Source: a virus
Strand: one strand, 5' to 3'
DNA length: 64,000 bases
IMG/VR virus record: IMGVR_UViG_3300036760_001167
Location: 42,511-106,510 of that record
In this document: piece by piece, positions 1 through 64,000 of the stretch
How the letters are laid out: every line of letters begins with the position of its first letter
Numbering within the stretch: the first letter of the stretch is position 1
The notes under the pieces: generated by a model
Databases searched by the model: none
What the model was told of the DNA's origin: nothing
Seen by the model: only the letters and a program-made list of their open reading frames with translations
Program-made: the position numbers and the translations under genes

Positions 1-493
1 CACTCCGTCCACGCATGCTGCTCCGGCCTCACCCTTGCGGGCGGTGGTGCTGCGGCGCCCCGCTGGCGGCGGGCGGGTTGCGGGATCGGCCCGCCAAGTT
101 GTGCCCGCTGCCAGCGGGGCGCCGCAGGTTCCTAGCGGCGCCTTACTCCGCCAGCCGGGCGGCGGCGGGCGACGTGTCCTCCGGCCCGCCAGCTCCCCGA
201 AGGTCGCGATTACGCGGGGCGGTCGACTTCGCTGCCACACCGCCCGGATTCGGGCGGAGGTTCTGGCGGGACCGAGGGACGGCGGGCGGGTGCTACCGTC
301 CGCAGCGGCGTCGGCTCTTGCGACTCTCAGGGTTCGTCTGGGCATCTAGGATCTCGCGTTCCCGCGTCGCCGCGGGGCAGCACGTCCACAGCGTGCGCCG
401 CTTCACCAAGAGGGGAAACTATTCCGCCCAACCTGGGTCGGGAGTCTATCCGAGGCTTTACGACGACCTCGGTCCCGTTTCGCCGGACTTCAC

Positions 494-590
494 TTGACCG
501 GCTTCGAGAGCGGCGGAGGTTCCCGGCGTACGGAGAACATCTCCCGCCGAACTACCTCGCGCTCGCTCTCGGAGCCGTTCAGGCTCCGTG
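494..590. repeat. Palindromic repeat unit 1
   Basis: Starts with TTGACCGGCTTCGAGAGCGG (494-513) and ends with a 28-bp block at 563-590. Both blocks recur in unit 2. The two blocks are near reverse complements of each other (GGCTTCGAGAGCG against CGCTCTCGGAGCC), so each unit can fold into a large hairpin. The end block carries its own GGAGCC-GTTCA-GGCTCC hairpin. Confidence 0.8.
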
Positions 591-601
591 CGGCCGATCG
601 C

Positions 602-757
602 TTGACCGGCTTCGAGAGCGGACCCGTGTGCCCACGTCCCTGGGGCTGCGCTCTCGCGCTCCCTGGGTTCCGGCTGGCCCAGCGCCTCTCGGCGCGCTGG
701 CGGTTCGGCCTGGCCTTGCACCTCTGGTCTCGCTCTCGGAGCCGTTCAGGCTCCGTG
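602..757. repeat. Palindromic repeat unit 2
   Basis: Second copy of the two blocks: 602-621 matches 494-513 exactly and 730-757 matches 563-590 exactly. The spacer between the blocks is longer than in unit 1 and differs in sequence. Confidence 0.8.
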
Positions 758-925
758 TCTTGGCGCTCGGCGGGGAGTACGATGCCCCGGAACTCAGGGG
801 GAATCCGGTCAGGCCCTGAGGGCCGCCGCGTACCTCCTGGAACCGCGGGCCCACTTCGCCCGCCGAGCCGGATCTGCTTCTGCCGCTCTGGCTTCCACGC
901 TCCGGTCTGTTCGCCTTACATCATC

Positions 926-1021
926 ATTATCGGCAGCCGTGCCCCCGCAGCGTACCGGCCGAAGGGCCCGAGATCGCCTGGGCGTCGGCCTAGGCCGGAG
1001 GTCTAGTGTGGCGCGTACTAG
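926..1021 (-). promoter_or_regulatory. Two-part promoter module, copy 1
   Basis: On the minus strand the palindrome-like element CTAGTACGCGCCACACTAG (1003-1021) is followed by a GGCCTAGGCC box and then GCCGATAAT (box 926-931). The start-to-start distance of the two parts is 77 bp, identical to the copy at 46483-46578. The element overlaps the stop codon of the terminase gene (1018-1020). The box would drive transcription leftward into the untranslated region. I infer promoter plus operator; no -35 box is clear. Confidence 0.55.
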
Positions 1022-2796
1022 ATCCTGATGCGCTGGCCCGGCTTCTTGGGCGCGGGCTTCTTCGCGCGGCGCCGCTCGTCGGCCTCGCGGCGGAGCCGGC
1101 GCGCGTAGGACTCCTGCGGCTCCGCGGGCTTCGGCTTCCGCTCGGGCCGCGGCGGCGCGGGCTGCTCCGCGGGCTCCGGCTGCGCGTCCTCGCCGGGCTT
1201 CGGGTCCGTCTCGCGCGCGTACGCGCTCCTCTTCTTGGGCTTCGCGCCCGCGGCGATCGCGTCGCCGCGCGCCTCCCACGACAGCGCGCCGGCCGCGGCG
1301 GCGTCGATCTTGTTCGGGGACATCGGCGCCTCCTTCGAGATCGTCCAGAGCTGCCGGCCCTCGTCGTCGTACGAGGCGATCGGCTTCCTCCGCGTGTTCT
1401 CGACGTGCCGCGCCATCACCTCGTCGCCGTCGTGCGTGACGTCGCCGGCCTTGATCGACGCGGCGTACTTGCGGACCATGATCGCGGCCTGCTTCGGCCG
1501 GGACATCAGCCACGCGACCACGACCTTGTCGCCGTACTTCCCCTGCCACCTGTCGAGCAGCGCCTCGATGTTCGCGTACTGCGAGCCGGGGTCGACGTAG
1601 ACGCGCCAGACCGACCAGGTCTCCATCGCCTCGGAGAGCGTGCCGTCGACCTCGTCGAAGTCGTGCTCGTAGTCGTCGTTCGCGGTCTCCGGCTTGGTCC
1701 AGATCCCGAGCGGCCACTGCCAGCCCGAGTCGACCTCGGTGGCGACCATCGCGAGCGCGTCCTCGTAGCGGGCGCCGTCGACGCCGACCGTGACCAGCGA
1801 GCCGGGCTTCGGCTGCTCCCGCTCCCTCTTGAGCTTGCGCCAGCGCTCCCCGTCGAACGCGCGGTCCTCGCCGGGCACCACGCGGTTGAGGAAGTAGCGC
1901 TCCGCCTGCGCGAGCTCGCCGCGCTTGAGGAGGTCGTCGATCTCGGACGAGATCCGCTCGGTGTCGACCCACCAGCTCGAGCCGTACAGGTTCCTGAGGA
2001 CGCGCATGCGCTCGCGCTTGTTCTTGATGGAGCCGCGGCCGCCCTTGCCCATCATCCTGAAGACGCCGACGCCGGACTCGTGGGTCGCCTGCGCGACGCT
2101 CTGCTCGCTCGGGTCCCACGCGTTGCCGGTCTCGAGGAAGCGGCCGCCCATGCCGGCCAGGTTGCGGCGCTGCGTGTCGGCGAGCTTGCGGCCGCCGTTG
2201 CGCTTGGTCCAGTCGTGCGCCTCGTCCTCGACCGCGAACGTGATCCGCTGCCCGAGCCGGCTCCGGGCGCTCGCGGTGACGGGCTCGATCTTGCCGCCGT
2301 TCGGGAGGTTGATCCTGGTCTCCCCGGTGTCCGGGATCTCCGCCTTGAGGTTGCCGAGCTCGATCATCGGCACCAGCGATCGCCAGACGTTGGCCGTCTG
2401 GTCCTCCGAGACCGCCGTGACCTGGATCCACGGCGTCGCCCACGGCCGGCCGACCGGCTCGCCGTCCGCGTCCCACCCGTCGAACAGCACGGGGCCGAAG
2501 GACTCGACGATGATCATGGCCGCGGCGAAGGGCCCCTTGCCGAGCTTCTGCGGCTCGACGATCTGGCCGCCGCGGTTGTAGCGGAACGCGCCGCTCGGCT
2601 TGGTCAGGTCCTTGACCGCGTCCGGCTTCAGCTCGTAGAAGTTGAGGACGAACTCCTGCTGCCAGTCCGACAGCAGGAACGGCTCGCCCGCGAACTCGCC
2701 GTCGGGGATGACGCACAGGTCCTGGATCGCGTCGAGCACTGCCCACCCGAGCGTCGGCAGCTCGCCCTCCGTGCGCGGCCCGCGCCAGCCCGTCAC
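1018..2796 (-). CDS. terL: Terminase large subunit (packaging ATPase-nuclease)
   Basis: 592 residues, normal length for the family. It would pump DNA into the prohead and cut the concatemer. A Walker A variant (QKLGKGP) lies near residues 83-89 and a Walker B box (FAVEDEAH) near 187-194. The nuclease half begins with VGVDGARYEDA near 337-346, with a second acidic motif (YVDPGSQ) further on. The C-terminal 60 residues are a Pro/Lys/Arg-rich tail. It overlaps the J-domain gene by 4 bp (ATGA) in an operon with the small subunit. Its stop codon lies inside a CTAG-rich regulatory element. Confidence 0.95.
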   Translation of the reverse strand: MTGWRGPRTEGELPTLGWAVLDAIQDLCVIPDGEFAGEPFLLSDWQQEFVLNFYELKPDAVKDLTKPSGAFRYNRGGQIVEPQKLGKGPFAAAMIIVESFGPVLFDGWDADGEPVGRPWATPWIQVTAVSEDQTANVWRSLVPMIELGNLKAEIPDTGETRINLPNGGKIEPVTASARSRLGQRITFAVEDEAHDWTKRNGGRKLADTQRRNLAGMGGRFLETGNAWDPSEQSVAQATHESGVGVFRMMGKGGRGSIKNKRERMRVLRNLYGSSWWVDTERISSEIDDLLKRGELAQAERYFLNRVVPGEDRAFDGERWRKLKREREQPKPGSLVTVGVDGARYEDALAMVATEVDSGWQWPLGIWTKPETANDDYEHDFDEVDGTLSEAMETWSVWRVYVDPGSQYANIEALLDRWQGKYGDKVVVAWLMSRPKQAAIMVRKYAASIKAGDVTHDGDEVMARHVENTRRKPIASYDDEGRQLWTISKEAPMSPNKIDAAAAGALSWEARGDAIAAGAKPKKRSAYARETDPKPGEDAQPEPAEQPAPPRPERKPKPAEPQESYARRLRREADERRRAKKPAPKKPGQRIRI

Positions 2797-3236
2797 AGCC
2801 GGCCCACCCGCTCGAGCTCGTCCTTGGCGGCGAGCACCCTCTTCGCCTGCTCCTCGGACCCGCCCTCGTGGTCGGGGTGCGCGGCCTTGATCGCGGCCCT
2901 GAACGCAGCCCGCGCGTCCTCCACCGACGCGTCGGGGCCGATCCCGAGCACCCGGAGGGCCGCCTCGAGCTTCTGGTTGGCGAAGTTGAACCCGCTGACC
3001 CGCCCGAAGCCCTCCGCGGCGTCGGCCCTGTCCTGCGCCTCCGTCCGCCCGCGCTCGTCGCCGACGAAGACCCGCTCGCCGCGCGCGTAGGCGTCGCGCT
3101 GCTCAGCCCGCATGCGCGTGTGGGGCCCGGGGAAGTGCCAGTCCCGGCAGTCGCCGCACCAGGGGATCTCGGTCTTGGTCCCGTAGCGCTCGTTGAAGAT
3201 GTCGGCCGCGCTGCGCTTCGCCGGGCGTCCGCTCAC
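2793..3236 (-). CDS. J-domain (DnaJ-like) protein between the terminase genes
   Basis: 147 residues from a GTG that overlaps the stop of the small-subunit gene (GTGA). Residues about 95-143 form a J-domain with the HPD loop at about 120-122. The N-terminal half has a C-x2-C pair (CGDC) and several His. J-domains stimulate Hsp70 ATPases, so this could recruit host DnaK to terminase or to virion assembly. That role is inference from its place between terS and terL. Confidence 0.8.
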   Translation of the reverse strand: MSGRPAKRSAADIFNERYGTKTEIPWCGDCRDWHFPGPHTRMRAEQRDAYARGERVFVGDERGRTEAQDRADAAEGFGRVSGFNFANQKLEAALRVLGIGPDASVEDARAAFRAAIKAAHPDHEGGSEEQAKRVLAAKDELERVGRL

Positions 3237-3667
3237 GACTGCACCCTCGGGACGTGGACCCGCGCCGGGCCCTTCGCCCTCGGCGCCGGCTCCTCCTCCT
3301 CCTCGATCGGCTCGTCCGTCTCCCAGCGCAGCTTCATCATCGCCATGGGCGTGAGGCCCAGCCGGTCCTCGAGCTGGCGCGCCTCGGCGCGGAGCTGCGG
3401 GTTCGCGTTCGACTGCTCGGACTCGACCAGGATCCGGACGTAGCGCGCGACCACCCGCACCCAGCCCAGCCGCTCCCACTCGCTCGCCTGGGGCGTCGCC
3501 CAGAGCTCCGACCAGACCGTCGCCTCCTCGATCGCCCCGATCAGTGGCTCGTCCAGCGGGAACGCGGGCGGCGGGCCCTTCCGGCCCTCGTACGGGAGCT
3601 GCCTGAACCCCGCGGTCGCCCTCCGGCGCCGGGTGAGCTCCGGGTCCTTCTTCGGGGGTCCGGGCAT
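3233..3667 (-). CDS. terS: Terminase small subunit
   Basis: 144 residues. The opening MPGPPKKDPELTRRRR, the WSELWATPQA-type segment and the RQLEDRLGLTPMAMMKLRW segment match small-subunit proteins of actinobacteriophages as I remember them. It should recognise the packaging site and load the large subunit. It lies upstream of terL in the same operon, with a 4-bp overlap to the J-domain gene and 3 bp from the gene before it. Confidence 0.8.
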   Translation of the reverse strand: MPGPPKKDPELTRRRRATAGFRQLPYEGRKGPPPAFPLDEPLIGAIEEATVWSELWATPQASEWERLGWVRVVARYVRILVESEQSNANPQLRAEARQLEDRLGLTPMAMMKLRWETDEPIEEEEEPAPRAKGPARVHVPRVQS

Positions 3668-3670
3668 CGG

Positions 3671-3970
3671 TCACAGCACCTCCCGGAGCCGGTCCGCGAT
3701 GTGCTGCGCCGTCGGGTCGCCCGCCGCCGCCTGCGCCCGCAGGATCGGCTCCGCCATGCGGAGGAGCTCCCTCGCCCGGCGCGCCTTGCGGACCTCGTCC
3801 CAGCGCTTGTGCTGCGTCGCGCTGATCTTGCCGGCGCGGTCGAGCGGCGCCGGCCGATCGCCCGAGCCTGAGCTCGCCGGCGGGTGATCCTCGGCCTGGC
3901 CATCCTGGGCTAGGTCGACCGGCCTAGGCTGCGCGCGGCCGGCCTGGCGCTGCCTGCGGGACCGTCCCAT
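3671..3970 (-). CDS. Small basic protein, first gene of the terminase operon
   Basis: 99 residues, not recognised. The N-terminal third is Arg/Gln-rich and the last 50 residues are predicted helical (KISATQHKRWDEV onward). The ATG at 3970 sits six bases after a TAAGAT box, so the mRNA is probably leaderless. It may help packaging or be a regulator; nothing in the sequence decides this. Confidence 0.7.
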   Translation of the reverse strand: MGRSRRQRQAGRAQPRPVDLAQDGQAEDHPPASSGSGDRPAPLDRAGKISATQHKRWDEVRKARRARELLRMAEPILRAQAAAGDPTAQHIADRLREVL

Positions 3971-3982
3971 GTAGCTATCTTA
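3971..3982 (-). promoter_or_regulatory. Leaderless promoter of the terminase operon
   Basis: TAAGAT (3977-3982 on the minus strand), six bases, then ATG. The +1 would fall at or next to the A of ATG, giving no 5' leader. The same geometry occurs at 49183 and 51981. Confidence 0.6.
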
Positions 3983-4515
3983 CACCGAGTAACTCCCGGC
4001 CGGATCCCGTTCACAGGGGCTCGGGCCTACTACGCCGGTCGGTCGGTGAAAGACAGGTCTTTGCCAAGCCCCGCCCTCCATTCGGACGGTGACCTTCACC
4101 CAAGGACCTAGGCCGCGGCCTCAGCGACTACAGACCTAGGTCCTATCAGGCCGCGCATCGGACCTAGAAGACGTAGCTCAACGTGACGCCCGCCCGATGT
4201 GACTAGACCGATATGGCCACGGGCCCTGTGGCCTAGGGCGGCCGATCGGGCCGGCACGATCGGGCAGCCTAGGCCGTGTTGCGATCCGCGATCGCCCAAG
4301 GGCCTAGGCCGTCGACGCCCTGCGCGACGATCGGGCGGCCTACGCCCGGCGAGATCGAAGGGCCTAGGCCGCTCCCGTCTCTGGCGACTTTCCGCAGGCT
4401 AGGCCTTGCGGTCTTGCGGCGAGATCGAAGGGCCTAGGCCGGCGACTTTCGGGCCGGCGACTTCCGGCCTGTTAGGCCCGGCGACTTTCCGGCCGATAGC
4501 TGGCGACTTTCCGGG
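3983..4515. repeat. CTAG-rich intergenic repeat block
   Basis: Many GGCCTAGGCC or close variants (for example 4301-4310, 4361-4370, 4431-4440). The 20-mer GAGATCGAAGGGCCTAGGCC occurs at 4351-4370 and 4421-4440. GGCGACTTTC-type repeats recur at about 4383, 4441, 4455, 4479 and 4501. The right end overlaps the C-terminal codons of the Dam gene. It may be an origin, a regulatory binding array or a recombination site. Confidence 0.75.
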
Positions 4516-5024
4516 ACCATGACCTGCCAGCGCCCGGGCAGCGGCTCCGGGTCGCCTGGCCGCATCACGACGATCGCGGGCGCGAACGGCGCCTGCACAC
4601 GCCCGCCGTCGAAGCGGATCCGGCCGCGGACCAGCCTCACCTCCGAGCCCGCGCAGCTCGCCTGCCACCACCGCGTCTCGGTGCGCGCGGGGAGCAGGCA
4701 GACGACCACGATCCCGCCGCGCGCCTCGAGCCTCGCGCGCGCGACGAAGTCCGGGGTGTGCTTGGAGTAGGGCGGGTTCAGGAAGGCGGCCTGCCCGCGC
4801 CTGGCCCAGCGGCCCGGCGAGAGCGCGTCGGCCATGAAGCCGCCGGGCCCGATCCACCGGGCGGCCTTGTGGTTGGCCTCGTTCGCGGCCGCGTCTACGG
4901 CGAAGCGGAACTCCCGGTCCAGCTCGTCGTAGAGCTCCCGCGGGGTCCCGTAGTCCGTCTTAGCCGCGGCGGTCGCCGGGTTCGCCCCGCCGAACGTCGT
5001 CGCGCTACCCCGGCCTCCTGCCAC
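4434..5024 (-). CDS. dam: Phage Dam-like N6-adenine DNA methyltransferase
   Basis: 196 residues. The N-terminal DYGTPRELYDELDREFRF segment, the DAAA motif and the catalytic NPPYS motif match phage N-6-adenine methyltransferases. It would methylate adenine in DNA, perhaps to evade restriction. The last 25 or so residues (repeated GKSP/RKSP) are encoded by the GGCGACTTTC repeats and look like a recent read-through extension ending in a TAG within GGCCTAGGCC. Overlaps the HNH gene by 20 bp. Confidence 0.85.
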   Translation of the reverse strand: MAGGRGSATTFGGANPATAAAKTDYGTPRELYDELDREFRFAVDAAANEANHKAARWIGPGGFMADALSPGRWARRGQAAFLNPPYSKHTPDFVARARLEARGGIVVVCLLPARTETRWWQASCAGSEVRLVRGRIRFDGGRVQAPFAPAIVVMRPGDPEPLPGRWQVMVPESRQLSAGKSPGLTGRKSPARKSPA

Positions 5025-5391
5025 CCAGCACCTCCTTGGCCGTCTTCTCGGAGTGCGACCTCTTGCAGCGCCCCTCCACGGACTCGCGCGCGAACGGGTC
5101 GCCGCCCTCGGCGAGGATCTGCCGCAGCGGCGGCGTGTGGTCCAGGTCCGTCCACGGCGACCTGCAGCCGCACAGGCAGAACGGCTGCTCTCGCCTGACC
5201 CTCCGCCGAAGCGCCCGCCAGCGCGGCGAGTCGTAGACCCAGCGCCAGTCCGCGGACCGGCCCTTGTACCGCGAGTCCTGGGCGGCGTTGCGCTCCGCCT
5301 CGTGCTTCGGGCAGCGCTCCGTCCCGCCGGGAACCAGCTCCGGGCACCCGTCCTCGGCGCATACGTGCTGCCTGCGGCTCGCCCGGCTCAC
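5005..5391 (-). CDS. HNH endonuclease
   Basis: 128 residues from a GTG that overlaps the previous stop. An N-terminal Cys-rich segment (C-x4-C, then C-x2-H) precedes a core with C-x-C and LDHTPPLR, then GRCKRSHSEKTAKE, the usual HNH layout. HNH proteins often sit near terminase genes and can aid packaging cleavage; a homing role is also possible. Confidence 0.8.
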   Translation of the reverse strand: MSRASRRQHVCAEDGCPELVPGGTERCPKHEAERNAAQDSRYKGRSADWRWVYDSPRWRALRRRVRREQPFCLCGCRSPWTDLDHTPPLRQILAEGGDPFARESVEGRCKRSHSEKTAKEVLGGRRPG

Positions 5392-5606
5392 GTGATCATC
5401 GCCTTGGCCGCGCACGCGACGCAGAGCTCGCCGAGCCCCGGGTCGTGCTTGAGGTACGTCCCGAGCGGCATCGTGCCCGCGAACGCGGGGATCCCCCACC
5501 TGCCGCAGAGGGCGAACCAGACCCCGCGCGCGGCGCTCTGCTTGATGTGGCGCGGCCCGCCGTCCTCGATCATGAACGTCACCGCGGGTCTCCGCTCCGC
5601 GGTCAC
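5388..5606 (-). CDS. Small Cys-containing protein
   Basis: 72 residues, GTG start overlapping the upstream stop. CGRWGIP and LCVACAA supply a possible three-Cys metal site. Not recognised. Confidence 0.7.
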   Translation of the reverse strand: MTAERRPAVTFMIEDGGPRHIKQSAARGVWFALCGRWGIPAFAGTMPLGTYLKHDPGLGELCVACAAKAMIT

Positions 5607-5689
5607 CGGTCGACCCCCGCCCAAGCTGCCCAGATGAGGGCGCACCCGACGGCGAACACCCCGACGCACAGCACCGCGAGGAGCATCAT
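5603..5689 (-). CDS. 28-residue membrane peptide
   Basis: Starts MMLLAVLCVGVFAVGC and is almost entirely one hydrophobic helix. ATGA overlap with the upstream gene and GTGA overlap downstream support it as a real gene despite its size. Confidence 0.6.
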   Translation of the reverse strand: MMLLAVLCVGVFAVGCALIWAAWAGVDR

Positions 5690-5829
5690 CGGTCGAGCAT
5701 CCTGACCAGCCCCTCGCGCGCGAGCCGGCGCGCCTCGTCGACGGGCAGCGCGATCCACAGCGCGCGGTGCCGGCCCAGCTTCCACGAGACCGTGACGTAC
5801 CGGCGGCCGCAGTTCGGGCAGGTCCTCAC
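5686..5829 (-). CDS. Small zinc-ribbon-like protein
   Basis: 47 residues from GTG. Begins VRTCPNCGRRY (one CxxC knuckle), followed by a basic helical tail. Function unknown. Confidence 0.7.
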   Translation of the reverse strand: MRTCPNCGRRYVTVSWKLGRHRALWIALPVDEARRLAREGLVRMLDR

Positions 5830-5972
5830 GCGCGCCCGCAGTCGCAGCAGCCCTGCCGCGCGTGGACCGCGCAGTCGCCGCTCGTCGTGTGAGGGCCGGA
5901 GTTGTGCGCCGCGCAGTAGAGCCGCGACAGGCACGGGCACTCGGCGCAGGCGCAGTCCCCGCCGTCGCTCAC
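5826..5972 (-). CDS. Cys-rich 48-residue protein
   Basis: Nine Cys in 48 residues, arranged as CAC-x2-CPC-x6-C then C-x9-CCDC, with two or three His. A metal-binding knuckle or disulfide-rich peptide is likely. GTGA overlaps at both ends. Confidence 0.7.
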   Translation of the reverse strand: MSDGGDCACAECPCLSRLYCAAHNSGPHTTSGDCAVHARQGCCDCGRA

Positions 5973-6172
5973 GGGCGAAGCACCGCCACGCACCAGCGGC
6001 CCGCGTGGACGTAGACCGTCGCCTTGACGCCGAACTGGCCGCTGTACCGCTCGCTCCAGAGCGGCCGCATCCGCGAGTGGTCGCGCAGCGCGAGGCCCCA
6101 GCCCAGGACGCGGAACCACCCCTCGCGATCGCCCCTGTACCAGCGGCCCGATAGCATCCGTGCAGTCGTCAT
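5969..6172 (-). CDS. Hypothetical protein
   Basis: 67 residues starting MTTARMLSGRWYRG; Trp/Arg-rich with a hydrophobic beta-like C-terminus. Not recognised. Tightly overlapped with both neighbours. Confidence 0.7.
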   Translation of the reverse strand: MTTARMLSGRWYRGDREGWFRVLGWGLALRDHSRMRPLWSERYSGQFGVKATVYVHAGRWCVAVLRP

Positions 6173-6366
6173 CCCGGGTAGCTTCCCTCGCGCGCCGCGC
6201 AGCGCCTGCACGTGGCCGGGCTGGTGGTCGGGACGCCGCGGCCTCCGAGCCAGCGGCCCGGGTCGACCTCGCTGGTCCAGAAGGGCACGCCGCAGAGCGT
6301 GACCCACCGCGCGAGCGTCGACTCGCGGCGCACGTGGACCTTCCCCGTCCAGAGCTCTACCCTCAC
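6169..6366 (-). CDS. Hypothetical protein with CxxC
   Basis: 65 residues from GTG. Contains WVTLCGVPFW and CRRCAAR near the end. It resembles small phage metal-binding proteins but no family is recognised. Confidence 0.7.
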   Translation of the reverse strand: MRVELWTGKVHVRRESTLARWVTLCGVPFWTSEVDPGRWLGGRGVPTTSPATCRRCAAREGSYPG

Positions 6367-6533
6367 GCCGGCCTCCACTGCCTCGCCGCGAGCTCGGCCG
6401 CGGCCTTGTCGTACGCCTCGTTCAGCGTCGTCCCCCGGCGCTCCACGCCGCGGCCGCCGCACACCCAGCAGCTCCAGACGCCGGCCTCGTCGGACCACTC
6501 CACGCCGCAGGCGGGGCAGCAGAGCGTTGCCAC
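6363..6533 (-). CDS. Small zinc-ribbon protein
   Basis: 56 residues. Two knuckles are visible: CCPACG near residue 5 and CWVCGG near residue 22, a classic four-Cys zinc ribbon. GTG start at 6533; GTGA overlap with the downstream gene. Confidence 0.75.
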   Translation of the reverse strand: MATLCCPACGVEWSDEAGVWSCWVCGGRGVERRGTTLNEAYDKAAAELAARQWRPA

Positions 6534-6537
6534 GCGC

Positions 6538-6705
6538 TCACCTCCACCAGCAGCAGTCGCACCAGCGGGCCCGGCACCCGCACCGCGCGAGGCCGGCCGC
6601 GTGCCGGAGCCTGGACAGCAGGTGCCGCGCGCGCCTCGCGCGCGAGGAGCCGATCGCCCGGACCTCCCGCGCGTCCCGCAGCCCGTGGTACCGGCGGCCG
6701 GTCAC
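6538..6705 (-). CDS. Small basic Cys-containing protein
   Basis: 55 residues from GTG. Very Arg-rich helix followed by a C-terminal cluster CGCRARWCDCCWW. Function unknown; could bind nucleic acid. Confidence 0.65.
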   Translation of the reverse strand: MTGRRYHGLRDAREVRAIGSSRARRARHLLSRLRHAAGLARCGCRARWCDCCWWR

Positions 6706-6875
6706 GCGAGCCTCGCCTTCGCCGCGAGGTACTCCAGCGCCCCCGGCGCGTCCTCGCCGTACTCCTCGCGGAACAGCCCGGCGAGCAGGACCAGCGAGAA
6801 CCCGCCCGCTCCCGGCGACTCCCACAGGCGCACGAGCCGGCGGTCGCGGCGGCGGGCTAGCAGGCGGCGGATCAC
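6702..6875 (-). CDS. Hypothetical protein
   Basis: 57 residues from GTG, basic N-terminus then a GFSLVLLAGLFREEYG segment and an acidic/Ala-rich end. Not recognised. GTGA overlaps on both sides. Confidence 0.65.
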   Translation of the reverse strand: MIRRLLARRRDRRLVRLWESPGAGGFSLVLLAGLFREEYGEDAPGALEYLAAKARLA

Positions 6876-7210
6876 TGGGCACGCGCCGATCGCGCGGTTC
6901 GGTCGCGGTGGTACGCGTCCATCTTCGCCTGGACCGTCGCCGGGTCGCCGTGAAGGAACTCGGCGAGGCCGACCGGCTCGAGCGCGTCGGCGCGCAGGCC
7001 GCGCGCGAGCTCCGCGAGCTCCTGCGCGTACCGGAACCCGAGCTGCGCGAGCGTCAAGGCGCCGAGCTTCGCGCGGAGCGAGGCGACCTCGGTCTTCGTC
7101 GTCTTGAGCGAGGTCCCGCGGCGGTCCGCGACCTCCCGCATGCGCATCCCCGCGCAGAGCATGCGCGCCACCTCGTGCTCCGAGCGGGAGATCGGGCCGA
7201 ACGTGCTCAC
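6872..7210 (-). CDS. LuxR-type helix-turn-helix protein A
   Basis: 112 residues from GTG. Residues about 7-60 fit the GerE/LuxR four-helix HTH pattern: SRSEHEVARMLCAGMRMREVA, then a recognition helix within TSLKTTKTEVASLRAKLGA. No receiver or ligand domain precedes it. It is probably a DNA-binding regulator of phage transcription. A diverged paralogue lies at 8334-8534. Confidence 0.75.
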   Translation of the reverse strand: MSTFGPISRSEHEVARMLCAGMRMREVADRRGTSLKTTKTEVASLRAKLGALTLAQLGFRYAQELAELARGLRADALEPVGLAEFLHGDPATVQAKMDAYHRDRTARSARAQ

Positions 7211-7329
7211 CTCTTCCCCCGCCACATCTCGGCGAGCACGCGGAGGAACAGCGCCATGGAGATCAGCACCAGGCCGACCGCGCCGACGTGCTCCAAGTGC
7301 AGGAACTGAAGGACGTCCTGGTGCGTCAT
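7207..7329 (-). CDS. 40-residue membrane protein
   Basis: MTHQDVLQFLHLEHV, then one hydrophobic helix (AVGLVLISMALFLRVL) and a basic end. GTGA overlap with the HTH gene. Confidence 0.65.
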   Translation of the reverse strand: MTHQDVLQFLHLEHVGAVGLVLISMALFLRVLAEMWRGKR

Positions 7330-7331
7330 CG

Positions 7332-7520
7332 TCAGACCTCCTCCATGTCCAGCCGGAGCCGCGCGATCGCCGCCTGCTCGTTCGACATCTCGCTCGCGTC
7401 GCGCGCCGCGAGGAAGGACCCGATGTCCGCCTCGAGCTGCAGGACGCGGCGCTCGCACGCGCGGGCCCGGATCCTGCAGAGGACCAGCCTCTGCACGAGC
7501 GCGGCCTTGGGCGAGATCAT
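7332..7520 (-). CDS. Helical hypothetical protein
   Basis: 62 residues starting MISPKAALVQ, predicted all helical and possibly a short coiled coil. ATGA overlap with the upstream gene. Not recognised. Confidence 0.65.
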   Translation of the reverse strand: MISPKAALVQRLVLCRIRARACERRVLQLEADIGSFLAARDASEMSNEQAAIARLRLDMEEV

Positions 7521-8170
7521 GCGGACGCCAGCCGCGCGGGCCGGAGCGCGTCGGCCGCGCGCCGCGGCGCCCTGCGGAGCCACGCGCGCAGCCTGTGCGG
7601 CCACGTCCTGAGCCTGACGACCGCGAACGCCTCGGGCCTGTAGACCGAGACGGCCGCCTGCTGCTGGACCCTGATCGCGGTCAGCGGCCTGGCGAAGAAC
7701 TCGTCGCCGACCGACTCGCCGACGTCGACCGCGGGCGTGCCCTGGAGCCAGAGCTGGGCGGCCTGCCCGAACGCGCCCACGACCGCCTGGTCGCCGCGCG
7801 TCCTGGCCGTGCCCACCGCGAGCTGGGTCCGGCGCTCGACGCGGCGGGCGCAGCGTCGGATGGCCCGCTCGTTGGTCTCCAGCGGCCGGACGCGGCGGCG
7901 CTCGGCGCCGGAGTCCTCGATCCTGCGCGCGACGAAGCCGCCCAGCGCGTTCTGGAACAGCGGCAGCGCGCGGGCCTGCACGTACGCCGTGACCGCCGGC
8001 CCGTCACCGGCCATGTCCGCCGTGATCGGCAGGAGCATCGCGACCCGCTCCACGTCCGTGTCCACGACGTCGAAGTCGAACTCGCCGCCGCGCCTCTTCC
8101 GCTCGGCGATGTACCTGACCCTGTTCGACCTGACCTCGCCGACCGCCACCATCTCCTGGATGCCGCTCAT
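7517..8170 (-). CDS. Hypothetical protein, 217 residues
   Basis: Starts MSGIQEMVAVGEV. The front half mixes beta and helix (RVAMLLPITADMAG) and the back half is Arg-rich. No family recognised. It is the largest gene in the small-gene run. Confidence 0.7.
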   Translation of the reverse strand: MSGIQEMVAVGEVRSNRVRYIAERKRRGGEFDFDVVDTDVERVAMLLPITADMAGDGPAVTAYVQARALPLFQNALGGFVARRIEDSGAERRRVRPLETNERAIRRCARRVERRTQLAVGTARTRGDQAVVGAFGQAAQLWLQGTPAVDVGESVGDEFFARPLTAIRVQQQAAVSVYRPEAFAVVRLRTWPHRLRAWLRRAPRRAADALRPARLASA

Positions 8171-8337
8171 CGTGCCCCCTTCGCCTCGAGCTCCGCGATC
8201 TCCAGCATGAGCCGCGCGAGCGCGTCCCTGTCCCCGCCGGCCGCCTTGCACGTGTCGCAGCCCGCCTCGTGCTCGGGCGTGCCCTCGCGCGAGAGCGCGA
8301 CGGACGCGATCGACTCCATCAGCAGGAACGGGTTCAC
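8167..8337 (-). CDS. Hypothetical protein with CxxC
   Basis: 56 residues from GTG. Contains HEAGCDTCKAAGG and a helical C-terminus. GTGA/ATGA overlaps on both sides. Confidence 0.65.
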   Translation of the reverse strand: MNPFLLMESIASVALSREGTPEHEAGCDTCKAAGGDRDALARLMLEIAELEAKGAR

Positions 8338-8534
8338 TCGCCCGCCGCCCACGCCGCGGCCAGCTGGGCCAGCGTCCTCGCGCCCGCCTTGCGCATCGCG
8401 CAGCCGGCCTGGTACTTGACGGTCTTGTCCGACGTCCCCCGCTCCTCCGCGATCTCCGCGTACCGCTTGCCGTCGCAGAGCGCGCGGACGACCTCCTCCT
8501 CCGCCCGCGTCAGGCCCCAGTCCTCGCGGCTCAC
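8334..8534 (-). CDS. LuxR-type helix-turn-helix protein B
   Basis: 66 residues from GTG, essentially a bare GerE-type HTH: LTRAEEEVVRALCDGKRYAEIA, then TSDKTVKYQAG. Shares the layout and the ending (RTLAQL against LTLAQL) with the protein at 6872-7210, so the two are likely paralogues. Confidence 0.75.
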   Translation of the reverse strand: MSREDWGLTRAEEEVVRALCDGKRYAEIAEERGTSDKTVKYQAGCAMRKAGARTLAQLAAAWAAGE

Positions 8535-8725
8535 CGCGGCACCACCCTCAGCCGCAGCCGCGCCCGCCTGGCCGGCTCGCACGGGCCGTCGCAGTGGTAC
8601 ACGCCGGGCGCGACCACCATCAGCGACCACCTCGAGCGGCACTGCCAGCAGCGGACGCCCCTCTCGGTCCGCCACCCGCCCTCGAACTCGCTGGCGGCAA
8701 GCCCGCCGAACCGCACGGCCCTCAC
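8531..8725 (-). CDS. Small zinc-binding protein
   Basis: 64 residues from GTG. CWQC and CDGPC are about 16 residues apart, a plausible zinc ribbon. Basic C-terminus. Confidence 0.7.
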   Translation of the reverse strand: MRAVRFGGLAASEFEGGWRTERGVRCWQCRSRWSLMVVAPGVYHCDGPCEPARRARLRLRVVPR

Positions 8726-8865
8726 CCCGCCCTCGCCGTCCGGCCCTCGCCGTTCCAGGCGACGGCCATCTCCCTGTGGCCGCAGCCGCAGCAGACGCGG
8801 AACAGCGCGCCGACGGTCAGCCCGAGCAGCGTCCGGCGGAGACACATGCAGTGCTCGTGCCTCAC
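8722..8865 (-). CDS. Small Cys-rich protein
   Basis: 47 residues from GTG. Pairs CMC and CCGCG are separated by a hydrophobic helix (LLGLTVGALF). Function unknown. Confidence 0.65.
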   Translation of the reverse strand: MRHEHCMCLRRTLLGLTVGALFRVCCGCGHREMAVAWNGEGRTARAG

Positions 8866-9047
8866 GCGACCCGCTCGAGCTCGACCCAGCTCCGGGTGTT
8901 CATCTCGCCCAGCGCCGGGTGGCTGGTGAAGACGTGCTCGAGCGTCTCGACCGCCGTGTGCGTCGGCACCGCGTGGTCGTAGAACGGCGAGCGCCGCTCC
9001 TGGCCGTTCTCCTTGCGGCACACGTAGACGTTCCACACGTGCCTCAC
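8862..9047 (-). CDS. Hypothetical protein
   Basis: 61 residues from GTG (VRHVWNVYVCRKENG). The ETLEHVFTSHP segment is amphipathic. Not recognised; GTGA overlap with the upstream gene. Confidence 0.65.
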   Translation of the reverse strand: MRHVWNVYVCRKENGQERRSPFYDHAVPTHTAVETLEHVFTSHPALGEMNTRSWVELERVA

Positions 9048-9502
9048 GTCACCCGCGGCCACGCGTCCGGCGGCTCGGGCGCGTCCGCGAAGTCGACGAT
9101 CACGAGCGCGGCTCGGAGCGGACCCTCGTCGTAGACCTTGGTCCCGTCCGGCTCGGTCCTGCTGGGGTAGGCCTGCCCGACGATCGCCACGTCCTCCGGC
9201 GTCCGCGCGGGCTCGCCCGCCTCGTCCGCGAGGTACGAGACCCTCACGGTCCCGCCGCCCAGCAGCTCGATGCGCTGGATCAGCCCGCGCTCCGAGATCC
9301 CCGCCGCGAGCGTCCAGCCGTTGAGCTCGTCGTGCTGCTCCGGCGCGAGCCGCTGCCAGTCTCCCTCGTTCGCGTCCAGAGCGCGGACGCGCTCGCCGCT
9401 CGCGGGGTCGGGCACGTGCGTCCCGTCCTCCGCGGTGGTCCAGCCGGCGATCGGCCTCCCCGGGTCCGTCACGTCCGTCACCTCGATGTGAACCCCGTCC
9501 AT
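9044..9502 (-). CDS. Hypothetical protein, first gene of the small-gene operon
   Basis: 152 residues starting MDGVHIEVTDVTDPGRP, acidic, beta-rich, ending in YDEGPLRAALVIVDF. A GGGAGG ribosome site precedes the ATG and a TAAGAT box lies 30 bp upstream. Not recognised. Confidence 0.75.
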   Translation of the reverse strand: MDGVHIEVTDVTDPGRPIAGWTTAEDGTHVPDPASGERVRALDANEGDWQRLAPEQHDELNGWTLAAGISERGLIQRIELLGGGTVRVSYLADEAGEPARTPEDVAIVGQAYPSRTEPDGTKVYDEGPLRAALVIVDFADAPEPPDAWPRVT

Positions 9503-9531
9503 GGCTGCCTCCCTTGCCCTCGTCCTTCCCT

Positions 9532-9537
9532 ATCTTA
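9532..9537 (-). promoter_or_regulatory. TAAGAT -10 box of the small-gene operon
   Basis: The first three bases of the box are the TAA stop of the upstream gene (9535-9537). It precedes a leader with a GGGAGG ribosome site. No clear -35. Confidence 0.5.
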
Positions 9538-9819
9538 CGGCGTGCGACCTTGGTCCGGGGCCACCGGCTCGGGCATCGGCGACCTCCACCACAGCGTCAC
9601 CGTCCCCTCCCCGCGGTCGTACGTGGCGAGGACGCGCTGGTCGACGGGCTCCTCGCCGAGCGTCGCGCGCCAGCCCTCCTGCCGGGCCCGCGCGCGGCCC
9701 GCCTCCGTCGCGGCGACGGCGTCGGCCTGCGTGCGCACGCCCTCCATCATCGCCCACGGGACGACCTCGCGCCTCGTCTGCGGGTCGCGGCGGCGGCCCA
9801 GCCCGCGCCTCACCGACAC
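9535..9819 (-). CDS. Hypothetical protein
   Basis: 94 residues. The middle (MMEGVRTQADAVAATEAG) is helical and the end (VLATYDRGEGTVTLWWRSP) beta-like. Start is GTG at 9819 or the GTG two codons on. Its stop doubles as part of the next promoter box. Confidence 0.65.
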   Translation of the reverse strand: MSVRRGLGRRRDPQTRREVVPWAMMEGVRTQADAVAATEAGRARARQEGWRATLGEEPVDQRVLATYDRGEGTVTLWWRSPMPEPVAPDQGRTP

Positions 9820-9952
9820 CCCGGATCGGCGGCGGTACCGGCGCGGAGGGGATGGACTTCCGGGCGCGCAGAACTCGCGGCCTTGTGCGCGTATATAACC
9901 ATCCTCTTAGAACTGGTACCTTCTGGGGTATCCGCCTTCTCGGGCTGCGGGT
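9820..9952 (-). promoter_or_regulatory. AT-rich control region after the primase gene
   Basis: An AT-rich island at 9889-9914 stands out in very G+C-rich DNA. Read on the minus strand it offers GGTTATATAC, a possible -10. It most likely starts a transcript for the gene at 9535-9819 and beyond. Confidence 0.4.
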
Positions 9953-12442
9953 TCACCGGGTCCGCGCCTGGTCCGCGCCGGTACTTCCGGTACTTCCGGG
10001 GATGCGGACGACGAAGAGCTTCGTCGTGACGAGGCCCCGGCCCTGCACCCAGACCTTCCGCTTCCTGGTGTCGCGACCCCGGTCGTGCGACAGCACGCCC
10101 TGCTCAGCCCACTTGTCGAGCACGGGCTTCGGGTCGCGCAGCCCCGCGTACTCGCGGAGGATCAGCGCGAGCGTCGACCGGCCGATGATCCCCACCGTGT
10201 CGTCGCCGAACCAGACGCCCCAGCGCTGCTGGCCGATCGGCTCCTCGTTCGCGGGGAAGAACCGGCCGCTGCCGAGCAGCGCCTCCTTCACCGCGTTGAG
10301 CCCGCGCTCGCCGATGTCGGCGCCCTCGTCCGCGCCGGACCTCTGCAGCTTCTCGAACACCGAGAGCGCCGCCCCCTCGAGCTCGCCGTACTCCACGCCG
10401 CGGCCGCAGACCCGCGCGAGCTGCGCGAAGCCCGCGACGCACGTCGCGACCTGCCCGGCCTGCGCGAGCTCGACCTGCTGGCCGCTGGCCTCTGGCGCCA
10501 TCTCGAGGAAGAGCCGCTTCTGGAGCGCGAGGAACTCGGCCGGCCGCGGGTCGCGCGCCAGCCACCGCAGCGGCCAGCCGTGCGCCCGCTGCGCCGACGC
10601 GAGCATCCGCAGGTGGGCGTCGACGTCGTCGGCGAGCGGCGAGTACAGCTCCATGATCCTGCGGCGCACGCCCGTCAGGCCGGACTGGATCGTCAGCCGC
10701 GCCTCGCCGGTCGACAGCACGCACGCGCTCCAGGTCGAGGTGCCGGACACGTTCCGGCCCGCGTTCCCCGCGATCTTCCGCTCGCGCCCCTCCATCAGGT
10801 TGAACAGCATCTGGGTGAACTGGTCCGGCTCGAGGCCGAGGTTCGCGGCCTCGTCGAACCAGACGGGCAGGACGCCGACCTGCTTGAGCACGTTCCCCGG
10901 CGCCTTCGCGGTCTGGTTCCACGAGCGGTAGAGCCGCCCGTCGGGGCGGCGCGCGTCGCCGAGCTGCTGGAACGCCATCTCCGCCGACTCGGACTTCCCG
11001 GTGTGCGACTCGCCGGTCACGTGGACCGTGAAGATCTGCTTGTCCTTCAGCAGCGTGACGTAGAGCGCGCCGAGCGGGAAGCCCAGCAGGACCGCGAGCT
11101 TCGGCCAGCCCGCGGCCTCGTCGACGACGTTCCTCCACTCGCGGCGCGCGTCGTCCTCCGCGACGTCGGCCGCGTCGCCGTAGACGACGAGCTCCTCCTT
11201 GCCCGGCGACGCCTCGAGCTCGCCCGGCACGCGCAGCTCGCCGCCGCGCCACTCCGCGCGCGTCAGCACTGGCCTCGTGCGGAACAGGCCCGACGCGCGG
11301 ACCGCCGACAGGAACTCCGCGACCGCGGCGCACTCGGCGGGCATCAGGTCCGGCCCCTCGAGCTCGGACAGGAGCTGCCCGCGCTTGTCCGCGGTCATGA
11401 ACGTCGACGGGACGACCATCCGCTTGGGCGCCGGGCCCGCTCCCTCGAAGGTCACGTCGTAGCCGCGCACCTGGCCGTCCTCGTCGACGAGCACCTCGTG
11501 CGGGACCACGTTGAACTGGGCGCGCGCGATCCACCTCTTGTCGCGCCTCTGCGAGAGCCAGCCGGAGCGGAACGCCCAGCCGAGCGAGTCGGTGTCGGGC
11601 GGGCGATCGGCGGCGGCGCGCCTCCGCGCGGGCCTCGCGCCGTCGGCCTCGAGGACCAGCGCCCTCAGCTCTGCGGCGGTCCCGCCGCGGTCGAGCCAGT
11701 CCGACACGTCCTCGCCGCGCGACTCCCGCTCCTCGAGGCCCGGCAGGTCGACGGCGACCGCGTGCACCCCGCGCGACGCGAGCGCGTCCATCGCCGCGGC
11801 CCGCGCCCGCTTGCCGTGCGCGTCGTAGTCGCGCAGCACGGCGACCCTGAACCCCTCGAGCTTCCTGGCCAGCTTCGCGGTCAGGTGCCCCTCCGACGGG
11901 GCCGTCGCCTGCAGCCCCTCGGCGCGCAGCCTGTCGACGTCCTTCTCGCCCTCGACGACGAGGACCCAGCGGTCCTTCTCGAGCGGCGGCATGTAGAGCA
12001 GCGGCCCCGGCTTGCGCGGCCTCCACCGGAAGTCCTTGCGCCAGCCGTCGGGCCACTCGTAGCGGACCTTGGTCGCGCCCTCGTACTCGTAGCGCGCGAC
12101 CTCGACCGCGCCCGCGTCCTCGGGCCGCACGCCGCCGCCGGGGTTGCGCGTCCGCCACAGCCGCCCGGCCTCGCGCGGCGGCGGCGCGGACCCGAACGCC
12201 TCGAAGATCGCGTCGACGTGCTCGCGGTCGCGCTCGCCGCCCGCGTCGAGGCCGCAGCCGCCCTTCCCGCTGAAGCAGTACAGCAGCGCCTCGCCCTCCC
12301 GCGATCGCTTCACCGCGAACGACGGGCTGTTCGAGCCGTCCCCTTCGCACACGGGGCAGAACGTGCGGAAGGAGCCGGCGCCCGACGGGAACGTCGGCCA
12401 GCCCCGGCCCTCGAGGAGCTCGAGCAGCTCGTCGTACGTCAA
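9953..12442 (-). CDS. Primase-helicase (zinc finger, TOPRIM, DUF927-type ATPase)
   Basis: 829 residues. A CHC2-type zinc finger opens the protein (FCPVC near residue 28, then YCFSGKGGC). A TOPRIM fold follows (VVEGEKDVDRL and a later RDYDAHG). The C-terminal 450 residues resemble the DUF927 helicase-like domain with Walker A GESHTGKS and a WFDEAA Walker B. It should prime and unwind at the replication fork. ATGA overlap with the GIY-YIG-like gene. The last residues are a Thr/Gly-rich tail. Confidence 0.85.
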   Translation of the reverse strand: MTYDELLELLEGRGWPTFPSGAGSFRTFCPVCEGDGSNSPSFAVKRSREGEALLYCFSGKGGCGLDAGGERDREHVDAIFEAFGSAPPPREAGRLWRTRNPGGGVRPEDAGAVEVARYEYEGATKVRYEWPDGWRKDFRWRPRKPGPLLYMPPLEKDRWVLVVEGEKDVDRLRAEGLQATAPSEGHLTAKLARKLEGFRVAVLRDYDAHGKRARAAAMDALASRGVHAVAVDLPGLEERESRGEDVSDWLDRGGTAAELRALVLEADGARPARRRAAADRPPDTDSLGWAFRSGWLSQRRDKRWIARAQFNVVPHEVLVDEDGQVRGYDVTFEGAGPAPKRMVVPSTFMTADKRGQLLSELEGPDLMPAECAAVAEFLSAVRASGLFRTRPVLTRAEWRGGELRVPGELEASPGKEELVVYGDAADVAEDDARREWRNVVDEAAGWPKLAVLLGFPLGALYVTLLKDKQIFTVHVTGESHTGKSESAEMAFQQLGDARRPDGRLYRSWNQTAKAPGNVLKQVGVLPVWFDEAANLGLEPDQFTQMLFNLMEGRERKIAGNAGRNVSGTSTWSACVLSTGEARLTIQSGLTGVRRRIMELYSPLADDVDAHLRMLASAQRAHGWPLRWLARDPRPAEFLALQKRLFLEMAPEASGQQVELAQAGQVATCVAGFAQLARVCGRGVEYGELEGAALSVFEKLQRSGADEGADIGERGLNAVKEALLGSGRFFPANEEPIGQQRWGVWFGDDTVGIIGRSTLALILREYAGLRDPKPVLDKWAEQGVLSHDRGRDTRKRKVWVQGRGLVTTKLFVVRIPGSTGSTGADQARTR

Positions 12443-12921
12443 GCCGTGGCCCCGATCGGTCGGAGCAGGTCGAGGAAGAAGTCCGCGTGCCGGGGAGCGA
12501 AGAACTCGCGGCCGTGCGCCGGGAGGATCCCGGCGCGGCGCGCCTCGTCGAGCAGGAACCGCTCGAGGGCGCGTGGGTCAGGCACCCACTCCGCGTACAG
12601 AACCTCCTGGCGCTCGCGCTCCGACGACGAGTACGCGGCGAGCCTGCTCCGCATGGAAATCGTCCTGCCAACCTTCACCCACTCTGCGAAGTCGACGACG
12701 TAGACGAAGCCGCCGCCCTCGTAGGTGGGGCGGAGCCAGACCGAGAACCCGAGTCCAGCCGCGGCCAGCCGCCTGACCTCCGCGACCCCGAGCCGCTGTA
12801 CCGCGCCGTAGTGCCCGCCACTCGAGCAGTAGGAGTCGGCCCCCCTCGCAGTTACCGCATCCTGGCAGCCGAGAATGGAGCAGACCCTGTTGGTCGGCTC
12901 TCGCCTCCGCGCTCCGTTCAC
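12439..12921 (-). CDS. GIY-YIG-like (T5orf172-type) protein
   Basis: 160 residues from a GTG overlapping the upstream stop. An N-terminal Cys/His part (C-x4-C, later YCSSGGHYG) is followed by FVYVVDFAEWVKVGRT, RSRLAAYSS and RALERFLLDEARRAG, matching the T5orf172/Mug113 branch of GIY-YIG nuclease folds. May be a homing or repair nuclease. An alternative start lies at 12954. Confidence 0.7.
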   Translation of the reverse strand: MNGARRREPTNRVCSILGCQDAVTARGADSYCSSGGHYGAVQRLGVAEVRRLAAAGLGFSVWLRPTYEGGGFVYVVDFAEWVKVGRTISMRSRLAAYSSSERERQEVLYAEWVPDPRALERFLLDEARRAGILPAHGREFFAPRHADFFLDLLRPIGATA

Positions 12922-13139
12922 CGGGTCGTAGGTGCGACCTGTCGAGGCATGCACCTCCGGCACGGCCGCAGGTTCCTGACCTTGCGCAGCTTCACGCGCT
13001 CCAGGTAGCCCAGCCACCCGCGCCGCGCGGTGAGCGCCGGGCAGAGCGCGTCTCGGTGGAAGACGTCCGTCCCGTCGACCCCGCGGCAGACGACCACTAG
13101 CGAGTCCAGCGTCCGCGGCATCGCCGCCCGCGCCGTCAC
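12918..13139 (-). CDS. Small basic protein with CxxC
   Basis: 73 residues from GTG, or 67 from an internal ATG. FHRDALCPALTARRGW and RPCRRCMPR suggest one metal site. Not recognised. GTGA overlaps on both sides. Confidence 0.65.
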   Translation of the reverse strand: MTARAAMPRTLDSLVVVCRGVDGTDVFHRDALCPALTARRGWLGYLERVKLRKVRNLRPCRRCMPRQVAPTTR

Positions 13140-13321
13140 GAGCGCAGCGCCGCGAGCTCCGTCGCGGCCTCCAGCAGGTCGACGCGCGCCTCGAGCTCCG
13201 CGTGCGGGCTCGTCGACTGCGCCCACGACATGGCGCGGTAGCACAGGCGCTCCATCAGCTGGTAGTCCGGCGACTCCTCCCGGAGCAGCTCGACCGCCGC
13301 CGCCAGGCTCAGCTCAGCCAC
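13136..13321 (-). CDS. Helical hypothetical protein
   Basis: 61 residues from GTG, all helical (VAELSLAAAVELLREESPDY). Overlaps the upstream gene by 13 bp. Not recognised. Confidence 0.65.
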   Translation of the reverse strand: MAELSLAAAVELLREESPDYQLMERLCYRAMSWAQSTSPHAELEARVDLLEAATELAALRS

Positions 13322-13680
13322 TCGTTCCTCCCCTCGACCAGGTCGTCCGCGGTCCGGTCTCGCAGCTCGTGGCGGCGGAGCCACCTCGCGAGCCTGCGCT
13401 CCGCGCGCGCCATCCGGCGCTCGAGCCTGCGCGGCTTGAGCACGCGGTCGTCCAGCCAGACGAGGCGCCAGTGCTCGTTGTCCGCGGAGTAGAGCACGAG
13501 GCACGCGCAGTCGATGCCGCCTGGCGGCGAGAACTCGTAGTGCCGCCTGCGCACCTCGCGCTCCCACTTGAGGCCGAGTCCCCGCGCGGCCGGGCCCCGG
13601 CCGACGATGCCGCCGACCGCGAAGCCGTCCTGCGCGCGGTCCTTCAGGCTCCGGTCCGGGGGCGCGCCGTCGCGGGTCAC
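13309..13680 (-). CDS. Hypothetical basic protein
   Basis: 123 residues from GTG. Contains EFSPPGGIDCACLVLYSA and a long Arg-rich helix near the end. Not recognised. GTGA overlap with the DUF6378 gene. Confidence 0.65.
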   Translation of the reverse strand: MTRDGAPPDRSLKDRAQDGFAVGGIVGRGPAARGLGLKWEREVRRRHYEFSPPGGIDCACLVLYSADNEHWRLVWLDDRVLKPRRLERRMARAERRLARWLRRHELRDRTADDLVEGRNEWLS

Positions 13681-14102
13681 GGGTCGATCCCCGCGACGCG
13701 CGCGATCACGGCGGCGTAGCCCGCCATGTCGACGATGGTGTCGCGCTTGACGCCGCCCGTCGCGAACCGCGAGACCTTGAGCAGGAGGAGGCAGCACGCC
13801 GCGTCCTCCGCGGTCAGGACGACCTCGTGGGGCAGGACGCCCGCGCCGTGCAGGTACGTCGTCCACAGCGCCGCGATGTTCTCGCAGCTCGGCCGCGGCC
13901 CGCCGTAGTCCGCCTCCCGGTCGCCGCCGTAGACCAGCGCCCCGGCCTCCTCGAGCACCGTCGGCGCGGGCGCCAGGTTCAGCGCCCGCGGCTCCTCGTC
14001 GCGCTCCGCGGTCAGCGGCTCCTCCGGCATGCTCTGGTAGTGGCGGCCTCGGTGCCTCTCCCTCCCGCGTGCCGCGCACTCCGGGACGTCGCATAGCGCC
14101 AT
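13677..14102 (-). CDS. DUF6378-like protein
   Basis: 141 residues from the ATG at 14102, which has a good GGGAG ribosome site seven bases upstream. The VLEEAGALVYGGDREADYGG segment and the C-terminal LLLLKVSRFATGGVKRDTIV match phage DUF6378, function unknown. The frame stays open and protein-like upstream to 14291, where CTG overlaps the previous stop, so the true gene may be 63 codons longer with a CTG or ATG (14135) start. Confidence 0.75.
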   Translation of the reverse strand: MALCDVPECAARGRERHRGRHYQSMPEEPLTAERDEEPRALNLAPAPTVLEEAGALVYGGDREADYGGPRPSCENIAALWTTYLHGAGVLPHEVVLTAEDAACCLLLLKVSRFATGGVKRDTIVDMAGYAAVIARVAGIDP

Positions 14103-14287
14103 GTCGTTCTCCCTTCGCCTCTCGCCCATCACCATCGACTCGACCCACGCCGCGAGCGCCGCCCTGTCTGCCGCGCTCGCGGCGGCGCCGTCGCGCCAGC
14201 AGCGCAGGATCAGCGCCGCCTCGTCCGGGTGGCGGCGCAGGTACGCCTCGACCTTCGCCAGCCCCGCCGCTCCGGGCCCCTCGTTGC

Positions 14288-14479
14288 TCAGTCTCCCCGC
14301 CGCCTGACTACGCGCCGGACGTTCGCCGTCGGGACGATGACCTCGTCGCCCTCGGAGCGCATGATCGGGAAGTACGTGATCCGCGTCGGCCAGATCGTCA
14401 GCAGCTCCGGGCGGCGCTCCACCCTGCCGTCCATGTACTCGATGCTGCCGTACGCGTAGACCGGCTGCTCCTCCTCCAT
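14288..14479 (-). CDS. Hypothetical protein
   Basis: 63 residues starting MEEEQPVYAYGSIEYMDG, beta-rich. An SH3-like small barrel is possible. Not recognised. It shares TGATG bases with the upstream gene. Confidence 0.65.
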   Translation of the reverse strand: MEEEQPVYAYGSIEYMDGRVERRPELLTIWPTRITYFPIMRSEGDEVIVPTANVRRVVRRRGD

Positions 14480-14880
14480 CAGTCTCCCTCCCGGCCCTCC
14501 CGCACGCGCTGCGCGAGGCCGCCGCTGAGCCTGCTCGCCGCGGTCTCGCGGTGGCTCTCCGCGGTCGTCGCCCCGCCGGTCGTGACCCTGCCCGGCGACT
14601 CCTCCGACGAGGTCGCGCGGAAGTGCGCGTCCGGGTGGCGCGGGTTCATGAACTCGATCATCGCGAAGTTCGCGACGTCCATCAGCCACTCCGTGTTCCC
14701 GTCATCCCGGTAGAGCGCGAGCCGCTTCTCGAGCGACTTGAGGTGGTCGCTCGTCGAGTCCTTCACCGCGCCGTACTTGTGGTAGCTGAACGCCATCCGG
14801 TCGGCGCAGCCCTGCAGGAACTCCCGCGACACCTCGTGCGGGATCACCGCGATCTCGTAGGTCGCGTGCTCCGTCGGCAT
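14479..14880 (-). CDS. Conserved-looking phage protein
   Basis: 133 residues. KYGAVKDSTSDHLKSLEKRL and EWLMDVANFAMIEFMNPRHP resemble a protein I recall in several actinobacteriophages, function unknown. The last 40 residues are low complexity. Confidence 0.75.
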   Translation of the reverse strand: MPTEHATYEIAVIPHEVSREFLQGCADRMAFSYHKYGAVKDSTSDHLKSLEKRLALYRDDGNTEWLMDVANFAMIEFMNPRHPDAHFRATSSEESPGRVTTGGATTAESHRETAASRLSGGLAQRVREGREGD

Positions 14881-14883
14881 ATC

Positions 14884-15441
14884 CTACCTCCCCTCGTCGA
14901 CTTCGCGGAACCGGTCCAGGAACTCGGCCTCTGCCTCGGCCGGGCCCAGGGGCCAGATGCGCCCCTCCATCGGCGCGGGCAGCCCGCCCCACGTCTCGGG
15001 CTCGCCGGGCGCCATCAGGTCGCGCGCCTCCGTCGCGAGCGCCCGCAGGTCCGCCTCCTTGACCCGCGGGTCGTGCGGGTAGCGCGTGCCGTACCGCCGC
15101 GCGATCGCCCTGTGGGCGAGCTCCTCGACGACGTCGTACCCCATGCTCCCGGTCTCGCGGAGCGCCGCCTTGAGCGGCGAGCTCATGTCGCCGACGTACG
15201 CCTCCGACGCGTCGTGCAGCAGCCCGTCCATGGCGAGCTCCGCGGGCACGTCCCGCGAGACGAGGACGCAGTGCTGCGCGACGGAGTAGAAGCGCTCGAG
15301 CTGGCCGCCGAACCGGCAGAGCAGCGACAGCGCGTGGGCGACGTCGCCGATGTCGACCTCCTCCGCCGTCGGGTTGGTCAGGTGGAAGCGCCCGCCGCGC
15401 CTCGTCTGCACGTAGTGCCCGCGCTCGTCGGTGAAGCTCAC
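14884..15441 (-). CDS. HD-domain phosphohydrolase (YfbR-like)
   Basis: 185 residues from GTG. Metal ligands are visible: SVAQHCVLV, LLHDASEAYVGDM and SPLK, the pattern of 5'-deoxynucleotidases of the YfbR type. It probably dephosphorylates dNMPs and shapes the nucleotide pool with the MazG-like gene upstream. Confidence 0.85.
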   Translation of the reverse strand: MSFTDERGHYVQTRRGGRFHLTNPTAEEVDIGDVAHALSLLCRFGGQLERFYSVAQHCVLVSRDVPAELAMDGLLHDASEAYVGDMSSPLKAALRETGSMGYDVVEELAHRAIARRYGTRYPHDPRVKEADLRALATEARDLMAPGEPETWGGLPAPMEGRIWPLGPAEAEAEFLDRFREVDEGR

Positions 15442-15635
15442 GGCGCGTCTCCCGCCCCGCGCACGGCCGCGTCCATGAGCAGGCTGCGGGCCTCCTGGTA
15501 CAGCTGCGACGCCGCGGCGCGCTTCCTGCCGGTGAGCTCCGCGGCGTTCTCCTGGAGCACCTGCAGCTCGGTCAGCTCGCGCAGCTCCCTGCTGGCGTCG
15601 GCGAACGCCGCGGCCGCGGCCTCGAGCGGCGTCAC
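15438..15635 (-). CDS. Helical hypothetical protein
   Basis: 65 residues from GTG, entirely helical and possibly coiled coil (DASRELRELTELQVLQENAA). Lies between the HD and MazG-like genes with GTGA overlaps. Confidence 0.65.
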   Translation of the reverse strand: MTPLEAAAAAFADASRELRELTELQVLQENAAELTGRKRAAASQLYQEARSLLMDAAVRGAGDAP

Positions 15636-15970
15636 CGCGCGTCCTCCGGCGGGCGTCCCGTCTCCGGGTGCGCGACCCAGTCGCGCGTCTTGACGTCGGC
15701 CCAGACCCGCGTGACGATCTCGTCCAGGTCGTAGCCGTTCGTGTTGCAGAAGCCCGCCAGGAAGACCTGGATGTCGCCGATCGCGTCCTCGATCTCGCTC
15801 CGCGACTTCTCGATGTCGTACCCGCGGATCGCCTGCTCGTGCTTGAGCCGCGCGTGCGCGAGCTCGCCCACCTCCTCGACGATCCCGAGCAGCGGCTGGT
15901 GCGGCTCCTGCCCCGGGAAGTTGTGCGCGAGCCACTCGCGCGTCTCGTCCTGCAGCGTCCTCAGGTCCAT
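15632..15970 (-). CDS. MazG-like NTP pyrophosphohydrolase
   Basis: 112 residues, all helical. IVEEVGELAHARLKHE followed by SEIEDAIGDIQVFLAGF gives the ExxE...ExxD metal site. It would hydrolyse (d)NTPs or (p)ppGpp-like nucleotides. A GCGAGGGA ribosome site precedes the ATG. Confidence 0.85.
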   Translation of the reverse strand: MDLRTLQDETREWLAHNFPGQEPHQPLLGIVEEVGELAHARLKHEQAIRGYDIEKSRSEIEDAIGDIQVFLAGFCNTNGYDLDEIVTRVWADVKTRDWVAHPETGRPPEDAR

Positions 15971-15994
15971 TCCCTCGCCTCTCGCTCGGTCAAC

Positions 15995-16034
15995 GCCCGG
16001 CCTCGCGGCCGGGCTGGCGCGGTGGCAACCGCGC
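15995..16034 (-). terminator. Paired hairpins after the SSB-like gene
   Basis: Two perfect stems side by side: an 8-bp stem with a 4-base loop (15995-16014) and a 7-bp stem with a 4-base loop (16017-16034). There is no U-run, so this may be an attenuator or mRNA-stabilising structure. Confidence 0.45.
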
Positions 16035-16039
16035 GTCCC

Positions 16040-16681
16040 CTAGAAGCCGACCTTGTCGGTGCCGCGCTTCGCGACCGCGCGCGGCTTGCGCGCCGACTTC
16101 TTCTCCGGCTCCGGCTCCGGCTCGTCGTCCGCGCCGGCCTCCTCGGCCTCGGCCTCCTCGGCCTCGCGGCGGAGGCGCTGCGCCTTCGTCTCGGGCTTCG
16201 CCTCCGGCTCGGCCGCGGCCTCGTCGTCGTCGTCGTCGTCGTCGTCGTCCGGGTCCTCGAACGACTCGCCGAGCGGCCGCGTCTCGAGCAGCTCCTGCGA
16301 GCCCTTGTACTGGCCCTTCGCCTGGATGCCGAGGCGCGCCGTCAGCTTGACGCCGTCCATGGCCTCCATGATCGCTTCCATCTCGTCGTCGCCCTCGAGG
16401 TCCTCGTCGACCTCGCGGAGCACGGAGAAGAACCCGCGCGCCTTCTTCTTGAACCAAAACTGCGCCTTCGTGTTCTCCTCCGCCGGGAAGTTCAGGCTGA
16501 CGGACGTGACGCTCTTCGCGTCCGGCCCGTCGAGGACCTGCAGGTCCATGAAGACGGTGAACGACCCGTCGTCCTTCATCTCGCCAGCCTTGCGGACCTC
16601 CAGCACCTCGACGTCGTAGACGTCGACCGGCAGCGGCTTCCCGCTCCCGTCGTCCTCGGTCTTGATGTAGCCCCTGGTCAC
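16040..16681 (-). CDS. Possible ssDNA-binding protein (DUF669-like)
   Basis: 213 residues from a GTG overlapping the LAGLIDADG gene. The first 130 residues (GYIKTEDDGSGKPLPVDVYD onward) are beta-rich and resemble DUF669 proteins. The tail begins with nine or so Asp in a row, then Glu/Ala/Lys repeats, like the acidic tail of an SSB, but ends basic. Its place directly after a Sak4-like ATPase supports a recombination or SSB role. Function inferred. Confidence 0.6.
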   Translation of the reverse strand: MTRGYIKTEDDGSGKPLPVDVYDVEVLEVRKAGEMKDDGSFTVFMDLQVLDGPDAKSVTSVSLNFPAEENTKAQFWFKKKARGFFSVLREVDEDLEGDDEMEAIMEAMDGVKLTARLGIQAKGQYKGSQELLETRPLGESFEDPDDDDDDDDDEAAAEPEAKPETKAQRLRREAEEAEAEEAGADDEPEPEPEKKSARKPRAVAKRGTDKVGF

Positions 16682-16992
16682 TTGTGTCCTCCTTCTCGCA
16701 GCACCTCTGCCGCGCGCGATCGGCGCCGCTGCCCCAGACCGTTCCAGAGCATCGCGACCACCGCCTGCACCTTCTCCAAGCCGTCGGCCTTCCACTCCCA
16801 CCGCTGGAAGTTGCCGTGTCCCAGGTACGGTCCGTACGGCCCGTACACCTTGCCGATGCCGACCGCCGCGCAGAACCTTCGAACGACGTCCTCATCGTTC
16901 ATGGTCAGGGCGGCGCGCGGAGCGGTTCCGCGCATCAGGGTGAAGCAGCCTTCACCTTCGAACAACCCGCCCGCCCAGCACAGCTCGTTCAT
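16678..16992 (-). CDS. Small LAGLIDADG-type homing endonuclease
   Basis: 104 residues starting MNELCWAGGLFEGEGCF, the single LAGLIDADG helix with its acidic catalytic residue. Single-motif forms act as dimers. It sits as a free-standing gene between the Sak4-like and SSB-like genes with 4-bp overlaps, an intergenic homing position. Confidence 0.75.
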   Translation of the reverse strand: MNELCWAGGLFEGEGCFTLMRGTAPRAALTMNDEDVVRRFCAAVGIGKVYGPYGPYLGHGNFQRWEWKADGLEKVQAVVAMLWNGLGQRRRSRAAEVLREGGHK

Positions 16993-17825
16993 GCCTTGGC
17001 CGTCTCCGCGTCGGCCTTCGCGCGCTCGGCGAGCGCGGCAGTGATGTCCTCCATCATCGTCACCAGCGTGTTCCGCCAGCCGATGTCCTCGTCGTAGGTC
17101 ACGTCGACCCAGCCGTCGAGGAAGGTGTGCGTCCGGTCCTTCGCCTGCACGTTGTCCACCGGCCGCACGTGCAGCCTGTGCTCGATCGTCCCGCCCGGAC
17201 CCTCCGGCGTCTCGAGCCGCAGCATCCCGACGATGTCGACGAAGCCCGCGAGGGTCTTCGCGAGCTGCCCCTGCACGTACGGGACGAGCTTGACCTCCTC
17301 CTGGCCGCGCTCGGCGGTGCCCGCGACGAACGCGACGCACTGGACCGGCTTCACGACGTTGTACTTCAGGTCGCGCATCGACCGGATGAGCGCCTCGCTC
17401 TTCCGGAACAGCACGCCCCAGTCGTCCCACTCCATCTTCTCGGAGCCGGCGACCTCGTCGACGATCCTCTTCTGCACCTCGCTCAGCGAGTCGACGATCA
17501 CGGAGGTGAACCCGTGCCTCCCGCGGTTCAGCCACTGCGCCGTCTGCCGCACGTCCTCGAGGCCGCGCACGCGGACGACGCACGTGTCCCACGTGCCGTC
17601 GGCCTTGGGCGGCGCCTCCTTCGGGTTCTCCCAGATCACCTTGCGGCCGAAGGTGAACTCGCTGCCTCCCTCGGCGTCGAGCACGAGCCGCGGCGCGGGC
17701 GCGGTCTGCGCCAGCCACGACTTCCCAGTTCCCCAGTCGCCGTGGATCAGGATCGTCAGCGGCCGGAGCGCGGGCGCCGCGGCCGCCCTCCTACGTGCTG
17801 GTGCCTCCGTGCCTGTCGAGGCCAT
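16989..17825 (-). CDS. Sak4-like RecA-fold ATPase
   Basis: 278 residues. Walker A GDWGTGKS lies near residues 29-36, then LVLDAEGG, and a Walker B-like VIVDSLSEV near 109. This matches phage Sak4/RecA-core recombinases (AAA_24 type). It would load on ssDNA and promote annealing or strand exchange with the SSB-like protein and the nuclease at 18985. The ATG overlaps the upstream gene by about 35 bp. Confidence 0.8.
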   Translation of the reverse strand: MASTGTEAPARRRAAAAPALRPLTILIHGDWGTGKSWLAQTAPAPRLVLDAEGGSEFTFGRKVIWENPKEAPPKADGTWDTCVVRVRGLEDVRQTAQWLNRGRHGFTSVIVDSLSEVQKRIVDEVAGSEKMEWDDWGVLFRKSEALIRSMRDLKYNVVKPVQCVAFVAGTAERGQEEVKLVPYVQGQLAKTLAGFVDIVGMLRLETPEGPGGTIEHRLHVRPVDNVQAKDRTHTFLDGWVDVTYDEDIGWRNTLVTMMEDITAALAERAKADAETAKA

Positions 17826-18060
17826 CGCCTCCCACCCCCTTCTCGTCCGGCCTGTCGCCGGTCCCCTTCACGTACCCGTACCGCCAGCCCGTGGCGAGCG
17901 TCACGTGGATCGACTCCTCCGCCGCGCCCATCTCGCGCAGCACGCCCGCGACCTCGTCGACCAGCCCCGCGAGCTCCAGGACCCGGCCCTTCAGCGTGAC
18001 CGGGTCGACGTCGTGCAGCGCGATCGGCCGCTCGACGTTGCGCGTTACCTCGAGCCTCAT
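17791..18060 (-). CDS. Hypothetical protein
   Basis: 89 residues starting MRLEVTRNVERPIALHD, mixed alpha/beta, Gly-rich at the end. ATGA overlap upstream and a longer overlap with the Sak4-like gene. Not recognised. Confidence 0.65.
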   Translation of the reverse strand: MRLEVTRNVERPIALHDVDPVTLKGRVLELAGLVDEVAGVLREMGAAEESIHVTLATGWRYGYVKGTGDRPDEKGVGGDGLDRHGGTST

Positions 18061-18359
18061 CCGCGCAGGTGGTCGTCGTGCGCGTCGAGCTCGCCGTCGT
18101 GCGGCCCGCCCGTCCGCGCGCCGACGGGCGGCAGGACCATCTTGTGCCGCACGCCCGCGTCCACGTGGACCAGGTTCGGCTCGTCGAAGGTCGACGCCTC
18201 CGGCTTGCCGTCCTTGTCGGCGCGCTCCAGCGTCACGCGCCGGCAGCCCTGCATGTACTCGTGGTGAGCGGTGTCGATGCCCTCGAAGCCCGTCACCACG
18301 TCCGCGTAGCGCTCGCCCAGGACCGCGTCGCCGTTGCCGATGGTCTCGTTCCCTCCCAT
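18057..18359 (-). CDS. Conserved-looking phage protein
   Basis: 100 residues. ERYADVVTGFEGIDTAHHEY and MQGCRRVTLERAD resemble a widespread small phage protein of unknown role. A GGGAGG ribosome site lies seven bases before the ATG. Confidence 0.75.
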   Translation of the reverse strand: MGGNETIGNGDAVLGERYADVVTGFEGIDTAHHEYMQGCRRVTLERADKDGKPEASTFDEPNLVHVDAGVRHKMVLPPVGARTGGPHDGELDAHDDHLRG

Positions 18360-18395
18360 GCCTTGCCTCCCTCGCCTCGGGTGCCCGTTCTGGCT

Positions 18396-18414
18396 GCCCA
18401 CGGCCTCCGTGGGC
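18396..18414 (-). terminator. Hairpin between operons
   Basis: Perfect 8-bp stem GCCCACGG/CCGTGGGC with a 3-base loop, between the stop at 18455 and the next gene's start. No U-run on the minus strand; terminator or attenuator. Confidence 0.4.
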
Positions 18415-18454
18415 CCGTTTCGTGCTTCCGGTGCCGGCTCGCCCGCCGGCGGCC

Positions 18455-18766
18455 TCAGCCGCGCGGCAGCGCCTCCAGGCGGTCCATCGCGTTCGCCGCC
18501 GCGTGCGTCATGTCCGCGTCGCCGCTGTCCAGCGCCTTCTTCAGCGCCGCAAGCGCCGACTGCCGGACCTCGTCCAGCGTCACTCCCTCGCCCATCCCCG
18601 TCACCTCCTCGAAGTAGTCCGGGACCTCCGAGAACAGCCAGTGCACGAGGCAGCCCGCGTGGCAGAAGGCCAGCGCGTCCTCGGCCGCGTTGCTGCCCGG
18701 CGTCATCAGCCAGGCCCAGTCGAAGTCGACGGGGCTGCCGGCGCCGCACCACTCGCAGGCGGTCAC
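18455..18766 (-). CDS. Hypothetical protein with Cys motif
   Basis: 103 residues from GTG. CEWCGAG at the start and FCHAGCLVHWLF suggest a zinc-bound N-terminal domain, followed by a helical tail. Not recognised. Confidence 0.7.
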   Translation of the reverse strand: MTACEWCGAGSPVDFDWAWLMTPGSNAAEDALAFCHAGCLVHWLFSEVPDYFEEVTGMGEGVTLDEVRQSALAALKKALDSGDADMTHAAANAMDRLEALPRG

Positions 18767-18942
18767 GGCCGCGCCTTCAGGATCTCGCCGAGCGCGATGA
18801 TCGCGTGGGTCAGCGCGACGCTCGCCAGCGCGGCCGCGCCCTCCGGCGTCTTCACCGAGTGGTCGGCCGACAGGTCGTCCTCGTACCGCTCGACCTTATC
18901 GAGCAGCGCCTCCGCCTTCGCCAGGTGCTCGTTGCCGCTCAT
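18763..18942 (-). CDS. Small helical protein
   Basis: 59 residues, MSGNEHLAKAEALLDKVERY then ALASVALTHAIIALGEIL. GTGA overlap downstream. The pattern resembles small phage helical proteins of unknown role. Confidence 0.7.
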   Translation of the reverse strand: MSGNEHLAKAEALLDKVERYEDDLSADHSVKTPEGAAALASVALTHAIIALGEILKARP

Positions 18943-18984
18943 GCCGCGACCTTCATCTTGTGGAGCTCAAGCAGTCCATCTCGC

Positions 18985-19932
18985 TCATCGCTTCTCCAGG
19001 AGTTGGTAGCGCTCAAGCGGGTCGGACTCCTCGAACTCCTCAGCCAGCACGTACTCCACGTCGCTGCCGTCGTCGAAGAGCGGGCAGACAGTAAAGAACT
19101 GGCAGTCCCAGCGGCACGTCGTCGTCGGGTTCGGCGGGACCAGCGAGTGGTGGTCCTCGCCGTCCTCCAGCCGCGCCTCCAGCTCCTGCATCTCGCGGCC
19201 GATCCCGACGAAGTGCTTCCAGTGCGAGCGGAGCTGCTCGCGGTTGTGCTGGACCTCGACGCGCTCGTAGAACGGCGGGTTGGCCCGCGCGGTGCGCTTC
19301 ACCTTGCGCAGCATGTTCAGCACCGCGCCCACGACCTTCGGGTTCTTCACGCCCTTCGCGATCTCCTCCAGCAGGAGGATGAGCTCGTACGTCAGGAGCT
19401 GGCGGTCCATGCGCGCGATCGCCGGCAGGTCGGTGAAGTTGCCCACCGTCTTGTGCTCGAGGATCGCCTTCCACTTGTCGCGCATCACGACGAGCCCGTC
19501 CATCTTCGCGCGCAGCGTGATCTCCGCGCGCCACAACACGCCCTCGTCGGCGGGCGCGAGCACGACCTCCGCCTCGCGCTCCGGCTCGACGGCCGCGAGC
19601 TGGTAGTCCTTGCCCGTCTCCTCGAGGTCGGCGAGGTAGCCCTCGACCATGATCGACGCGAGGTCCTCGTCTTTGTAGATCTCCTCCGCGTGGTCCGGGT
19701 GCAGCGCCGCCATCGCCTCCGCGAACTCGCGCACGTGCGCCGCCGGGTCCTCGAGCCGGCCCGCGTACCACTCGGCGAGCGCGTCGTGGACCATGTTCCC
19801 GACGTCGCTCGGCGAGTTGTACTCCGCGGGCCTGGCGAGGCGGCGGACGTAGCGCAGCCACCACCGGCGCTTGCACCTCTGGTAGTCCTTCACCGTCGAC
19901 TGGGTCAGGACGAGCGGCTCGCCGACGGTCAC
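18985..19932 (-). CDS. Cas4/RecB-like PD-(D/E)XK exonuclease
   Basis: 315 residues from GTG. YQRCKRRWWLRYV near residue 18 and the C-terminal CRWDCQFFTVC give the four Cys of an AddB/Cas4-type iron-sulfur cluster. GNMVHDALAEW and ILEHKTVG form the nuclease core. It likely resects DNA ends for the Sak4-like recombinase. Stop lies 43 bp before the next gene. Confidence 0.85.
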   Translation of the reverse strand: MTVGEPLVLTQSTVKDYQRCKRRWWLRYVRRLARPAEYNSPSDVGNMVHDALAEWYAGRLEDPAAHVREFAEAMAALHPDHAEEIYKDEDLASIMVEGYLADLEETGKDYQLAAVEPEREAEVVLAPADEGVLWRAEITLRAKMDGLVVMRDKWKAILEHKTVGNFTDLPAIARMDRQLLTYELILLLEEIAKGVKNPKVVGAVLNMLRKVKRTARANPPFYERVEVQHNREQLRSHWKHFVGIGREMQELEARLEDGEDHHSLVPPNPTTTCRWDCQFFTVCPLFDDGSDVEYVLAEEFEESDPLERYQLLEKR

Positions 19933-20255
19933 GCGTCCGCCAGTCCGAGCATGCGGGCGGACGGGTCCTCGATCTCCTCGAGCTGCTCCTCGTTGGAGCG
20001 CGGGTCGTCGAAGTCGAAGTCCTCGCACGGGTTCCGCGGGTACGCGGGCTCGAAGTCCAGCCCGAGCACCGGCCCGCAGTCGAGGATCTCCAGGTGCGGA
20101 AGCGGGGCGGTCGTCGGCCCGACGTCGAACAGCTCGAGCCGCGCGACGCCGTGCTCCGGCAGCAGCGCCAGCTCCTCGGCGTCGGTGACGTTCGCGGCGG
20201 GCGCGTCCTCGCCGTCCCCTCGGCCGTGCCGCCCCGCGTAGATGATCTCGCTCAT
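19929..20255 (-). CDS. Acidic hypothetical protein
   Basis: 108 residues starting MSEIIYAGRHGRGDG. The end is rich in Asp/Glu (CEDFDFDDPRSNEEQLEEIE). Not recognised; operon partner of the exonuclease by GTGA overlap. Confidence 0.65.
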   Translation of the reverse strand: MSEIIYAGRHGRGDGEDAPAANVTDAEELALLPEHGVARLELFDVGPTTAPLPHLEILDCGPVLGLDFEPAYPRNPCEDFDFDDPRSNEEQLEEIEDPSARMLGLADA

Positions 20256-20350
20256 CCCTCGTCCTCGTCCATCGCGTCCACGTCGTCCGGGATCATCTCG
20301 TCGACCGACTCGATGTCCTCGATGTCGACCTCCTCGATGTCGCTGTCCAC
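20252..20350 (-). CDS. Tiny acidic peptide
   Basis: 32 residues from GTG with a strong AGGAGG site seven bases upstream and an ATGA overlap downstream. About half the residues are Asp or Glu. It could be a DNA mimic or a small adaptor. Confidence 0.6.
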   Translation of the reverse strand: MDSDIEEVDIEDIESVDEMIPDDVDAMDEDEG

Positions 20351-20437
20351 GCCGATCCTCCTGAGCTCCCGTGCACCACGCGCTCGATCTCGCCGCGCGT
20401 CAGGTCGGTCTTCGGGCCGTTCTCGTCGTCGCCGTCG

Positions 20438-21103
20438 TCAGAACCCCGCCCGCTCGTTGTAGGTCGCCTCCCCGCACGCGCACGTCCAGAGGATCACGCC
20501 GCTCGGCAGCCGCTGGCTCGTCGCGCCGTCCTGGTAGGAGAAGGAGTGCCTGTGCGCGTGGCGCGCGGCCTCGTCCATGTCGTCAAGCGTCGCGGCGACC
20601 GCGCGCGACTCCGCGTCCTTCTCCAGCGCCTCGAACCGCTGCGCGCCCGCGGGCGTCAGGACCGCGCCGCCCTCGGCCATGACGACGAACATGCCCTCCG
20701 GCACCGCGTCGTCGGCGGCAACCGCCCGCCGCAGCGCGTCGACGTTCGAGACGAGCTCCGCGTCGAGCCGCTCCTCGAGGTCCATGCCGCACATGACGTT
20801 CCACACGACGGCGGCGCCGTGGTCCTCCGTGACGTCGCTCCCCTCGCCGTCGAGCTCGCGCTCGCCGGAGAGCCACGCGATCAGGTGCCTGAACGCGCAG
20901 TCCTGGAACTCCAGCAGCTCCCCGCGCGTCTCGGCCTTGCGCCAGTTGTCCGCGCCGTACGCCTCCGCCCCGGCGGTGTAGTGGTCGGCGACGCGGCGGA
21001 GCGAGGTGCGCGGGATGAGCGTGTACCGCGGCTTGCCCGCCGCGCTGTCCCTGTGGAACCCTGACGGGAACTCTCGCATGCTGCCGGAGCCCTGGATCGT
21101 CAC
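20438..21103 (-). CDS. DUF5664-type (dATP/dGTP diphosphohydrolase N-terminal-like) protein
   Basis: 221 residues from GTG. GKPRYTLIPRTSLRRVADHY, YGADNWRKAE and DHGAAVVWNVM match the DUF5664 pattern, annotated in databases as a dATP/dGTP diphosphohydrolase N-terminal domain. The C-terminal 45 residues form a separate Cys module (WTCACGEATY) that recurs in the protein at 25415-25642. Activity not provable from sequence. Confidence 0.7.
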   Translation of the reverse strand: MTIQGSGSMREFPSGFHRDSAAGKPRYTLIPRTSLRRVADHYTAGAEAYGADNWRKAETRGELLEFQDCAFRHLIAWLSGERELDGEGSDVTEDHGAAVVWNVMCGMDLEERLDAELVSNVDALRRAVAADDAVPEGMFVVMAEGGAVLTPAGAQRFEALEKDAESRAVAATLDDMDEAARHAHRHSFSYQDGATSQRLPSGVILWTCACGEATYNERAGF

Positions 21104-21135
21104 GCCTTGACCCTCCCTGGTCGCCCTCGCTGCTT

Positions 21136-21141
21136 ATCTTA
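21136..21141 (-). promoter_or_regulatory. TAAGAT -10 box
   Basis: In the context GGGGTAAGATAAGC, about 30 bp before the GTG of the DUF5664-type gene, with a GGGAGG ribosome site between. Confidence 0.5.
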
Positions 21142-21181
21142 CCCCGGCCGGGCGCGGTCCCGCCTCTTCCGCCGCAGTGTC

Positions 21182-21661
21182 TCAGGGCGGCGAGGCCCAC
21201 GGTCCCCAGCCGCCGCGTCGGACCATGAACGCGGCGACCCAGACGTTCAGGTACGGGTCGAAGACGTTGCTCCTCCACCGCGTCGCGAAGTCGCGCAGGT
21301 ACGGCGCGATCCAGCTCCTCGGCATGTACTCGCGGAGCCGCCCGAGCCAGTAGTCCATCTGGTGCTGGAAGACGCCCGCGCTCCCGCTCGGGTTGTACGC
21401 GGACGGGCAGTAGTGCGACTCCCGGTCCGCGACGTGCTCCGCGTACGGGACCGACTCTCCGATCCACGCGAACGCGCAGTCCACCAGGTTCTCCGTGTGC
21501 CGCTGCCTGGTCGCGAGCGGCGTCGCGCCGTCGTCGTTCTCCCCGTTGTGCCAGCCGCTGCACGGGCCCCGCCAGGGTCCGCGCTCCGCGGCGCTCGCTT
21601 GGTTCGCCTGGCCCGCGGCGAGAGTCGCCGCGACCAGCACTGCGGTCAGGAACTTCCTCAT
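21182..21661 (-). CDS. Secreted transglycosylase-like protein
   Basis: 159 residues with a clear signal peptide (MRKFLTAVLVAATLAAGQAN, cleavage after ASA). The mature part has HVADRESHYCPSAYNPSGSA, the catalytic-Glu and Gly/Ser pattern of lysozyme-like lytic transglycosylases. Two to three Cys may form a disulfide. It probably acts on peptidoglycan outside the membrane. It stands apart from the lysis genes at 58.8-60.4 kb. Confidence 0.7.
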   Translation of the reverse strand: MRKFLTAVLVAATLAAGQANQASAAERGPWRGPCSGWHNGENDDGATPLATRQRHTENLVDCAFAWIGESVPYAEHVADRESHYCPSAYNPSGSAGVFQHQMDYWLGRLREYMPRSWIAPYLRDFATRWRSNVFDPYLNVWVAAFMVRRGGWGPWASPP

Positions 21662-21759
21662 GGCTTCGCACCTCGCTTCGTCGTTGGCGGCCCGGCTTGG
21701 GCCGTTCGGCTACGCGGTCTGTCTGAGAGGCCTCACCTCCTAGGGTCGGGCGGTCTGGC

Positions 21760-21939
21760 TTACCTTCGCGACGCGGCGGCGCGCTTGTTCTTCGCGCGCC
21801 TCCTAGAGACGGAGCGCACGCGCGCGGGGACGTTCCGCGCGGGCGTGTCCGGGAACGCGTCGTGGACCTTGCGGCTCAGGCGGCGCGCCTTCATGGCGCC
21901 GCCCTGGGCCTTGAACGTCAGCGTCTTGGGCCACCTCAC
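21760..21939 (-). CDS. Small very basic protein
   Basis: 59 residues from GTG with about 20 Arg/Lys; a nucleic-acid-binding role is plausible. GTGA overlap with the upstream gene. About 98 bp to the secreted enzyme gene hold an imperfect hairpin and no gene. Confidence 0.65.
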   Translation of the reverse strand: MRWPKTLTFKAQGGAMKARRLSRKVHDAFPDTPARNVPARVRSVSRRRAKNKRAAASRR

Positions 21940-22295
21940 GCGGCGCTCCTGTGCCTGCGCTCCGCGCGGCGCTGCGCCCTGGCCTCCGACTCGGCGCGGC
22001 CCTCGGCCTGCCGCACGAGGTGCGTCGTCGACCTGGCCGTCAGCTCGGTCCGGCTCCGCTTGCGGATCTTCCGCGCGCGGCGCGGCAGCATCGCGCGCGC
22101 CATCTCCCGCGACGCGGCCCGGTTCGGCCGGAGCTCCGCGCGGATCTGCGCGCGCACCTCGTCCGCCCTCTTGCGGCGGAGCTTTCGGGACAGGCCCGAG
22201 AGCCTGTTCTCCGCGACCTCGTTCCTCGCCTTGTCGCGCTCCTCCTCGGCCCGCTTCGCGAGCCGCCTGGCGTTCTGCTTCCCCGCGCTGCTCAT
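21936..22295 (-). CDS. Basic helical protein
   Basis: 119 residues, MSSAGKQNARRLAKRAEEER, strongly helical and Arg-rich throughout. Could coat or bind nucleic acid. Not recognised. Confidence 0.65.
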   Translation of the reverse strand: MSSAGKQNARRLAKRAEEERDKARNEVAENRLSGLSRKLRRKRADEVRAQIRAELRPNRAASREMARAMLPRRARKIRKRSRTELTARSTTHLVRQAEGRAESEARAQRRAERRHRSAA

Positions 22296-22741
22296 GCCCT
22301 CACCTCCAGGTCCAGGTTCCCGTCCACGATCTGCCGGAAGAACTCGGCCGCCAGGTCGCGGTTGTCCGCGTCGTTCCACCAGAGGTTCACTCCGCTCGGG
22401 TGCGGGCACACCGCCACCCAGCGCTCGCGGTGCCGGCGCCACTCCAGGTACTCGTACCGCGCGCGGGGCAGCCCGAACGCCGCGGCGACGCGCGTCCCGA
22501 TCAGGACCAGGTGGACGCGCCGCGGGACTCGCCGGAGCAGCCGCTCCGCGGCGGGCCGCGCGAGCTCGAGCGGGAACGCGGAGCCCTTGCCGCTCGGGCC
22601 AGGCCACTCCTTCAGCAGGTTGGTTCGCGCGATCTCCCGCGCGCCGAGCTGTGCGAGGCGGCCGCCGGTGAACGTCGTGTTGGCGCGCTTCCCCTGGCCC
22701 CGGCGGTTCGGGGCCTCGCCCACGATCAGGAGCTCGGTCAC
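22292..22741 (-). CDS. Uracil-DNA glycosylase superfamily-like protein
   Basis: 149 residues from GTG. VGEAPN near residue 8 and CPHPSGVNLWWND near 113 correspond to the two active-site motifs of UDG-fold proteins (GExPG and HPS). It may remove uracil or another altered base. The family is diverse, so the substrate is open. Confidence 0.65.
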   Translation of the reverse strand: MTELLIVGEAPNRRGQGKRANTTFTGGRLAQLGAREIARTNLLKEWPGPSGKGSAFPLELARPAAERLLRRVPRRVHLVLIGTRVAAAFGLPRARYEYLEWRRHRERWVAVCPHPSGVNLWWNDADNRDLAAEFFRQIVDGNLDLEVRA

Positions 22742-22947
22742 GTCGCTCGGACCTCCAGCGCCTCGCGCTCGCGCCGGTGCGCCGCGGTGTGCCGCTCGAT
22801 CGCGCCGGCGCGGCTCAGGAACAGCACGAGCTCGGCGCGGTGGTGTCGGTCCATGTGGTCGTGCTGCTCGATCCTGGTCGCCTCGTCCGCGAACCACTCC
22901 GCATGCGGGAGCGGCGCCCTCGTGCCCATCGGCTTGCCCCTGGCCAT
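22738..22947 (-). CDS. Small His-rich protein
   Basis: 69 residues with a GGAGGAGG ribosome site. Contains HDHMDRHHRAEL and HTAAHRRERE, suggesting metal binding. Not recognised. Confidence 0.65.
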   Translation of the reverse strand: MARGKPMGTRAPLPHAEWFADEATRIEQHDHMDRHHRAELVLFLSRAGAIERHTAAHRREREALEVRAT

Positions 22948-22982
22948 CAGTCCTCCTCCGTTGGTCCGGTGAAGCGGCGAGA

Positions 22983-24956
22983 TCACGCCGGTGCCGGGGC
23001 GACCTCGCAGGCGTCGGTGGTGCAGTAGAGCTCCTCGGACTCCGCGCCGTCGTGCCCGCGCAGCGCGCCCCATCGTACCGGCCGGAGCGCCTCGGTGCGC
23101 GCCCTGAAGTCCTCGCGGCTCGACGGCTCGACCGGCATCTGCGCGTAGACGCCCTCGCGGTCTGGCATCAGCGACATCGACTTGACGAGCGGCGCGAACA
23201 GCGAGAGCACGTTCCCCACGTGCTTCGCCTCGTCCGGCTGGAAGGTCAGCGTGTTCGACACGGCGTTGTCCGCCCAGCACCTCTGGAGCATCGCGACGAT
23301 GGCGGCCTGCTCGTACAGCGGGACGCGCTTGACCGACCGCGTGCGGCCGGCGCCGTAGGAGAGCGGGAACGAGAAGACCGCGGTGTCCGGCGTCGCGACG
23401 TCGGGCTCCCACGGCACGCCCGACTCGCGGAGCAGCTCCGCGACCTGCGACTGGTCTCCCATCCGCACGCGGCGGACTACGTACGCGTCCAGCGGGAAGT
23501 GCATCCCCGCCGACACGCCGGCGAGCAGCGACACCGTCCCGGAGGGCTTCACCGTGGTCACGCGCACCGACTCCGCGACGCCCGCCTCCGCGGCGAGCCG
23601 GCGGTTCTCCGCGCGCACGGCGTCGTAGCCGCGGTTCAGCGCGCCGAACACGGTCGAGACCGAGGTCGCGTCCAGCCAGTCCGCGACGCCCGAGACCGAG
23701 ACGCCGATCCGCCGGTTCCTGCTCGTCACCGCGTTGGTCGCGGCCGAGTGGGAGCGCAGCAGCGCGACGGTCGACGCGTAGAACGTCGCGAGCTCGAAGA
23801 TTCGCGGGAGGTCCTCCGGGCAGTGGGTCGGGAAGACCTCGACCAGGTTGCAGAGCTCCATCGACTCGAGCGGGATCTCGCCGCACGGGTTGACCGCGAC
23901 CGCGCGGTCCGGCATGCGGTCGCCGGTCCGGCCGTACTTGCGGATGTTGAGCATGTTGACGATGCCGGGCTCTCCGTTGTCCCGCACGCGGTCCGCGAGC
24001 GCGCCGAGCGCGTCGAAGTCCGCGCTCTCGCGGAGCGCCACGGAGTTGTTGGACAGCCCGCCGATCTCGAGCCGCTCCGGGTACAGGTCGTAGTTCTTGA
24101 GGTTGAGGAACTCCTCGTCGTGCGGCGAGCCGACCGCGAGCTCGGCCGACCTGCGGATGTTGCCGGCGACGACGCAGCGGCCGATCTCGTTCATCACGTC
24201 CGCGATCGTCCGCGTGCTCGACGCCTTCCCGCTCGCCGCGCGCCACAGGTGGGAGCGCAGCCTCTCGTGGAGCTCGACGAGCGGCGCCCTCCCGGCGGAG
24301 ATCCCGCCGAACCCCCGGAGCGGCGCGCCGGCCGGCCTGATCGCGGAGTAGTCGAACTCGACGGGCCTGCCACCGCGCTCGTACGTGCGGACCAGCAGCC
24401 GCACCGACTCGGCCCAGCCCTCGCGCGAGTCCGGGACGCGGAAGACCTCCGGGTCCGACGCCGAGGGCATGGCGAAGCGCAGCGCGGCGGTGTGCGTGGT
24501 GAAGCCGACGCCGACCCCGCACATCAGCGAGTCCATCAGCCAGTGCGCCGCGTCGGCCAGCGAGTCCGTCACCTCGACGGCACCGCAGTTGTTCAGCGCG
24601 TGCGAGCCGCGGTCGTAGACGTAGTCCGTCCCCATCACCCAGAGGCCGCGGCCCGGCGGCAGCAGCTTCATGTCGAACACCGCGCCGGCGAGCTCCTCCG
24701 CGAGCGCGTCCATGCGCGCCGCGTCCCACCTGCGGCCGACCACGTTGACGAGCCAGTCCTTCCTGATCGACAGGACTCCCTCGACGACGCGGGCCACCGT
24801 GTCGGCCCAGCCCTCCTGCCCGCCGCCCTCCATCTGGCGGGAGTAGGTGCGGTAGTAGACGGCCTCCGAGAGACCGCCGAACCCCCACCTGACCGGCCTC
24901 CCCCTGAGCTCCTCGACGACGTGCTTCGGCAGGTGGTAGCGGGCTTCGACGATCAC
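22983..24956 (-). CDS. nrdJ: Class II (adenosylcobalamin-dependent) ribonucleotide reductase
   Basis: 657 residues from a GTG with a GAAGGAG site; an upstream ATG inside the TAAGAT box is rejected. FGGLSEAVYYRTYSR at the start resembles monomeric B12-dependent ribonucleoside-triphosphate reductases. Redox Cys in NNCGAVEV, catalytic NPCGEIPLESMELCNL and a C-terminal C-x4-C pair (CTTDAC) are all present. It makes dNTPs from NTPs and needs host B12. Confidence 0.92.
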   Translation of the reverse strand: MIVEARYHLPKHVVEELRGRPVRWGFGGLSEAVYYRTYSRQMEGGGQEGWADTVARVVEGVLSIRKDWLVNVVGRRWDAARMDALAEELAGAVFDMKLLPPGRGLWVMGTDYVYDRGSHALNNCGAVEVTDSLADAAHWLMDSLMCGVGVGFTTHTAALRFAMPSASDPEVFRVPDSREGWAESVRLLVRTYERGGRPVEFDYSAIRPAGAPLRGFGGISAGRAPLVELHERLRSHLWRAASGKASSTRTIADVMNEIGRCVVAGNIRRSAELAVGSPHDEEFLNLKNYDLYPERLEIGGLSNNSVALRESADFDALGALADRVRDNGEPGIVNMLNIRKYGRTGDRMPDRAVAVNPCGEIPLESMELCNLVEVFPTHCPEDLPRIFELATFYASTVALLRSHSAATNAVTSRNRRIGVSVSGVADWLDATSVSTVFGALNRGYDAVRAENRRLAAEAGVAESVRVTTVKPSGTVSLLAGVSAGMHFPLDAYVVRRVRMGDQSQVAELLRESGVPWEPDVATPDTAVFSFPLSYGAGRTRSVKRVPLYEQAAIVAMLQRCWADNAVSNTLTFQPDEAKHVGNVLSLFAPLVKSMSLMPDREGVYAQMPVEPSSREDFRARTEALRPVRWGALRGHDGAESEELYCTTDACEVAPAPA

Positions 24957-24987
24957 TGGCGCGGCTCCTTCACAGACGGATGTGCCC

Positions 24988-24993
24988 ATCTTA
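24988..24993 (-). promoter_or_regulatory. TAAGAT -10 box of the reductase gene
   Basis: The first three bases are the TAA stop of the dCMP deaminase gene. The reductase GTG lies about 30 bp downstream behind a GGAG site. Confidence 0.5.
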
Positions 24994-25434
24994 CCCCCTG
25001 CGGAAATCTTCTCCCGAACGCGCTGCGCCGGTTGCCAGGAGCGGCGACACCACCTCGATTACGCCGACGCCGCCGAGCTGCCCGAGGCACTCCTCGCACG
25101 GCGCCCGCGTGCAGTACGCCACGGCCCCGCGGGCGCGGGACCCGCGGCGCCTGAGCTGCTCGGCCGCGTTCGCCTCGGCATGCGCCGTCCGGACGCACTT
25201 CCCGCCGACGAGCTCGCAGCCCACGTCGAGGCAGTGCGGCTCGCCCGGCGCCGAGCCGTTGTAGCCGGTCGCCACCACCATCTTGTCCCTCACGACGACG
25301 CAGCCGACCTGCCGCTTCAGGCACGTCGAGCGCGTCGCGGCGGCCCCCGCGAGCAGCATGAAGTACTCGTCCCACGTCGGCCTGACGCGGCGCTCCAGGA
25401 GGATCGCGCGCGGCTCAGCAGGTGCAGGGGGCAT
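24991..25434 (-). CDS. Deoxycytidylate (dCMP) deaminase
   Basis: 147 residues. TWDEYFMLLAGAAATRSTC, VGCVVVRD, TGYNGSAPGEPHC and the zinc site HAEANA...CTRAPCEEC are all present. Converts dCMP to dUMP. If the ThyA-fold enzyme at 33939 acts on dCMP, both would compete for the same substrate. Confidence 0.92.
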   Translation of the reverse strand: MPPAPAEPRAILLERRVRPTWDEYFMLLAGAAATRSTCLKRQVGCVVVRDKMVVATGYNGSAPGEPHCLDVGCELVGGKCVRTAHAEANAAEQLRRRGSRARGAVAYCTRAPCEECLGQLGGVGVIEVVSPLLATGAARSGEDFRRG

Positions 25435-25642
25435 GCGACTCCTCGCCGCAGGCGCACGTCCACACGTGGTCGAGGTGGCCCTGCTTGAACTGCCAGTCGT
25501 GGCCGTGGAGGCTGCCCTGCTCGAACTGGACCGTGCCGCGCGCCGGGCGGGCGGACTCCTCGTGCACGCGCTCCTCGAAGCCCCATCTGCTCTCCTGTCC
25601 GTCTAGGCCTGTCGCCAGGAAGTGCACCTGCGCCGTTGCCAT
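25415..25642 (-). CDS. Small protein with C-terminal Cys module
   Basis: 75 residues. The end (HVWTCACGEESHAPCTC) is very like the tail of the DUF5664-type protein at 20438. Overlaps the dCMP deaminase start by 20 bp. Function unknown. Confidence 0.65.
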   Translation of the reverse strand: MATAQVHFLATGLDGQESRWGFEERVHEESARPARGTVQFEQGSLHGHDWQFKQGHLDHVWTCACGEESHAPCTC

Positions 25643-27372
25643 CACGCCTCCCCCAGCAGTTCCGCGAGCAGGCTTGCGTCGCGGTTGATCTCCTCGGCGA
25701 GGTCGGCCTTCTCGCCGAGCCTGCCCTGCACCTGCTCCTCGATGGTGTCCTTCGCGATCACGTCGATGATGTGGACCGCCGACTTGTCGGAGATCCCGCG
25801 CGCCTCCGCCTGGCGCTGCTTCTTCCGCGAGTAGGACCGCATCAGGAAGACCTCGGTGTTCGCGCGCGAGAGCGTGACGCCCTCGGCGATCGTCGAGAGG
25901 ATGAGCTGCCCGTCGCCCTGCTGGAACGCGCGCACCGCGTCGTCCTGCCGCTCCGCGTCGTCGCCGACCAGGAACAGGTGGTCGACCTTCGCCCTGTCCA
26001 GCCGCGCGCCGGCGAGCTCGATCAGCTTCCGCGACTCCGAGTAGACGATCGCCGGCTCGCCCGAGAGCTCCTCGACCACGTCCATCAGCGCGTCGATCTT
26101 CGAGCTGGGCTCCGTCATCTGGACCTCGCCGTCCGCGTCGAGCGAGCACGTCGCCGCGGCGAACTGCCGCAGCCTCGTCGTCTGGACCAGCGGGTTGGCG
26201 GCGATGATCCCGTTCGCGATCATCTCCTTGCGCATCGACTCGTAGGCCTTGCGCTGCTTCGGGGCCAGCTCGACGGTCCGCGTCTCGTACGTCGGCTCGT
26301 CCCAGCCGAGCGACGCGCGCGTGCGGCGCGCGAAGCGCGGGTCTAGGAAGCCGAACAGCTCGTCCTGCGTGTCGGGCCGCACGCCGATCGGCTCGTTGAA
26401 CCCGCTGAAGTAGTTCATCGCCATCAGCGCGTACCGGTCCAGGTGCGCGGTCTTCGACGGGTACTCGGCCGGCGCGACGAAGTGGCCGAGCGCCCAGATG
26501 TCCTCGATCGGCACCTCGTCGGCCGGCGTCCCCGTCAGCGCCCAGCGGACCTCCGCGTCCTTGGCCGCGGCCCAGAGCGCGCGGGTCTGCTTCGACCGCG
26601 GCTGCGCCGCGCGGTGCGCCTCGTCCGCGATCACGACGGACCACGGGACCGCGTTGAGCTCCTTCGGGACCTTCTCCTTCGGCTCGACCCGGACGGAGGA
26701 CCCGAACGCCTCGAGCCGCGTGTGGTAGCGCAGCGCCTCCCAGTTGATGACCGCGGCGTCGTACTCGCCGGCGCCCGCGGCCTCGATCGCCCGCGCCCGC
26801 CGCGTCGGCGTGCCTGTGACGACGACGGCGCTCATGTCCGCCCACTCCCGGAGGTGGCGCGCCCACTCGAACTTGACGCTGTTCGGGCAGACGACGAGCA
26901 CGGGCCCGACCCCGCGCTCCGCGGCGTGGTCGCGGCGGAGCAGCGCCAGCGCCGCGGACGCGGTCACGGTCTTCCCGAGCCTCATCTCCAGGCCCAGGAT
27001 CGCGGAGCCCGCCACCGTCAGGAACATCGCGTCGGCCCGCTGGTCCGGCCGGAGCCTCTCCGACAGGTCGCCGAACCCGCGCGGCAGCCGCGCGTCGTCC
27101 GCGCCGCGGAGCTCGAGCGCCGGCATCACGCGCCCGTCCCGCTCCGCCACCGACCACGCGGCGAGCTCCGGCCCGACCTCGAGCCGGTCCCCGAACACGC
27201 CGCGCAGGCCGAGGCACGCCGCCCAGGTGCAGGGGAACTGGAAGTGGTCGCCGTCGCCGTGCCTGTCGGCGCGCGTGTGGAAGTGCGCGCCCGGGACCTG
27301 CTGGACCAGGTGCAGCTCGCGCGGCCGGATCCGCACGACGATGTCGCCCCCGACAAGCTCCGCCGTCGCCAT
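25642..27372 (-). CDS. SNF2-like superfamily 2 helicase/ATPase
   Basis: 576 residues. Motif I is GLEMRLGKT, motif II IADEAHRA, motif III ALTGTPAD; the C-terminal half has IVYSESRK, LSTIAEGVTL and YSRKKQRQAEAR, as in SNF2 and phage UvsW-like proteins. It likely remodels forks or recombination intermediates beside the resolvase and polymerase genes. TGATG junctions at both ends. Confidence 0.88.
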   Translation of the reverse strand: MATAELVGGDIVVRIRPRELHLVQQVPGAHFHTRADRHGDGDHFQFPCTWAACLGLRGVFGDRLEVGPELAAWSVAERDGRVMPALELRGADDARLPRGFGDLSERLRPDQRADAMFLTVAGSAILGLEMRLGKTVTASAALALLRRDHAAERGVGPVLVVCPNSVKFEWARHLREWADMSAVVVTGTPTRRARAIEAAGAGEYDAAVINWEALRYHTRLEAFGSSVRVEPKEKVPKELNAVPWSVVIADEAHRAAQPRSKQTRALWAAAKDAEVRWALTGTPADEVPIEDIWALGHFVAPAEYPSKTAHLDRYALMAMNYFSGFNEPIGVRPDTQDELFGFLDPRFARRTRASLGWDEPTYETRTVELAPKQRKAYESMRKEMIANGIIAANPLVQTTRLRQFAAATCSLDADGEVQMTEPSSKIDALMDVVEELSGEPAIVYSESRKLIELAGARLDRAKVDHLFLVGDDAERQDDAVRAFQQGDGQLILSTIAEGVTLSRANTEVFLMRSYSRKKQRQAEARGISDKSAVHIIDVIAKDTIEEQVQGRLGEKADLAEEINRDASLLAELLGEA

Positions 27373-27785
27373 CAGGTCGCCTCCGGGAACTCGTGCATCG
27401 ACGCGGCCTGCGCGGCGCCGTCGACCTCGTGCCAGTAGAAGTCGCAGGGCGCGTACGTCTGCTCCCGGCCGGCAGCGGGGCCGGACCACTCGTAGCGCGC
27501 GGTGAGCAGGCGGACCGCGCGCTCGGTCGACCCGCAGCGGTTGCACTTCAGGCCCCACCACTCCTTCGCCATCGCGGACGCCATGTAGTGCGCGATGCCG
27601 TAGCCGCGGCCCGGGTACGTGTACGTGTGGCTCTCGCCCGCGGTGTTGCCGATGCGGATCCGGAGCCGGCGCTTGCCGCGGTGCGTCTCGCTGAAGACCT
27701 CGACCGAGCTCGTCGGCTCGCCGTCCTCGGAGACGTCGACGCCGAGCACGTCGATGCTGCCGCCGGGTGACGTGAACGACCTCAC
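27372..27785 (-). CDS. Hypothetical protein with CxxC
   Basis: 137 residues from GTG (VRSFTSPGGSIDVLG). LKCNRCGST and a later CDFYWHE suggest a zinc site. Not recognised. Confidence 0.65.
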   Translation of the reverse strand: MRSFTSPGGSIDVLGVDVSEDGEPTSSVEVFSETHRGKRRLRIRIGNTAGESHTYTYPGRGYGIAHYMASAMAKEWWGLKCNRCGSTERAVRLLTARYEWSGPAAGREQTYAPCDFYWHEVDGAAQAASMHEFPEAT

Positions 27786-28246
27786 GACTCGTCCCCGGGC
27801 GTGATCGCCTCGAGCTGCGCGGGCGTAAGCATCTCCTCGTCCGACAGGAACTTCAGCATGTGCCGCGCGGCCGCGTTCATGTGCCCGCCCCTCGACGGCC
27901 TGTACCACCCGAGCCTGCGCAGCTTCCAGTCCGTGCCGAACTTCATGTCCGACGGCTGCTGGAGGCGGAACGTCACGTCGTGCTGGAACGTCGCGAGGTA
28001 GCGGAGCGCGCCGATCGACTCGAGCGACCAGTTCTCGCCGCGCGTCAGCCGCAGCGTCCGCGCGGAGATGTTGTACGCCTCGACGACGAGGTGCGAGATC
28101 GACAGCTTGTCCAGCCCGCCCTCGACGATCGAGACGGCCTCCCAGCACGGGCGCTCCCACGACGAGAAGTCCCGGTCGTCCGGGTAGTAGACTGCGACCC
28201 CGGTGATCTTGCCCGGGTCCACGGCGACGACGGCGAGCCTAGACAC
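27782..28246 (-). CDS. RuvC-like Holliday junction resolvase
   Basis: 154 residues from GTG. VAVDPGKITGVA is the first acidic motif of the RNase H-fold resolvases, VVEAYNI supplies the Glu, and RPSRGGHMNAAARHML the last acidic/His helix region. It would cut four-way junctions before packaging. Overlaps the upstream gene by 8 bp. Confidence 0.8.
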   Translation of the reverse strand: MSRLAVVAVDPGKITGVAVYYPDDRDFSSWERPCWEAVSIVEGGLDKLSISHLVVEAYNISARTLRLTRGENWSLESIGALRYLATFQHDVTFRLQQPSDMKFGTDWKLRRLGWYRPSRGGHMNAAARHMLKFLSDEEMLTPAQLEAITPGDES

Positions 28247-28754
28247 CGAGCTTCCGCAGCTCCCTCCGCGCCGCGCGCCTCGTCTTCTTGGAGAGCCCCG
28301 GGTCGCCGTAGGCCACGCGGTACAGCAGCGCGGTCCTGCTGGTCTTGAGCTCGTCCAGCACCTCGCGCAGCCCGTCCAGGCCGACGACCTCGACGCCGAC
28401 CCTGACCGTCGCGGTCCCGGCCGCGGGGGCCGGCTCCCTCGGGTGGCGCTGCACGTCGCGCCACGCGTCGCGCTTGATCTGCGCGCCGAGGTCCTTCACC
28501 GCGCGGCCGAGCGCCAGCCTGAGTCCCAGGTGCGGGTCCCGCGCGTCGCGCTGGTCGCACACGCTCGCGCCCGCCGCGACGTACTCCCGCGCCTCCGCGG
28601 TGCCGTCCGCGTCGACCGGCCGGTTCACCTGGCAGGAGACCACCACGGTGGTCACCCCGCCGACTCGCGTCGCGTCCTGGATCTGGATCAGCGCGGGCGG
28701 CTCGTTCAGGACCGTCGCCCTGCCAACCGAGTCCGAGTACTCGTTAGTCGCCAT
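28239..28754 (-). CDS. Hypothetical protein
   Basis: 171 residues with a GGAGACGGAG-type ribosome site. The front (MATNEYSDSVGRATVLNEPP) is beta-rich and the end very basic (LSKKTRRAARRELRKLG). Not recognised. Confidence 0.65.
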   Translation of the reverse strand: MATNEYSDSVGRATVLNEPPALIQIQDATRVGGVTTVVVSCQVNRPVDADGTAEAREYVAAGASVCDQRDARDPHLGLRLALGRAVKDLGAQIKRDAWRDVQRHPREPAPAAGTATVRVGVEVVGLDGLREVLDELKTSRTALLYRVAYGDPGLSKKTRRAARRELRKLGV

Positions 28755-28944
28755 CTCCGTCTCCCTTCTCCGGTCCCGGGTCAGAGACCCCGGGGTGCGT
28801 CCTCATGTAGTTGTGCCCCGCGTCGCACCTGACCCTCTCCATCAGGAACAGCGCGTCGGAGCCGTCGAAGTCGGTCCCGCGTGCGGTGCCGCTCCACTCG
28901 ACCCACGCCCTAGCCGGGCAGCTCTCGTCGACGCAGTCCGTCAC
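28744..28944 (-). CDS. Small Cys-containing protein
   Basis: 66 residues from GTG. MTDCVDESCPARAWVEW and RVRCDAGHNYM resemble a small zinc-binding phage protein. Overlaps the next gene by 11 bp. Confidence 0.65.
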   Translation of the reverse strand: MTDCVDESCPARAWVEWSGTARGTDFDGSDALFLMERVRCDAGHNYMRTHPGVSDPGPEKGDGDGD

Positions 28945-28947
28945 GCC

Positions 28948-29139
28948 TCACTCCGTCTCCCGCAGGAACCTGTCCTCGAGCGCAGACCGCAGGTCTAGCG
29001 CCGCGCCCGTCGGCACCCAGTACCTCGCCGCCTGCACCGCGAGGCCCAGCCGCTGCGCGTTCGCGAGCGCCTGGCCGGTGCTCTGCGGGCTCATCGCCTC
29101 CGGGTCGTACAGCATCGCCTCCGCCGCCGTGACGGGCAT
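28948..29139 (-). CDS. Small helical protein
   Basis: 63 residues, MPVTAAEAMLYDPEAMSPQS onward. The frame stays open for about 30 codons upstream without a standard start. 85 bp between this and the gene at 29224 hold only a 19-codon frame. Confidence 0.6.
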   Translation of the reverse strand: MPVTAAEAMLYDPEAMSPQSTGQALANAQRLGLAVQAARYWVPTGAALDLRSALEDRFLRETE

Positions 29140-29223
29140 GTTGAGCTCGCGGCTGGACTCTATCAGCGCGTGGAGTGCGCGGTCCGGCGCGGCAGCCCGG
29201 CGACCTCCTCCTCTCCGCCCATG

Positions 29224-29565
29224 CTAACCCGTCCAGCTCGCGGCAGGGTCGCCGCGCCCCGGTGCGCGTTCCGGCTCCCCAGGAGGCCCGTGGGCGGCTT
29301 TCGGCTCCCCGGCGGGCGAACCGGCACCGGTGCCCTGCGCGTGCTCTCGGAGCCTCGCGGCCGCCCGGGACATCCTGAGCGTCAGGTCGTCCACCCGGCG
29401 GTCCGTCGCGCGGGCCTGGCCGACGTGCCAGTCCCGGAGCGCGATGGCGTCGACGCGGTCCCGCGCCAGCGCCTCCAGCTCGTCGCGGAGCGCCTCGCTG
29501 CGCGGCCACTCGCCGCGTTCCGTTGCGTCGGTCGCGCTCTCGGCGCGTTCCGTTGCGTCCGTCAT
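29224..29565 (-). CDS. Coiled-coil hypothetical protein
   Basis: 113 residues. Opens with a duplicated TDATER motif (MTDATERAESATDATERGEW), then helices with heptad character, then a Pro/Gly-rich tail. ATGA overlap with the polymerase gene. Confidence 0.7.
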   Translation of the reverse strand: MTDATERAESATDATERGEWPRSEALRDELEALARDRVDAIALRDWHVGQARATDRRVDDLTLRMSRAAARLREHAQGTGAGSPAGEPKAAHGPPGEPERAPGRGDPAASWTG

Positions 29566-31469
29566 CGTGCCGCCTCCTCCGCCGCGCGCCGCTCGATCTC
29601 CTCCGGCGTCGCCGCGCGCCCCTGCCGCGGCTGCCGGACCCACGCCTCCTGGGCGCGCTCCGTCTGCTCGGTCGCCTTCGCGCCGAGGCTCGTCGTCTTC
29701 CTCGACTTCTGGATGTTCGCGTCGACCTTGTCCGGGTAGACCGCGCCCCAGTTCTCCACCACCTTCTGCTCCGTCGGCAGCGGCACCGTCAGGCGGTCCG
29801 CCTCCATCACCTCGCGCGCGGTAGCCTGCACCTCCTCGAGGTCCGCGCGCGGCACGTCGAAGACTAGCTCGTCATGGATCGTCAGAACCATCAGGTGCCC
29901 GACGCCGGCCTTCGTCAGCCCGATCATCGCGTCCTTGGTCACGTCGCCGCAGCCGCCTTGGACGATGTAGTTGACGCCCTTGTACGCCTTGTCGACCGGC
30001 ACGACCAGCCGGCGCCCTCCCCACGTCTCGACCCAGCCGAACCCGCTGCCGTCGTCGCGCTCGCGGATCCGGCGCTGGACCTCCGCCTGGAACCGCACGA
30101 CCCCGGGGAACGTGCGGTCGTACTTGCGGAGGAAGTCCTTGGCCTGCGGCAGCGTGACGCCGGCGGTCGCGGCGATGCGCGGCGGGCCCGCGCCGTAGAT
30201 CTTCGCGAAGCCCGTCCACTTCGCGGTCGTGCGCTGGACCTTCGTCACGTCGTCCTCGGGGACGCCGTAGATCTCGCTCGCCGCGAACCTGTGGAGGTCG
30301 ACACCGCGCCGCAGCGCCTCCATCAGCCCGGGGTCCTGCGCGCAGTGGACCATCATGCGCATCTCCTGCGCCTCGTAGTCCGCGAGGAGCAGGACGTGCT
30401 CCTCGTCGCTCGGGATGACCGCGCGCCGGACGACGTTCGTGCGGGGCAGCCCCTGCAGCGCCGGGCGGCCGATGCTCATGCGGCCCGTCTTCTCCGCGCC
30501 GAGCGGGCGGATGTTCGGGTGGAGCCGGCCCTCGACCTGCAGCTCGAGGAACGGCGCGAAGTAGGTCTTGGCGAGCTTCTCCCTGTAGCGCCACTCCAGC
30601 ACGTCGGCGGCGAGCGGGTGGTCGATCGACTCGAGCACGACGTCGTCGAGCGACATGTTGCCGCGCTGCGTCCGCGAGGTGATGCGCACGCCGTCCGCGC
30701 GAAGGCGGTCCGCGACCTGCCGCTTCGAGTTCAGGTTCACGTCCGGCCAGCGGGCGCCGATCGAGTCGAGCTCGCGCGACAGCGCCTGGTACCGCTCGCG
30801 GCAGTAGTCCAGGTCGATCCGCAGGCCCTTAGTCTCCATGTCGAGGATGACGAACGTGACCTCGACCTCCCGCTCGTACGCGTCGCGCCACGGCTGGATG
30901 AGCGGCCACAGCTCCTGGGCGAGGCGGACGGTGATCACGGGGTCCATCGCCGAGTACCGCCAGTACGACGGCAGCGACGTCGGCACGTCCTGCCAGCCCC
31001 AGCGCCCGCGCCTCATGTCGGCCTTGAGCTCCTGCTGGCCCTGGTTCGTCCAGCCGCCGAGCCGCAGCGCCGCCGCGGGCTTGAGCGCCTTCGGCCCGCT
31101 CGAGTCCTCGAGGTGGAGCATGGTCATCGTGTCGTGCAGCCGCTCGCGCGGGACCTCGATGCCGGCGCGCTCGAGGAAAGACACGTCGAACTTCGCGTTG
31201 TGCAGCGCCATCGGCCCCTCGTACGACTCGACCGCGTCGCGCGCGAGGCCGCGCCACTCGTCCCACGGGATCGCCCAGCCGGTGCTCTCGTCGCCGACCT
31301 GCACCAGCCGGATCTCGTCGCGGAACGGGTCGAGGCCCGTGGTCTCGATGTCCAGGCCGAGCAGGTCGCGGTCCTCGGACAGCCAGCGCTTGAACGCGTC
31401 GGCCTCCTCCCACGAGTCGACGAGCACGACCTCGATGTCGGAGCGAGTCTCCTCCGCGACCGCGGTCAC
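29562..31469 (-). CDS. polA: Family A DNA polymerase with 3'-5' exonuclease
   Basis: 635 residues from GTG. Exonuclease motifs: LDIETTGLDP (residues 39-48), HNAKFDVSFL and YSAMDPVITV. Polymerase motif A is LLLADYEAQEMRMM, motif B RTTAKWTGFAKIYG with Phe at the position that disfavours dideoxynucleotides, and motif C TIHDELVFD. No 5'-3' exonuclease domain. This is the phage replicase. The C-terminus has a 60-residue Arg/Glu-rich extension. Confidence 0.93.
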   Translation of the reverse strand: MTAVAEETRSDIEVVLVDSWEEADAFKRWLSEDRDLLGLDIETTGLDPFRDEIRLVQVGDESTGWAIPWDEWRGLARDAVESYEGPMALHNAKFDVSFLERAGIEVPRERLHDTMTMLHLEDSSGPKALKPAAALRLGGWTNQGQQELKADMRRGRWGWQDVPTSLPSYWRYSAMDPVITVRLAQELWPLIQPWRDAYEREVEVTFVILDMETKGLRIDLDYCRERYQALSRELDSIGARWPDVNLNSKRQVADRLRADGVRITSRTQRGNMSLDDVVLESIDHPLAADVLEWRYREKLAKTYFAPFLELQVEGRLHPNIRPLGAEKTGRMSIGRPALQGLPRTNVVRRAVIPSDEEHVLLLADYEAQEMRMMVHCAQDPGLMEALRRGVDLHRFAASEIYGVPEDDVTKVQRTTAKWTGFAKIYGAGPPRIAATAGVTLPQAKDFLRKYDRTFPGVVRFQAEVQRRIRERDDGSGFGWVETWGGRRLVVPVDKAYKGVNYIVQGGCGDVTKDAMIGLTKAGVGHLMVLTIHDELVFDVPRADLEEVQATAREVMEADRLTVPLPTEQKVVENWGAVYPDKVDANIQKSRKTTSLGAKATEQTERAQEAWVRQPRQGRAATPEEIERRAAEEAAR

Positions 31470-31948
31470 AGCAGGCGGCCGCCCTCGCGCGCGAAGCGCT
31501 TCGCGAGGAACTCGACGGCGGGCTCGAAGCTCGTGAACGTAGCGCGCGCCAGGCCGCTCAGGAACGAGTCGACGCGCGGCGCGAGGCAGACGAAGATGAT
31601 CGGGATGTCGAGCGCGCACGCGTAGCCGCACTCGGCCGCCATGCCGTAGACGTACGGGTAGTCGCCCAGGTACGCGAGCACCGCGTCGGCCGCGCGGATC
31701 ATCTCGAGGTCGAGGCCGACGTAGCAGCCCGGGATGTGGTGCCGCTCGCCCTTCGCCTCCGGGTCGAGGACCTCGATCCCGCGCGACTCGAGCCGCGCGA
31801 CGAGGCTGGGCTTGAACTCCTGGAAGAACCCGCCGGCGAGGTAGACGCCCGGCGCGCGGGACGCGCGCTCCTTCTTGAGCCGCCGGTCCATCGCGCGCTC
31901 GGCCCAGTCGTGGATCTGCGCCGCCTCGGGCTTGTCTCCGTCGCTCAT
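31466..31948 (-). CDS. Nucleoside 2-deoxyribosyltransferase-like protein
   Basis: 160 residues. VYLAGGFFQEF, GIEVLDPEA, MIRAADAVLAYLGD and AAECGYACALDIP match the NDT fold that swaps bases on deoxyribose or hydrolyses the glycosidic bond. Lies between polymerase and RNase H with 4-bp overlaps. May salvage or modify nucleosides. Confidence 0.75.
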   Translation of the reverse strand: MSDGDKPEAAQIHDWAERAMDRRLKKERASRAPGVYLAGGFFQEFKPSLVARLESRGIEVLDPEAKGERHHIPGCYVGLDLEMIRAADAVLAYLGDYPYVYGMAAECGYACALDIPIIFVCLAPRVDSFLSGLARATFTSFEPAVEFLAKRFAREGGRLL

Positions 31949-32403
31949 GCGTAGTCCTCCCTGGTCGCGTGCCGGTCGTGCGTCTCCTGCATCCGCAGGC
32001 TCTCCGCGGCGCCGACGCGCGAGAGCGCGTCCGCGCGGATGTTGAGCTCGCGCGGGATCCACTCGTACACGACCCCGCCCGAGAAGCACCGCGCGACCTC
32101 CCAGACCCTGTCGCGCAGGTAGCGCAGCGGCTCCTCGTTGCACTTCCAGCGGTCCTCCTCGCGGAGCTGGCTGACGACCAGCAGCGAGTCGGTCCGGACG
32201 TGGGCGGCCCGCGCGCCCATCTCGACCGCGACCTTCAGGCCGCGCAGGACCGCCTCGTACTCGGCGACGTTGTTCGTCTGCACGCCGAGCGCGTCGCCGT
32301 GCTCCTCGACCGCGTCGCCGAACCAGACGACGTATCCCGCGCCGGCCGGTCCTGGGTTGCTGGGCCGCGCGGCCCCGTCGCAGTGCAGCACCGCGCGCCT
32401 CAC
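31945..32403 (-). CDS. rnhA: Ribonuclease HI
   Basis: 152 residues from GTG. LHCDGAARPSNPG, NNVAEYEAVLRGL, VRTDSLLVVSQL and the late RADALSR Asp give the catalytic DEDD set. Removes RNA primers at the fork. Overlaps both neighbours by 4 bp. Confidence 0.9.
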   Translation of the reverse strand: MRRAVLHCDGAARPSNPGPAGAGYVVWFGDAVEEHGDALGVQTNNVAEYEAVLRGLKVAVEMGARAAHVRTDSLLVVSQLREEDRWKCNEEPLRYLRDRVWEVARCFSGGVVYEWIPRELNIRADALSRVGAAESLRMQETHDRHATREDYA

Positions 32404-32681
32404 GAGAACTCCGTCCCGATCTGCTCCGTGCTGACGCGTCCGGTGCTGATCATGATCTCGAACATCTGGAGCGCGGTCAGCTTGGTCCCGTACTCGTCCT
32501 CGAACCGCATCGTCCCCTCGTCGCAGGAGCAGGTCTCGCAGTGCTTCTCGATCTGGATGCAGAGCTCGCGGAACCTGTCGTCCGGCATCGCCTGCAGGAA
32601 CTCGCCGCTCGTGCGCTTGCCCACGTGGTACTCGGGCGCGTCGTCGTGCCGGTGGCCGATCGCGTAGAAGTTGGTGCTCAC
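32400..32681 (-). CDS. Conserved-looking phage protein
   Basis: 93 residues from GTG. MSTNFYAIG and HVGKRTSGEFLQA resemble a small protein seen in many phages, function unknown. CETCSC may bind metal. Confidence 0.7.
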   Translation of the reverse strand: MSTNFYAIGHRHDDAPEYHVGKRTSGEFLQAMPDDRFRELCIQIEKHCETCSCDEGTMRFEDEYGTKLTALQMFEIMISTGRVSTEQIGTEFS

Positions 32682-32872
32682 CGTCGCGCGCCCCTCGCCA
32701 CGTCGATGGGCACGCGGGCGCCGGCCAGGTGCAGCTCGGTCCCGCCCGCCTCGATCACCGCGGCCTCCGCCGCGTCGAGCTTCATGTTCGCGAGGATGCT
32801 CTCCGCGTACGCCGTCTGGAACCGGGCGCAGGCGTTCATGATCGCGAGCTCGCGCTCCTGGTCCGCGCTCAC
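32678..32872 (-). CDS. Small helical protein
   Basis: 64 residues from GTG (VSADQERELAIMNACARF). Helical with a short beta end. GTGA overlaps both sides. Confidence 0.65.
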   Translation of the reverse strand: MSADQERELAIMNACARFQTAYAESILANMKLDAAEAAVIEAGGTELHLAGARVPIDVARGARR

Positions 32873-33015
32873 GGGGTCTCCAGGTGATGCGCGTCGGGGC
32901 AGAGCGCGGCCGGCTCCGTCGGGGCCGGGGCGTCTGGCATCCCGTAGCAGTAGTGGTCGCAAGGGCGTACGTCGTAGGGCTGGTCGGCGCAGCCGCAGGT
33001 CGGGCAGTGGGTCAC
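32869..33015 (-). CDS. Small Cys/His protein
   Basis: 48 residues from GTG: VTHCPTCGCADQPYD then CDHYC and a later C/H pair. Zinc binding likely. Confidence 0.65.
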   Translation of the reverse strand: MTHCPTCGCADQPYDVRPCDHYCYGMPDAPAPTEPAALCPDAHHLETP

Positions 33016-33137
33016 GAGGGCTCCACCACCGTCCAGGTCTCGCCGCACTCGCCGCACGCGCGGTTCTTGCCGCCGGGCAGGTCGACGGCCGCGACCTCGT
33101 CGCTGCCGCAGTGCGGGCACGTGTCGCCGGTCCTCAC
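33012..33137 (-). CDS. 41-residue zinc-ribbon protein
   Basis: From GTG. CPHCG near residue 7 and CGECGE near 28 form a compact zinc ribbon. GTGA overlap with the methyltransferase gene. Confidence 0.7.
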   Translation of the reverse strand: MRTGDTCPHCGSDEVAAVDLPGGKNRACGECGETWTVVEPS

Positions 33138-33673
33138 GGGCGCCCCGCGGTCCCGAGCATGGAGTCGCGGTCCTGCCCGAAGAATGACCGCTCCTGAACC
33201 CTGAACCCCCAGGACCTGAGCTCCTCGCCGAAGATCGGCCGGACGTGCGTCGCGTCCATGTCGCGCACCGCCTGCATGCCGAGCTCGTTGGTGTTCGGCG
33301 TCGTCACCACGACTCCGCCGTCCGCCGCGCCGATCATCGTCACCGCCAGCGCCCGCGCGTTCTCCAGGTGCTCGAGGAGCTCGACGGCGACGAAGAAGTC
33401 CGCGCGGAGCGGCGGCCGCCAGATCTCCAGGTCGGTGCCGTCGATCGCCGCGTCGACCGGCAGGTAGCGGCCCTTGTAGCCGCGCTCCGTGCGGAGGTAG
33501 AAGTCCAGGTCGCACGTGCCGGCGCCGACGTCGACGAGCAGGCAGTCGTCGTCCAGGCCCATCGCGTACAGCTCGTCGGCCACGGCCGAGTACCTGACGA
33601 AGCGGTACTCCAGCGTCCCGCGCCGCTGCGCGAGGTAGGCGAGCGCGCCGTCGCGCGCCTCGGCGGCCGTCAC
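33134..33673 (-). CDS. Class I SAM-dependent methyltransferase-like protein
   Basis: 179 residues from GTG. CLLVDVGAGTCDLDFYL is the SAM-binding motif I and FVAVELLEHLENA the motif IV region, as in UbiE/Methyltransf_11 enzymes. Substrate unknown; its place near the ThyA-fold gene allows a role in nucleotide modification. Confidence 0.75.
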   Translation of the reverse strand: MTAAEARDGALAYLAQRRGTLEYRFVRYSAVADELYAMGLDDDCLLVDVGAGTCDLDFYLRTERGYKGRYLPVDAAIDGTDLEIWRPPLRADFFVAVELLEHLENARALAVTMIGAADGGVVVTTPNTNELGMQAVRDMDATHVRPIFGEELRSWGFRVQERSFFGQDRDSMLGTAGRP

Positions 33674-33942
33674 TCGGCGGTCCCGCCGGAGTAGGAAACC
33701 ACCGCGGACGGGACGAACTCGACCCCGTAGATTCCATCCTGGAAGCAGTCGAACCTGTCGATCCGCTGAGTGTCCCCGAGCAGGCTGTTCGACAGGACGA
33801 TCCTGAGCCCGCTCGGGCAGTCGACCCTCGTGCCGTCGAGCAGCGTCACGCTGCCCGGGTCGAGGTACCTGTGGGCGCAGGCCGGCAGGATCAGCGCGGC
33901 GCCGATCGCCAGGCCCGCCGCGTACGCCCGCGCGCTCCTCAC
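33670..33942 (-). CDS. Small lipoprotein
   Basis: 90 residues from GTG. A signal peptide runs VRSARAYAAGLAIGAALILP followed by AC, a lipobox with Cys 22. The mature part is beta-like with two further Cys. It may alter the infected cell surface. Confidence 0.75.
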   Translation of the reverse strand: MRSARAYAAGLAIGAALILPACAHRYLDPGSVTLLDGTRVDCPSGLRIVLSNSLLGDTQRIDRFDCFQDGIYGVEFVPSAVVSYSGGTAE

Positions 33943-34811
33943 AGCTCCCACCCCATTACCTCCGCGTGCTTCTGGATGTACCACTGCTCGCTCCCGGCGC
34001 TCTTCCGGAGCATGCCGTCGCCGATGTCGCGGGCGCGCTGCGCCGCCTCGGCGAACGGGCGGCCGGCCTTGCCGATGCCGTCGGCGAGCGGGTCCGGCGT
34101 GTCGCCGTCCGGCCGCGCGAGTCTCCCGGTCAGCTCCCAGTGCTCCTCGTACACGTGCAGCGACGACGCGTGGTGGAAGTACGTGCCGACCGGCGCGCCG
34201 AGCGCGCGGGCGAGCGAGTGCTGGAGCTGGTTGAAGAAGAACGCGTCGTATGGGAACCCGTGCCAGGCGTCGTTCGACCGCATCGTCACGTGGAGGTCGA
34301 GCGCGTTGAAGAGGTGGCCCAGCTCCGGGTTGGACGGCCGCAGCATGAACTGGAGCTCCGTCGTGCACGGGTAGTTCTTGACGCCCTCGATCGCGTCGCG
34401 CGCCGGGTCCCAGATCGTCACCACCGCGCGGCGCGAGAACGGGTCCTCGCGCAGGCGGCGCTCGACCATCTCCATCTGGCCCCGGACGCGCGGGCCGTAC
34501 GCGCCGTGGAACGCGCCCTGGTCGGCGAAGTTCCGCATGTTCGCGCTCGCATGGAACAGCGCCTCGGCGTCGGAGTACCCGCCGATCAGCTGGAGGGCCT
34601 CCTCGGCCGCCATCTTCGGGCTGACGCCGCGGCCGGTCCCGACCGGCAGCATCGGCGCGTCCGCCGGGATCACGATGGTCGCGGCCAGCACCTCGCGCGT
34701 GACGGTGCCGCGCGGCTCCGCGCGCCGGCCCTCCGCCATCACGGCCTCGACCACGTCGACGTAGCCGCCCACGAGGTCGTCCAGCCTGAGGAGCATCCCC
34801 TCGTTCGTCAC
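33939..34811 (-). CDS. Thymidylate synthase-fold enzyme, possibly dCMP hydroxymethylase
   Basis: 290 residues from GTG. ThyA hallmarks: PVGTGRGVSPKMAAEEALQL, catalytic Cys 149 in NYPCTTELQFM, the phosphate/base-binding RSND (178-181) and HVYEEH near residue 221. At the position of the dUMP-reading Asn (E. coli N177) the sequence reads GFPYD, with Asp 189; T4 dCMP hydroxymethylase also has Asp there. So it may act on dCMP and make hydroxymethyl-dCMP rather than dTMP. Thymidylate synthase remains the alternative. Confidence 0.8.
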   Translation of the reverse strand: MTNEGMLLRLDDLVGGYVDVVEAVMAEGRRAEPRGTVTREVLAATIVIPADAPMLPVGTGRGVSPKMAAEEALQLIGGYSDAEALFHASANMRNFADQGAFHGAYGPRVRGQMEMVERRLREDPFSRRAVVTIWDPARDAIEGVKNYPCTTELQFMLRPSNPELGHLFNALDLHVTMRSNDAWHGFPYDAFFFNQLQHSLARALGAPVGTYFHHASSLHVYEEHWELTGRLARPDGDTPDPLADGIGKAGRPFAEAAQRARDIGDGMLRKSAGSEQWYIQKHAEVMGWEL

Positions 34812-35101
34812 GGCCGCACCGGCTGGACGACGTAGCCCAGCGCGCTCAGGCGGCGCTTCGTCTTCGCGAGCATCTCCGCGCGGACGCGCTCCGCCTTGGC
34901 CTCGTCGACGCCGTCCCCGAAGTAGATCCCCTCGGGGTCGTCGCGGTAGTCCCACACGCCGCCGAGCCGCTCGGTGCCGTCGTCGTTCCGCACGACTTCC
35001 ATCGCGAGGCCGACGGGGTGCAGCACGAGGCGGTTGACCTCCTGCAGGTAGCCACCCTCGCGGAACTCCCGCGCGTCCAGGTACTTGATCTCTCCGGCCA
35101 T
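34808..35101 (-). CDS. Hypothetical protein
   Basis: 97 residues, MAGEIKYLDAREFREGGYLQ. GVWDYRDDPEGIYFGDG and a helical end. Not recognised. GTGA overlap with the ThyA-fold gene. Confidence 0.65.
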   Translation of the reverse strand: MAGEIKYLDAREFREGGYLQEVNRLVLHPVGLAMEVVRNDDGTERLGGVWDYRDDPEGIYFGDGVDEAKAERVRAEMLAKTKRRLSALGYVVQPVRP

Positions 35102-35946
35102 CAGAGGTGCTCCCTCCTGTCGATCGTCCAGCGCATGAAGATCAGCTCCTCCCAGTCGAACGGCGGGCAGCGCGTGTGGAGCACCTCGCGCTCCACCTCC
35201 AGGCCGGGCCGGTCCAGGTAGTTCGCGAGCGTCTCCGCGTTGAGCTGCAGGCCCGGCGGGTCGCCGGGCTTCTCGACGCGCGCGGCGCCGGGCAGGTCCG
35301 CGTCGCGGTCGCCGGGCGGGATGAACAGCACGAGGACTGCGCGGTCGGTGAAGCTGTCGGTCATGTTCGCGAGGATCCTCCCCCACTCCCAGTTATGCTC
35401 GAGGACGTGGCGCATCAGGATCTTCGGAACGCGCGGCCGCGAGACGTACTCGCGCAGGTCCGCGCGCGCCGCGCCCCAGCGCTCGACGCCCTCGGCGCCG
35501 TCGACGCCGCGGTACGGCGCGCCGACGAAGCGGCTGCCCCAGGTCGTCGCGCAGCCCCACTCCTCGACGAGGCCCGGCCCGCTCAGGAACGCGCCCGCGC
35601 GCTGGTAGCTCACCGCGTCGTCGTCGTACGGGCTGGGGGCTCCGACGTTCTGGTAGAGCTCGCGCCACTGCTCGCCCCAGTCCGTCGCCGGGTGCGGGAT
35701 GCGCAGCCCGCCCGACTCGTTGCCGCCGATCGCGGGCGGCGTCGCGTCGTTCCCGCCCGGCTCCGGCAGGGTGAAGGTCTCGCCCCTGACCGTGTAGTCT
35801 CCCGGCAGGAAGACCCTGTCGCACTCGCAGCCCGGCTCCGCGCAGCCGGCCGCGTGCTTCGACTTCAGGTGGCTGCAACCGCCGCGGTCCGAGCACGTCG
35901 CCGCCCACGCCCGCGCCATCGCCGTCTCCTGCCCCTCGTCTGCCAT
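35101..35946 (-). CDS. Methyltransferase-like protein with N-terminal Cys region
   Basis: 281 residues from the ATG at 35946, which has a GGAGGG site. Residues about 18-45 hold five Cys and a His (CSDRGGCSHLKSKHAAGC). The rest suggests a SAM-methyltransferase fold: EEWGCATTWGSRFV, GVDGAEGVERWG and ILMRHVLEHNWEW. A remote similarity; function open. Confidence 0.6.
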   Translation of the reverse strand: MADEGQETAMARAWAATCSDRGGCSHLKSKHAAGCAEPGCECDRVFLPGDYTVRGETFTLPEPGGNDATPPAIGGNESGGLRIPHPATDWGEQWRELYQNVGAPSPYDDDAVSYQRAGAFLSGPGLVEEWGCATTWGSRFVGAPYRGVDGAEGVERWGAARADLREYVSRPRVPKILMRHVLEHNWEWGRILANMTDSFTDRAVLVLFIPPGDRDADLPGAARVEKPGDPPGLQLNAETLANYLDRPGLEVEREVLHTRCPPFDWEELIFMRWTIDRREHL

Positions 35947-36044
35947 CAGTCCCTCCTGTTCCTGGGCGTCGGCGCCGTGACGGTCGACCCGCAGAGCGGG
36001 CACGGCTTCGCCGCGTTCGAGCACTTCACCAGGAACTGGATCAC
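35946..36044 (-). CDS. 32-residue Cys-containing peptide
   Basis: From GTG: VIQFLVKCSNAAKPCPLCG, one CPxC knuckle and a basic end. GTGA overlap upstream and TGATG downstream. Confidence 0.6.
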   Translation of the reverse strand: MIQFLVKCSNAAKPCPLCGSTVTAPTPRNRRD

Positions 36045-36238
36045 GCGAGGTTCCTCGCGCGGCCCGGCGTCGTGCGCGACGCCGCCTTGCCGGTGATGAA
36101 GTCCACGCCGTTGTGCTCGAGGAGCGCGATCCCGCGGTCCAGCTCAGACGACACGCGGTCGTACGCCTGCTCGAGCCGGCGCGTCCGCCAAGGGTTCAGC
36201 AGCCGCAGCCAGGTCTGGTTGTGCTTGACCTTCCCCAT
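36041..36238 (-). CDS. Small basic protein
   Basis: 65 residues, MGKVKHNQTWLRLLNPWRTR, helical then basic. Strong GGAGGAAG site. First gene of the operon running down to the exonuclease region. Confidence 0.65.
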   Translation of the reverse strand: MGKVKHNQTWLRLLNPWRTRRLEQAYDRVSSELDRGIALLEHNGVDFITGKAASRTTPGRARNLA

Positions 36239-36260
36239 TCTTCTTCCTCCGGTGTAAGTC

Positions 36261-36298
36261 GGGCCGGGCGGGCCGTCGCAACGGCCCGCCCCCGGCCC
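36261..36298 (-). terminator. Strong hairpin after the lipoprotein gene
   Basis: Perfect 11-bp stem (36266-36276 with 36281-36291) and a 4-base loop, extended by a further 5 bp past a CC bulge. It follows the stop of the lipoprotein gene at 36313. No U-run; a likely terminator in G+C-rich DNA. Confidence 0.6.
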
Positions 36299-36312
36299 GA
36301 CGCTTCAGTGCT

Positions 36313-36711
36313 TCAGGGAATGGTGATGTCGGGGATGATCGTCGACGGCTTGAAGACCACCAGGTAGTGGTACGCGCTCACGTTAGCGCTCTCGAGCTGC
36401 TCGACGAAGTACGTCACGTTGTCCGACAGCCCGAGGAAGGACTTCTTGTACTCGTCCGGGCCGGTCTTGCACACCACCGTCAGCTCGTGCGGCGGGTCGT
36501 TGTTCCCGAGCGCGCAGTAGCCCTCGATCTCCAGCATGTACTGGCCCGTGATGCCGTTGTAGAACACGACGCGCCGCAGGATCTTGAACTGGTCCGCCTC
36601 GGTGGACAGGTTCTTCGACACCACGTCCGAGTTGTGCTTCGTGCATGACGCGGCCGTGCCGAGCGCGATCGCCGCGAGCAGCGCCAGCGCCACTACCTTC
36701 TTCTTCCTCAT
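36313..36711 (-). CDS. Membrane lipoprotein (beta-sandwich type)
   Basis: 132 residues. Signal peptide MRKKKVVALALLAAIALGTA with a lipobox ending at Cys 23 (AASC). The mature part is beta-rich (FKILRRVVFYNGITGQYMLE). Resembles the beta-sandwich lipoproteins often paired with a small membrane protein in actinobacteriophages. It may change the host surface, for example in superinfection exclusion; role inferred. Confidence 0.8.
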   Translation of the reverse strand: MRKKKVVALALLAAIALGTAASCTKHNSDVVSKNLSTEADQFKILRRVVFYNGITGQYMLEIEGYCALGNNDPPHELTVVCKTGPDEYKKSFLGLSDNVTYFVEQLESANVSAYHYLVVFKPSTIIPDITIP

Positions 36712-36749
36712 CGTTGACCTCCGTCCTTCGGCCGGCGCGGGCGCCGGGC

Positions 36750-36986
36750 TTACTTCGACGACTTGCTGCCGCCGAAGATGGAGCCGCTGTGGAACGCGCC
36801 GCCGAACGACGCGGTGACGAAGAGGGCGCCCAGCGTCTGCCAGAAGCCTAGCGCCGGCACCGCGGTCAGCCCGCTCTTGTTGAGGCCGCCGAGCACGAGC
36901 ATCGTCGGGCCCGCGGTGATCAGCAGGAGCGCCACCACGAGCAGCACGAGCAGCACGAGCAGCACGAGCGCCTTCAGGATCTTCAT
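36750..36986 (-). CDS. Small membrane protein
   Basis: 78 residues with a GGAGGTGG site. Starts MKILKALVLLVLLVLLVVAL; this helix is encoded by a short tandem DNA repeat (AGCACG units on the plus strand). A second weaker hydrophobic segment follows (FWQTLGALFVTASFGGA). Probably works with the lipoprotein downstream. Confidence 0.75.
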   Translation of the reverse strand: MKILKALVLLVLLVLLVVALLLITAGPTMLVLGGLNKSGLTAVPALGFWQTLGALFVTASFGGAFHSGSIFGGSKSSK

Positions 36987-37134
36987 TGCCCACCTCCATG
37001 GGTCCGGGAAGTTGGGGCGTCGCCACCGGCGGAGGTGGCGAGAGGGAGGTGGGGTGCGGCACCGAACGTAGCCGGGCCGCTTGCACCTCGCGTCGCGATG
37101 GCGACGCCTCCGAACTCCTAGGTCTCTGTCCAGT

Positions 37135-37140
37135 ATCTTA
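37135..37140 (-). promoter_or_regulatory. TAAGAT -10 box
   Basis: The first three bases are the TAA stop of the gene at 37138. About 150 bp of leader then precede the membrane-protein gene; I see no gene in that leader. Confidence 0.5.
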
Positions 37141-37497
37141 CACCCGCGCGGCGGCCTCCGCATCCTCCGGCGACGCGGTCGAGTACGCGTGCCAGACCAG
37201 CCCGAGCTGGTCGAACACCGTGGCGAGGTACTCGCCTGGCGGCACGTCCGCGCCGGTGGGCACCATCACGTACTCGCCGAACTCCCACTCCTCCGCGCGG
37301 CGCGGCGCCGGCGCGGTGAACTCGGCCTCGGTCGGCTCCGCGTCCGGGTCGACCTCGGCCCAGACCATCACTCCGTCGCCGAAGGCCGATCGCTGCCGCC
37401 GCACCGCGCGGACGACCGCGCCCCGCGGCAGCGTCATGGTGAAGCTGTCGCCAGGCGCCGGCGCGTCGCCGGCCAGCGGGTACTTGAACATCTTCAT
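37138..37497 (-). CDS. DUF7352-like protein
   Basis: 119 residues with a GGGAGG site. MKMFKYPLAGDAPAPGDSFT then a beta-rich body (VVRAVRRQRSAFGDGVMVW) resembles small phage proteins of the DUF7352 kind. Function unknown. Stop codon shared with the next promoter box. Confidence 0.7.
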   Translation of the reverse strand: MKMFKYPLAGDAPAPGDSFTMTLPRGAVVRAVRRQRSAFGDGVMVWAEVDPDAEPTEAEFTAPAPRRAEEWEFGEYVMVPTGADVPPGEYLATVFDQLGLVWHAYSTASPEDAEAAARV

Positions 37498-37512
37498 GGT
37501 GCCTCCCTCTCG

Positions 37513-38457
37513 TCAGGCTGCCAGCGCCAGGAGCATCTTGTCCCTGGCCTTGGCGGCGGCGCCGCCGGGCAGCGTGCCCAGCACGCGGCTCTCCTCGGTG
37601 CGCGGGTTGCGCGCCCAGTCGTAGTACTCCCCGACCGCGTTCAGCGCCGCGTACTTGGTGTCGCGGAACGCCTCGAGGTTCGGCGAGTGCAGGTACAGGT
37701 CCACGACCTGCGCCCTCGCCGAGTCGGCCTGCGGCCTGTCGCCGATCACCTTCTCGAGCGCGGTCCGCAGGCGGCGCTCCGTGTACGGCGCCGCGAGCAG
37801 CCGCTCGAGCTCCGCCTGCATCGCGTCGCGGTACTGGAACGTCAGGCCCAGCGCCTCGCGCGCCTCGTGCAGCCGGCCGGCGATCGTCCCGACGTGCCGC
37901 GCGCTCCACCTGTTCGTCGCGCCGCGGACCGCCATGTTCAGGGTGTTCATGCAGACGACGCGGATGGACGTCGGGAGGCACGTGACCGCCTTCATCCCGT
38001 CGTGCGACGTCGTCAGCAGGAGGTACATAGCGTGCTCGTCGCCGCCGACCTCGAAGCCCTCGGTCCGCATCGCCAGGAAGACGGTGCGCCCGCCGCGGAG
38101 CGAGCCCGCGGTCTCGTACTTGCCGTCGCTCGAGTCGACGAGGTTGTCCGCGAACTCGAACGCCTCGCGGTTCTGGAAGGGCGAGTAGTCGGTGCCGACC
38201 ACGCCGAAGGGCCGGCCGTCGGCCTTCCTGACCACCGCGCGCCGGCTCGGGATGTCGATCAGCTCGTACTCCTCGCCCGTCGTCATCGCGTCCGCGCGGC
38301 TGACCGTGAACACGGGGCGCAGCTCCACGTCCCAGTCCAGGCCGCCGAGCTTCAGCGCCTGCTTCGCCGTCATCGCGCCGTCCGCGGCGGTGCCGAGCCC
38401 GTGCCAAGGGACCCCGCGCTCCGCCGTGTAGGCGAGGCTCTCAACCTCTGCTGGCAT
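37513..38457 (-). CDS. DUF932 protein (phage/plasmid-like)
   Basis: 314 residues. VPWHGLGTAADGAMTAKQAL, YSPFQNREAFEFADNL, MYLLLTTSHDG and VVCMNTLNMAVRG match DUF932 (TIGR03299). Its molecular role is not established. Confidence 0.88.
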   Translation of the reverse strand: MPAEVESLAYTAERGVPWHGLGTAADGAMTAKQALKLGGLDWDVELRPVFTVSRADAMTTGEEYELIDIPSRRAVVRKADGRPFGVVGTDYSPFQNREAFEFADNLVDSSDGKYETAGSLRGGRTVFLAMRTEGFEVGGDEHAMYLLLTTSHDGMKAVTCLPTSIRVVCMNTLNMAVRGATNRWSARHVGTIAGRLHEAREALGLTFQYRDAMQAELERLLAAPYTERRLRTALEKVIGDRPQADSARAQVVDLYLHSPNLEAFRDTKYAALNAVGEYYDWARNPRTEESRVLGTLPGGAAAKARDKMLLALAA

Positions 38458-38458
38458 G

Positions 38459-38647
38459 TCAGTCCTCCGTCCTGCCGGCGTTGCCGGCGTCGTGCGGCGC
38501 GCTCGTCGCGCCGTCCGGTACCTTGTCGTGAAACTCGTGCAGGCAGCGCTCGCGATGCGGGCCGCCGCCGCTCGGCCACCGCGGGTTGACGACCTTCCAC
38601 GGGTCGTCCCGCCCGTTGCCGCAGTCCGGGCAGCGATCGCGCGTCAC
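38459..38647 (-). CDS. Small Cys/His protein
   Basis: 62 residues from GTG. CPDCGNGRDDPW at the start and HRERCLHEFH suggest a zinc site. GTGA overlap with the membrane-protein gene. Confidence 0.65.
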   Translation of the reverse strand: MTRDRCPDCGNGRDDPWKVVNPRWPSGGGPHRERCLHEFHDKVPDGATSAPHDAGNAGRTED

Positions 38648-38850
38648 GACAGCACGTCCGAGTCGAGGCGCAGCCAGTCCTCCAGGTCGCCGTCCGACGG
38701 CGCGCCGCCCGGCCCGTCGTCGTCCGGCGGGGCCGGCGGCTCGGGCAGCGCCGAGATCACCATCACCGCGGCCATCGCGCCAGCGAGCACCGCGATCAGC
38801 GTCCACACCGCGCCCAGCCAGAAGTCGACCGTCCAGGTCGGCCACATCAC
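38644..38850 (-). CDS. Small membrane protein
   Basis: 68 residues from GTG, or 67 from ATG at 38847. One transmembrane helix (FWLGAVWTLIAVLAGAMAAV), then a Pro/Asp-rich acidic tail. Confidence 0.65.
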   Translation of the reverse strand: MMWPTWTVDFWLGAVWTLIAVLAGAMAAVMVISALPEPPAPPDDDGPGGAPSDGDLEDWLRLDSDVLS

Positions 38851-38993
38851 GCGCGCCCCAGGTTGATCAGGTGCGCCATGTCGGTGACGTCCTTCTCCCT
38901 CGTCGACGCGAAGAGGACGTCCTTCTTCCACCACAGCTCCCAGACCGGAACGCCGGTCTTGGTCACGCGAACCTCTGCCCTCGTCAGCTTCAT
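38847..38993 (-). CDS. 48-residue hypothetical protein
   Basis: MKLTRAEVRVTKTGVPVWEL, a beta-hairpin-like start and helical end. ATGA overlap with the upstream gene. Confidence 0.6.
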   Translation of the reverse strand: MKLTRAEVRVTKTGVPVWELWWKKDVLFASTREKDVTDMAHLINLGRA

Positions 38994-39472
38994 GCGGCCC
39001 TCCTGTCCCGCTCGGCGACGACGCGCCTGTACAGCGGCGTCGACTCGAGCCACTCGACCGAGTCCATCTCGATGACGCTCGCGCTCCACTCTTCCCAGGA
39101 GCGCCAGGCGATGTCGTACGCGTGCGACGCCTCGTCGAAGATCGCCGGGCACGGCATGCTCCACCAGTACGCGAAGCGCAGCCGCGACGCGTGCCGCACC
39201 ATCCAGCGCTCGAGGTTGCGGACGTGGTCCGTCCCGAGGCTCGACACCTGCCGGCCGTTCCACGCGAGCCGCTGCTCGAACACGTCGTACGCGCTCGGCC
39301 CGTAGTGCGGCATCGGCGGGCGCTCCGCGACGCCGACCGCGCCGCGGCACGGGCAGCCCTCGACCTTGCAGCGGCCCAGGATCGTGACGGCCCAGTCCTC
39401 GTTCCCCGCGAGCTCCACCGGCTCGTGGTCGAGGAGCGCGTGCCCGCACGCGTGGTCGTCCGTGTCGATCAT
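38990..39472 (-). CDS. Hypothetical protein
   Basis: 160 residues, MIDTDDHACGHALLDHEP. CKVEGCPC near residue 35 may bind metal. The body has many Trp and aromatic residues (RFAYWWSMPCPAIF). Not recognised. Confidence 0.65.
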   Translation of the reverse strand: MIDTDDHACGHALLDHEPVELAGNEDWAVTILGRCKVEGCPCRGAVGVAERPPMPHYGPSAYDVFEQRLAWNGRQVSSLGTDHVRNLERWMVRHASRLRFAYWWSMPCPAIFDEASHAYDIAWRSWEEWSASVIEMDSVEWLESTPLYRRVVAERDRRAA

Positions 39473-39759
39473 CAGTCTCCCCTTCCCATGCCCATGTCGA
39501 CGGGCGGCTCGTCGGTGATGTCGACGGCCTCCTCGACCGTGATCGGCTTCTTGCGGCCCGGCACCGCCACGCGGCGGCGGCGCTGCTCGTACGCGCTCGT
39601 CTCCAGCGCCTCGTCCGGCGGCGGCGGCTCCTGGTCCAGCAGCGCCTCGAGCGCGACCTCGAACCGCGGCGCCGCGCGCGCGATCATGTCCATCTCGTCG
39701 GGCCGCAGCGGCCGCCCGAGCCGCTCGCGCCCCTCGTCCATCGCCTCCGCCAGGTTCAC
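39472..39759 (-). CDS. Hypothetical protein
   Basis: 95 residues from GTG (VNLAEAMDEGRERLGRP). Helical front, acidic Pro-rich middle, DITDEPPVDMGMGRGD end. Not recognised. GTGA overlap with the large gene upstream. Confidence 0.65.
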   Translation of the reverse strand: MNLAEAMDEGRERLGRPLRPDEMDMIARAAPRFEVALEALLDQEPPPPDEALETSAYEQRRRRVAVPGRKKPITVEEAVDITDEPPVDMGMGRGD

Positions 39760-42059
39760 GACGCGCTCCCCATGATGCTGCCGTCGGCGGGCGGGTCGGC
39801 GACGCGGAAGGCGAGGTTGGCCTCCGCCAGGAACGCGGCGCGGTCGCCCTGGAGCAAGTAGCGGTACGCGTCCGCCTGGTCTCCCGCAGCGGCCGCGGCC
39901 GGCGCGTGGCTGCGGCAGTACGCGAGGCCTCCGGCGGGGTCGCGCGCGGCGCGCGTGCAGCCGGGCGCCCGGCACAGCGGGAGCGGGCTCGCGGCGCGGT
40001 ACGCGCGGACCGCCTCGACGCCGTCGGCGACCTCGTCCCAGTCGGCGAAGGGGTCGTTGTCCACGGTGTCGCCGCGCTGGACCACGACTGGCTCGCCGCA
40101 CTGCGGGCAGCACTGGTCACCGACCGCGGCGTTGGCGTGGGCGCAGCGGTCCGGCCCCCGCCGCAGGAAGCTCTCGGGGATGCCGTATACCTGCGCGATC
40201 TGCGCGGCCGTCAGGCGCCTGGTCCCGCCTGGCAGGAGGACCGACACGCCCGCGCGGGACGCCTCGGTGATCGCCTGCTCGTGGGCCAGGTTCACGTCGA
40301 ATCGCCGCGAGTAGGGGTCGAGCGGCGTGTTGTACTCCGCGGCCGATCGCCAGCGCCCGTCGATGTACCGGCCGGGCTCGCCCGCGTGCGGGTCCGGGAT
40401 GCCCGCCGCCACGAACCAGGGCTCGACCCGCTCGACCCGCGTGGGCCGAGGCCACGGCGTCTCGTTCAGGCCGTCTACCCGCGGCAGGCCGGCCTGCGTC
40501 GGGCACGAGAGCCGGTGCAGCGTCGACTCCGCCGCGCCGCAGCTCGCGCAGGCGGCGGACAGCGCGGCCCGCAGTGCCGTCGGGTCGCTCGTCCACTCCG
40601 TCTGCCCCGGGACGCGAGCCTCGAGCGGGCCCGGCGTCACGAGGCGGCGGAGCGGCGCGTGGCTCTGCCAGGTCGTGATCTCCTGCGCGTCGCTCTCCTG
40701 CCGGAACTCCATCCGCCGCAGGTCGGGCTCGTCGAACTCGACGCCGCGCCAGCGCAGCGCCTGGCGGCCGTCCTCGCCGACGGTCAGCGTGTAGTCCGGC
40801 CCGTCCGGCCGCGCGACCTCGGCCGCCGCCGTCGTGAAGGCGATGTCCGCGGCCGAGTAGTCCGGTACCAAGGGCGCGCCGAGCCCGCGCAGCAGCCGGC
40901 CGAAGCTCTCGTCGTGGATCTGCGCCGTGACGCGCAGCCCGTCCGCGTCGGCCTCGGCGCCGGTCACGCGGCCGACCGCGCGGCTCCTCCGGAGTCGCTC
41001 GTCCGCCTGCACCCGGTAACGCGGCTCGACGCTGTACCTGCGCGGGTCCGGGCGCCAGTCGTTGAGCATCTCGTCCGAGACAGGGACCATCGTCGCGAGG
41101 CGCCGCACGTCGTCCTCGGACGGCTCGCGCGCGAGCGCGCCGATCTGCTCCGTCAGCCGCTCCTGGTCCTCGAGCGCGCGGATCCGGTCGCGCAGCGCGT
41201 CGGCCTCGCGGATCACGTCGTCGACGTCGCCGGTCTCCTCGGGGCTGAGCGCGCCGGGGCGGGAGGAGACGTAGTCGTTCAGCGAGGAGACGCGCCCCTC
41301 GAGCTCGTACCGCAGGTACGCGAGCGGGCTCGCCGAGCGGCCGCGGCCGGCTGCGCCGAGCGGCTCGAAGGTCATGCCGTCCCCGAGCAGCGCGGTCCGC
41401 CCGCGGCCCGGCTCGCCGTAGCTCATGAAGCTGAGGCGCATCTGCCGGTCGATCGCCTCGTCCTCGCGGCGCCGCGTCCGGCGGGCCAGGGCCCGCGCGC
41501 GGCGGTCGCGCAGCCTCCGCACGAGGCCGCGGGACTCCGCGGCCGCAGGGAGCGGCGGGACCGCCGCCGGTAGCGGCGGGACCAGGAGCTCGTCCGACTC
41601 CGGGTAGTAGACCGGCGGGACGACTGCCCGCGCGTCCTGGAGCATGGCGCGGGCCTGGTCGCGCGTGAGCAGCCCGTGGTCCGTCATGAGGCTCCGCCTG
41701 AACGCGTCGCCGTCGACGGAGTACCGCGCGATGAAGTCGGCGTGGCGCCGCGCGGCTCCGAGCTCCGCCGCCGTCTGGACCGCGTCGGCACGCTCGTCCT
41801 CCGCGATCTGCGCCAGGACCTCGTCGCTCGGGCGGGCCTCGCAGGTCATGATGACCTCGACGCCAGCCGCGTTGCCCCACTCGTCGAGCCGGCCGATCGT
41901 CTGCACGTGCTTCCGGCCCTCGAGCTGGAGGCCCTCCGCCAGCTCCGCGCCGATCTTCTCGTTGAGCTCCATCATGACCGCGCGCGTCAGCACCTCGCCG
42001 CGCCGCGCCTCGTCGAGCGTGCGGTCGGGGATGACGACGGAGACCTTGATCTCGCTCAC
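39756..42059 (-). CDS. Large protein of unknown function (767 residues)
   Basis: Opens MSEIKVSVVIPDRTLDEARR, a short alpha/beta domain (about 120 residues). A long Arg/Glu-rich helical stretch follows to about 300, then beta-rich segments (YTLTVGEDGRQALRWRGVEF). Two Cys clusters lie in the second half: CASCG...C near 495-510, CAHANAAVGDQCCPQCG near 645, and a late CRAPGC...YCRSH that looks like a phage zinc knuckle. No enzymatic motif is visible. It is the second largest complete gene here. Confidence 0.8.
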   Translation of the reverse strand: MSEIKVSVVIPDRTLDEARRGEVLTRAVMMELNEKIGAELAEGLQLEGRKHVQTIGRLDEWGNAAGVEVIMTCEARPSDEVLAQIAEDERADAVQTAAELGAARRHADFIARYSVDGDAFRRSLMTDHGLLTRDQARAMLQDARAVVPPVYYPESDELLVPPLPAAVPPLPAAAESRGLVRRLRDRRARALARRTRRREDEAIDRQMRLSFMSYGEPGRGRTALLGDGMTFEPLGAAGRGRSASPLAYLRYELEGRVSSLNDYVSSRPGALSPEETGDVDDVIREADALRDRIRALEDQERLTEQIGALAREPSEDDVRRLATMVPVSDEMLNDWRPDPRRYSVEPRYRVQADERLRRSRAVGRVTGAEADADGLRVTAQIHDESFGRLLRGLGAPLVPDYSAADIAFTTAAAEVARPDGPDYTLTVGEDGRQALRWRGVEFDEPDLRRMEFRQESDAQEITTWQSHAPLRRLVTPGPLEARVPGQTEWTSDPTALRAALSAACASCGAAESTLHRLSCPTQAGLPRVDGLNETPWPRPTRVERVEPWFVAAGIPDPHAGEPGRYIDGRWRSAAEYNTPLDPYSRRFDVNLAHEQAITEASRAGVSVLLPGGTRRLTAAQIAQVYGIPESFLRRGPDRCAHANAAVGDQCCPQCGEPVVVQRGDTVDNDPFADWDEVADGVEAVRAYRAASPLPLCRAPGCTRAARDPAGGLAYCRSHAPAAAAAGDQADAYRYLLQGDRAAFLAEANLAFRVADPPADGSIMGSAS

Positions 42060-42238
42060 CGCCCGCCTCCCCCGCCCCCGCGGATCCTCCAGGCGGCGAT
42101 CGCGAGCCAGCCCTCGGCCTTGCGCATGGCGCGGTCGGGGTCCTCCCCGTTCGCCGCGCGCTCGAGCTCGCGGCTGCCCGCGGCGATGACCCGGCTCGTG
42201 AGGCGCTCGCGGCGCCAGGCACGCAGGCGCGCCGTCAC
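42056..42238 (-). CDS. Small basic protein
   Basis: 60 residues from GTG, Arg-rich helix (VTARLRAWRRERLTSRVIAA) with a poly-Gly end. GTGA overlap upstream, GTGA-like downstream. Confidence 0.65.
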   Translation of the reverse strand: MTARLRAWRRERLTSRVIAAGSRELERAANGEDPDRAMRKAEGWLAIAAWRIRGGGGGGR

Positions 42239-42738
42239 TGGCGCGCCTCCCACGCCTCGGCCATCTCGCGGATCGGCGGCAGCTCGTTGACGCACGCGCT
42301 CCCGCCGTTGAACTTGTTCATGGACTCGTCCCAGTCCCACTGCAACTGGCGGCCGTTCGGCGCGACGACGACGAGCACGCGGCCCTCGTCGTCCCAGGGC
42401 GTGGTCACCTTGACGTACCCGAAGCCCAGGTAGTCCGCGCGGTGCTGGCGCTCCTCCTCGATCGCCGCGGGCATCGCGGCGTCGTCGAGGATTACGGACA
42501 GCGTCGCGCGGCACTCCTCGAGGTAGACGTGCTGCATCAGCGACAGGTCGGCGTCCCCGCGGAACGTGCGCAGCTTGTCGCGCAGCTCGCGGAGCGCCTG
42601 CTGGGTGTAGCCGTTGTGGAGCTGCGAGGCGGCGGCGCGGTTGAGCGCCATCGACTCGCGCGTGATCCGCGGCTGGTCGTTGTCGACCATCTGCTCGACC
42701 ATCTCGTACTGCTCCTCCGTCAGCGCCACGATCCTCAC
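42235..42738 (-). CDS. Hypothetical protein
   Basis: 167 residues from GTG (VRIVALTEEQYEMVEQMVDN). Helical N-terminal two thirds; the end (FGYVKVTTPWDDEGRVLVVV) is beta-like. Not recognised. Confidence 0.65.
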   Translation of the reverse strand: MRIVALTEEQYEMVEQMVDNDQPRITRESMALNRAAASQLHNGYTQQALRELRDKLRTFRGDADLSLMQHVYLEECRATLSVILDDAAMPAAIEEERQHRADYLGFGYVKVTTPWDDEGRVLVVVAPNGRQLQWDWDESMNKFNGGSACVNELPPIREMAEAWEARQ

Positions 42739-43178
42739 GTCGTCCTCCTCTCGTTCGCGATGTTCCCGTCCCACGGCTTGCTCGACAGGTGCCAGCCACC
42801 GCACTCCGGGCACTCGTAGCAGCCCGTCTCGATGTGGCTGCGCCGGCGCTCGCCGTCCATCGCTCTCTTGATGATCCGCGCGAGCTCGCCCAGCGCGCCC
42901 TCCCTCGACTCGAAGCGGATCTTCCGCGCGCACGGGTCGTCGCCGAAGGTGCCGCGCCGCGCGGCGCTAGCGAGCGGCGCGACCGGCTCGTCCGGGTCGA
43001 TCGTCAGCTGGATCGCCCGGCCGCCGTCCACCACCTCCGCGCCCGTGATGCTCGCGCCGACGCGCGAGCCCTTCCACGCGACGACGGTCCGCGTGCCGAC
43101 GAGGCGCGCGGCGGAGCCGGGGAGGAAGAGGGTCGCCTCCCCGGCTGGGCACGTCATCTTGAAGGCGCGCTCGCTCAC
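42735..43178 (-). CDS. Hypothetical protein with C-terminal zinc knuckle
   Basis: 147 residues from GTG. A beta-rich first half (LVGTRTVVAWKGSRVGASIT) and GCYECPECGGWHLSS near residue 120, like the small phage knuckles that end in GWHLSS. Function unknown. Confidence 0.7.
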   Translation of the reverse strand: MSERAFKMTCPAGEATLFLPGSAARLVGTRTVVAWKGSRVGASITGAEVVDGGRAIQLTIDPDEPVAPLASAARRGTFGDDPCARKIRFESREGALGELARIIKRAMDGERRRSHIETGCYECPECGGWHLSSKPWDGNIANERRTT

Positions 43179-43738
43179 GCGTCGGCGCCGTCCTCGGGCA
43201 CTGGCGGCAGCGCGTCGGTGGCCTCGGCGGCCAGGCGCTCTTGCGTGTCCGGCCACTCGCCGACGATCTCGGCGAAGGCCTGCGACTCGGCATCCGTCAG
43301 GTTCACGGGCTCCGGCTCCGGCCGCAGGAACGCGAGCCGGCCCTCCGCGCGCATGCGGCGGAACCGCCGCGGCGCGGCCAGGCGGAACAGGCTCAGCGAC
43401 CATGCCCGCGCGTCCTCCTCGCCGCCGATCGCGCCGGCCACGCCCGCCAGGTGCATCGCGTGGCGGTACTCGTGGAGCAGCGTCACGACGGAGAAGTGGT
43501 CCATGACGATCATGCCGCCCGGCCCCTGCGCCGGGACGAACGCGCCCAGAACGCTCAGCGGCGCGAACCGCACGAGCGGCTCCGGCATGCCGTACGCGGC
43601 GGACACGGTGGCAATCCACTTCTCGATGGCGCGGCCTTGCTCGTCCATGGTGCTGCGCCAGAGCTTCGCCCTGACGAGCTCGCGCGTGGCCATGACGACC
43701 TCGACGCGGATGTGCGGGTACTTCCGGCTGTAGCTCAC
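43175..43738 (-). CDS. HExxH metallopeptidase-like protein
   Basis: 187 residues from GTG. VVTLLHEYRHAMHLAG carries HExxH in a helix preceded by a beta strand, the usual zincin active site; an ESQAF Glu downstream could be the third ligand. Possibly a peptidase or amidase. It is the first (most 3') member of the cluster with the amidotransferase and amidoligase. Confidence 0.65.
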   Translation of the reverse strand: MSYSRKYPHIRVEVVMATRELVRAKLWRSTMDEQGRAIEKWIATVSAAYGMPEPLVRFAPLSVLGAFVPAQGPGGMIVMDHFSVVTLLHEYRHAMHLAGVAGAIGGEEDARAWSLSLFRLAAPRRFRRMRAEGRLAFLRPEPEPVNLTDAESQAFAEIVGEWPDTQERLAAEATDALPPVPEDGADA

Positions 43739-43950
43739 GTCAGATCCACTCCTTCTCTCTTCAGGGCCGCGCGCAGGTTGCGCCACGCCCTCGGGTCGGT
43801 GCGCCCCAGCGGGAACCGCTGGAGTATTCTGCCGTCGGGCCCGCGGAGCACGCCGTGCCCGCCGCCCGTCGGGTCTGGCTCGACGGTGCAGCCGTGCCGC
43901 ACCGCCTCCAGTATCACGCGGCGGACGCCGTCGTCGCGCGGCCGCCTCAC
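43735..43950 (-). CDS. HicA-like small protein
   Basis: 71 residues from GTG. HGVLRGPDGRILQRFPLGRT and a helix (RAWRNLRAALKREGV) follow the dsRBD-like pattern of HicA toxins and related phage proteins. The catalytic-type His is within GGGHG. No HicB-like antitoxin is adjacent, so a free-standing phage relative is more likely. Confidence 0.6.
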   Translation of the reverse strand: MRRPRDDGVRRVILEAVRHGCTVEPDPTGGGHGVLRGPDGRILQRFPLGRTDPRAWRNLRAALKREGVDLT

Positions 43951-44183
43951 AGGTCCCTCCACTCTTCCATCTCGAGCCAGTCCGCGAGGCCCTCCATGCC
44001 CGCGCGGTCCATGGCCATCGCGGCCTCGCGCACCGCGTCGACGAGCCGGCCGTGCTGCTCGTCCAGGCTGTCGTCCTTCGGGTCCTGCCCGCTCGCGCGG
44101 CAGAGGCGGATCCACACGGCCTCGCCGACGGCGGTGCCTCGCGACCAGCGCTCCTCGACGTCGAGGTCGACCGTGTCGGGCAT
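43947..44183 (-). CDS. Acidic helical protein
   Basis: 78 residues, MPDTVDLDVEERWSRGTAVG; ends GLADWLEMEEWRDL. Not recognised. TGATG-type junction with the amidotransferase gene. Confidence 0.65.
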   Translation of the reverse strand: MPDTVDLDVEERWSRGTAVGEAVWIRLCRASGQDPKDDSLDEQHGRLVDAVREAAMAMDRAGMEGLADWLEMEEWRDL

Positions 44184-45175
44184 CACTCGACTCCCTCCCA
44201 CATGTCCGCCTCGACCAGCTCGTCCAGCGCCGGGTCCTCGTCCTTCGCGCGGCCGTAGACGTCGACGCCGTGCAGCATCCACATGTGGTCCACGTGGTCC
44301 TGGCGCTCGTCGAACGTGATGCCGCACCTGAAGCACTTCCAGCTCGTCAGGACCGGCGAGCCCCACGTCTGCGGGTCGCGGCGGGTGCGCGCCTTCGCGC
44401 GGGCCGCGGTTGCGTCGTGCGACGGCAGGACCAGCGTGGTCCGCGGCGCCGCGTAGACGATCGGCTCCGCGACGGGCGCGGGGTGGCCCGCGTGCTTCGC
44501 GGCCGCCGCGACCAGCGCGTCGAACAGCTCCTGCGAGCCGGGCTTCCCGCTCATCTCGGGGTGGAACTGGACGCCCACCATCCAGCCCTCGACCGACTCG
44601 ATGCACTCGACGACGCCGTCCGGCGACCAGCCCGTGGCGACGAACCCGGGCGCGACCTTCGCGACGGCCTGGTGGTGGATGCTGACGACGCTGCGCGTCA
44701 CCTGGCCGAACGCCTTGCGGAGCCGCGAGCCCTTCGCCGATCGCACGGCGTGGTCGTGGCCCAGGTGGTAGCGGCCCGTCTCCGGGTCGCCCTGGATGTG
44801 CTGGTTGAGCGTGCCGCCCATGGTCGCGTTCAGGATCTGCGCGCCGCGGCAGATTCCCAGGATCGGCAGGCCCTTCTCGACGGCGGCCTCGATGCAGAGC
44901 GTCTCGACGAGGTCGCGCAGCTCGTTCGGGTGCTGCGCCTGCTTGTGCGGCTCGGCGCCGTAGAGCGAGGGGCTGATGTCGCTGCCGCCCGTCAGGAGGA
45001 GCGCGTGGTAGCGGCCGCTCCTCAGCGCGGCGATCGCCTTCTCGTCAGCGTAGGCCATGCACTTCGGGTCGCCGCCCGCGCGCCGCACCTTGTGGTCGGC
45101 GTGGCCCAGGACAAGTACCCGCGTCCGCGGCCTCGCGGCCGCCTTCGCCTTCTTCGTCGCCTTCGCGCTGGTCAT
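44183..45175 (-). CDS. Class I glutamine amidotransferase-like protein (peptidase C26 type)
   Basis: 330 residues. The triad is visible: nucleophile Cys 109 in LPILGICRGAQILN, then His 205 and Glu 207 in GVQFHPE, with LLLTGGSDISPSLYG at the oxyanion side. This is the gamma-glutamyl-hydrolase/PuuD branch that cleaves gamma-glutamyl amides. A C-terminal C2H2-like finger (CFRCGITFDERQDHVDHMW) is appended, unusual for the family. It lies next to the amidoligase gene. Confidence 0.85.
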   Translation of the reverse strand: MTSAKATKKAKAAARPRTRVLVLGHADHKVRRAGGDPKCMAYADEKAIAALRSGRYHALLLTGGSDISPSLYGAEPHKQAQHPNELRDLVETLCIEAAVEKGLPILGICRGAQILNATMGGTLNQHIQGDPETGRYHLGHDHAVRSAKGSRLRKAFGQVTRSVVSIHHQAVAKVAPGFVATGWSPDGVVECIESVEGWMVGVQFHPEMSGKPGSQELFDALVAAAAKHAGHPAPVAEPIVYAAPRTTLVLPSHDATAARAKARTRRDPQTWGSPVLTSWKCFRCGITFDERQDHVDHMWMLHGVDVYGRAKDEDPALDELVEADMWEGVE

Positions 45176-45435
45176 GCTCCCACTCCTTCTTCGTTGACGA
45201 TGGTGCACAGGCCGCCCTCTTCCAGCTCGCGGAAGAAGCGGTAGGACGAGGCGTCCTCGTGCATCGCGTGCTCGCTCCAGTTCCATGCTCGCTGCGCCAT
45301 CTCCCGGCGGAACGAGCCCTTGTCGCTCTCGTTCCACGACTCCTCGCGGAGCGCGAGCTCCATCTCGCGCCACGTCTCGCCGGTGAGGATGCTGCCGTCG
45401 GCGAAGATAACCGTCTTGGTCGCGGTCATGTTCAC
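45172..45435 (-). CDS. Small protein between amidotransferase and amidoligase
   Basis: 87 residues from a GTG overlapping the amidoligase stop, or 85 from ATG 45429. VIFADGSILTGETWREMELA onward is helical. Its fixed place suggests a partner role. Not recognised. Confidence 0.65.
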   Translation of the reverse strand: MNMTATKTVIFADGSILTGETWREMELALREESWNESDKGSFRREMAQRAWNWSEHAMHEDASSYRFFRELEEGGLCTIVNEEGVGA

Positions 45436-46433
45436 TCGACCTCCTCGAGCACCGAGCGGGTCGCGTCGAGCTGCGCCTGCAGCGTCGCCACGCGCGCCTC
45501 GACGGTGCCGCGCGTCTCGCCGCTCGTCTCGAACCTGAGCAGCCAGGACGCGTCCTCGGTGGTGAGGCCGAAGGGGATGAGGTCGGTGAGCATCTGGGTG
45601 ACGTCGGTGCCGCTGACGACGGCGCCTGCGAGCGCGCTCGCGAAGAGCGCCTGGCCGAAGCGGACCCACGCCGAGATCTTCTTGAAGTTGGTGGTGCCCG
45701 CGTGCGCCCTGACCTCGACGCTGCCGTGGCGCGGGTAGGCGTGCAGGTTGATGGAGCCGCGCGGGCCGACGGCGCCGATCGCGCGGAGGTCGCGGGCCCT
45801 CAGCAGCGCCGCGGTGCTCTCGCTCGTCCAGGCGGCGCAGTAGCTGTTGTTCCTACGGCTCGGCGCGACCATGCGGAAGATGAGGTCCTGGCGCTCGACG
45901 AACGCGATGACCTGCGCGCGGATCTCGTCGACGCCCTGCGCCCTCATGTCGTGGTGGACGTGCAGGCCGCACGAGCGGTTGACGGTCGCGCCGCAGTCGA
46001 CGAGGGCCTGGCAGACAAGCTGGAGCTGGGCGAAGCCGCTCTCGCCGCGGAGCTTGGGGCTGACCAGCTCGAGGCCGGCGCCGTTGACGCTGCAGTCGGT
46101 CTTGAGCTCCCAGTGCGAGCCGTTCGACGCGCGGTAGCCGTACACGTCGGCGTTGATCCCGACGCGCGCCAGCGCCGCGAGGATCTCGCTGCGCCCTGGG
46201 CCCGTCAGCTCAAGCTCCACGCCGAAGGCGCGGCCCTGGTTGGAGCGCCGCGCACTAGTGGTCGTGGTGCCGCGCTGCGTGCCGTTCGTCCTGTTGTAGC
46301 GGGCGCGGTAGCAGGGCTTGCAGTAGTTGACGAAGCGGCCGCTGGACATGTAGAAGTTCGCGCGCGTCGCTGGAAGCGAGCGCTGGCAGCCGCGGCAGGT
46401 CTTCGTCTCGGTGCTCTCGGTGAAGTCAGGCAC
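45432..46433 (-). CDS. Phage amidoligase (glutamine synthetase-like COOH-NH2 ligase)
   Basis: 333 residues from GTG. An N-terminal zinc finger (C13, C16, C38, C41) precedes the amidoligase core: GVELEL (71-76), WELKTD (108-113), LELVSPKL (121-128), CGLHVHHD (155-162) and NLHAYPRHGSVEVRAH (229-244), the metal and ATP ligands of the amidoligase_2 family. It would join a carboxylate and an amine, often gamma-Glu. First gene after the promoter module at 46483. Confidence 0.88.
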   Translation of the reverse strand: MPDFTESTETKTCRGCQRSLPATRANFYMSSGRFVNYCKPCYRARYNRTNGTQRGTTTTSARRSNQGRAFGVELELTGPGRSEILAALARVGINADVYGYRASNGSHWELKTDCSVNGAGLELVSPKLRGESGFAQLQLVCQALVDCGATVNRSCGLHVHHDMRAQGVDEIRAQVIAFVERQDLIFRMVAPSRRNNSYCAAWTSESTAALLRARDLRAIGAVGPRGSINLHAYPRHGSVEVRAHAGTTNFKKISAWVRFGQALFASALAGAVVSGTDVTQMLTDLIPFGLTTEDASWLLRFETSGETRGTVEARVATLQAQLDATRSVLEEVE

Positions 46434-46482
46434 TCTCTCGCCTCTCGCCTTGGAGCGCCCCCACGGCGCTCTCTATGCTTCT

Positions 46483-46578
46483 ATTATCGGCCCCGGCGGC
46501 CGATCGCCGCACCGGACCAAGGGCCGGAGTCGGCCCGCGGGCCGCCCTAGGCCGCAGGTCTAGTGTGGCGCATACTAG
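46483..46578 (-). promoter_or_regulatory. Two-part promoter module, copy 2
   Basis: CTAGTATGCGCCACACTAG (46560-46578) followed on the minus strand by a GGCCTAGGG box and GCCGATAAT (box 46483-46488), start-to-start 77 bp as in copy 1. It is followed by AGAAGCAT, a 14-bp G+C hairpin and a GAGAGGCGAGAGA leader before the amidoligase GTG. Confidence 0.65.
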
Positions 46579-46699
46579 TCCGCCGGGCCTCGGGCGGCCG
46601 CCCACTCACCCGTGGGGCCGCCTTGTTCCGCTGCGCTGGCGGGGTCGGTCCCATCATCTCGGTGAACGGCCGCCCGACGCCTGCCGGGCTGCGCGGATC
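46579..46699. other. Intergenic stretch between GGCT gene and promoter module
   Basis: About 120 bp. A 36-codon frame beginning ATGATG on the minus strand runs through the module to a TAG in GGCCTAG, without a ribosome site; I do not call it. Otherwise nothing recognised. Confidence 0.4.
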
Positions 46700-47077
46700 C
46701 TATCGTCTCGGCGGAGGCTTGTACACCCCTCCCACCAGGCGCGGCGCGTACTCCTCCGTCTGCCGCCAGTAGAGCGCCTCGCGCCCGTCGCTCAGGAGCA
46801 GCGTCGCGCGCTCGTAGAAGCCCGCGTTGACGCCCTCGAAGTAGTCGACCGCGGTGAGCTCGCTGCCCTCCAGCTCGATCAGCAGGCCCTCGGCCAGGCC
46901 GCCCTCGAGCGGCATCACGGTCAGGTAGCCGTTCGTCCCCTCGACGACGACGTGGTCCTCCACCGTCGCGGAGCCGACGTAGCGGTTGGCCATCGCCGTG
47001 TCGCTGAACCCGCGGCCCATCAGGTGCGCGAGCCTCGCGGGGTCGCGCAGCGTGCCGTAGGCGAAGACCAGGGTCAC
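46700..47077 (-). CDS. Gamma-glutamylcyclotransferase-like (AIG2/GGCT) protein
   Basis: 125 residues from GTG. VFAYGTLRDPARL is the substrate loop (YGTL) of the GGCT/AIG2 fold, and the ELTAVDYFEGVNAGFYER segment is typical. It releases 5-oxoproline from gamma-glutamyl amines. Beside an amidoligase and a gamma-glutamyl hydrolase-type amidotransferase it suggests a gamma-glutamyl addition and removal pathway. Confidence 0.85.
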   Translation of the reverse strand: MTLVFAYGTLRDPARLAHLMGRGFSDTAMANRYVGSATVEDHVVVEGTNGYLTVMPLEGGLAEGLLIELEGSELTAVDYFEGVNAGFYERATLLLSDGREALYWRQTEEYAPRLVGGVYKPPPRR

Positions 47078-47565
47078 AGCGCCCGCCGCCCCTCGAGGTA
47101 CTCGAGCAGGACGCCCAGGTTGACCGTGACCTCCGTCGACGAGTAGTGCTGCATGCCGCCGCGCATGACGGGCTGCGGGTGCAGGACCTCGGGGACGCGC
47201 GAGAAGGCGACGCGGGCCGCCTCGCGGTCGCTCGCCGCCTGGCTCGCGATCGCCCGGCGGCGGGCCTGCTCGACCTCCTCCGCGACGGCCTCGGCCCACG
47301 GCTTGTCCAGCTGGCCGAGCATCATCACTTCCGGGGCCCACTCCCCGGTCCGCCCGTTCTGCGTGGCGACCGCGACGCCGGACTTGTTCGGCGAGTACCC
47401 GCGGCCGGGCCCGTCGCTGACGGGGAAGAACCTGCCGGTGTGCGCCGTGCCGAACCGCCCCATGTACTCGCGGCTCTCGTCCCACGGCTCGGTCGCGACG
47501 ACGACCGCGCGGTACCCGCGCTTGGTGGCAACCTCGAGCCCGACCTCCAGGTCGCGGCGCTTCAC
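47074..47565 (-). CDS. Hypothetical protein next to GGCT gene
   Basis: 163 residues from GTG (VKRRDLEVGLEVATKRGYRA). Small beta-rich N-terminal domain (VVVATEPWDE) then helices. Not recognised. GTGA overlap with the GGCT gene. Confidence 0.65.
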   Translation of the reverse strand: MKRRDLEVGLEVATKRGYRAVVVATEPWDESREYMGRFGTAHTGRFFPVSDGPGRGYSPNKSGVAVATQNGRTGEWAPEVMMLGQLDKPWAEAVAEEVEQARRRAIASQAASDREAARVAFSRVPEVLHPQPVMRGGMQHYSSTEVTVNLGVLLEYLEGRRAL

Positions 47566-47963
47566 GACGCCCGCCTCTCGTCGCGCGCCTGCGCCGCTGC
47601 CGGCTCGACGCAGTCCCAGTGGACGGGCATGCCCTCGACGCGGGGAGTCTGCGGGAGCACTGTGATCCCGCGCTCGCAGTACCCGCACGTCTCGGACTCG
47701 GCCGCCTTCTGCACGTAGTGCGCCTGAACCAGGTCGGCGAACACCGTCCGCCAGCCGATGCCGGAGGCGGGGTCGGTCACGACGCGGTTGCAGCCGGGGC
47801 ACGCGTCGGGGAACAGGCGCGTGTCGTGGTGCTCCGGCAGGCTCGCGACGCGGCGGAGGATCCCGGCCAGGTCGACCTTCCCCTCGAGCGGGCCGACGCC
47901 GTCGGTCTCGAGCCAGGAGTTCAGGGCGGCGATCGCCGCGGCTGCCTCGTCGAAGTCCCTCAT
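47562..47963 (-). CDS. Hypothetical protein with two Cys pairs
   Basis: 133 residues. CPGCNRVV and CGYCERG about 35 residues apart, then a HWDC; a zinc-binding domain is likely. Not recognised. Confidence 0.65.
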   Translation of the reverse strand: MRDFDEAAAAIAALNSWLETDGVGPLEGKVDLAGILRRVASLPEHHDTRLFPDACPGCNRVVTDPASGIGWRTVFADLVQAHYVQKAAESETCGYCERGITVLPQTPRVEGMPVHWDCVEPAAAQARDERRAS

Positions 47964-48061
47964 CGCGCGCCTCCTTCCCAGTCGTGCTCCTCGCAGAGCT
48001 CGTGCAGCATCTCAAGCGCCTCGACGCGCGCGTCCTGCTCGTCTCGCTGCTCCTCGTCCAT
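47960..48061 (-). CDS. 33-residue acidic helical peptide
   Basis: MDEEQRDEQDARVEALEMLH, ATGA overlap downstream. Possibly an adaptor or decoy; function unknown. Confidence 0.55.
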   Translation of the reverse strand: MDEEQRDEQDARVEALEMLHELCEEHDWEGGAR

Positions 48062-48062
48062 C

Positions 48063-48309
48063 TCAGCTCTCCTTCGTCTCGGGCCGCGGGTCCGCGGCGG
48101 TCTCGGTGCGGTTGGTGGCGTCCCAGGCCTCGACGCGCTGGCGCGCGAGCGAGCCGGTGCGGGTGCCCGCCAGGTCGGAGGCGGTGCGCTCGTCCTCACA
48201 GACTTCGCAGCCGTCCTCGTACTCGTCGGCGTGGCCCAGGTGCTCGCGCCTCGCCAGGTCGCGCCGGAACGCCTCGCGGGATCTCGCGCTCGTCGCGCTC
48301 GTCTGTCAT
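48063..48309 (-). pseudogene. Apparently frameshifted small gene 1
   Basis: ATG at 48309 opens MTDERDEREI. One base too many in a run of three C (minus strand, near 48280) shifts the frame. After it a good protein sequence resumes (REAFRRDLARREHLGHADEY, then CEVC) to the stop at 48063. The span is 82 codons plus one base. Sequence error or true decay. Confidence 0.55.
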
Positions 48310-48516
48310 CGGAGGGCCTCGCGCATCTCAGCCTCGGTGCAGCGGCACGCGTCCGCGGCGATGAGGAAGCCGAGCGCGTCGCGCCGGTCAGCCTCGATGC
48401 AGTGGAAGTCGTCGCCGAGCCCGGTGCGCGCCCCAGCGGTGGCCGCAGCAGCCGAGCACGCGATCGCTCCGCGCGTCGCTGGCCTGGGCCTTGCGGAAGT
48501 CGTAGCCGCTGCGCAT
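48306..48516 (-). pseudogene. Apparently frameshifted small gene 2
   Basis: ATG at 48516 opens MRSGYDFRKAQASDARSDRV with GCCGHRW. One extra G in a GGG run (minus strand, near 48425) breaks the frame, which resumes as LGDDFHCIEADRRDALGFLI to the stop at 48306 (ATGA overlap with the next gene). 70 codons plus one base. The restored protein has several Cys/His. Confidence 0.55.
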
Positions 48517-48705
48517 CAGCTGACCGCCTTCGCGTCTTCCCCGAGGTCCTCGAGGTGGTGGCCGCGGCAGGGTGCTGGCGTTCCAGGTCACGATCTCGTT
48601 GCAGCATGCGGAGTAGCCCTGGTCGCCGGTGTTCAGGTCCTCGTAGTCCGTCGAGCCGCAGTTCTCGCAGTGCGTCTCGTTGATGGTGCAGCCGCTCGCG
48701 GTCAC
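48516..48705 (-). pseudogene. Apparently frameshifted small gene 3
   Basis: GTG at 48705 opens VTASGCTINETHCENCGSTD and continues through CCNEIVTWNAST. One extra C in a CCC run (near 48575) shifts the frame; the expected end (CRGHHLEDLGEDAKAVS) lies in the next frame. 63 codons plus one base. Restored, it is a Cys-rich zinc-ribbon protein. Confidence 0.55.
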
Positions 48706-48899
48706 TTGAGGTCGCCCGCCTTCGCGACGAACTCCATGGCCGGGCGGTGCGGGCGGAAGACGTCGGCGCCGTCCGGGATCTGGACCGTGTCGCCGCAGTA
48801 GACCGAGGTCAGGACGAGCGGCGCGTAGCCGCGGACGATGCCGGAGACGACGTTGTCGCCGCGCTCGTCCGTCCACTTCGCGATCAGGTGGCGGTTCAT
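48702..48899 (-). CDS. Hypothetical protein
   Basis: 65 residues, MNRHLIAKWTDERGDNVVSG, beta-rich (an SH3-like barrel is possible). GTGA overlap with the downstream gene. Not recognised. Confidence 0.65.
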   Translation of the reverse strand: MNRHLIAKWTDERGDNVVSGIVRGYAPLVLTSVYCGDTVQIPDGADVFRPHRPAMEFVAKAGDLK

Positions 48900-49183
48900 C
48901 AGGAGTCCAGTCCGTGGAAGGGGTCTGCTTCGATCTTGGCCTGGAGGGCGGCGGCGGCGGCGGTGCGCTTCGCGTCCTGCGTGCGCTGCCAGTCCGCGGA
49001 GGCCGCTGCCTCGATGCGCGCGACGTGGCCGCTGTTGGTGACGACGCTGCCGTCCTCGCGGAGGAGCTCCCACATAGTGTCGCCCGCGCCCGCCGCGCGC
49101 TCGGTGGGCCGGATGGTGGCAACGCTCTTCGCGGTGTACCCCTTCGGCAACCTCATTCCCGTCTCCTTCTTCGTCGTGGTCAT
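48899..49183 (-). CDS. Hypothetical protein with leaderless start
   Basis: 94 residues. ATG at 49183 lies six bases after GATAAT, so the mRNA is probably leaderless; an internal ATG nine codons in is less likely. MTTTKKETGMRLPKGYTAKS then a helical Ala-rich half. Not recognised. Confidence 0.65.
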   Translation of the reverse strand: MTTTKKETGMRLPKGYTAKSVATIRPTERAAGAGDTMWELLREDGSVVTNSGHVARIEAAASADWQRTQDAKRTAAAAALQAKIEADPFHGLDS

Positions 49184-49195
49184 GCTTCTATTATC
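49184..49195 (-). promoter_or_regulatory. Leaderless GATAAT promoter
   Basis: GCCGATAAT (box 49190-49195), six bases AGAAGC, then ATG. The same GATAATAGAAGCAT string occurs at the amidoligase promoter. Confidence 0.6.
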
Positions 49196-49271
49196 GGCTG
49201 CGCGGGCCCTCCGGCGTACCGCCCGGAAGGCTGGTGTCTCGCAGGGGGCGGCCTAGGTCGAAGGGCCCGGG

Positions 49272-49294
49272 GAAGGTAAGGTTTCCTTACCTTC
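49272..49294. repeat. Perfect 9-bp inverted repeat
   Basis: GAAGGTAAG (49272-49280), 5-base loop, CTTACCTTC (49286-49294). It spans the stop codon of the 57-residue gene and lies 75 bp upstream of the leaderless promoter. Terminator or operator. Confidence 0.55.
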
Positions 49295-49460
49295 TCGCGC
49301 GAGGGTCTACGCTGCCGGGCCTGACCGCGGCGGAGCGCGGCGCGTGCGGGCCGACGCCCGCGCCTCTGTCGCTCGGCCTGTGCCAGTGCGGCGCGCCGCG
49401 CTGCCCGCAGCGCGGGTCGGAGCACTGGTCGCCGAGCGCCTCGCGCGGCGCACCGCTCAT
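49287..49460 (-). CDS. 57-residue Cys/His protein
   Basis: MSGAPREALGDQCSDPRCGQ then HWHRPSD: a possible zinc site. ATGA overlap with the upstream gene; the stop lies inside the inverted repeat. Confidence 0.6.
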   Translation of the reverse strand: MSGAPREALGDQCSDPRCGQRGAPHWHRPSDRGAGVGPHAPRSAAVRPGSVDPRARR

Positions 49461-50074
49461 CCGCGCGCCTCGAGCTCGGCCTCGATGGCGGCGATCGCCT
49501 CCGCGTCGTCGTTCTCGCGGAGCACGTCGGCCAGCGTGCGGCGGAGCTTCTCGTCGCCCATCGACCCGAAGTTGCGGAGCCTCCCGCTCGGGCCGCGGCC
49601 GACGCCGGTCTTGATCTCGGGCTCGGCGTCCTCGTCCGTGCCGATCGGCTCGCTGTCCAGGCCCGTCGCGTCGCGCGCCTCGGGCGCCGCCGCGGCGGCG
49701 AGCATCCCGTCGAGCATGCGGCCCAGCTCCTCGTCCTTCTCGTCGCTCGGGTCCTCGCCGATGAAGACGACGCGGAGCTCTGCGACGCGGCCCTCGTCGT
49801 TGCGCCGGACGAAGACGGGGTACTGCCCGTCGCCGTACCCGCTCGAGACCACGATGCCGACGCCGCTCCCGCCGATCGCCTGCGCCACGTCGCTCATGGC
49901 GGTGTGCGGGCCGTGCTCCGCTGCCGCGCCGAAGCTCTCGGGCCAGGTGCGCTCGAGGAACTCCTGCCAGGTCTCGACGGCGCTGGTCGCGTCGCGCCCC
50001 TGCGTGTAGCACGGGTCGCCGACCATCACGCAGCCGGCGTCCACGCTGATCGTTCCTGCGCTCTCCCAAGTCAT
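49457..50074 (-). CDS. Hypothetical protein with GDPCY motif
   Basis: 205 residues. MTWESAGTISVDAGCVMVGD followed by PCYTQG is a pattern I recall from phage proteins of unknown function. VGIVVSSGYGDGQYPVFVRR and VVFIGEDPSDE are beta-rich; the last third is acidic/helical. Confidence 0.7.
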   Translation of the reverse strand: MTWESAGTISVDAGCVMVGDPCYTQGRDATSAVETWQEFLERTWPESFGAAAEHGPHTAMSDVAQAIGGSGVGIVVSSGYGDGQYPVFVRRNDEGRVAELRVVFIGEDPSDEKDEELGRMLDGMLAAAAAPEARDATGLDSEPIGTDEDAEPEIKTGVGRGPSGRLRNFGSMGDEKLRRTLADVLRENDDAEAIAAIEAELEARG

Positions 50075-50262
50075 CTCGCTGCCTCCTGTTCCGCGCGCCT
50101 CCGCGCCTCCCACTCCTCGATGGTGCTGACCCGGACGGGATGCACCTCGCTGTCCTTGACGCGCCACGGGACGACGCGCCGGCCCTTCGGCCCTTCGCAC
50201 CGCACAAGCGACTCGCCCATGCCGCGCTTCGCCTCCGACCACTTCGCCTTGGCCGCGGGCAT
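50071..50262 (-). CDS. Small basic protein
   Basis: 63 residues, MPAAKAKWSEAKRGMGESLV, helical ends and a beta centre. ATGA/TGATG junctions. Not recognised. Confidence 0.65.
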   Translation of the reverse strand: MPAAKAKWSEAKRGMGESLVRCEGPKGRRVVPWRVKDSEVHPVRVSTIEEWEARRRAEQEAAR

Positions 50263-50414
50263 CAGGCACCTAGCGCCTTCGCCGCCGCCTCACCCGCGTC
50301 GTCGACGTACACGATCACGGCCCTGGTGGCGCCCGCCGATCGGGCGACGGACTCTAGCGCGCCGGACAAGCCCGGCGCGAGCTCCTCACCCGCGGGCAGC
50401 TCCAGCGCCAGCAT
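50262..50414 (-). pseudogene. C-terminal part of a small gene, cut at an inversion-like boundary
   Basis: 50 residues: MLALELPAGEELAPGLSGAL then TRAVIVYVDDAGEAA. No ribosome site. The missing front may be the plus-strand fragment at 50566-50640, which would join in frame if the 225-bp island between were inverted. Confidence 0.5.
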
Positions 50415-50640
50415 GACGCATGACCTCGAGCCGCGTGAGCTCGAGGGCCCTATCTCCCCGCGGCGCGGACCCTGTCGCGCGCGTACAGCGAGGCCGAGCT
50501 GGCCGAGTACCGAGCAGGACTGACCGCGCGGTACGCGCGGCTCAGCGGCAAGAGAGGAGCGCAGCATGAAGACGGAGGCAGAGGAGCGGGAGCAGCGGCA
50601 CGCGCGCTGGGACCGCGAGCACCACGCGGCGATGGCGGCT
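50415..50640 (+). other. Plus-strand island, possible inverted segment
   Basis: Surrounded by minus-strand genes but coding-like on the plus strand: a frame with AYSEAELAEYRAGLTARYAR and, after an AGAGAGGAGCGC ribosome site, ATG at 50566 opening MKTEAEEREQRHARWDREHH. Both stop being protein-like at the island edges. Confidence 0.5.
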
Positions 50641-50786
50641 GTGAGCCGTTGCTTCCGCTCGACGAGCGAGTCGAACCACGCCTGCCTTACGCTCTTACGC
50701 TCGTGGCCGCGGGCGCACGTCGCCAGGTCGGAGTTCATGCGGTCCAGCTCGCGGCAGATCCTGCAGTCGCGCTGCTCGGTCGCCAT
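50641..50786 (-). pseudogene. N-terminal part of a small zinc-binding gene, cut at the island
   Basis: MATEQRDCRICRELDRMNSD, then CARGHERKSVRQAWFDSLVE. Coding character ends near 50641 at the plus-strand island. CxxC plus CxxGH suggests a small zinc-finger protein. The ATG overlaps the ligase stop (TAATG). Confidence 0.5.
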
Positions 50787-51700
50787 TAGATGGTCGCCGC
50801 CTGGTCGGCCACTGTGCAGTCGGCCGCGGCCTTGTCGGTGCGGACCCGCTTGAACTGCGGGTGCCGCAGCCCGCCGGTCGGCATGAGCCCCATGTGGGCG
50901 ATCTCGACGACTTGCCCCTTGAGGCTGCCGCCGCGCCACGCGGCGGTGAAGCTCGCGCGCTCCGCGTCGTCCATGCCGCTGCACTGGCCTTGCTCGACGA
51001 GGACGCCGTCGGCGTCGAACTGGCCGAAGACCAGCGCGCCGACCTGGTTGAGGAACTTGCCCTTGCCCTCGGTCGCACCCATCAGCACGACGTCCGCGGT
51101 CCACGTCGCCTTGACCTTGAACCAGCCCGCGCCCCGCTTGCCGCTCGCGTACCGCGCGCCCGGGTCCTTGACGATGGCGCCCTCGAAGCCCTGCGCGATG
51201 AGCTCGGCGACGCGCGCCTCGCTGTTCTCCCACTGCGGCGCGATCTGGATGCAGGCCGCGAAGTCGTAGGCGGAGAGGGCCGCGTCGAGGAACGCGCGGC
51301 GGTCGCGGAGCGGCAGCGCCCGCGTGTCCTTGGAGTCGAACTCCAGGACGTCGAAGACGACGTACGTGATGCGCGCCTCGAGCGGGCGGTAGGAGTCGCT
51401 GCCGAGCACCTGCTGCGCGATGCCCCAGTCGTTCGTGCAGTCGTCCTTGAAGCTGCACGCCTCGCCGTCGAGCCAGGTGCCGACGGGCAGCGCCATGAGC
51501 TCGGCCTCGACCGATCGCAGGAGGCCGCTCTTCTCGGCGCCGCTGCGCGCGAAGATCCGCACGCGGTCCGTGTCGCGGTAGGCGTAGATCCGGTGTCCGT
51601 CGTACTTGATCTCGAGGAGCGTGCAGCGCGCGAGGTCTGCGGGCTTCGGCTTCCCGGCCAGCTGGCCGAGCGCGTTGACGCGCGTCTCTTCGGGCCTCAC
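50786..51700 (-). CDS. ATP-dependent DNA ligase
   Basis: 304 residues from GTG. Motif I LLEIKYDGHR with the adenylated Lys is near residue 30; motif III-like ITYVVFDVLEF, motif IV GFEGAIVKDP and motif V GWFKVKATWTADVVLMG follow, then an OB-fold domain. Seals nicks in phage DNA. GTGA overlap with the small Cys gene upstream. Confidence 0.88.
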   Translation of the reverse strand: MRPEETRVNALGQLAGKPKPADLARCTLLEIKYDGHRIYAYRDTDRVRIFARSGAEKSGLLRSVEAELMALPVGTWLDGEACSFKDDCTNDWGIAQQVLGSDSYRPLEARITYVVFDVLEFDSKDTRALPLRDRRAFLDAALSAYDFAACIQIAPQWENSEARVAELIAQGFEGAIVKDPGARYASGKRGAGWFKVKATWTADVVLMGATEGKGKFLNQVGALVFGQFDADGVLVEQGQCSGMDDAERASFTAAWRGGSLKGQVVEIAHMGLMPTGGLRHPQFKRVRTDKAAADCTVADQAATI

Positions 51701-51819
51701 GACTTCGTCGCCTTGTTCGTCGCTGCTCCGCAGGTTGGGCAAACGTTCTTCGGCATCTCTGCCGCGAGCCACTCCATGCCCTTGGCGGGCGCGAGCGGCT
51801 TGTGCGTGCACTTGTTCAC
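51697..51819 (-). CDS. 40-residue Cys/His protein
   Basis: From GTG with an AGGAG site: VNKCTHKPLAPAKGMEW then CPTCGAA. One zinc site likely. Confidence 0.65.
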   Translation of the reverse strand: MNKCTHKPLAPAKGMEWLAAEMPKNVCPTCGAATNKATKS

Positions 51820-51828
51820 GGTGCGCTC

Positions 51829-51981
51829 CTAACGGTAGGCGCGGCGGAGGCCGCGCGCGAGTGCTGCGGTTATCTGGTCGGAGGAGAGCGCGCCGCGCGC
51901 GGGCTTCGCGGCGGGGCGCTGCGCGGCCGCGCGGCGGAGCCCTCTCACGATTGCCTGGCGGGTCTGCTCGTTCGTCCTCAT
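51829..51981 (-). CDS. 50-residue basic protein with leaderless start
   Basis: MRTNEQTRQAIVRGLRRAAA; a duplicated RGLRRA motif recurs at the end (ALARGLRRAYR). ATG lies six bases after GATAAT. First gene of the ligase operon. Could bind nucleic acid. Confidence 0.65.
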   Translation of the reverse strand: MRTNEQTRQAIVRGLRRAAAQRPAAKPARGALSSDQITAALARGLRRAYR

Positions 51982-51993
51982 GCCTTCATTATC
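51982..51993 (-). promoter_or_regulatory. Leaderless GATAAT promoter of the ligase operon
   Basis: GCCGATAAT (box 51988-51993), six bases, then ATG at 51981. 77 bp from the box start lies CCAGTATAAT, at the position of the CTAG element in the two-part modules. Confidence 0.55.
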
Positions 51994-52068
51994 GGCTCTT
52001 CGGGCCGTGCGGAGGATGGGCCTATCGGGCCGTCTTCTGGCGGCCGGCGGCCTAGACCCTTGGTCCAG

Positions 52069-52074
52069 TATAAT
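52069..52074 (+). promoter_or_regulatory. TATAAT -10 box for the plus-strand genes
   Basis: Perfect TATAAT on the plus strand in CCAGTATAATCAC, divergent from the ligase-operon promoter and about 50 bp before the peptidase fragment. A -35 (TTGGTC at 52060-52065) would be too close. Confidence 0.5.
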
Positions 52075-52126
52075 CACGGCCGAGTGATTCCAAGCCAGAT
52101 GGCCGTCGCTTTCAAGGGATAGCAAC

Positions 52127-52519
52127 ATGCCAGCATGCTACCATAGTTGGGTAAGGGAGGGAAGCGCCGCCCGTCAGCCGGCCGCCCGGATCGTCACCCC
52201 GGCTGATCTCCGCGCGACGCTGCTCGAGGTGGGGCCGGTCTGCGTCGGCGTCGACTGGTTCACGTCGATGGACTCGCCCGTCCAGGAGCACGACAACTCC
52301 TACCTCCCCGTCGACTTCGCGTCCGCGGTCCGCGGAGGCCACGAGTTCGTGCTCAACGCGATCGACCTCGAGCCCGCGGCCGGCCCGCCGTTCTACCGCA
52401 TGAAGAACAGCTGGGGCAAGGGCTGGGCGCACGGCGGCACCGCGCGGATCGCCTGCGCGAAGATGGAGGCGCTCCTGTTCGGGTACGGCGGCGACGCGGT
52501 CCTGATCGACGAGGTATGA
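52127..52519 (+). pseudogene. C-terminal half of a papain-like (C1) peptidase
   Basis: 130 residues. GPVCVGVDWF, catalytic His in RGGHEFVLNAID and catalytic Asn in MKNSWGKGWAHGGTARI match the back half of C1 peptidases. The front half with the active Cys (Q...CxSCW) is missing; only about 50 bp separate the ORF from the promoter. Either a remnant or a Cys-less C1-fold protein. One of only two plus-strand genes in the window. Confidence 0.65.
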
Positions 52520-52531
52520 CAAGGAGGCACC

Positions 52532-52906
52532 GTGAGCACCATCCAGAGGACCGTGACCGTGACCGCCGGGGCCGAGGGAGCGGCGAGACCGTCGCCGACC
52601 TGAGGCACGTGCGGAAGATCGTCAAGACGCTCATCGCGGGCCACCGCCGCAGACAAGGGTGTCGCGGCGCTCGAGCTCGTGTCGGACCCCGACGGCCCGG
52701 CCGAGGAGCAGCACTTCCTCGTGACCGGCGCCGCGGGCGACTACACCTTCGGGACGCCCATCGAGAAGGACGACGGCAGCGGCCAGACGACGGGCGGGGA
52801 CTTCGCGTACTCCGACAACATCGAGGTCGGCCCCAGGATCGGGCTCCGCATCAGCGGCGCCAGCGAGGGCGACGCGTACGACGTGACCTTCACGTTCGAG
52901 ATCTGA
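52532..52906 (+). pseudogene. Plus-strand gene with two compensating frame breaks
   Basis: GTG at 52532 behind AAGGAGG opens VSTIQRTVTVTAGAEG. The protein-like sequence moves to another frame (ETVADLRHVRKIVKTLIAG) near 52575 and back (ADKGVAALELVSDPDGP) near 52645, then runs to 52906 (DNIEVGPRIGLRISGASEGD). One base lost and one gained in short runs would explain it. Beta-rich, resembling small phage decoration or immunoglobulin-like proteins, but not recognised. Confidence 0.5.
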
Positions 52907-52910
52907 CGCG

Positions 52911-52983
52911 TAGGCACCGAGGGACTCGAACCCTCGACCCGCTCCGTGTGAAAGAGCCGCTCTGGCCGCTGAGCTAGGCGCCT
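52911..52983 (-). tRNA. tRNA-Val(CAC)
   Basis: 7-bp acceptor AGGCGCC/GGTGCCT, T-loop TTCGAGT, anticodon loop TTCACAC (CAC, codon GUG). No encoded CCA. First of a minus-strand array. Confidence 0.92.
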
Positions 52984-52984
52984 G

Positions 52985-53060
52985 TAACGGTGGCCGGATT
53001 CGGACCGGCGATCTCGGGATTATGAGCCCCGCGGGGACGGCCAGACTCCCCTACACCGCA
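52985..53060 (-). tRNA. tRNA-Met(CAT)
   Basis: Anticodon loop CTCATAA, T-loop TCCGAAT. The 1-72 pair is mismatched, as in initiators, but the anticodon stem lacks the full three G-C pairs, so initiator, elongator or Ile2 cannot be told apart. Confidence 0.88.
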
Positions 53061-53061
53061 G

Positions 53062-53132
53062 TAGTCCCAGCGGGGGTCGAACCCGCGCCGACGGCTTGAG
53101 GGGCCGGCGTCCTTCCACTAGACCATGGGACC
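53062..53132 (-). tRNA. tRNA-Glu(CTC) with C33
   Basis: Acceptor GGTCCCA/TGGGACT as in tRNA-Glu. Anticodon loop CCCTCAA puts C, not U, at position 33. Confidence 0.85.
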
Positions 53133-53142
53133 GCGCACTTCG

Positions 53143-53215
53143 TGGACCGCCACGGACTCGAACCGTGACCTCACCGATGAAGAGTCGGGTGTGCTGCCTC
53201 TAACACCTGCAGTCC
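53143..53215 (-). tRNA. tRNA-Lys(CTT)
   Basis: Acceptor GGACTGC/GCGGTCC, anticodon loop CTCTTCA (U33 present), T-loop TTCGAGT. Confidence 0.92.
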
Positions 53216-53216
53216 G

Positions 53217-53290
53217 TAGGAACGGGCGGTCTCGAACCGCCGACCTCCGCCTTATCAGGGCGGCGCTCTAACCTGCTGAGCTACGTTCCA
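53217..53290 (-). tRNA. tRNA-Ile(GAT)
   Basis: Anticodon stem CCGCC/GGCGG with loop CTGATAA; T-loop TTCGAGA. The 1-72 pair is T-T. Confidence 0.92.
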
Positions 53291-53291
53291 G

Positions 53292-53363
53292 AGCCGGCTC
53301 CAGGACTCGAACCCGGACTGCCACCTTACGACGGGGGCGTGCTGCCATTGACACTAAGTCGGC
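53292..53363 (-). tRNA. tRNA-Thr(CGT)
   Basis: Acceptor GCCGACT/AGCCGGC, anticodon loop GTCGTAA, T-loop TTCGAGT. One mismatch each in the acceptor and anticodon stems. Confidence 0.88.
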
Positions 53364-53440
53364 ATGCGACCGGCGGCCCCGCTACCGCGTTCCCCCGGAC
53401 GTTGTCCGGGTTGCCGCGGGCCACGAGCTGCCTGTCAGCG

Positions 53441-53513
53441 AGCGGTGCACGGGGCTCGAACCCGCAACCTCCACCTTGGCAAGGTGGCGTGCAACCAGTT
53501 ACACCTGCACCAC
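53441..53513 (-). tRNA. tRNA-Gly(GCC)
   Basis: Acceptor GTGGTGC/GCACCGC, anticodon stem CCACC/GGTGG with loop TTGCCAA, T-loop TTCGAGC. Confidence 0.92.
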
Positions 53514-53590
53514 GTGTGCCAGGGTCCCTCCCCGCAACCCGCGACTTGCCGACGCCGGCAGTCTCGCGCGGTACCTGGCCTACGGCTTCG

Positions 53591-53662
53591 AGCGTCGTCA
53601 GGGACTCGAACCCTGGCCGCCGGGTTGGAGGCCCGGTGCATCTTCCCTTCTGCCAACGACGC
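53591..53662 (-). tRNA. tRNA-Gly(TCC) with C33
   Basis: Acceptor GCGTCGT/ACGACGC, anticodon stem CCGGG/CCCGG with loop CCTCCAA: anticodon TCC, position 33 is C. Confidence 0.9.
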
Positions 53663-53670
53663 GTTGGTGA

Positions 53671-53752
53671 CCGGCGAGCCCGCCGTCGATCTAAGCGGGA
53701 GGCTGTCAGACCCCGCGCCGCACGGCTTACCTTCGCCGCGGCCGACTCGCCG
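53671..53752 (-). tRNA. Degenerate tRNA-like sequence (Val GAC-like)
   Basis: A CGGCGAG/CTCGCCG acceptor-like pair closes about 80 bases, with a GGGGT/CCTCC stem and CTGACAG loop inside, but no normal T-arm. Likely a decayed tRNA. Confidence 0.35.
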
Positions 53753-53756
53753 ATCG

Positions 53757-53829
53757 TGTGCCAAGCAGGCCTCGAACCTGCGACCTCCCGCGTTTCGAGC
53801 GGGCGCTCTCCCAGCTGAGCTACAGACAC
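53757..53829 (-). tRNA. tRNA-Phe(GAA) with C33
   Basis: Acceptor GTGTCTG/TTGGCAC, anticodon stem CCCGC/GCGGG with loop TCGAAAC: anticodon GAA, position 33 is C. Confidence 0.85.
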
Positions 53830-53832
53830 GCG

Positions 53833-53909
53833 TGGAGCGCCGGCCCGCAGTTTTTGTACTGGTGGGAACCAGTCGCCCAGGCGCTACCCGAGCAGAATCG
53901 CGGTGCTCC
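53833..53909 (-). tRNA. Degenerate tRNA-like sequence
   Basis: 77 bases closed by GGAGC/GCTCC with a D-loop-like GCTCGGGTAGCG, but the anticodon hairpin has a 6-base loop (TTCCCA) and no T-loop motif. Could be the relic of the missing Tyr gene, but I cannot show that. Confidence 0.3.
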
Positions 53910-53910
53910 G

Positions 53911-53983
53911 TGGACCACCGGGGAATCGAACCCCGGACCTCCGCCGTGCGAAAGCGGCGCTCTACCAACTGAGCTAGCAGCCC
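53911..53983 (-). tRNA. tRNA-Ala(CGC)
   Basis: Acceptor GGGCTGC/GTGGTCC, anticodon stem CCGCT/GGCGG with loop TTCGCAC, T-loop TTCGATT. Confidence 0.92.
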
Positions 53984-53998
53984 ATGCCTTGAGACGTG

Positions 53999-54010
53999 AT
54001 CATACCACGT
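53999..54010 (-). promoter_or_regulatory. Promoter-like box inside the tRNA array
   Basis: ACGTGGTATGAT on the minus strand (-10 TATGAT at 53999-54004), identical to the 12-mer at 55100-55111. It would add transcription for the ten or so tRNAs from Ala downward. Confidence 0.55.
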
Positions 54011-54021
54011 CCCGCCGATCG

Positions 54022-54107
54022 CGGTGAGCGGAGGAGTCGAACCCCCAGCCGGCTCTCGCCGGCGGCGCGCTTAGCGGGCGGCCTGCCTTGCCTGTAGCGA
54101 GCTCACC
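54022..54107 (-). tRNA. tRNA-Ser(GCT) with C33
   Basis: Acceptor GGTGAGC/GCTCACC, long variable arm GCCGGC-GAGA-GCCGGC, anticodon loop CCGCTAA with C at position 33. Anticodon stem has mismatches at its outer end. Confidence 0.88.
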
Positions 54108-54108
54108 G

Positions 54109-54180
54109 AGGCACGAGCCGGACTCGAACCGGCGGATGCGGGGGTTGCGGCCCCGCGCGTTACCACTTCGCCACCGTGCC
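54109..54180 (-). tRNA. tRNA-Cys(GCA) with C33
   Basis: Acceptor GGCACGG/TCGTGCC, discriminator T, anticodon stem CGGGG/CCCCG with loop CCGCAAC. Confidence 0.9.
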
Positions 54181-54185
54181 GTACG

Positions 54186-54271
54186 CGGAAGGTCGAGGGT
54201 TCGAACCCCCGCGGCTCACGCCGCGACCCGGTATTCGACGCCGGTTGCCGGCCTCTCCAGCATGACCTTCC
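54186..54271 (-). tRNA. tRNA-Ser(CGA)
   Basis: Acceptor GGAAGGT/ACCTTCC, long variable arm GCGGC-GTGA-GCCGC, anticodon loop GTCGAAT. One mismatch in the anticodon stem. Confidence 0.85.
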
Positions 54272-54272
54272 G

Positions 54273-54343
54273 CGGGCGCTCGAGGTGACGATCCCCGGAC
54301 GGCGGGGTTTGGAATCCCGCCTGCGACCCAACGCGCCGCGCCC
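54273..54343 (-). tRNA. tRNA-Trp(CCA), atypical
   Basis: Acceptor GGGCGCG/AGCGCCC with one mismatch, anticodon loop TTCCAAA. D-loop very short and T-loop ATCGTCA instead of TTCRANY. Function uncertain. Confidence 0.6.
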
Positions 54344-54357
54344 GTGTGGTGCCTTCG

Positions 54358-54428
54358 GGTGATCGAGCGGAATCGAACCGCCGTCACGCGGACCACGACC
54401 GCGCGCTCTGCCACTGAGCTACGAACAC
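54358..54428 (-). tRNA. tRNA-His(GTG) with C33
   Basis: Acceptor GTGTTCG/CGATCAC with an extra G at -1 facing discriminator C, the tRNA-His hallmark. Anticodon stem CGCGG/CCGCG with loop TCGTGGT. Confidence 0.92.
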
Positions 54429-54430
54429 CG

Positions 54431-54504
54431 CGCGCCGCGAAGGATTCGAACCCTCGACCTCCCGGTCCGTAGCCGGGCGCTCTGTCCAGCTGAGCTAGCA
54501 GCGC
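54431..54504 (-). tRNA. tRNA-Arg(ACG)
   Basis: Acceptor GCGCTGC/GCGGCGC, anticodon stem CCCGG/CCGGG with loop CTACGGA. A34 would need editing to inosine by the host TadA. Confidence 0.92.
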
Positions 54505-54531
54505 ATCTCGTACGTACAACGTGTGCACGCG

Positions 54532-54604
54532 CGGGGCCGACGGGAGTCGAACCCGCCTCACCGGCGTGACAAGCCGGCGGCCTCGACCGGATGCCTCCGG
54601 CCCC
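54532..54604 (-). tRNA. tRNA-Asp(GTC)
   Basis: Acceptor GGGGCCG/CGGCCCC, anticodon stem CCGGC/GCCGG with loop TTGTCAC, T-loop TTCGACT. Confidence 0.92.
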
Positions 54605-54605
54605 G

Positions 54606-54677
54606 TACCTCCCCGAGGACTCGAACCTCGCTTCTCCCGGTCCAGAGCCGGGCGTGTTACCGCTGCACCAGAGAGGT
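54606..54677 (-). tRNA. tRNA-Gln(CTG)
   Basis: Acceptor ACCTCTC/GGGAGGT, anticodon stem CCCGG/CCGGG with loop CTCTGGA, T-loop TTCGAGT. Confidence 0.92.
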
Positions 54678-54688
54678 CTGGTCGATCG

Positions 54689-54759
54689 CTGGGACGCAGG
54701 GGGTCGAACCCCGATGAGCGCGTGAACAGCGCGCCGTCCTACCATTGAACGACGTCCCA
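54689..54759 (-). tRNA. tRNA-Asn(GTT)
   Basis: Acceptor TGGGACG/CGTCCCA, anticodon stem GCGCG/CGCGC with loop CTGTTCA, T-loop TTCGACC. Confidence 0.9.
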
Positions 54760-54840
54760 AAGCGCAGGCGCTCTCCTTGAGCTAACGCCACGACCAGAGG
54801 CCGCCGGCGCACGCGACTCGACTCGCGCGTCTCCTGCTCG
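54760..54840 (-). other. Spacer with tRNA fragments
   Basis: GGCGTTAGCTCAAGGAGAGC looks like the 5' third of a tRNA (acceptor start plus D-arm) and GCGCGAGTCGAGTCGCG like a T-arm. They do not form one complete tRNA. Confidence 0.4.
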
Positions 54841-54915
54841 TAGGCGAGGTGGGGGTCGAACCCACAAGCGACGAGGTCTGAGCTCGCCAGGTATACCAGT
54901 TCCCGTCACTCGCCC
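54841..54915 (-). tRNA. tRNA-Leu(CAG) with short variable arm
   Basis: Acceptor GGGCGAG/CTCGCCT, Leu-like D-arm (GACGGGAACTGG), anticodon loop CTCAGAC. Only about five bases separate the anticodon and T stems; bacterial tRNA-Leu normally has a long variable arm. Confidence 0.85.
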
Positions 54916-54972
54916 GAGTGATCCGTGGTCAGCTATGCTGCGCGGCTGATCGCCGCTGGGCATATCGTAGGG

Positions 54973-55046
54973 TCGGGGCGGTCGGATTCGAACCGACGTT
55001 CTCGTGGTCCCAGGCCACGCGGGTTGCCAGGCTTCCCCACGCCCCG
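54973..55046 (-). tRNA. tRNA-Pro(TGG) with C33
   Basis: Acceptor CGGGGCG/CGCCCCG, anticodon stem CGTGG/CCACG with loop CCTGGGA: anticodon TGG, position 33 is C. First tRNA after the array promoter. Confidence 0.9.
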
Positions 55047-55099
55047 CATGGCGGTCGTGGTCGGTCGATCCCGGAAGTGGCTGCCGCGTTCATGGGCGC

Positions 55100-55111
55100 A
55101 TCATACCACGT
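55100..55111 (-). promoter_or_regulatory. Promoter-like box of the tRNA array
   Basis: ACGTGGTATGAT on the minus strand; -10 TATGAT at 55100-55105, about 55 bp before tRNA-Pro. Repeated exactly inside the array at 53999-54010. Confidence 0.6.
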
Positions 55112-55119
55112 GAGAATGA

Positions 55120-55165
55120 GTCCGCGCGCCGGCCGCCGACGGAGGAAGGCGGGCGGCGCGCGGAC
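55120..55165 (-). terminator. Hairpin ahead of the tRNA array
   Basis: 11-bp arms GTCCGCGCGCC (55120-55130) and GGCGCGCGGAC (55155-55165), directly after the stop of the 68-residue gene and before the array promoter. Confidence 0.55.
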
Positions 55166-55166
55166 G

Positions 55167-55373
55167 TTAGCTCTGCGGGCGCCGGTAGATCTCGCCGGTC
55201 GCGCGCCGGATGCCGACGCGCCCCGCGCGGATCTCCTCGAGCACCAGGTCCGTCAGGGTCTGCCGGAGGTCGCTGCTCGGGCGGCCGCGGCTGAGCCGCA
55301 CGCCGCCCGCGAGCTGCGCGAGCTCGTGCGTGCCCGTCGCCTCCAGCCTGTCCCGGATCTCCTGCCTCTTCAT
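55167..55373 (-). CDS. Small helical protein
   Basis: 68 residues, MKRQEIRDRLEATGTHELAQ, helical, ends RRATGEIYRRPQS. ATGA overlap with the upstream gene. Not recognised. Confidence 0.65.
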   Translation of the reverse strand: MKRQEIRDRLEATGTHELAQLAGGVRLSRGRPSSDLRQTLTDLVLEEIRAGRVGIRRATGEIYRRPQS

Positions 55374-55522
55374 CGGGCCCTCCTCCTCGCCGTCCGCTGC
55401 CCGACGCGTGCGCGGCTGCGCTTCGCGCGGTCGATCGCCTCCTCGACCGCGGCCCGCGTCGACCGCCGCCTCCCCGCCAGGAGCTGCCTGCCGCGGAGGA
55501 GCAGCGGCCTGTCGGTCACCAT
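55370..55522 (-). CDS. Small basic protein
   Basis: 50 residues from ATG (49 from GTG 55519): MVTDRPLLLRGRQLLAGRRR, about 17 Arg. Overlaps the phosphoesterase stop and ends in ATGA overlap. Confidence 0.6.
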   Translation of the reverse strand: MVTDRPLLLRGRQLLAGRRRSTRAAVEEAIDRAKRSRARVGQRTARRRAR

Positions 55523-56640
55523 CCCTCCGCGTCGCGATCGCCGCAGATGACGGGCGCCTGGACCGTGATGCCGTGCTCGGGCGTCACGACCATGAGCGCC
55601 TGCTGCGACGGCTCCGGCGCGAACTGCCCGTCCGAGGCGTACTCGTCGTACCCCTTGAGCGAGCCGTTCATGATCAGTCCCTGCGAGTACGCGGGGACGT
55701 ACTGGTGGAAGTGGCCGTACAGCCCGTACCTGAACGGGCGGCCCATCTCCTGGCGCTTCTTCGTCTTGCGCAGGTTGCCGCGCTTGACGGGCCCGAAGGA
55801 GCCGATCTCGCTGGTCCCGTTGAAGCGCAGGTTGTCGCCGTGCTCCATCGAGAACACGCTGCCGTAGACGGTGAAGTCCACGTCCGCGCTCTCGGGGATG
55901 TCGAACGTGATCGGGTCGTCAGGGCTGCGCCCCTCCTCGGGGCCGGCCAGGTTGATCGCGAGCAGCCGCGCGATGTGGGTGTCCGCGTTGTTCTCCGAGC
56001 GCTTCTTGTGCCGCGGCTTCTTGGAGTTGCGGCCGTGGTTGCCGGGCGCGGAGACGACGTGGACCTTGCCGAACTCCTCCGCGAACATCTCGACGCCCGC
56101 CTGGAGCCACGGGAGGCAGGTCTCGACGGTGCGGAGCGTGCTCTGCTCGTTCGTCTCGACCAGCTCGTCGTGAATGTCGCCGGAGACCATGTCGCCGCCG
56201 AGCGCCAGCACGATCCCGTCGTACTCGACGCCGGCCAGGTAGTTCCTCGCGACGCGGATCGTCCGCTCGAAGAACCGCTGCGTCCGCTTCTCCGCGATCT
56301 CGAGGTTGTACGCGTTGTACCCGCCGAGCTCGCCAGGCTGCACGACCTCGCCGTAGTGCGCGTCCGAGAACATCGCGACCAGCGTCCCCTGGTGGTGCTC
56401 GCCGTCGCGGACCTCGCCGAGCCACGCGGGCCTGTCGCCGAAGTCCCGCCTGTACAGCGAGAGCTCCGTCGCGAGCTCGTCCGCCTCGGCGGTCGACTCG
56501 CGGAGCTGCGCCGCCACCGCGTCTCGGTCCTTCTTGAGCTTGGTCCCCGCCTCGCGGAGGCGGAAGTTCTGCTCGCGGAGCTGCTCCTGCGTCGCCTTCT
56601 CCCCGAGCTCCTCGAGCGCCTTGCCGAAGTCTCCCTGCAC
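55516..56640 (-). CDS. Metallophosphoesterase (calcineurin-like)
   Basis: 374 residues from GTG, directly after the upstream stop (TAAGTG). An N-terminal coiled coil (about 1-65) precedes the metal motifs: FSDAHYGE, LALGGDMVSGDIH, APGNHGRNS and GLYGHFHQY. It resembles phage phosphoesterases related to SbcD/Mre11 but lacks a partner ATPase here. Could be a nuclease or phosphatase. Confidence 0.85.
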   Translation of the reverse strand: MQGDFGKALEELGEKATQEQLREQNFRLREAGTKLKKDRDAVAAQLRESTAEADELATELSLYRRDFGDRPAWLGEVRDGEHHQGTLVAMFSDAHYGEVVQPGELGGYNAYNLEIAEKRTQRFFERTIRVARNYLAGVEYDGIVLALGGDMVSGDIHDELVETNEQSTLRTVETCLPWLQAGVEMFAEEFGKVHVVSAPGNHGRNSKKPRHKKRSENNADTHIARLLAINLAGPEEGRSPDDPITFDIPESADVDFTVYGSVFSMEHGDNLRFNGTSEIGSFGPVKRGNLRKTKKRQEMGRPFRYGLYGHFHQYVPAYSQGLIMNGSLKGYDEYASDGQFAPEPSQQALMVVTPEHGITVQAPVICGDRDAEGW

Positions 56641-56889
56641 TTACGCCTCCTTGGGCTTGTGCGGCGTCTCGAAGTGCACGCGCACCCTCTTGGTGGCGGT
56701 GTCCTTCGTGACGTTCGGGTCGATGACCGCCAGCTTCTGGAGGGCCACCGCGATGATGCTGTACGGGGCGCCGCTCGCGCGGGCCGCCTCGACGTTCGCG
56801 CGCTCCGAGTACTCGCAGATCGCGCACACCGTTCCCTGTGCCTTGAGCAGCTCGCCGATCACGTCGGCGAAGGTCTCCTTGGGTGCCAC
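56641..56889 (-). CDS. Possible small DNA-binding protein with CxxC
   Basis: 82 residues from GTG with a GGAGGAGG site. CAICEYSERANVEAARASGA, then PYSIIAVALQKL, a layout seen in small phage HTH proteins. It could be a regulator. Promoter box TAGAAT lies 40 bp upstream. Confidence 0.6.
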   Translation of the reverse strand: MAPKETFADVIGELLKAQGTVCAICEYSERANVEAARASGAPYSIIAVALQKLAVIDPNVTKDTATKRVRVHFETPHKPKEA

Positions 56890-56927
56890 CTCTTCCTCCT
56901 CCGTCCCTCGCTGTTTCCGCTGTCTTT

Positions 56928-56933
56928 ATTCTA
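56928..56933 (-). promoter_or_regulatory. TAGAAT -10 box
   Basis: In GGGGTAGAATAAAG on the minus strand, followed by a leader with GGAGGAGGAAGAG before the GTG at 56889. 56934-57050 holds only G+C-rich inverted repeats, possibly the terminator of the recombinase gene or an attachment site. Confidence 0.5.
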
Positions 56934-57050
56934 CCCCTCCGCCCGGCGGCCGGAGGTGTTACTCCGGTGTCACTGCGACGGTGCGACCGCGCCCCGGCGT
57001 TTCCGGCGCCGGCGCGCCGGGGGAAGGGGCCCCCTCCCTTCCGGCGGGCG

Positions 57051-57695
57051 TCACCACTCGCGCCTCTTGACGTACGCCATGGCCTCCTCCGGCGACAGCG
57101 ACGACACGTAGGTCGACGTCGTCGCGAGGTTGGAGTGGCCGAGCAGCCGCTGGATCATCGGCATCGGCACACCCTCCCGGACGAGCTCGACGGTGAACGA
57201 GTGCCGGAAGGCGTGGGGGTGAACGCGCCGGTCGATCCCGGCCTCGCGCGCCGCCTGGTGCAGGAAGTCGCGCGCGTAGCTCGCGCGCATCGGCTCGCCG
57301 GTCCTCGTGCAGAAGATGGTCGCGTTGGCGCGGACCGCGGGCCAGCGCTGCCGACGGACGGACAGCCACTGCGAGATCCGCTCGGAGCACTGCACGTCGA
57401 CGGCGACCGTCCTGGACTTGCCGCCCTTGCCGCGGAGCACGCGGAGCTCGTTCCGCTCGGCGTCGAAGTCCGTCGGCCGCAGCGCCAGCGCCTCCGAGAT
57501 CCTGAGGCCCGCGCGCCAGAGCGTCACGACGAGCGCGCGGTTGCGGACCTCGACCGGAGTGACCCCGCGCAGCGCGCGGAGGATGGCCTGGATCTCCTCC
57601 TTGCGGAGCGCCTGCGCCGGGTAGTGCTGGCCGTACGTCGGCGACGGGTTCGCCGGGTCCTTCGGCGGCGCGGGCTCCTTGTGTTTCCTCGGCAC
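57051..57695 (-). CDS. Tyrosine recombinase, catalytic domain only
   Basis: 214 residues from GTG. Catalytic residues visible: Arg in LWRAGLRISEAL (about 65), HAFRH (161-165), His in RLLGHSNLATTSTY (187) and Tyr 196. The N-terminal SAM-like core-binding domain of phage integrases is absent or reduced to about 25 Pro-rich residues. It could be an integrase or resolve genome multimers. No repressor gene or clear att site is seen. Confidence 0.82.
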   Translation of the reverse strand: MPRKHKEPAPPKDPANPSPTYGQHYPAQALRKEEIQAILRALRGVTPVEVRNRALVVTLWRAGLRISEALALRPTDFDAERNELRVLRGKGGKSRTVAVDVQCSERISQWLSVRRQRWPAVRANATIFCTRTGEPMRASYARDFLHQAAREAGIDRRVHPHAFRHSFTVELVREGVPMPMIQRLLGHSNLATTSTYVSSLSPEEAMAYVKRREW

Positions 57696-57697
57696 CG

Positions 57698-58174
57698 TCA
57701 GACCGCCTGCGCCCCGAGCTCCTTGAGGACCTCGTCCAGCTCGAACATCCCGGGCGGGACCTCCCCGATCGCCGGCTCCTCCGTCGCCCGGCGCGCGACG
57801 ACCAGGTCCGCGCCTCCGTCGCGCAGCGCCACGCCGATCACGATGGTCCAGCCCTGGGCGACGAGCTCGTCGACGGACCCGCCGCGGTAGCCGCCGAAGA
57901 CCGCGACGTTGCACACGCGCATGACCTCCGCCGCGTCGACCGCGGGCTCGGCCGCGTAGGCCCACCCGAAGTGCTGGTCCTCGAACATCCCGAGCATCGA
58001 CGACCATCCCTGGTGCACCTCGTCCGGCGCGCAGATCGACAGCACGAGCTCGCGCGCCGGGCCGACGTCGCCGAGCAGCGCGACCCGGCCGCCGGCCGGC
58101 ATCGAGTCCAGCAGGTCGGCGGTGCTCGCGAACACGCGCGCCGCCTCCCACACGTTCTCCTGGTCCAGGCTCAC
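57698..58174 (-). CDS. Hypothetical protein
   Basis: 158 residues from GTG (MSLDQENVWEAARVFASTAD). Alternating alpha/beta (GGRVALLGDVGPARELVLSI; GWTIVIGVALRDGGAD), possibly a Rossmann-like fold. Not recognised. Confidence 0.65.
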   Translation of the reverse strand: MSLDQENVWEAARVFASTADLLDSMPAGGRVALLGDVGPARELVLSICAPDEVHQGWSSMLGMFEDQHFGWAYAAEPAVDAAEVMRVCNVAVFGGYRGGSVDELVAQGWTIVIGVALRDGGADLVVARRATEEPAIGEVPPGMFELDEVLKELGAQAV

Positions 58175-58359
58175 TCCTCGTCCTCCCCGTCTGTTGGCTC
58201 TTCCACCACGTCAAGGTCTTCCTCGAGCTCCTGTAGCTGCCCCTGGACGGCCCGTCGCTCGTCCTGGCCGCGCGCCCGCGCGCGCTGCGTGCGGCTGTCC
58301 TGGTGCACCGTGGAGGCGCGCAGGACGTGCCTGCCGCCCGTGCCCCTCCGTCGCTTCAC
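58171..58359 (-). CDS. Small charged protein
   Basis: 62 residues from GTG; basic first half, acidic second half (ELEEDLDVVEEPTDGEDEE). Not recognised. Confidence 0.6.
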   Translation of the reverse strand: MKRRRGTGGRHVLRASTVHQDSRTQRARARGQDERRAVQGQLQELEEDLDVVEEPTDGEDEE

Positions 58360-58535
58360 CCGCGCGGCCTCACGATCACGACGGCGGACTCGGCGCGGTA
58401 GTTCCGCTGCATCGCCGCCTCCTCCGACATGACGGTGAAGGGCTGCTCCGGGTGCCTGCAGGTCGGCGCCGGATCCGCGTGCGGCTGCTCGACGGTGTGC
58501 CCGCACTCCGGGCACGAGAACACGTACGCCGTCAC
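58356..58535 (-). CDS. Small zinc-binding protein
   Basis: 59 residues from GTG: VTAYVFSCPECGHTVEQPH then CRHPEQ. A C-x2-C plus C-x-H site. GTGA overlaps on both sides. Confidence 0.65.
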   Translation of the reverse strand: MTAYVFSCPECGHTVEQPHADPAPTCRHPEQPFTVMSEEAAMQRNYRAESAVVIVRPRG

Positions 58536-58786
58536 GGCCCCGCCCGGAACAGGTCCTCGAGCTCCGCGCGGGTCGGCTCGTGGGCCCGCTGCTGCTCCTC
58601 CTCCCACCGGCCGAGCTGATAGCGGAGCTTGTTCGCCTCGTGCCACAGGCGGAACCTCCCTACAGGCTTGACGGGGACGAACTCCTGGCCGCACTCCGGC
58701 TCGCCGCAGAACCAGCGGACGTACGGCCCAGGCTGCCGCTGCGGCGGGATGCGCTCGACGCGCACGACGACGTCGTGATCGCACAT
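58532..58786 (-). CDS. Small Cys/His protein
   Basis: 84 residues, MCDHDVVVRVERIPPQ; WFCGEPECGQEFVPV carries C-x4-C. Helical C-terminus. Not recognised. Confidence 0.65.
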   Translation of the reverse strand: MCDHDVVVRVERIPPQRQPGPYVRWFCGEPECGQEFVPVKPVGRFRLWHEANKLRYQLGRWEEEQQRAHEPTRAELEDLFRAGP

Positions 58787-58801
58787 CCCGCCGCCACGGC
58801 C

Positions 58802-59122
58802 TCAGACGCCCTTGGAGTGCCAGTACGACGCCATGCCGCCGGTGGCGACGCCGGTGAGCACCTGGCCCGTCGTCGCGTTCAGCGTCGCGTCCGCGAAGCG
58901 CGGCACCAGCGCGATCACCGGGGCGATCGTGTTGATGTTGAACAGCACGCACGACGCGACCGCGATGCCCATGGCCAGCCCGATCCAGAGGTACTTGGGC
59001 AGCGGGGCGTTCGGGTCCTTCTCGAAGATGTGCCTCACCCCGTCGACCAGCTTGGTGTCGCCGATCGCGAGCGGCCCGAAGGCCAGCACGAACGCGGCGA
59101 TCACCGCGGTTACCTGCTCCAT
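58802..59122 (-). CDS. Holin-like membrane protein
   Basis: 106 residues. Hydrophobic segments at about 4-22 (VTAVIAAFVLAFGPLAIG), 44-62 (YLWIGLAMGIAVASCVLF) and 65-75. Size, topology and place among lysis genes suggest a holin. Confidence 0.65.
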   Translation of the reverse strand: MEQVTAVIAAFVLAFGPLAIGDTKLVDGVRHIFEKDPNAPLPKYLWIGLAMGIAVASCVLFNINTIAPVIALVPRFADATLNATTGQVLTGVATGGMASYWHSKGV

Positions 59123-59150
59123 CCCTTGTCTCCCTTCCTCTCCCCAGGCC

Positions 59151-59444
59151 TCAGCGGCCTGCCGGCTTCTCGTCGTCGGCGAGGGCGGCCTTCAGTGCGG
59201 CGCCCGTCTCCGGCGGTAGGTGCTCCACGAAGCGCATGTGGCGCTCCTTCACGCGGCCCTCGAACGCCTCGAGGTTCGCGGCCTCGTGCTCGTCGCGCTC
59301 CCGCCAGCCCTTGTCCAGGCGGGCAACCAGCCGCTCCTCGAGGTCTCGCATCCCGCGGTCGACGCCTCGCGCGATGATGACCGGGACCACGAGCGACACG
59401 AGGACGATCAGGCCTCCAGTGACGAGCCACTCGAACCCGGTCAC
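59151..59444 (-). CDS. Membrane protein with coiled coil
   Basis: 97 residues from GTG. One N-terminal helix (LVTGGLIVLVSLVVPVIIA) then charged heptad-like helix. May be a spanin/holin partner or antiholin. GTGA overlap upstream. Confidence 0.65.
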   Translation of the reverse strand: MTGFEWLVTGGLIVLVSLVVPVIIARGVDRGMRDLEERLVARLDKGWRERDEHEAANLEAFEGRVKERHMRFVEHLPPETGAALKAALADDEKPAGR

Positions 59445-59968
59445 GCCGCCCCAGCCTCCTGCGCCCGCCGCGCGGTGACCTCCTCGGCCAGCGCGGCGAT
59501 TCGCTCGCGCGTCGACTCGAGGGTAGCGAGCGCCTCGGTCGAGGCCTCCTTCCCCTGGGCGTGCAGCATGTCGACCACCTCCGACAGCGCCACCAGCTCC
59601 CGCCTCGAGGAGGCGAGCGCCTCCTCCTTCAGGGTCGTGATGTTCGAGTTCACGAGCCCGTGGATGACCGCCTGCCCGGCGCTGAGGTCGTCGAGCTTCC
59701 CCTCCTGGGTCTTCGTCGCCTTCACGAGCAGCGCGGCCGCCTCCGCCTTGACGCGAACCGAGTCAGCCTTCGCCGCGACCTCGTCCTGCCTGGCCCAGTC
59801 CTCGCGCTTGTCCGCCCGGCGCTGCCGCCCGACGATGAGCGAGCCTCCCAGCTGGCCCACCAACGCCAGGACCCCGACGACGGCCGCGACCTTCAGCGCG
59901 GAGTCAGGCGGCGCGACCGCCGCGCCGACGGCCGACCAAGCCGCGACGACAAGGACCGGGTGGGCCAT
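59441..59968 (-). CDS. Membrane-anchored coiled-coil protein
   Basis: 175 residues. Two hydrophobic helices (VLVVAAWSAVGAAVA and KVAAVVGVLALVGQLGGSLI), then about 125 residues of coiled coil. Lysis-related by position. TAATG junction with the lysin gene. Confidence 0.65.
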   Translation of the reverse strand: MAHPVLVVAAWSAVGAAVAPPDSALKVAAVVGVLALVGQLGGSLIVGRQRRADKREDWARQDEVAAKADSVRVKAEAAALLVKATKTQEGKLDDLSAGQAVIHGLVNSNITTLKEEALASSRRELVALSEVVDMLHAQGKEASTEALATLESTRERIAALAEEVTARRAQEAGAA

Positions 59969-60432
59969 TAGCCGATCGACCTCCCCCACTCCGTGCCGCG
60001 CTGGCGGCGCACGGTCGGCAGCGCCTCCGCCGCGTTGCTTCCCGTCCCCCACGGCGACGCCGCGAGGGCCGCCGCCATCGCGTCCGCGCTGTCGGCGCGG
60101 TCGATGGCCGCGAGCAGGTCCGGGTAGTTCCCGTTCCTGAGGGTGTCCGCGATCGCCCGCTCGCCGGTCCGCGCGTCGGGGTAGTTCCGGACGTGCATGC
60201 CGGACCCGAAGGTGTTGTACCAGGTCGAGCCCGGCACGTCGCGGGTCGTGGCGAACAGGTTGTACCGCGCGCCCTGGTCGGGCCGGCCGTCGCACGGCTT
60301 CTCGCCGAACTCGCCGCGGCCCCACGCGAGCATGAACGTCACGCGGCGGTACGTCTTGGCCGCGGTCCACGGCGCGAGGCCGTAGCCGAGCTCGCGCAGG
60401 ACGCCGCGGCAGAACTGGCCCCTGGTCGTCAC
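59968..60432 (-). CDS. Lysozyme-like endolysin candidate
   Basis: 154 residues from GTG. AWGRGEFGEKPCDGRPDQGARYN, then STWYNTFGSGMHVRNYPD and ERAIADTLRNGNYPDLLAAI match phage and actinobacterial glucosaminidase/transglycosylase-like proteins, the Glu in RGEFGE being the possible catalytic acid. No cell-wall-binding domain, no signal peptide. Next to holin-like genes. Confidence 0.7.
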   Translation of the reverse strand: MTTRGQFCRGVLRELGYGLAPWTAAKTYRRVTFMLAWGRGEFGEKPCDGRPDQGARYNLFATTRDVPGSTWYNTFGSGMHVRNYPDARTGERAIADTLRNGNYPDLLAAIDRADSADAMAAALAASPWGTGSNAAEALPTVRRQRGTEWGRSIG

Positions 60433-61214
60433 GCGGCGAGCGCCTTCTTCCAGTCCTTCGGGTACGCCGCGGGGAGCGGGAGCATCGTGATCGGGCGGCC
60501 GGTCGCCAGGCCGGCGACGCTGCCGAGCGCGACGAGCAGGTCGTTCATGTTCTCGCCGTACGCCGTGCGCTCGCCCTCGATGCTGTGGCTCGCGGAGTCC
60601 CACGCGACCGAGCCGCGGCCGTCGGACCAGCCGATCTCGATGCAGGAGTACATGTCCCACAGGACGTCGTCGACCGTGACGTGGTCGCCGTTCGCGTAGC
60701 CGCCGCGCGTGCGGTAGTGCTCCGCGAAGAAGACCTTGAGCCCGCGGCCCGGCCCGTCGAGCAGCTCGTAGACCGCCATGTCCGAGCCGAACGTGGACGT
60801 CCCGCTCGGGCGGCCGACGTTCAGGATGACCGCGTTCCCGATCGGGTAGACCGGCCCGCTGCCGCAGTAGTCCACGCCCCCGTTGATCCGGGCCGCGGAG
60901 ATGTTGGCGTCGCGGAACGGGTCGAGGTACGAGGGGACGATCGGGATCCGGCGCATCTTCAGCATCTCGGAGGAGCTCGCCGAGCGGACGTGGACGGACA
61001 CGCCGACCGCGACCTTGCCCAGGACCTCGCGGACGAGCTTGGCCGCCTCGGCCCGCGACGTGACCGTGTGCGTGTACGGGCCGCGGACGACGATGAACGG
61101 CCCGGACTGCTTCGCGATCGCCGCCTCGGCCCAGTCGGCCGTCGCGGCGAAGCCCATCGGCAGCGACGGGTTCCCGTCGTGCTTCACGTGCGTGAACAGC
61201 TTTTCTGCGCTCAA
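60429..61214 (-). CDS. Hypothetical protein in the lysis region
   Basis: 261 residues from a TTG at 61214 with GGAGGG nine bases upstream; longer starts would cross the promoter box. LSAEKLFTHVKHDGNPSLPM onward, with GFAATADWAEAAIAKQSGPF and a beta-rich body. Resembles no family I can name; possibly a virion or cell-wall enzyme. Confidence 0.65.
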   Translation of the reverse strand: MSAEKLFTHVKHDGNPSLPMGFAATADWAEAAIAKQSGPFIVVRGPYTHTVTSRAEAAKLVREVLGKVAVGVSVHVRSASSSEMLKMRRIPIVPSYLDPFRDANISAARINGGVDYCGSGPVYPIGNAVILNVGRPSGTSTFGSDMAVYELLDGPGRGLKVFFAEHYRTRGGYANGDHVTVDDVLWDMYSCIEIGWSDGRGSVAWDSASHSIEGERTAYGENMNDLLVALGSVAGLATGRPITMLPLPAAYPKDWKKALAA

Positions 61215-61242
61215 GGGAGCCCTCCCGGGTGTCTCTATGCCG

Positions 61243-61248
61243 ATCCTA
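61243..61248 (-). promoter_or_regulatory. TAGGAT -10 box
   Basis: In GGTGTAGGATCGGC; the first three bases are the TAG stop of the glycosyltransferase gene. Precedes the TTG-started gene by about 30 bp. Confidence 0.5.
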
Positions 61249-62292
61249 CACCGGCCGGCCGCGCTCCTCCGCGCGGAGCCGCTCGAGCCGCCCGAAGTAG
61301 GAGATGAACTGCGGGCCAACGCGCTCGGCCGAGAACCGCTCCGCGGACCGGCGCACCGCGGCGCGGTCGAGGGTCCCCGCCAGCCGGACCGCGTCCTCGA
61401 ACTCGCCGAGGGAGCTGCACCTGAAGCCCGAGACCCCGTGCTCGACCGTCTCGGGGAACGCGCCCCAGTCCGTCGTGATCGCGGGCGTGCCGCACAGCTG
61501 GGACTCGACCGCCACCGCGCCGAAGGCCTCGACGTAGAGCGTCGGCATCAGCGTCGCGGCGGCCGCGCCCATCAGGCGCGCCCGCTCGGCCGGCCCGACC
61601 ACCCCGACGAACTCGGCGCCGGCCGGGATGAGCTCCTTCTCGCCGAAGCCGGCCACGACCAGCGGCAGCCCCGTCCGCTTCGCGGTCTCGACCACGACCT
61701 CGAGGCCCTTGCGCCGCGTGAGCCGCCCGACGTAGAGCAGGTACCCGCCGGCGCCGTCGCCGACCGCGAAGTCGCCGAGCTCGAACGCGTACGGGACCAC
61801 CGCGTCGTAGAACGAGCCGTCCGCGTCGTAGGACGTCTGCTGCCAGCCCTGCACGCAGGCGCGCCACGCCTGCGACTTGAACACGCGGTCCCTGACGGCG
61901 GAGCCGGAGTAGCCGATGAACGGCTCCACGGTCTCGAGGTGCCGGACCGCCTCCGCGACCGGCCACTGCGCCCAGCTCGAGATGCAGACCAGGTCGCCGA
62001 GGCCGGACCGCTCCGCGATCGCCGCCGCGGCGCGGCCGTTGAACAGCCTCCAGCCCGGGTGCCCGGGGTCGTACGGCGGGACCCTGTCCGGGAAGTACCG
62101 CGCCTGCTCCTCCCGCGTGATGCACGGGACGAGGGCCGCCCGCGCCTCGGTCTCCTCCCCCGCGTAGAGCGTCACCTCGTGGCCCGCGTCGCTCATCATG
62201 TTGCAGAAGACGCGGACCTCGTTCGTGAACGCGCACCAGCTGAACGCCCTCGTGACCTGCGTGTGGGGCAGCCCCACCACGTGGAACCTCAT
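61246..62292 (-). CDS. GT4-type glycosyltransferase
   Basis: 348 residues with a GGAGGTAAGG site. GT-B fold: FTNEVRVFCNMMSDAGHEVT in the acceptor half, LLYVGRLTRRKGLEVVVET, and EAFGAVAVESQLCGTPAI, the EX7E donor-site motif. It would transfer a sugar from an NDP-sugar to a virion protein, the cell surface or modified DNA. Lies beside the tail-fibre gene, favouring virion glycosylation. Confidence 0.88.
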   Translation of the reverse strand: MRFHVVGLPHTQVTRAFSWCAFTNEVRVFCNMMSDAGHEVTLYAGEETEARAALVPCITREEQARYFPDRVPPYDPGHPGWRLFNGRAAAAIAERSGLGDLVCISSWAQWPVAEAVRHLETVEPFIGYSGSAVRDRVFKSQAWRACVQGWQQTSYDADGSFYDAVVPYAFELGDFAVGDGAGGYLLYVGRLTRRKGLEVVVETAKRTGLPLVVAGFGEKELIPAGAEFVGVVGPAERARLMGAAAATLMPTLYVEAFGAVAVESQLCGTPAITTDWGAFPETVEHGVSGFRCSSLGEFEDAVRLAGTLDRAAVRRSAERFSAERVGPQFISYFGRLERLRAEERGRPV

Positions 62293-62318
62293 CGCCTTAC
62301 CTCCGTCCGGTTGTTTGG

Positions 62319-64000
62319 TTATGCGAGCGGGATCTGGACCACCAGCCCGGCGGACCCGGCCGCGGCGTCTTCCGCGTCGGGCGTGACTGACACCTCGATG
62401 GCGATGGACCCATACACGCTGCTGGTGGTTGCCCAAGTGAACGCCGTCAGGTCATCGAGGATGTGGTACGCGACCTCCAGCGTTCCGCAGCCGGCGGCCT
62501 GGTTCAGCTCCGTGGCCTCCACGTGGTTCGCCGGCGCGGTGACGTTCGCGGCAGCGACGATGTTGGCCAGGTACTCGAGGGTGAAGTTCTGCACTCCCGC
62601 GAACGCCGCGAGGGCCGTGACGGTCGGCGTCGTCGTCGCGGTTCCTGCCTTGGTGGTCGCTTGGACTGAGCCGAGCATCGTCGTCCCGAAGGTCCTGACG
62701 TCGGCGATGCACCCAATCTGCGTGCCGCCGAAGGTCCCGGCCGTGATGACCCCGGCGACGGAGGACGCGGCCGTGATCGCGAACACCGTGAGGCGGTTGA
62801 CGTTGCGCGTGCCGTCGCTGTTGAACGTGATGGTCGCGACCTGCGAGTACGCCGCGTTCCACCCGTTCGTCCCGGACATCGCCGGAACGTTCGGCGTCGC
62901 GCCGACCATCTGCGTGTGGATCGCGACGAAGTAGACGGTCCCCGAGACCGGAGTGATGCTGGCTGTCGAGTACGCCGTTCGGTCGACGGGATCGATGATG
63001 GAGCCAGGCGAAGCCATGCTCGCGGCGTGGCGGAATCCGTAGTTGTGGGCTCCCTGGGCTCCGCCGTTCACATTGACCGTTCCGATCGCCGTCAACGTGT
63101 CGTAGAGCAGGACGACGAGCCCGCCGCCGCCGCCGCCGCCTGCTCCGCCTCCGTCCTTGTCCGCGGCGCTCTTGCGGCCGGTCGCGCCGGCGCCGCCGTT
63201 CGCCTGGATGGTCCCGCTCGTGTTGTTGAGGGTCCGGGCCGCGATGACGACCTGGCCTCCGCCGCCGCCTCCGCCCCCGCCCGTCAGCCCCTTGGTCCCC
63301 GCGCCTCCGCCGCCGCCCGCGCCGCCGCCATAGATCTTGATGCTGGCGCCGGACCAGTAGTGGCCGAGCAGCGCGGTGGTCATGTCGTGCAGGGGTCGGG
63401 CGAGGCCGACGGCGCCGCCGCCGCCGATGGCTGCGGCCGGGATGGAGGACCCGCCGCCGCCGCCCGCCCCGCCGAGCGCAGGCTGGTTGCTAGTTCCTAC
63501 GGCGCCCTCGACGGCGCCCCCGCCGCCGAAGTCGATCCCGCTTCCGGCGAACCTGTTGGCGTTCCCCAGTGCGGCTCCGCCGGTCGAGTTGATCCCGTCG
63601 CTCCCGTCCCACTTGATAGTCCCGTTGTTCGTGAGGGTGCCGGTGGCGAAGACTCCCCAGCCCGACGTGATGACGGCGACGCCGGCGTTGACCGTGATGT
63701 TGTGCCCGAACACGTCCCGCGTCATGGTGTAGACCGTGTTCGCGCCGGCGCCCGTCCGCGTCGCGTCCGCCGTCGTAGCTCCGTCCTGCGCGAAGGTCAG
63801 GTCTCCGTCGGAAGCATCGCCGTACGGGTCGAGCCTGCCGCCTCCGGGTCCGCCAGTTCCGCCGGTCCCGCCCGAGCCTCCCGTCCCGCCGGTGCCTCCG
63901 GCGGCCCCCGTTCCGCCCGTCCCGCCCGTGCCGCCGCTGCCTCCGGTGCCGCCCGCGGAGCCGGGACCGCCGGTGCCTCCCGTGCCTCCCGCCCCACCGG
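62319..64000 (-). CDS. Collagen-like, glycine-rich tail fibre protein (5' end outside window)
   Basis: The frame runs off the right edge; 560 codons are visible. The start of the visible part is GGTGG/GSGGTGG collagen-like Gly-X-Y repeats, then GDASDGDLTFAQDGATT and a beta-rich body with poly-Gly blocks (GGAGGGGG, TGGGGGGGGG). The C-terminal 250 residues are a compact beta domain (VYFVAIHTQM, FTLEYLANIV). Typical of receptor-binding fibres or tail tip proteins. Confidence 0.8.
   Translation of the reverse strand, partial: GGAGGTGGTGGPGSAGGTGGSGGTGGTGGTGAAGGTGGTGGSGGTGGTGGPGGGRLDPYGDASDGDLTFAQDGATTADATRTGAGANTVYTMTRDVFGHNITVNAGVAVITSGWGVFATGTLTNNGTIKWDGSDGINSTGGAALGNANRFAGSGIDFGGGGAVEGAVGTSNQPALGGAGGGGGSSIPAAAIGGGGAVGLARPLHDMTTALLGHYWSGASIKIYGGGAGGGGGAGTKGLTGGGGGGGGGQVVIAARTLNNTSGTIQANGGAGATGRKSAADKDGGGAGGGGGGGLVVLLYDTLTAIGTVNVNGGAQGAHNYGFRHAASMASPGSIIDPVDRTAYSTASITPVSGTVYFVAIHTQMVGATPNVPAMSGTNGWNAAYSQVATITFNSDGTRNVNRLTVFAITAASSVAGVITAGTFGGTQIGCIADVRTFGTTMLGSVQATTKAGTATTTPTVTALAAFAGVQNFTLEYLANIVAAANVTAPANHVEATELNQAAGCGTLEVAYHILDDLTAFTWATTSSVYGSIAIEVSVTPDAEDAAAGSAGLVVQIPLA

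What the first reader, a model, noticed from the sequence alone, without database searches (positions are those of the whole stretch)
53062..55046. Seven of 21 tRNA genes have C instead of the near-universal U at position 33
Reading each anticodon loop against a well-paired stem gives C33 in tRNA-Glu(CTC), Gly(TCC), Phe(GAA), Ser(GCT), Cys(GCA), His(GTG) and Pro(TGG). The others keep U33. U33 makes the U-turn of the loop and is part of the site read by several anticodon nucleases. Phage tRNAs with altered anticodon loops have been proposed to escape host tRNA-cutting defences. A coherent third of the array changed at this one base looks selected rather than random decay, since stems, T-loops and identity elements (for example G-1:C73 in His) are intact.
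Basis: partly seen in the sequence, partly recalled or inferred. Interest (0 to 1): 0.82.

Follow-up and report, generated by a model that had tools for sequence, protein, structure and literature searches.

The report
Phage tRNA array rich in C33
A GC-rich actinobacterial phage carries about twenty tRNA genes, and seven of them have lost the nearly universal U at position 33; the loss is real, is seen at lower rates in many phage tRNA arrays but hardly ever in the matching bacterial tRNAs, and more likely reflects looser decoding constraints plus GC-biased mutation than escape from tRNA-cutting defences.

Summary
Confirmed: ARAGORN, and Rfam models where alignments were printed, give C33 in exactly the seven tRNAs named (Glu CTC, Gly TCC, Phe, Ser GCT, Cys, His, Pro TGG). 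C33 is not decay (one of 57 cells at U8/U54/U55 became C) and not a host trait: all 60 non-ascertained chromosomal tRNAs of two GC-rich actinobacteria are U33. It is also not unique. In about 1,700 viral tRNAs, C33 climbs from 0.8% (GC below 45%) to 9.7% (GC at least 62%); the window's 37% is the highest of 91 arrays (p about 0.001-0.003 before look-elsewhere). Three MAG-borne arrays show the same (18/62 C33, against 0/49 elsewhere in those genomes). C33 tRNAs are as well folded as U33 ones and favour purine-35 anticodons, so decoding seems to decide where C33 is tolerated. C33 is depleted in isotypes cut by classic anticodon nucleases, and the window keeps U33 in Lys, Arg, Met, Leu, Gln: nuclease escape is not supported as the general cause. 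Favoured: T-to-C drift at a pyrimidine-only site in redundant accessory tRNAs. The window's atypical isotype mix stays unexplained.

The parts
52910..55046 (-). tRNA array: 19 ARAGORN tRNA genes plus a probable tRNA-Ser(CGA), about 9 genes per kb; absent from the one close relative whose flanks are held
53061..53132 (-). tRNA-Glu(CTC), loop CCCTCAA; C33 is the complement of window base 53101
53590..53662 (-). tRNA-Gly(TCC), loop CCTCCAA; C33 at 53630
53756..53829 (-). tRNA-Phe(GAA), loop TCGAAAC; C33 at 53797
54021..54107 (-). tRNA-Ser(GCT), loop CCGCTAA; C33 at 54076; anticodon stem has a bulged C
54108..54180 (-). tRNA-Cys(GCA), loop CCGCAAC; C33 at 54149
54357..54428 (-). tRNA-His(GTG), loop TCGTGGT; C33 at 54397; host-like loop is TTGTGGT
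54971..55046 (-). tRNA-Pro(TGG), loop CCTGGGA; C33 at 55013
54186..54273 (-). probable tRNA-Ser(CGA) with long variable arm, anticodon loop GUCGAAU (U33), C.A at 31-39; missed by ARAGORN
   Evidence: Rfam tRNA-Sec model 32 bits, below gathering; fold
52910..53060 (-). U33 tRNAs Val(CAC) and Met(CAT); Met has C55 in the T-loop
53142..53513 (-). U33 tRNAs Lys(CTT), Ile(GAT), Thr(CGT), Gly(GCC)
53910..53983 (-). U33 tRNA-Ala(CGC)
54430..54915 (-). U33 tRNAs Arg(ACG), Asp(GTC), Gln(CTG), Asn(GTT), Leu(CAG)
55516..56640 (-). phage exonuclease gene beside the array; 82% identical relative in L009, where no array lies beside it
24991..25434 (-). dCMP/cytidine deaminase family protein beside the ribonucleotide reductase gene; best solved relatives are dCMP deaminases

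Best explanation
The array is an accessory tRNA island of a tailed phage of Actinomycetota. Seven of its tRNA genes each took a separate T-to-C change at position 33. Only a pyrimidine is tolerated there, so the genes still make usable tRNAs. The change accumulates because (i) the genome is 72% GC and mutation favours C, and (ii) phage-array tRNAs duplicate host tRNAs, so a modest loss of U-turn stability is affordable. Shown: C33 in seven genes; conservation of the other landmark Us; rise of C33 with GC in viral arrays; near-absence from GC-matched chromosomal tRNAs; no extra degeneracy of C33 tRNAs; preference for purine-35 anticodons, where the 2'-OH of residue 33 makes an additional bond to base 35. 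Inferred: mutation bias, relaxed constraint, and that these tRNAs are charged and decode.
For: C33 by locus GC in viral tRNAs, ascertained genes removed: 0.8%, 3.6%, 8.5%, 9.7% for GC below .45.45-.55.55-.62, at least .62. Chromosomal tRNAs of two GC-rich actinobacteria 0/60; tRNAs outside the array in three MAGs 0/49 against 18/62 inside. Non-U33 bases are almost only C; the rare A33/G33 genes are visibly degenerate while C33 genes are not (anticodon stem 4.88 against 4.82 pairs; U8 deviations 9% against 13%). Purine-35 enrichment OR 3.7, p=1e-5, weaker in a separate sample (OR 2.2, p=0.02), with a structural reason in PMC9023292. The nearest pooled homologue of each of the seven is U33, so the changes look independent. 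Relative L009 lacks the array.
Against: The window's rate (37%) is about four times the GC-matched viral rate, and its C33 set is atypical: Ser(GCT) 0/67 and Cys 1/96 C33 in the pool, 5 of 7 with pyrimidine 35 against 15 of 57 in the pool (p=0.036 on the de-duplicated pool), while the usual C33 isotypes Val, Thr, Ile and Ala keep U33 here. Four of the seven read the phage's own preferred codon (GAG 79 per 1000), so they are not marginal tRNAs. Few viral loci at 70% GC or more were available, so the local background is poorly known. GC and phage clade are confounded.
Confidence: 0.5

Rival explanations
1. Nuclease escape: U33 is part of the site read or cut by a host anticodon nuclease, and C33 makes these seven phage tRNAs resistant so that they replace cut host tRNAs.
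For: Phage tRNAs with altered loops are proposed or shown to evade VapC, PARIS and related systems (PMC10264068, PMC12409363). C33 is concentrated in mobile arrays and absent from matching chromosomal tRNAs. The window's isotype set is not the usual tolerated one.
Against: C33 is depleted in classic target isotypes (4/267 against 53/395), and the window keeps U33 in Lys, Arg, Met, Leu, Gln. Documented T5 escape changes are near positions 40-41. I know of no single nuclease that cuts Glu, Gly, Phe, Ser, Cys, His and Pro tRNAs together. Caveat: AriB also cuts Thr(UGU) and Asn(GUU), which do carry C33 in some phages.
Confidence: 0.14
2. Decoding tuning: C33 is selected to weaken A-site binding or alter wobble and slow or balance particular phage codons.
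For: C33 recurs in particular anticodons in both phages and chromosomes: Val(GAC) TCGACAA, Ile(GAT) CCGATAA, Thr(TGT), Ala(TGC), Pro(TGG), and depends on base 35.
Against: The window's seven are not the recurrent set and do not share codon rarity (Mann-Whitney p=0.15). U33C lowered function of a yeast tRNA-Gln (PMC3664417), so a benefit is not obvious.
Confidence: 0.12
3. Loss of translational function: the seven are on their way to pseudogenes or serve as decoys that need not decode.
For: U33 loss weakens decoding; Ser(GCT) has a bulged anticodon stem, Glu and Phe one mismatch each.
Against: Always C, never A or G; U54 and U55 intact in all seven; Rfam scores of six of the seven (52.7-57.5 bits) lie within the range of the U33 genes (24-66 bits); identity elements fit. 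Pooled C33 tRNAs are no more degenerate than U33 ones.
Confidence: 0.08
4. Host-lineage trait or inheritance from C33-rich donors: the real host's own tRNAs carry C33 in these isotypes.
For: Some chromosomes fix C33 in single isotypes, mainly Val(GAC), including Solirubrobacterales and other Actinomycetota.
Against: Conexibacter and Catenuloplanes keep U33 in Phe, Cys, His and Pro(TGG), and in Gly(TCC) and Ser(GCT) where seen. In three MAGs with C33-rich arrays all 49 other tRNAs sampled are U33. Host not identified below phylum.
Confidence: 0.08
5. RNA editing: the genes encode C33 but the phage or host deaminates it to U.
For: The phage encodes a deaminase-fold protein at 24991-25434.
Against: Its solved relatives are dCMP deaminases, it sits beside ribonucleotide reductase, and the phage also has thymidylate synthase, so dTMP supply explains it. 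Editing at 33 is not known to me in bacteria.
Confidence: 0.03

Closest known systems
Phage tRNA gene clusters (Morgado and Vicente 2019, PMC6409571)
   Same: At least 15 tRNA genes at more than 2 per kb in a large tailed-phage genome, most isotypes represented.
   Different: Over a third of the genes have C33; the passages read from that paper do not concern position 33.
Anticodon-loop-mutated phage tRNAs proposed to evade anticodon nucleases (van den Berg 2023, PMC10264068)
   Same: Anticodon loops differ from host-like counterparts in an actinobacteriophage tRNA array.
   Different: Here the shared change is U33C in isotypes that are not the listed nuclease targets; position 33 is not named in that paper's main text.
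Natural C33 tRNAs of bacterial chromosomes (found here, for example Val(GAC) TCGACAA)
   Same: Same U33C change in otherwise normal tRNAs.
   Different: Chromosomal cases are single isotypes, mostly Val, Ala and Thr; here seven isotypes in one array, mostly others.

Membership tests
Phage tRNA gene cluster | at least 15 tRNA genes at a density of at least 2 per kb | tested here: met
   19 genes in 2.14 kb; threshold from PMC6409571
Phage tRNA gene cluster | located in a virus genome | tested here: met
   virus record with terminase, DNA polymerase, primase, RNR and ligase genes; terminase nearest to actinophages
Nuclease-evading phage tRNAs | anticodon loop differs from the host counterpart | tested here: inconclusive
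   differs from two GC-rich actinobacteria; the true host is unknown
Nuclease-evading phage tRNAs | changed tRNAs are known targets of anticodon nucleases, changed at the cut or recognition site | tested here: not met
   classic targets Lys, Arg, Met, Leu, Gln keep U33; pooled depletion p=8e-9
Nuclease-evading phage tRNAs | resistance to cleavage and rescue of infection | not testable with these tools
   needs biochemistry
tRNA pseudogenes | loss of stem pairing and of conserved T-loop bases | tested here: not met
   Ser(GCT) with a bulge is the weakest case
Host-lineage C33 tRNAs | host chromosome has C33 in the same isotypes | tested here: inconclusive
   not met in the two actinobacteria tested; true host unknown

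The most novel reading that the evidence does not exclude
tRNA arrays of phages and other mobile elements form a distinct class in which U33 is actively replaced by C because of a selective pressure acting on the whole array, such as an unknown U33-dependent RNase or a phage-altered ribosome that accepts C33. The window would be the most extreme case seen here.
Probability: 0.15. Interest if true: 0.85.

Novelty: new variant of a known kind. Interest (0 to 1): 0.52.

Why it matters
U33 is treated as almost invariant. The survey here shows it is routinely broken in GC-rich phage tRNA arrays, in particular anticodons and usually only to C, while the chromosomal tRNAs sampled keep it. That gives many natural C33 tRNAs with which to ask what U33 is for, whether phage tRNAs really decode, and whether array tRNAs live under different rules from host tRNAs. 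It also warns against reading any anticodon-loop change in a phage tRNA as defence escape without a background rate.

Tried and rejected
Frame shift of the anticodon: rejected by Rfam alignments, stem pairing and discriminator bases. Pure GC pressure: rejected as sufficient, since GC-rich chromosomes keep U33. Decay: rejected. Codon rarity: no association. Array-to-array overdispersion: a beta-binomial fit to 85 viral arrays found none, so the window may also be the tail of a common distribution. Close relatives carrying the array: none found; L009 (82% identical exonuclease) lacks it, and L011 (65% identical terminase) has four tRNAs with one C33, Thr(GGT), but its Cys is U33. Other spacers (53836-53910, 54290-54357, 54760-54840) folded no better than shuffled sequence. 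INPHARED megablast: no match. A scan for very GC-rich viral tRNAs gave too few genes to settle the background at 70% GC or more. Paper searches for C33 or U33C with phage or bacterial tRNA genes gave nothing on phage arrays.

Full report
Observation. The window is 64 kb of a 106.5-kb IMG/VR virus record at 72% GC. ARAGORN finds 19 tRNA genes on the minus strand at 52910-55046. The printed Rfam alignments for Glu, Gly(TCC), Cys, His and Pro give the same frame. A twentieth gene, probable tRNA-Ser(CGA) with U33, lies at 54186-54273, and an Arg(CCT) gene with U33 lies elsewhere in the record.

Genome. The phage has terminase, primase, DNA polymerase, helicase, ribonucleotide reductase, exonuclease and DNA ligase genes. 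Its terminase is closest to actinophages (43% to Streptomyces phage Kromp) and a second conserved protein also mostly matches actinophages, so the host is probably an actinomycete. The array is accessory: in the relative L009 the exonuclease (82% identical) and the small gene after it are followed by the amidoligase homologue, with no tRNAs.

Is it only decay? No. U54 is intact in 19/19 and U55 in 18/19; at U8 three genes differ, none to C. C at 33 in 7/19 compares with 1/57 at the other universal Us (p=1.6e-4). The changes are all to C. Exceptions to perfect stems are Ser(GCT) (bulged C), Glu and Phe (one mismatch each). The nearest homologue of each of the seven in a pool of 3,109 other tRNAs is U33, so these look like seven separate changes.

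Background in viruses. I sampled viral tRNAs by scans that did not select for C33, plus 17 annotated phage records, and removed the gene by which each locus was found. C33 is 0.8% at GC below .45 (n=855), 3.6% at .45-.55 (274), 8.5% at .55-.62 (272) and 9.7% at .62 or more (289). Window: 37%, the top of 91 arrays with at least eight genes (next 18%); Fisher p=0.0025 against GC of .62 or more and 0.003 against .66 or more. With isotype-specific background rates 1.7 C33 genes are expected and P(7 or more)=6e-4.

Background in cells. Two GC-rich actinobacteria, Conexibacter and Catenuloplanes, keep U33 in everything sampled except Val(GAC), the gene by which they were found: 0/60 without it. Their loops are Phe CTGAAAA, Cys CTGCAAA, His TTGTGGT, Pro TTTGGGA, Gly(TCC) CTTCCAA, Ser(GCT) TTGCTAC. 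In 149 Actinomycetota genomes one C33 pattern gave 18 hits, nearly all Val(GAC), Ala(GGC) or Thr(GGT) types. Three MAG contigs with dense arrays have 9/28, 5/19 and 4/15 C33 (one encodes RtcB and an HNH nuclease), while 49 of 49 tRNAs sampled elsewhere in the same genomes are U33. These contigs were found through one C33 gene each. C33 therefore belongs to arrays, not to host lineages.

Function. Pooled C33 tRNAs at GC of .5 or more are as well formed as U33 tRNAs, while the few A33/G33 genes are degenerate. C33 depends on the anticodon: Val 9/31, Thr 10/45, Ile 8/37, Pro 6/45, against Arg 0/55, Lys 1/46, Leu 1/48, Trp 0/28. It is commoner where base 35 is a purine (42/301 against 15/356, p=1e-5; separate sample 25/327 against 16/434, p=0.02). 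The residue-33 2'-OH bonds to base 35 only when that base is a purine (PMC9023292), so such loops may afford the loss of U33. I noticed this pattern in the data first and found the structural reason afterwards. It fits tRNAs that still decode.

Nuclease escape. I fixed a set of classic target isotypes (Lys, Arg, Met, Tyr, Trp, Leu, Gln) before counting. C33 is depleted there (4/267 against 53/395, p=8e-9), the opposite of the simple prediction, though partly confounded with base 35. The window keeps U33 in all members of that set that it encodes. AriB also cuts Thr(UGU) and Asn(GUU), which sometimes carry C33 in phages, but T5 escape changes lie near position 40. Cas13a prefers U-rich anticodons (PMC11042736), which the seven do not have.

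What remains odd. The window's C33 set is not the tolerated one: five of seven have pyrimidine 35 (p=0.036 against the pool), Ser(GCT) has no C33 example among 67 and Cys one among 96, and Val, Thr, Ile and Ala keep U33. Glu, Phe, Cys and His read the phage's preferred codons. So a specific cause in this phage or its host is not excluded.

Verdict. Real, above background, and part of a wider pattern that I did not find described in the papers searched. Most likely near-neutral T-to-C change at a pyrimidine-only site in redundant, GC-rich phage tRNAs (0.5); nuclease escape 0.14.

Noticed in passing
window 54186-54273 (-): Probable tRNA-Ser(CGA) with a long variable arm that ARAGORN misses; it scores only with the tRNA-Sec model, below its gathering score.
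   Followed up: partly
L096, L102, L104, L107 and many of L116-L235: tRNA-Ile(GAT) with loop CCGATAA (C33) recurs in phages of Caulobacter, Vibrio, Escherichia and Phaeobacter and in dozens of IMG/VR contigs.
   Followed up: partly
L354-L433 (genome contigs): Chromosomal tRNA-Val(GAC) with C33 (TCGACAA or TCGACAC) recurs in distant bacteria, with Val(TAC) CCTACAA in Clostridia; a natural exception to U33 in cells.
   Followed up: partly
L433, L402, L358: Dense tRNA arrays binned into MAGs carry 9/28, 5/19 and 4/15 C33 while other tRNAs sampled from the same genomes are all U33; L402 also has RtcB and HNH genes between the tRNAs.
   Followed up: yes
pooled viral tRNAs: C33 is enriched where anticodon base 35 is a purine, matching the known 2'-OH(33) to purine-35 hydrogen bond.
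   Followed up: partly
window 22983-25434 and 33939-34955: Adenosylcobalamin-type ribonucleotide reductase beside a dCMP deaminase-like gene, with a thymidylate synthase farther on.
   Followed up: no
window 44183-46433: Adjacent peptidase C26/glutamine amidotransferase and amidoligase genes, syntenic in relative L009.
   Followed up: no
window 52984-53060, 53142-53215, 53440-53513, 54531-54604: Other landmark changes in the array: C55 in tRNA-Met, A8 in Lys(CTT) and Gly(GCC), G8 in Asp.
   Followed up: no
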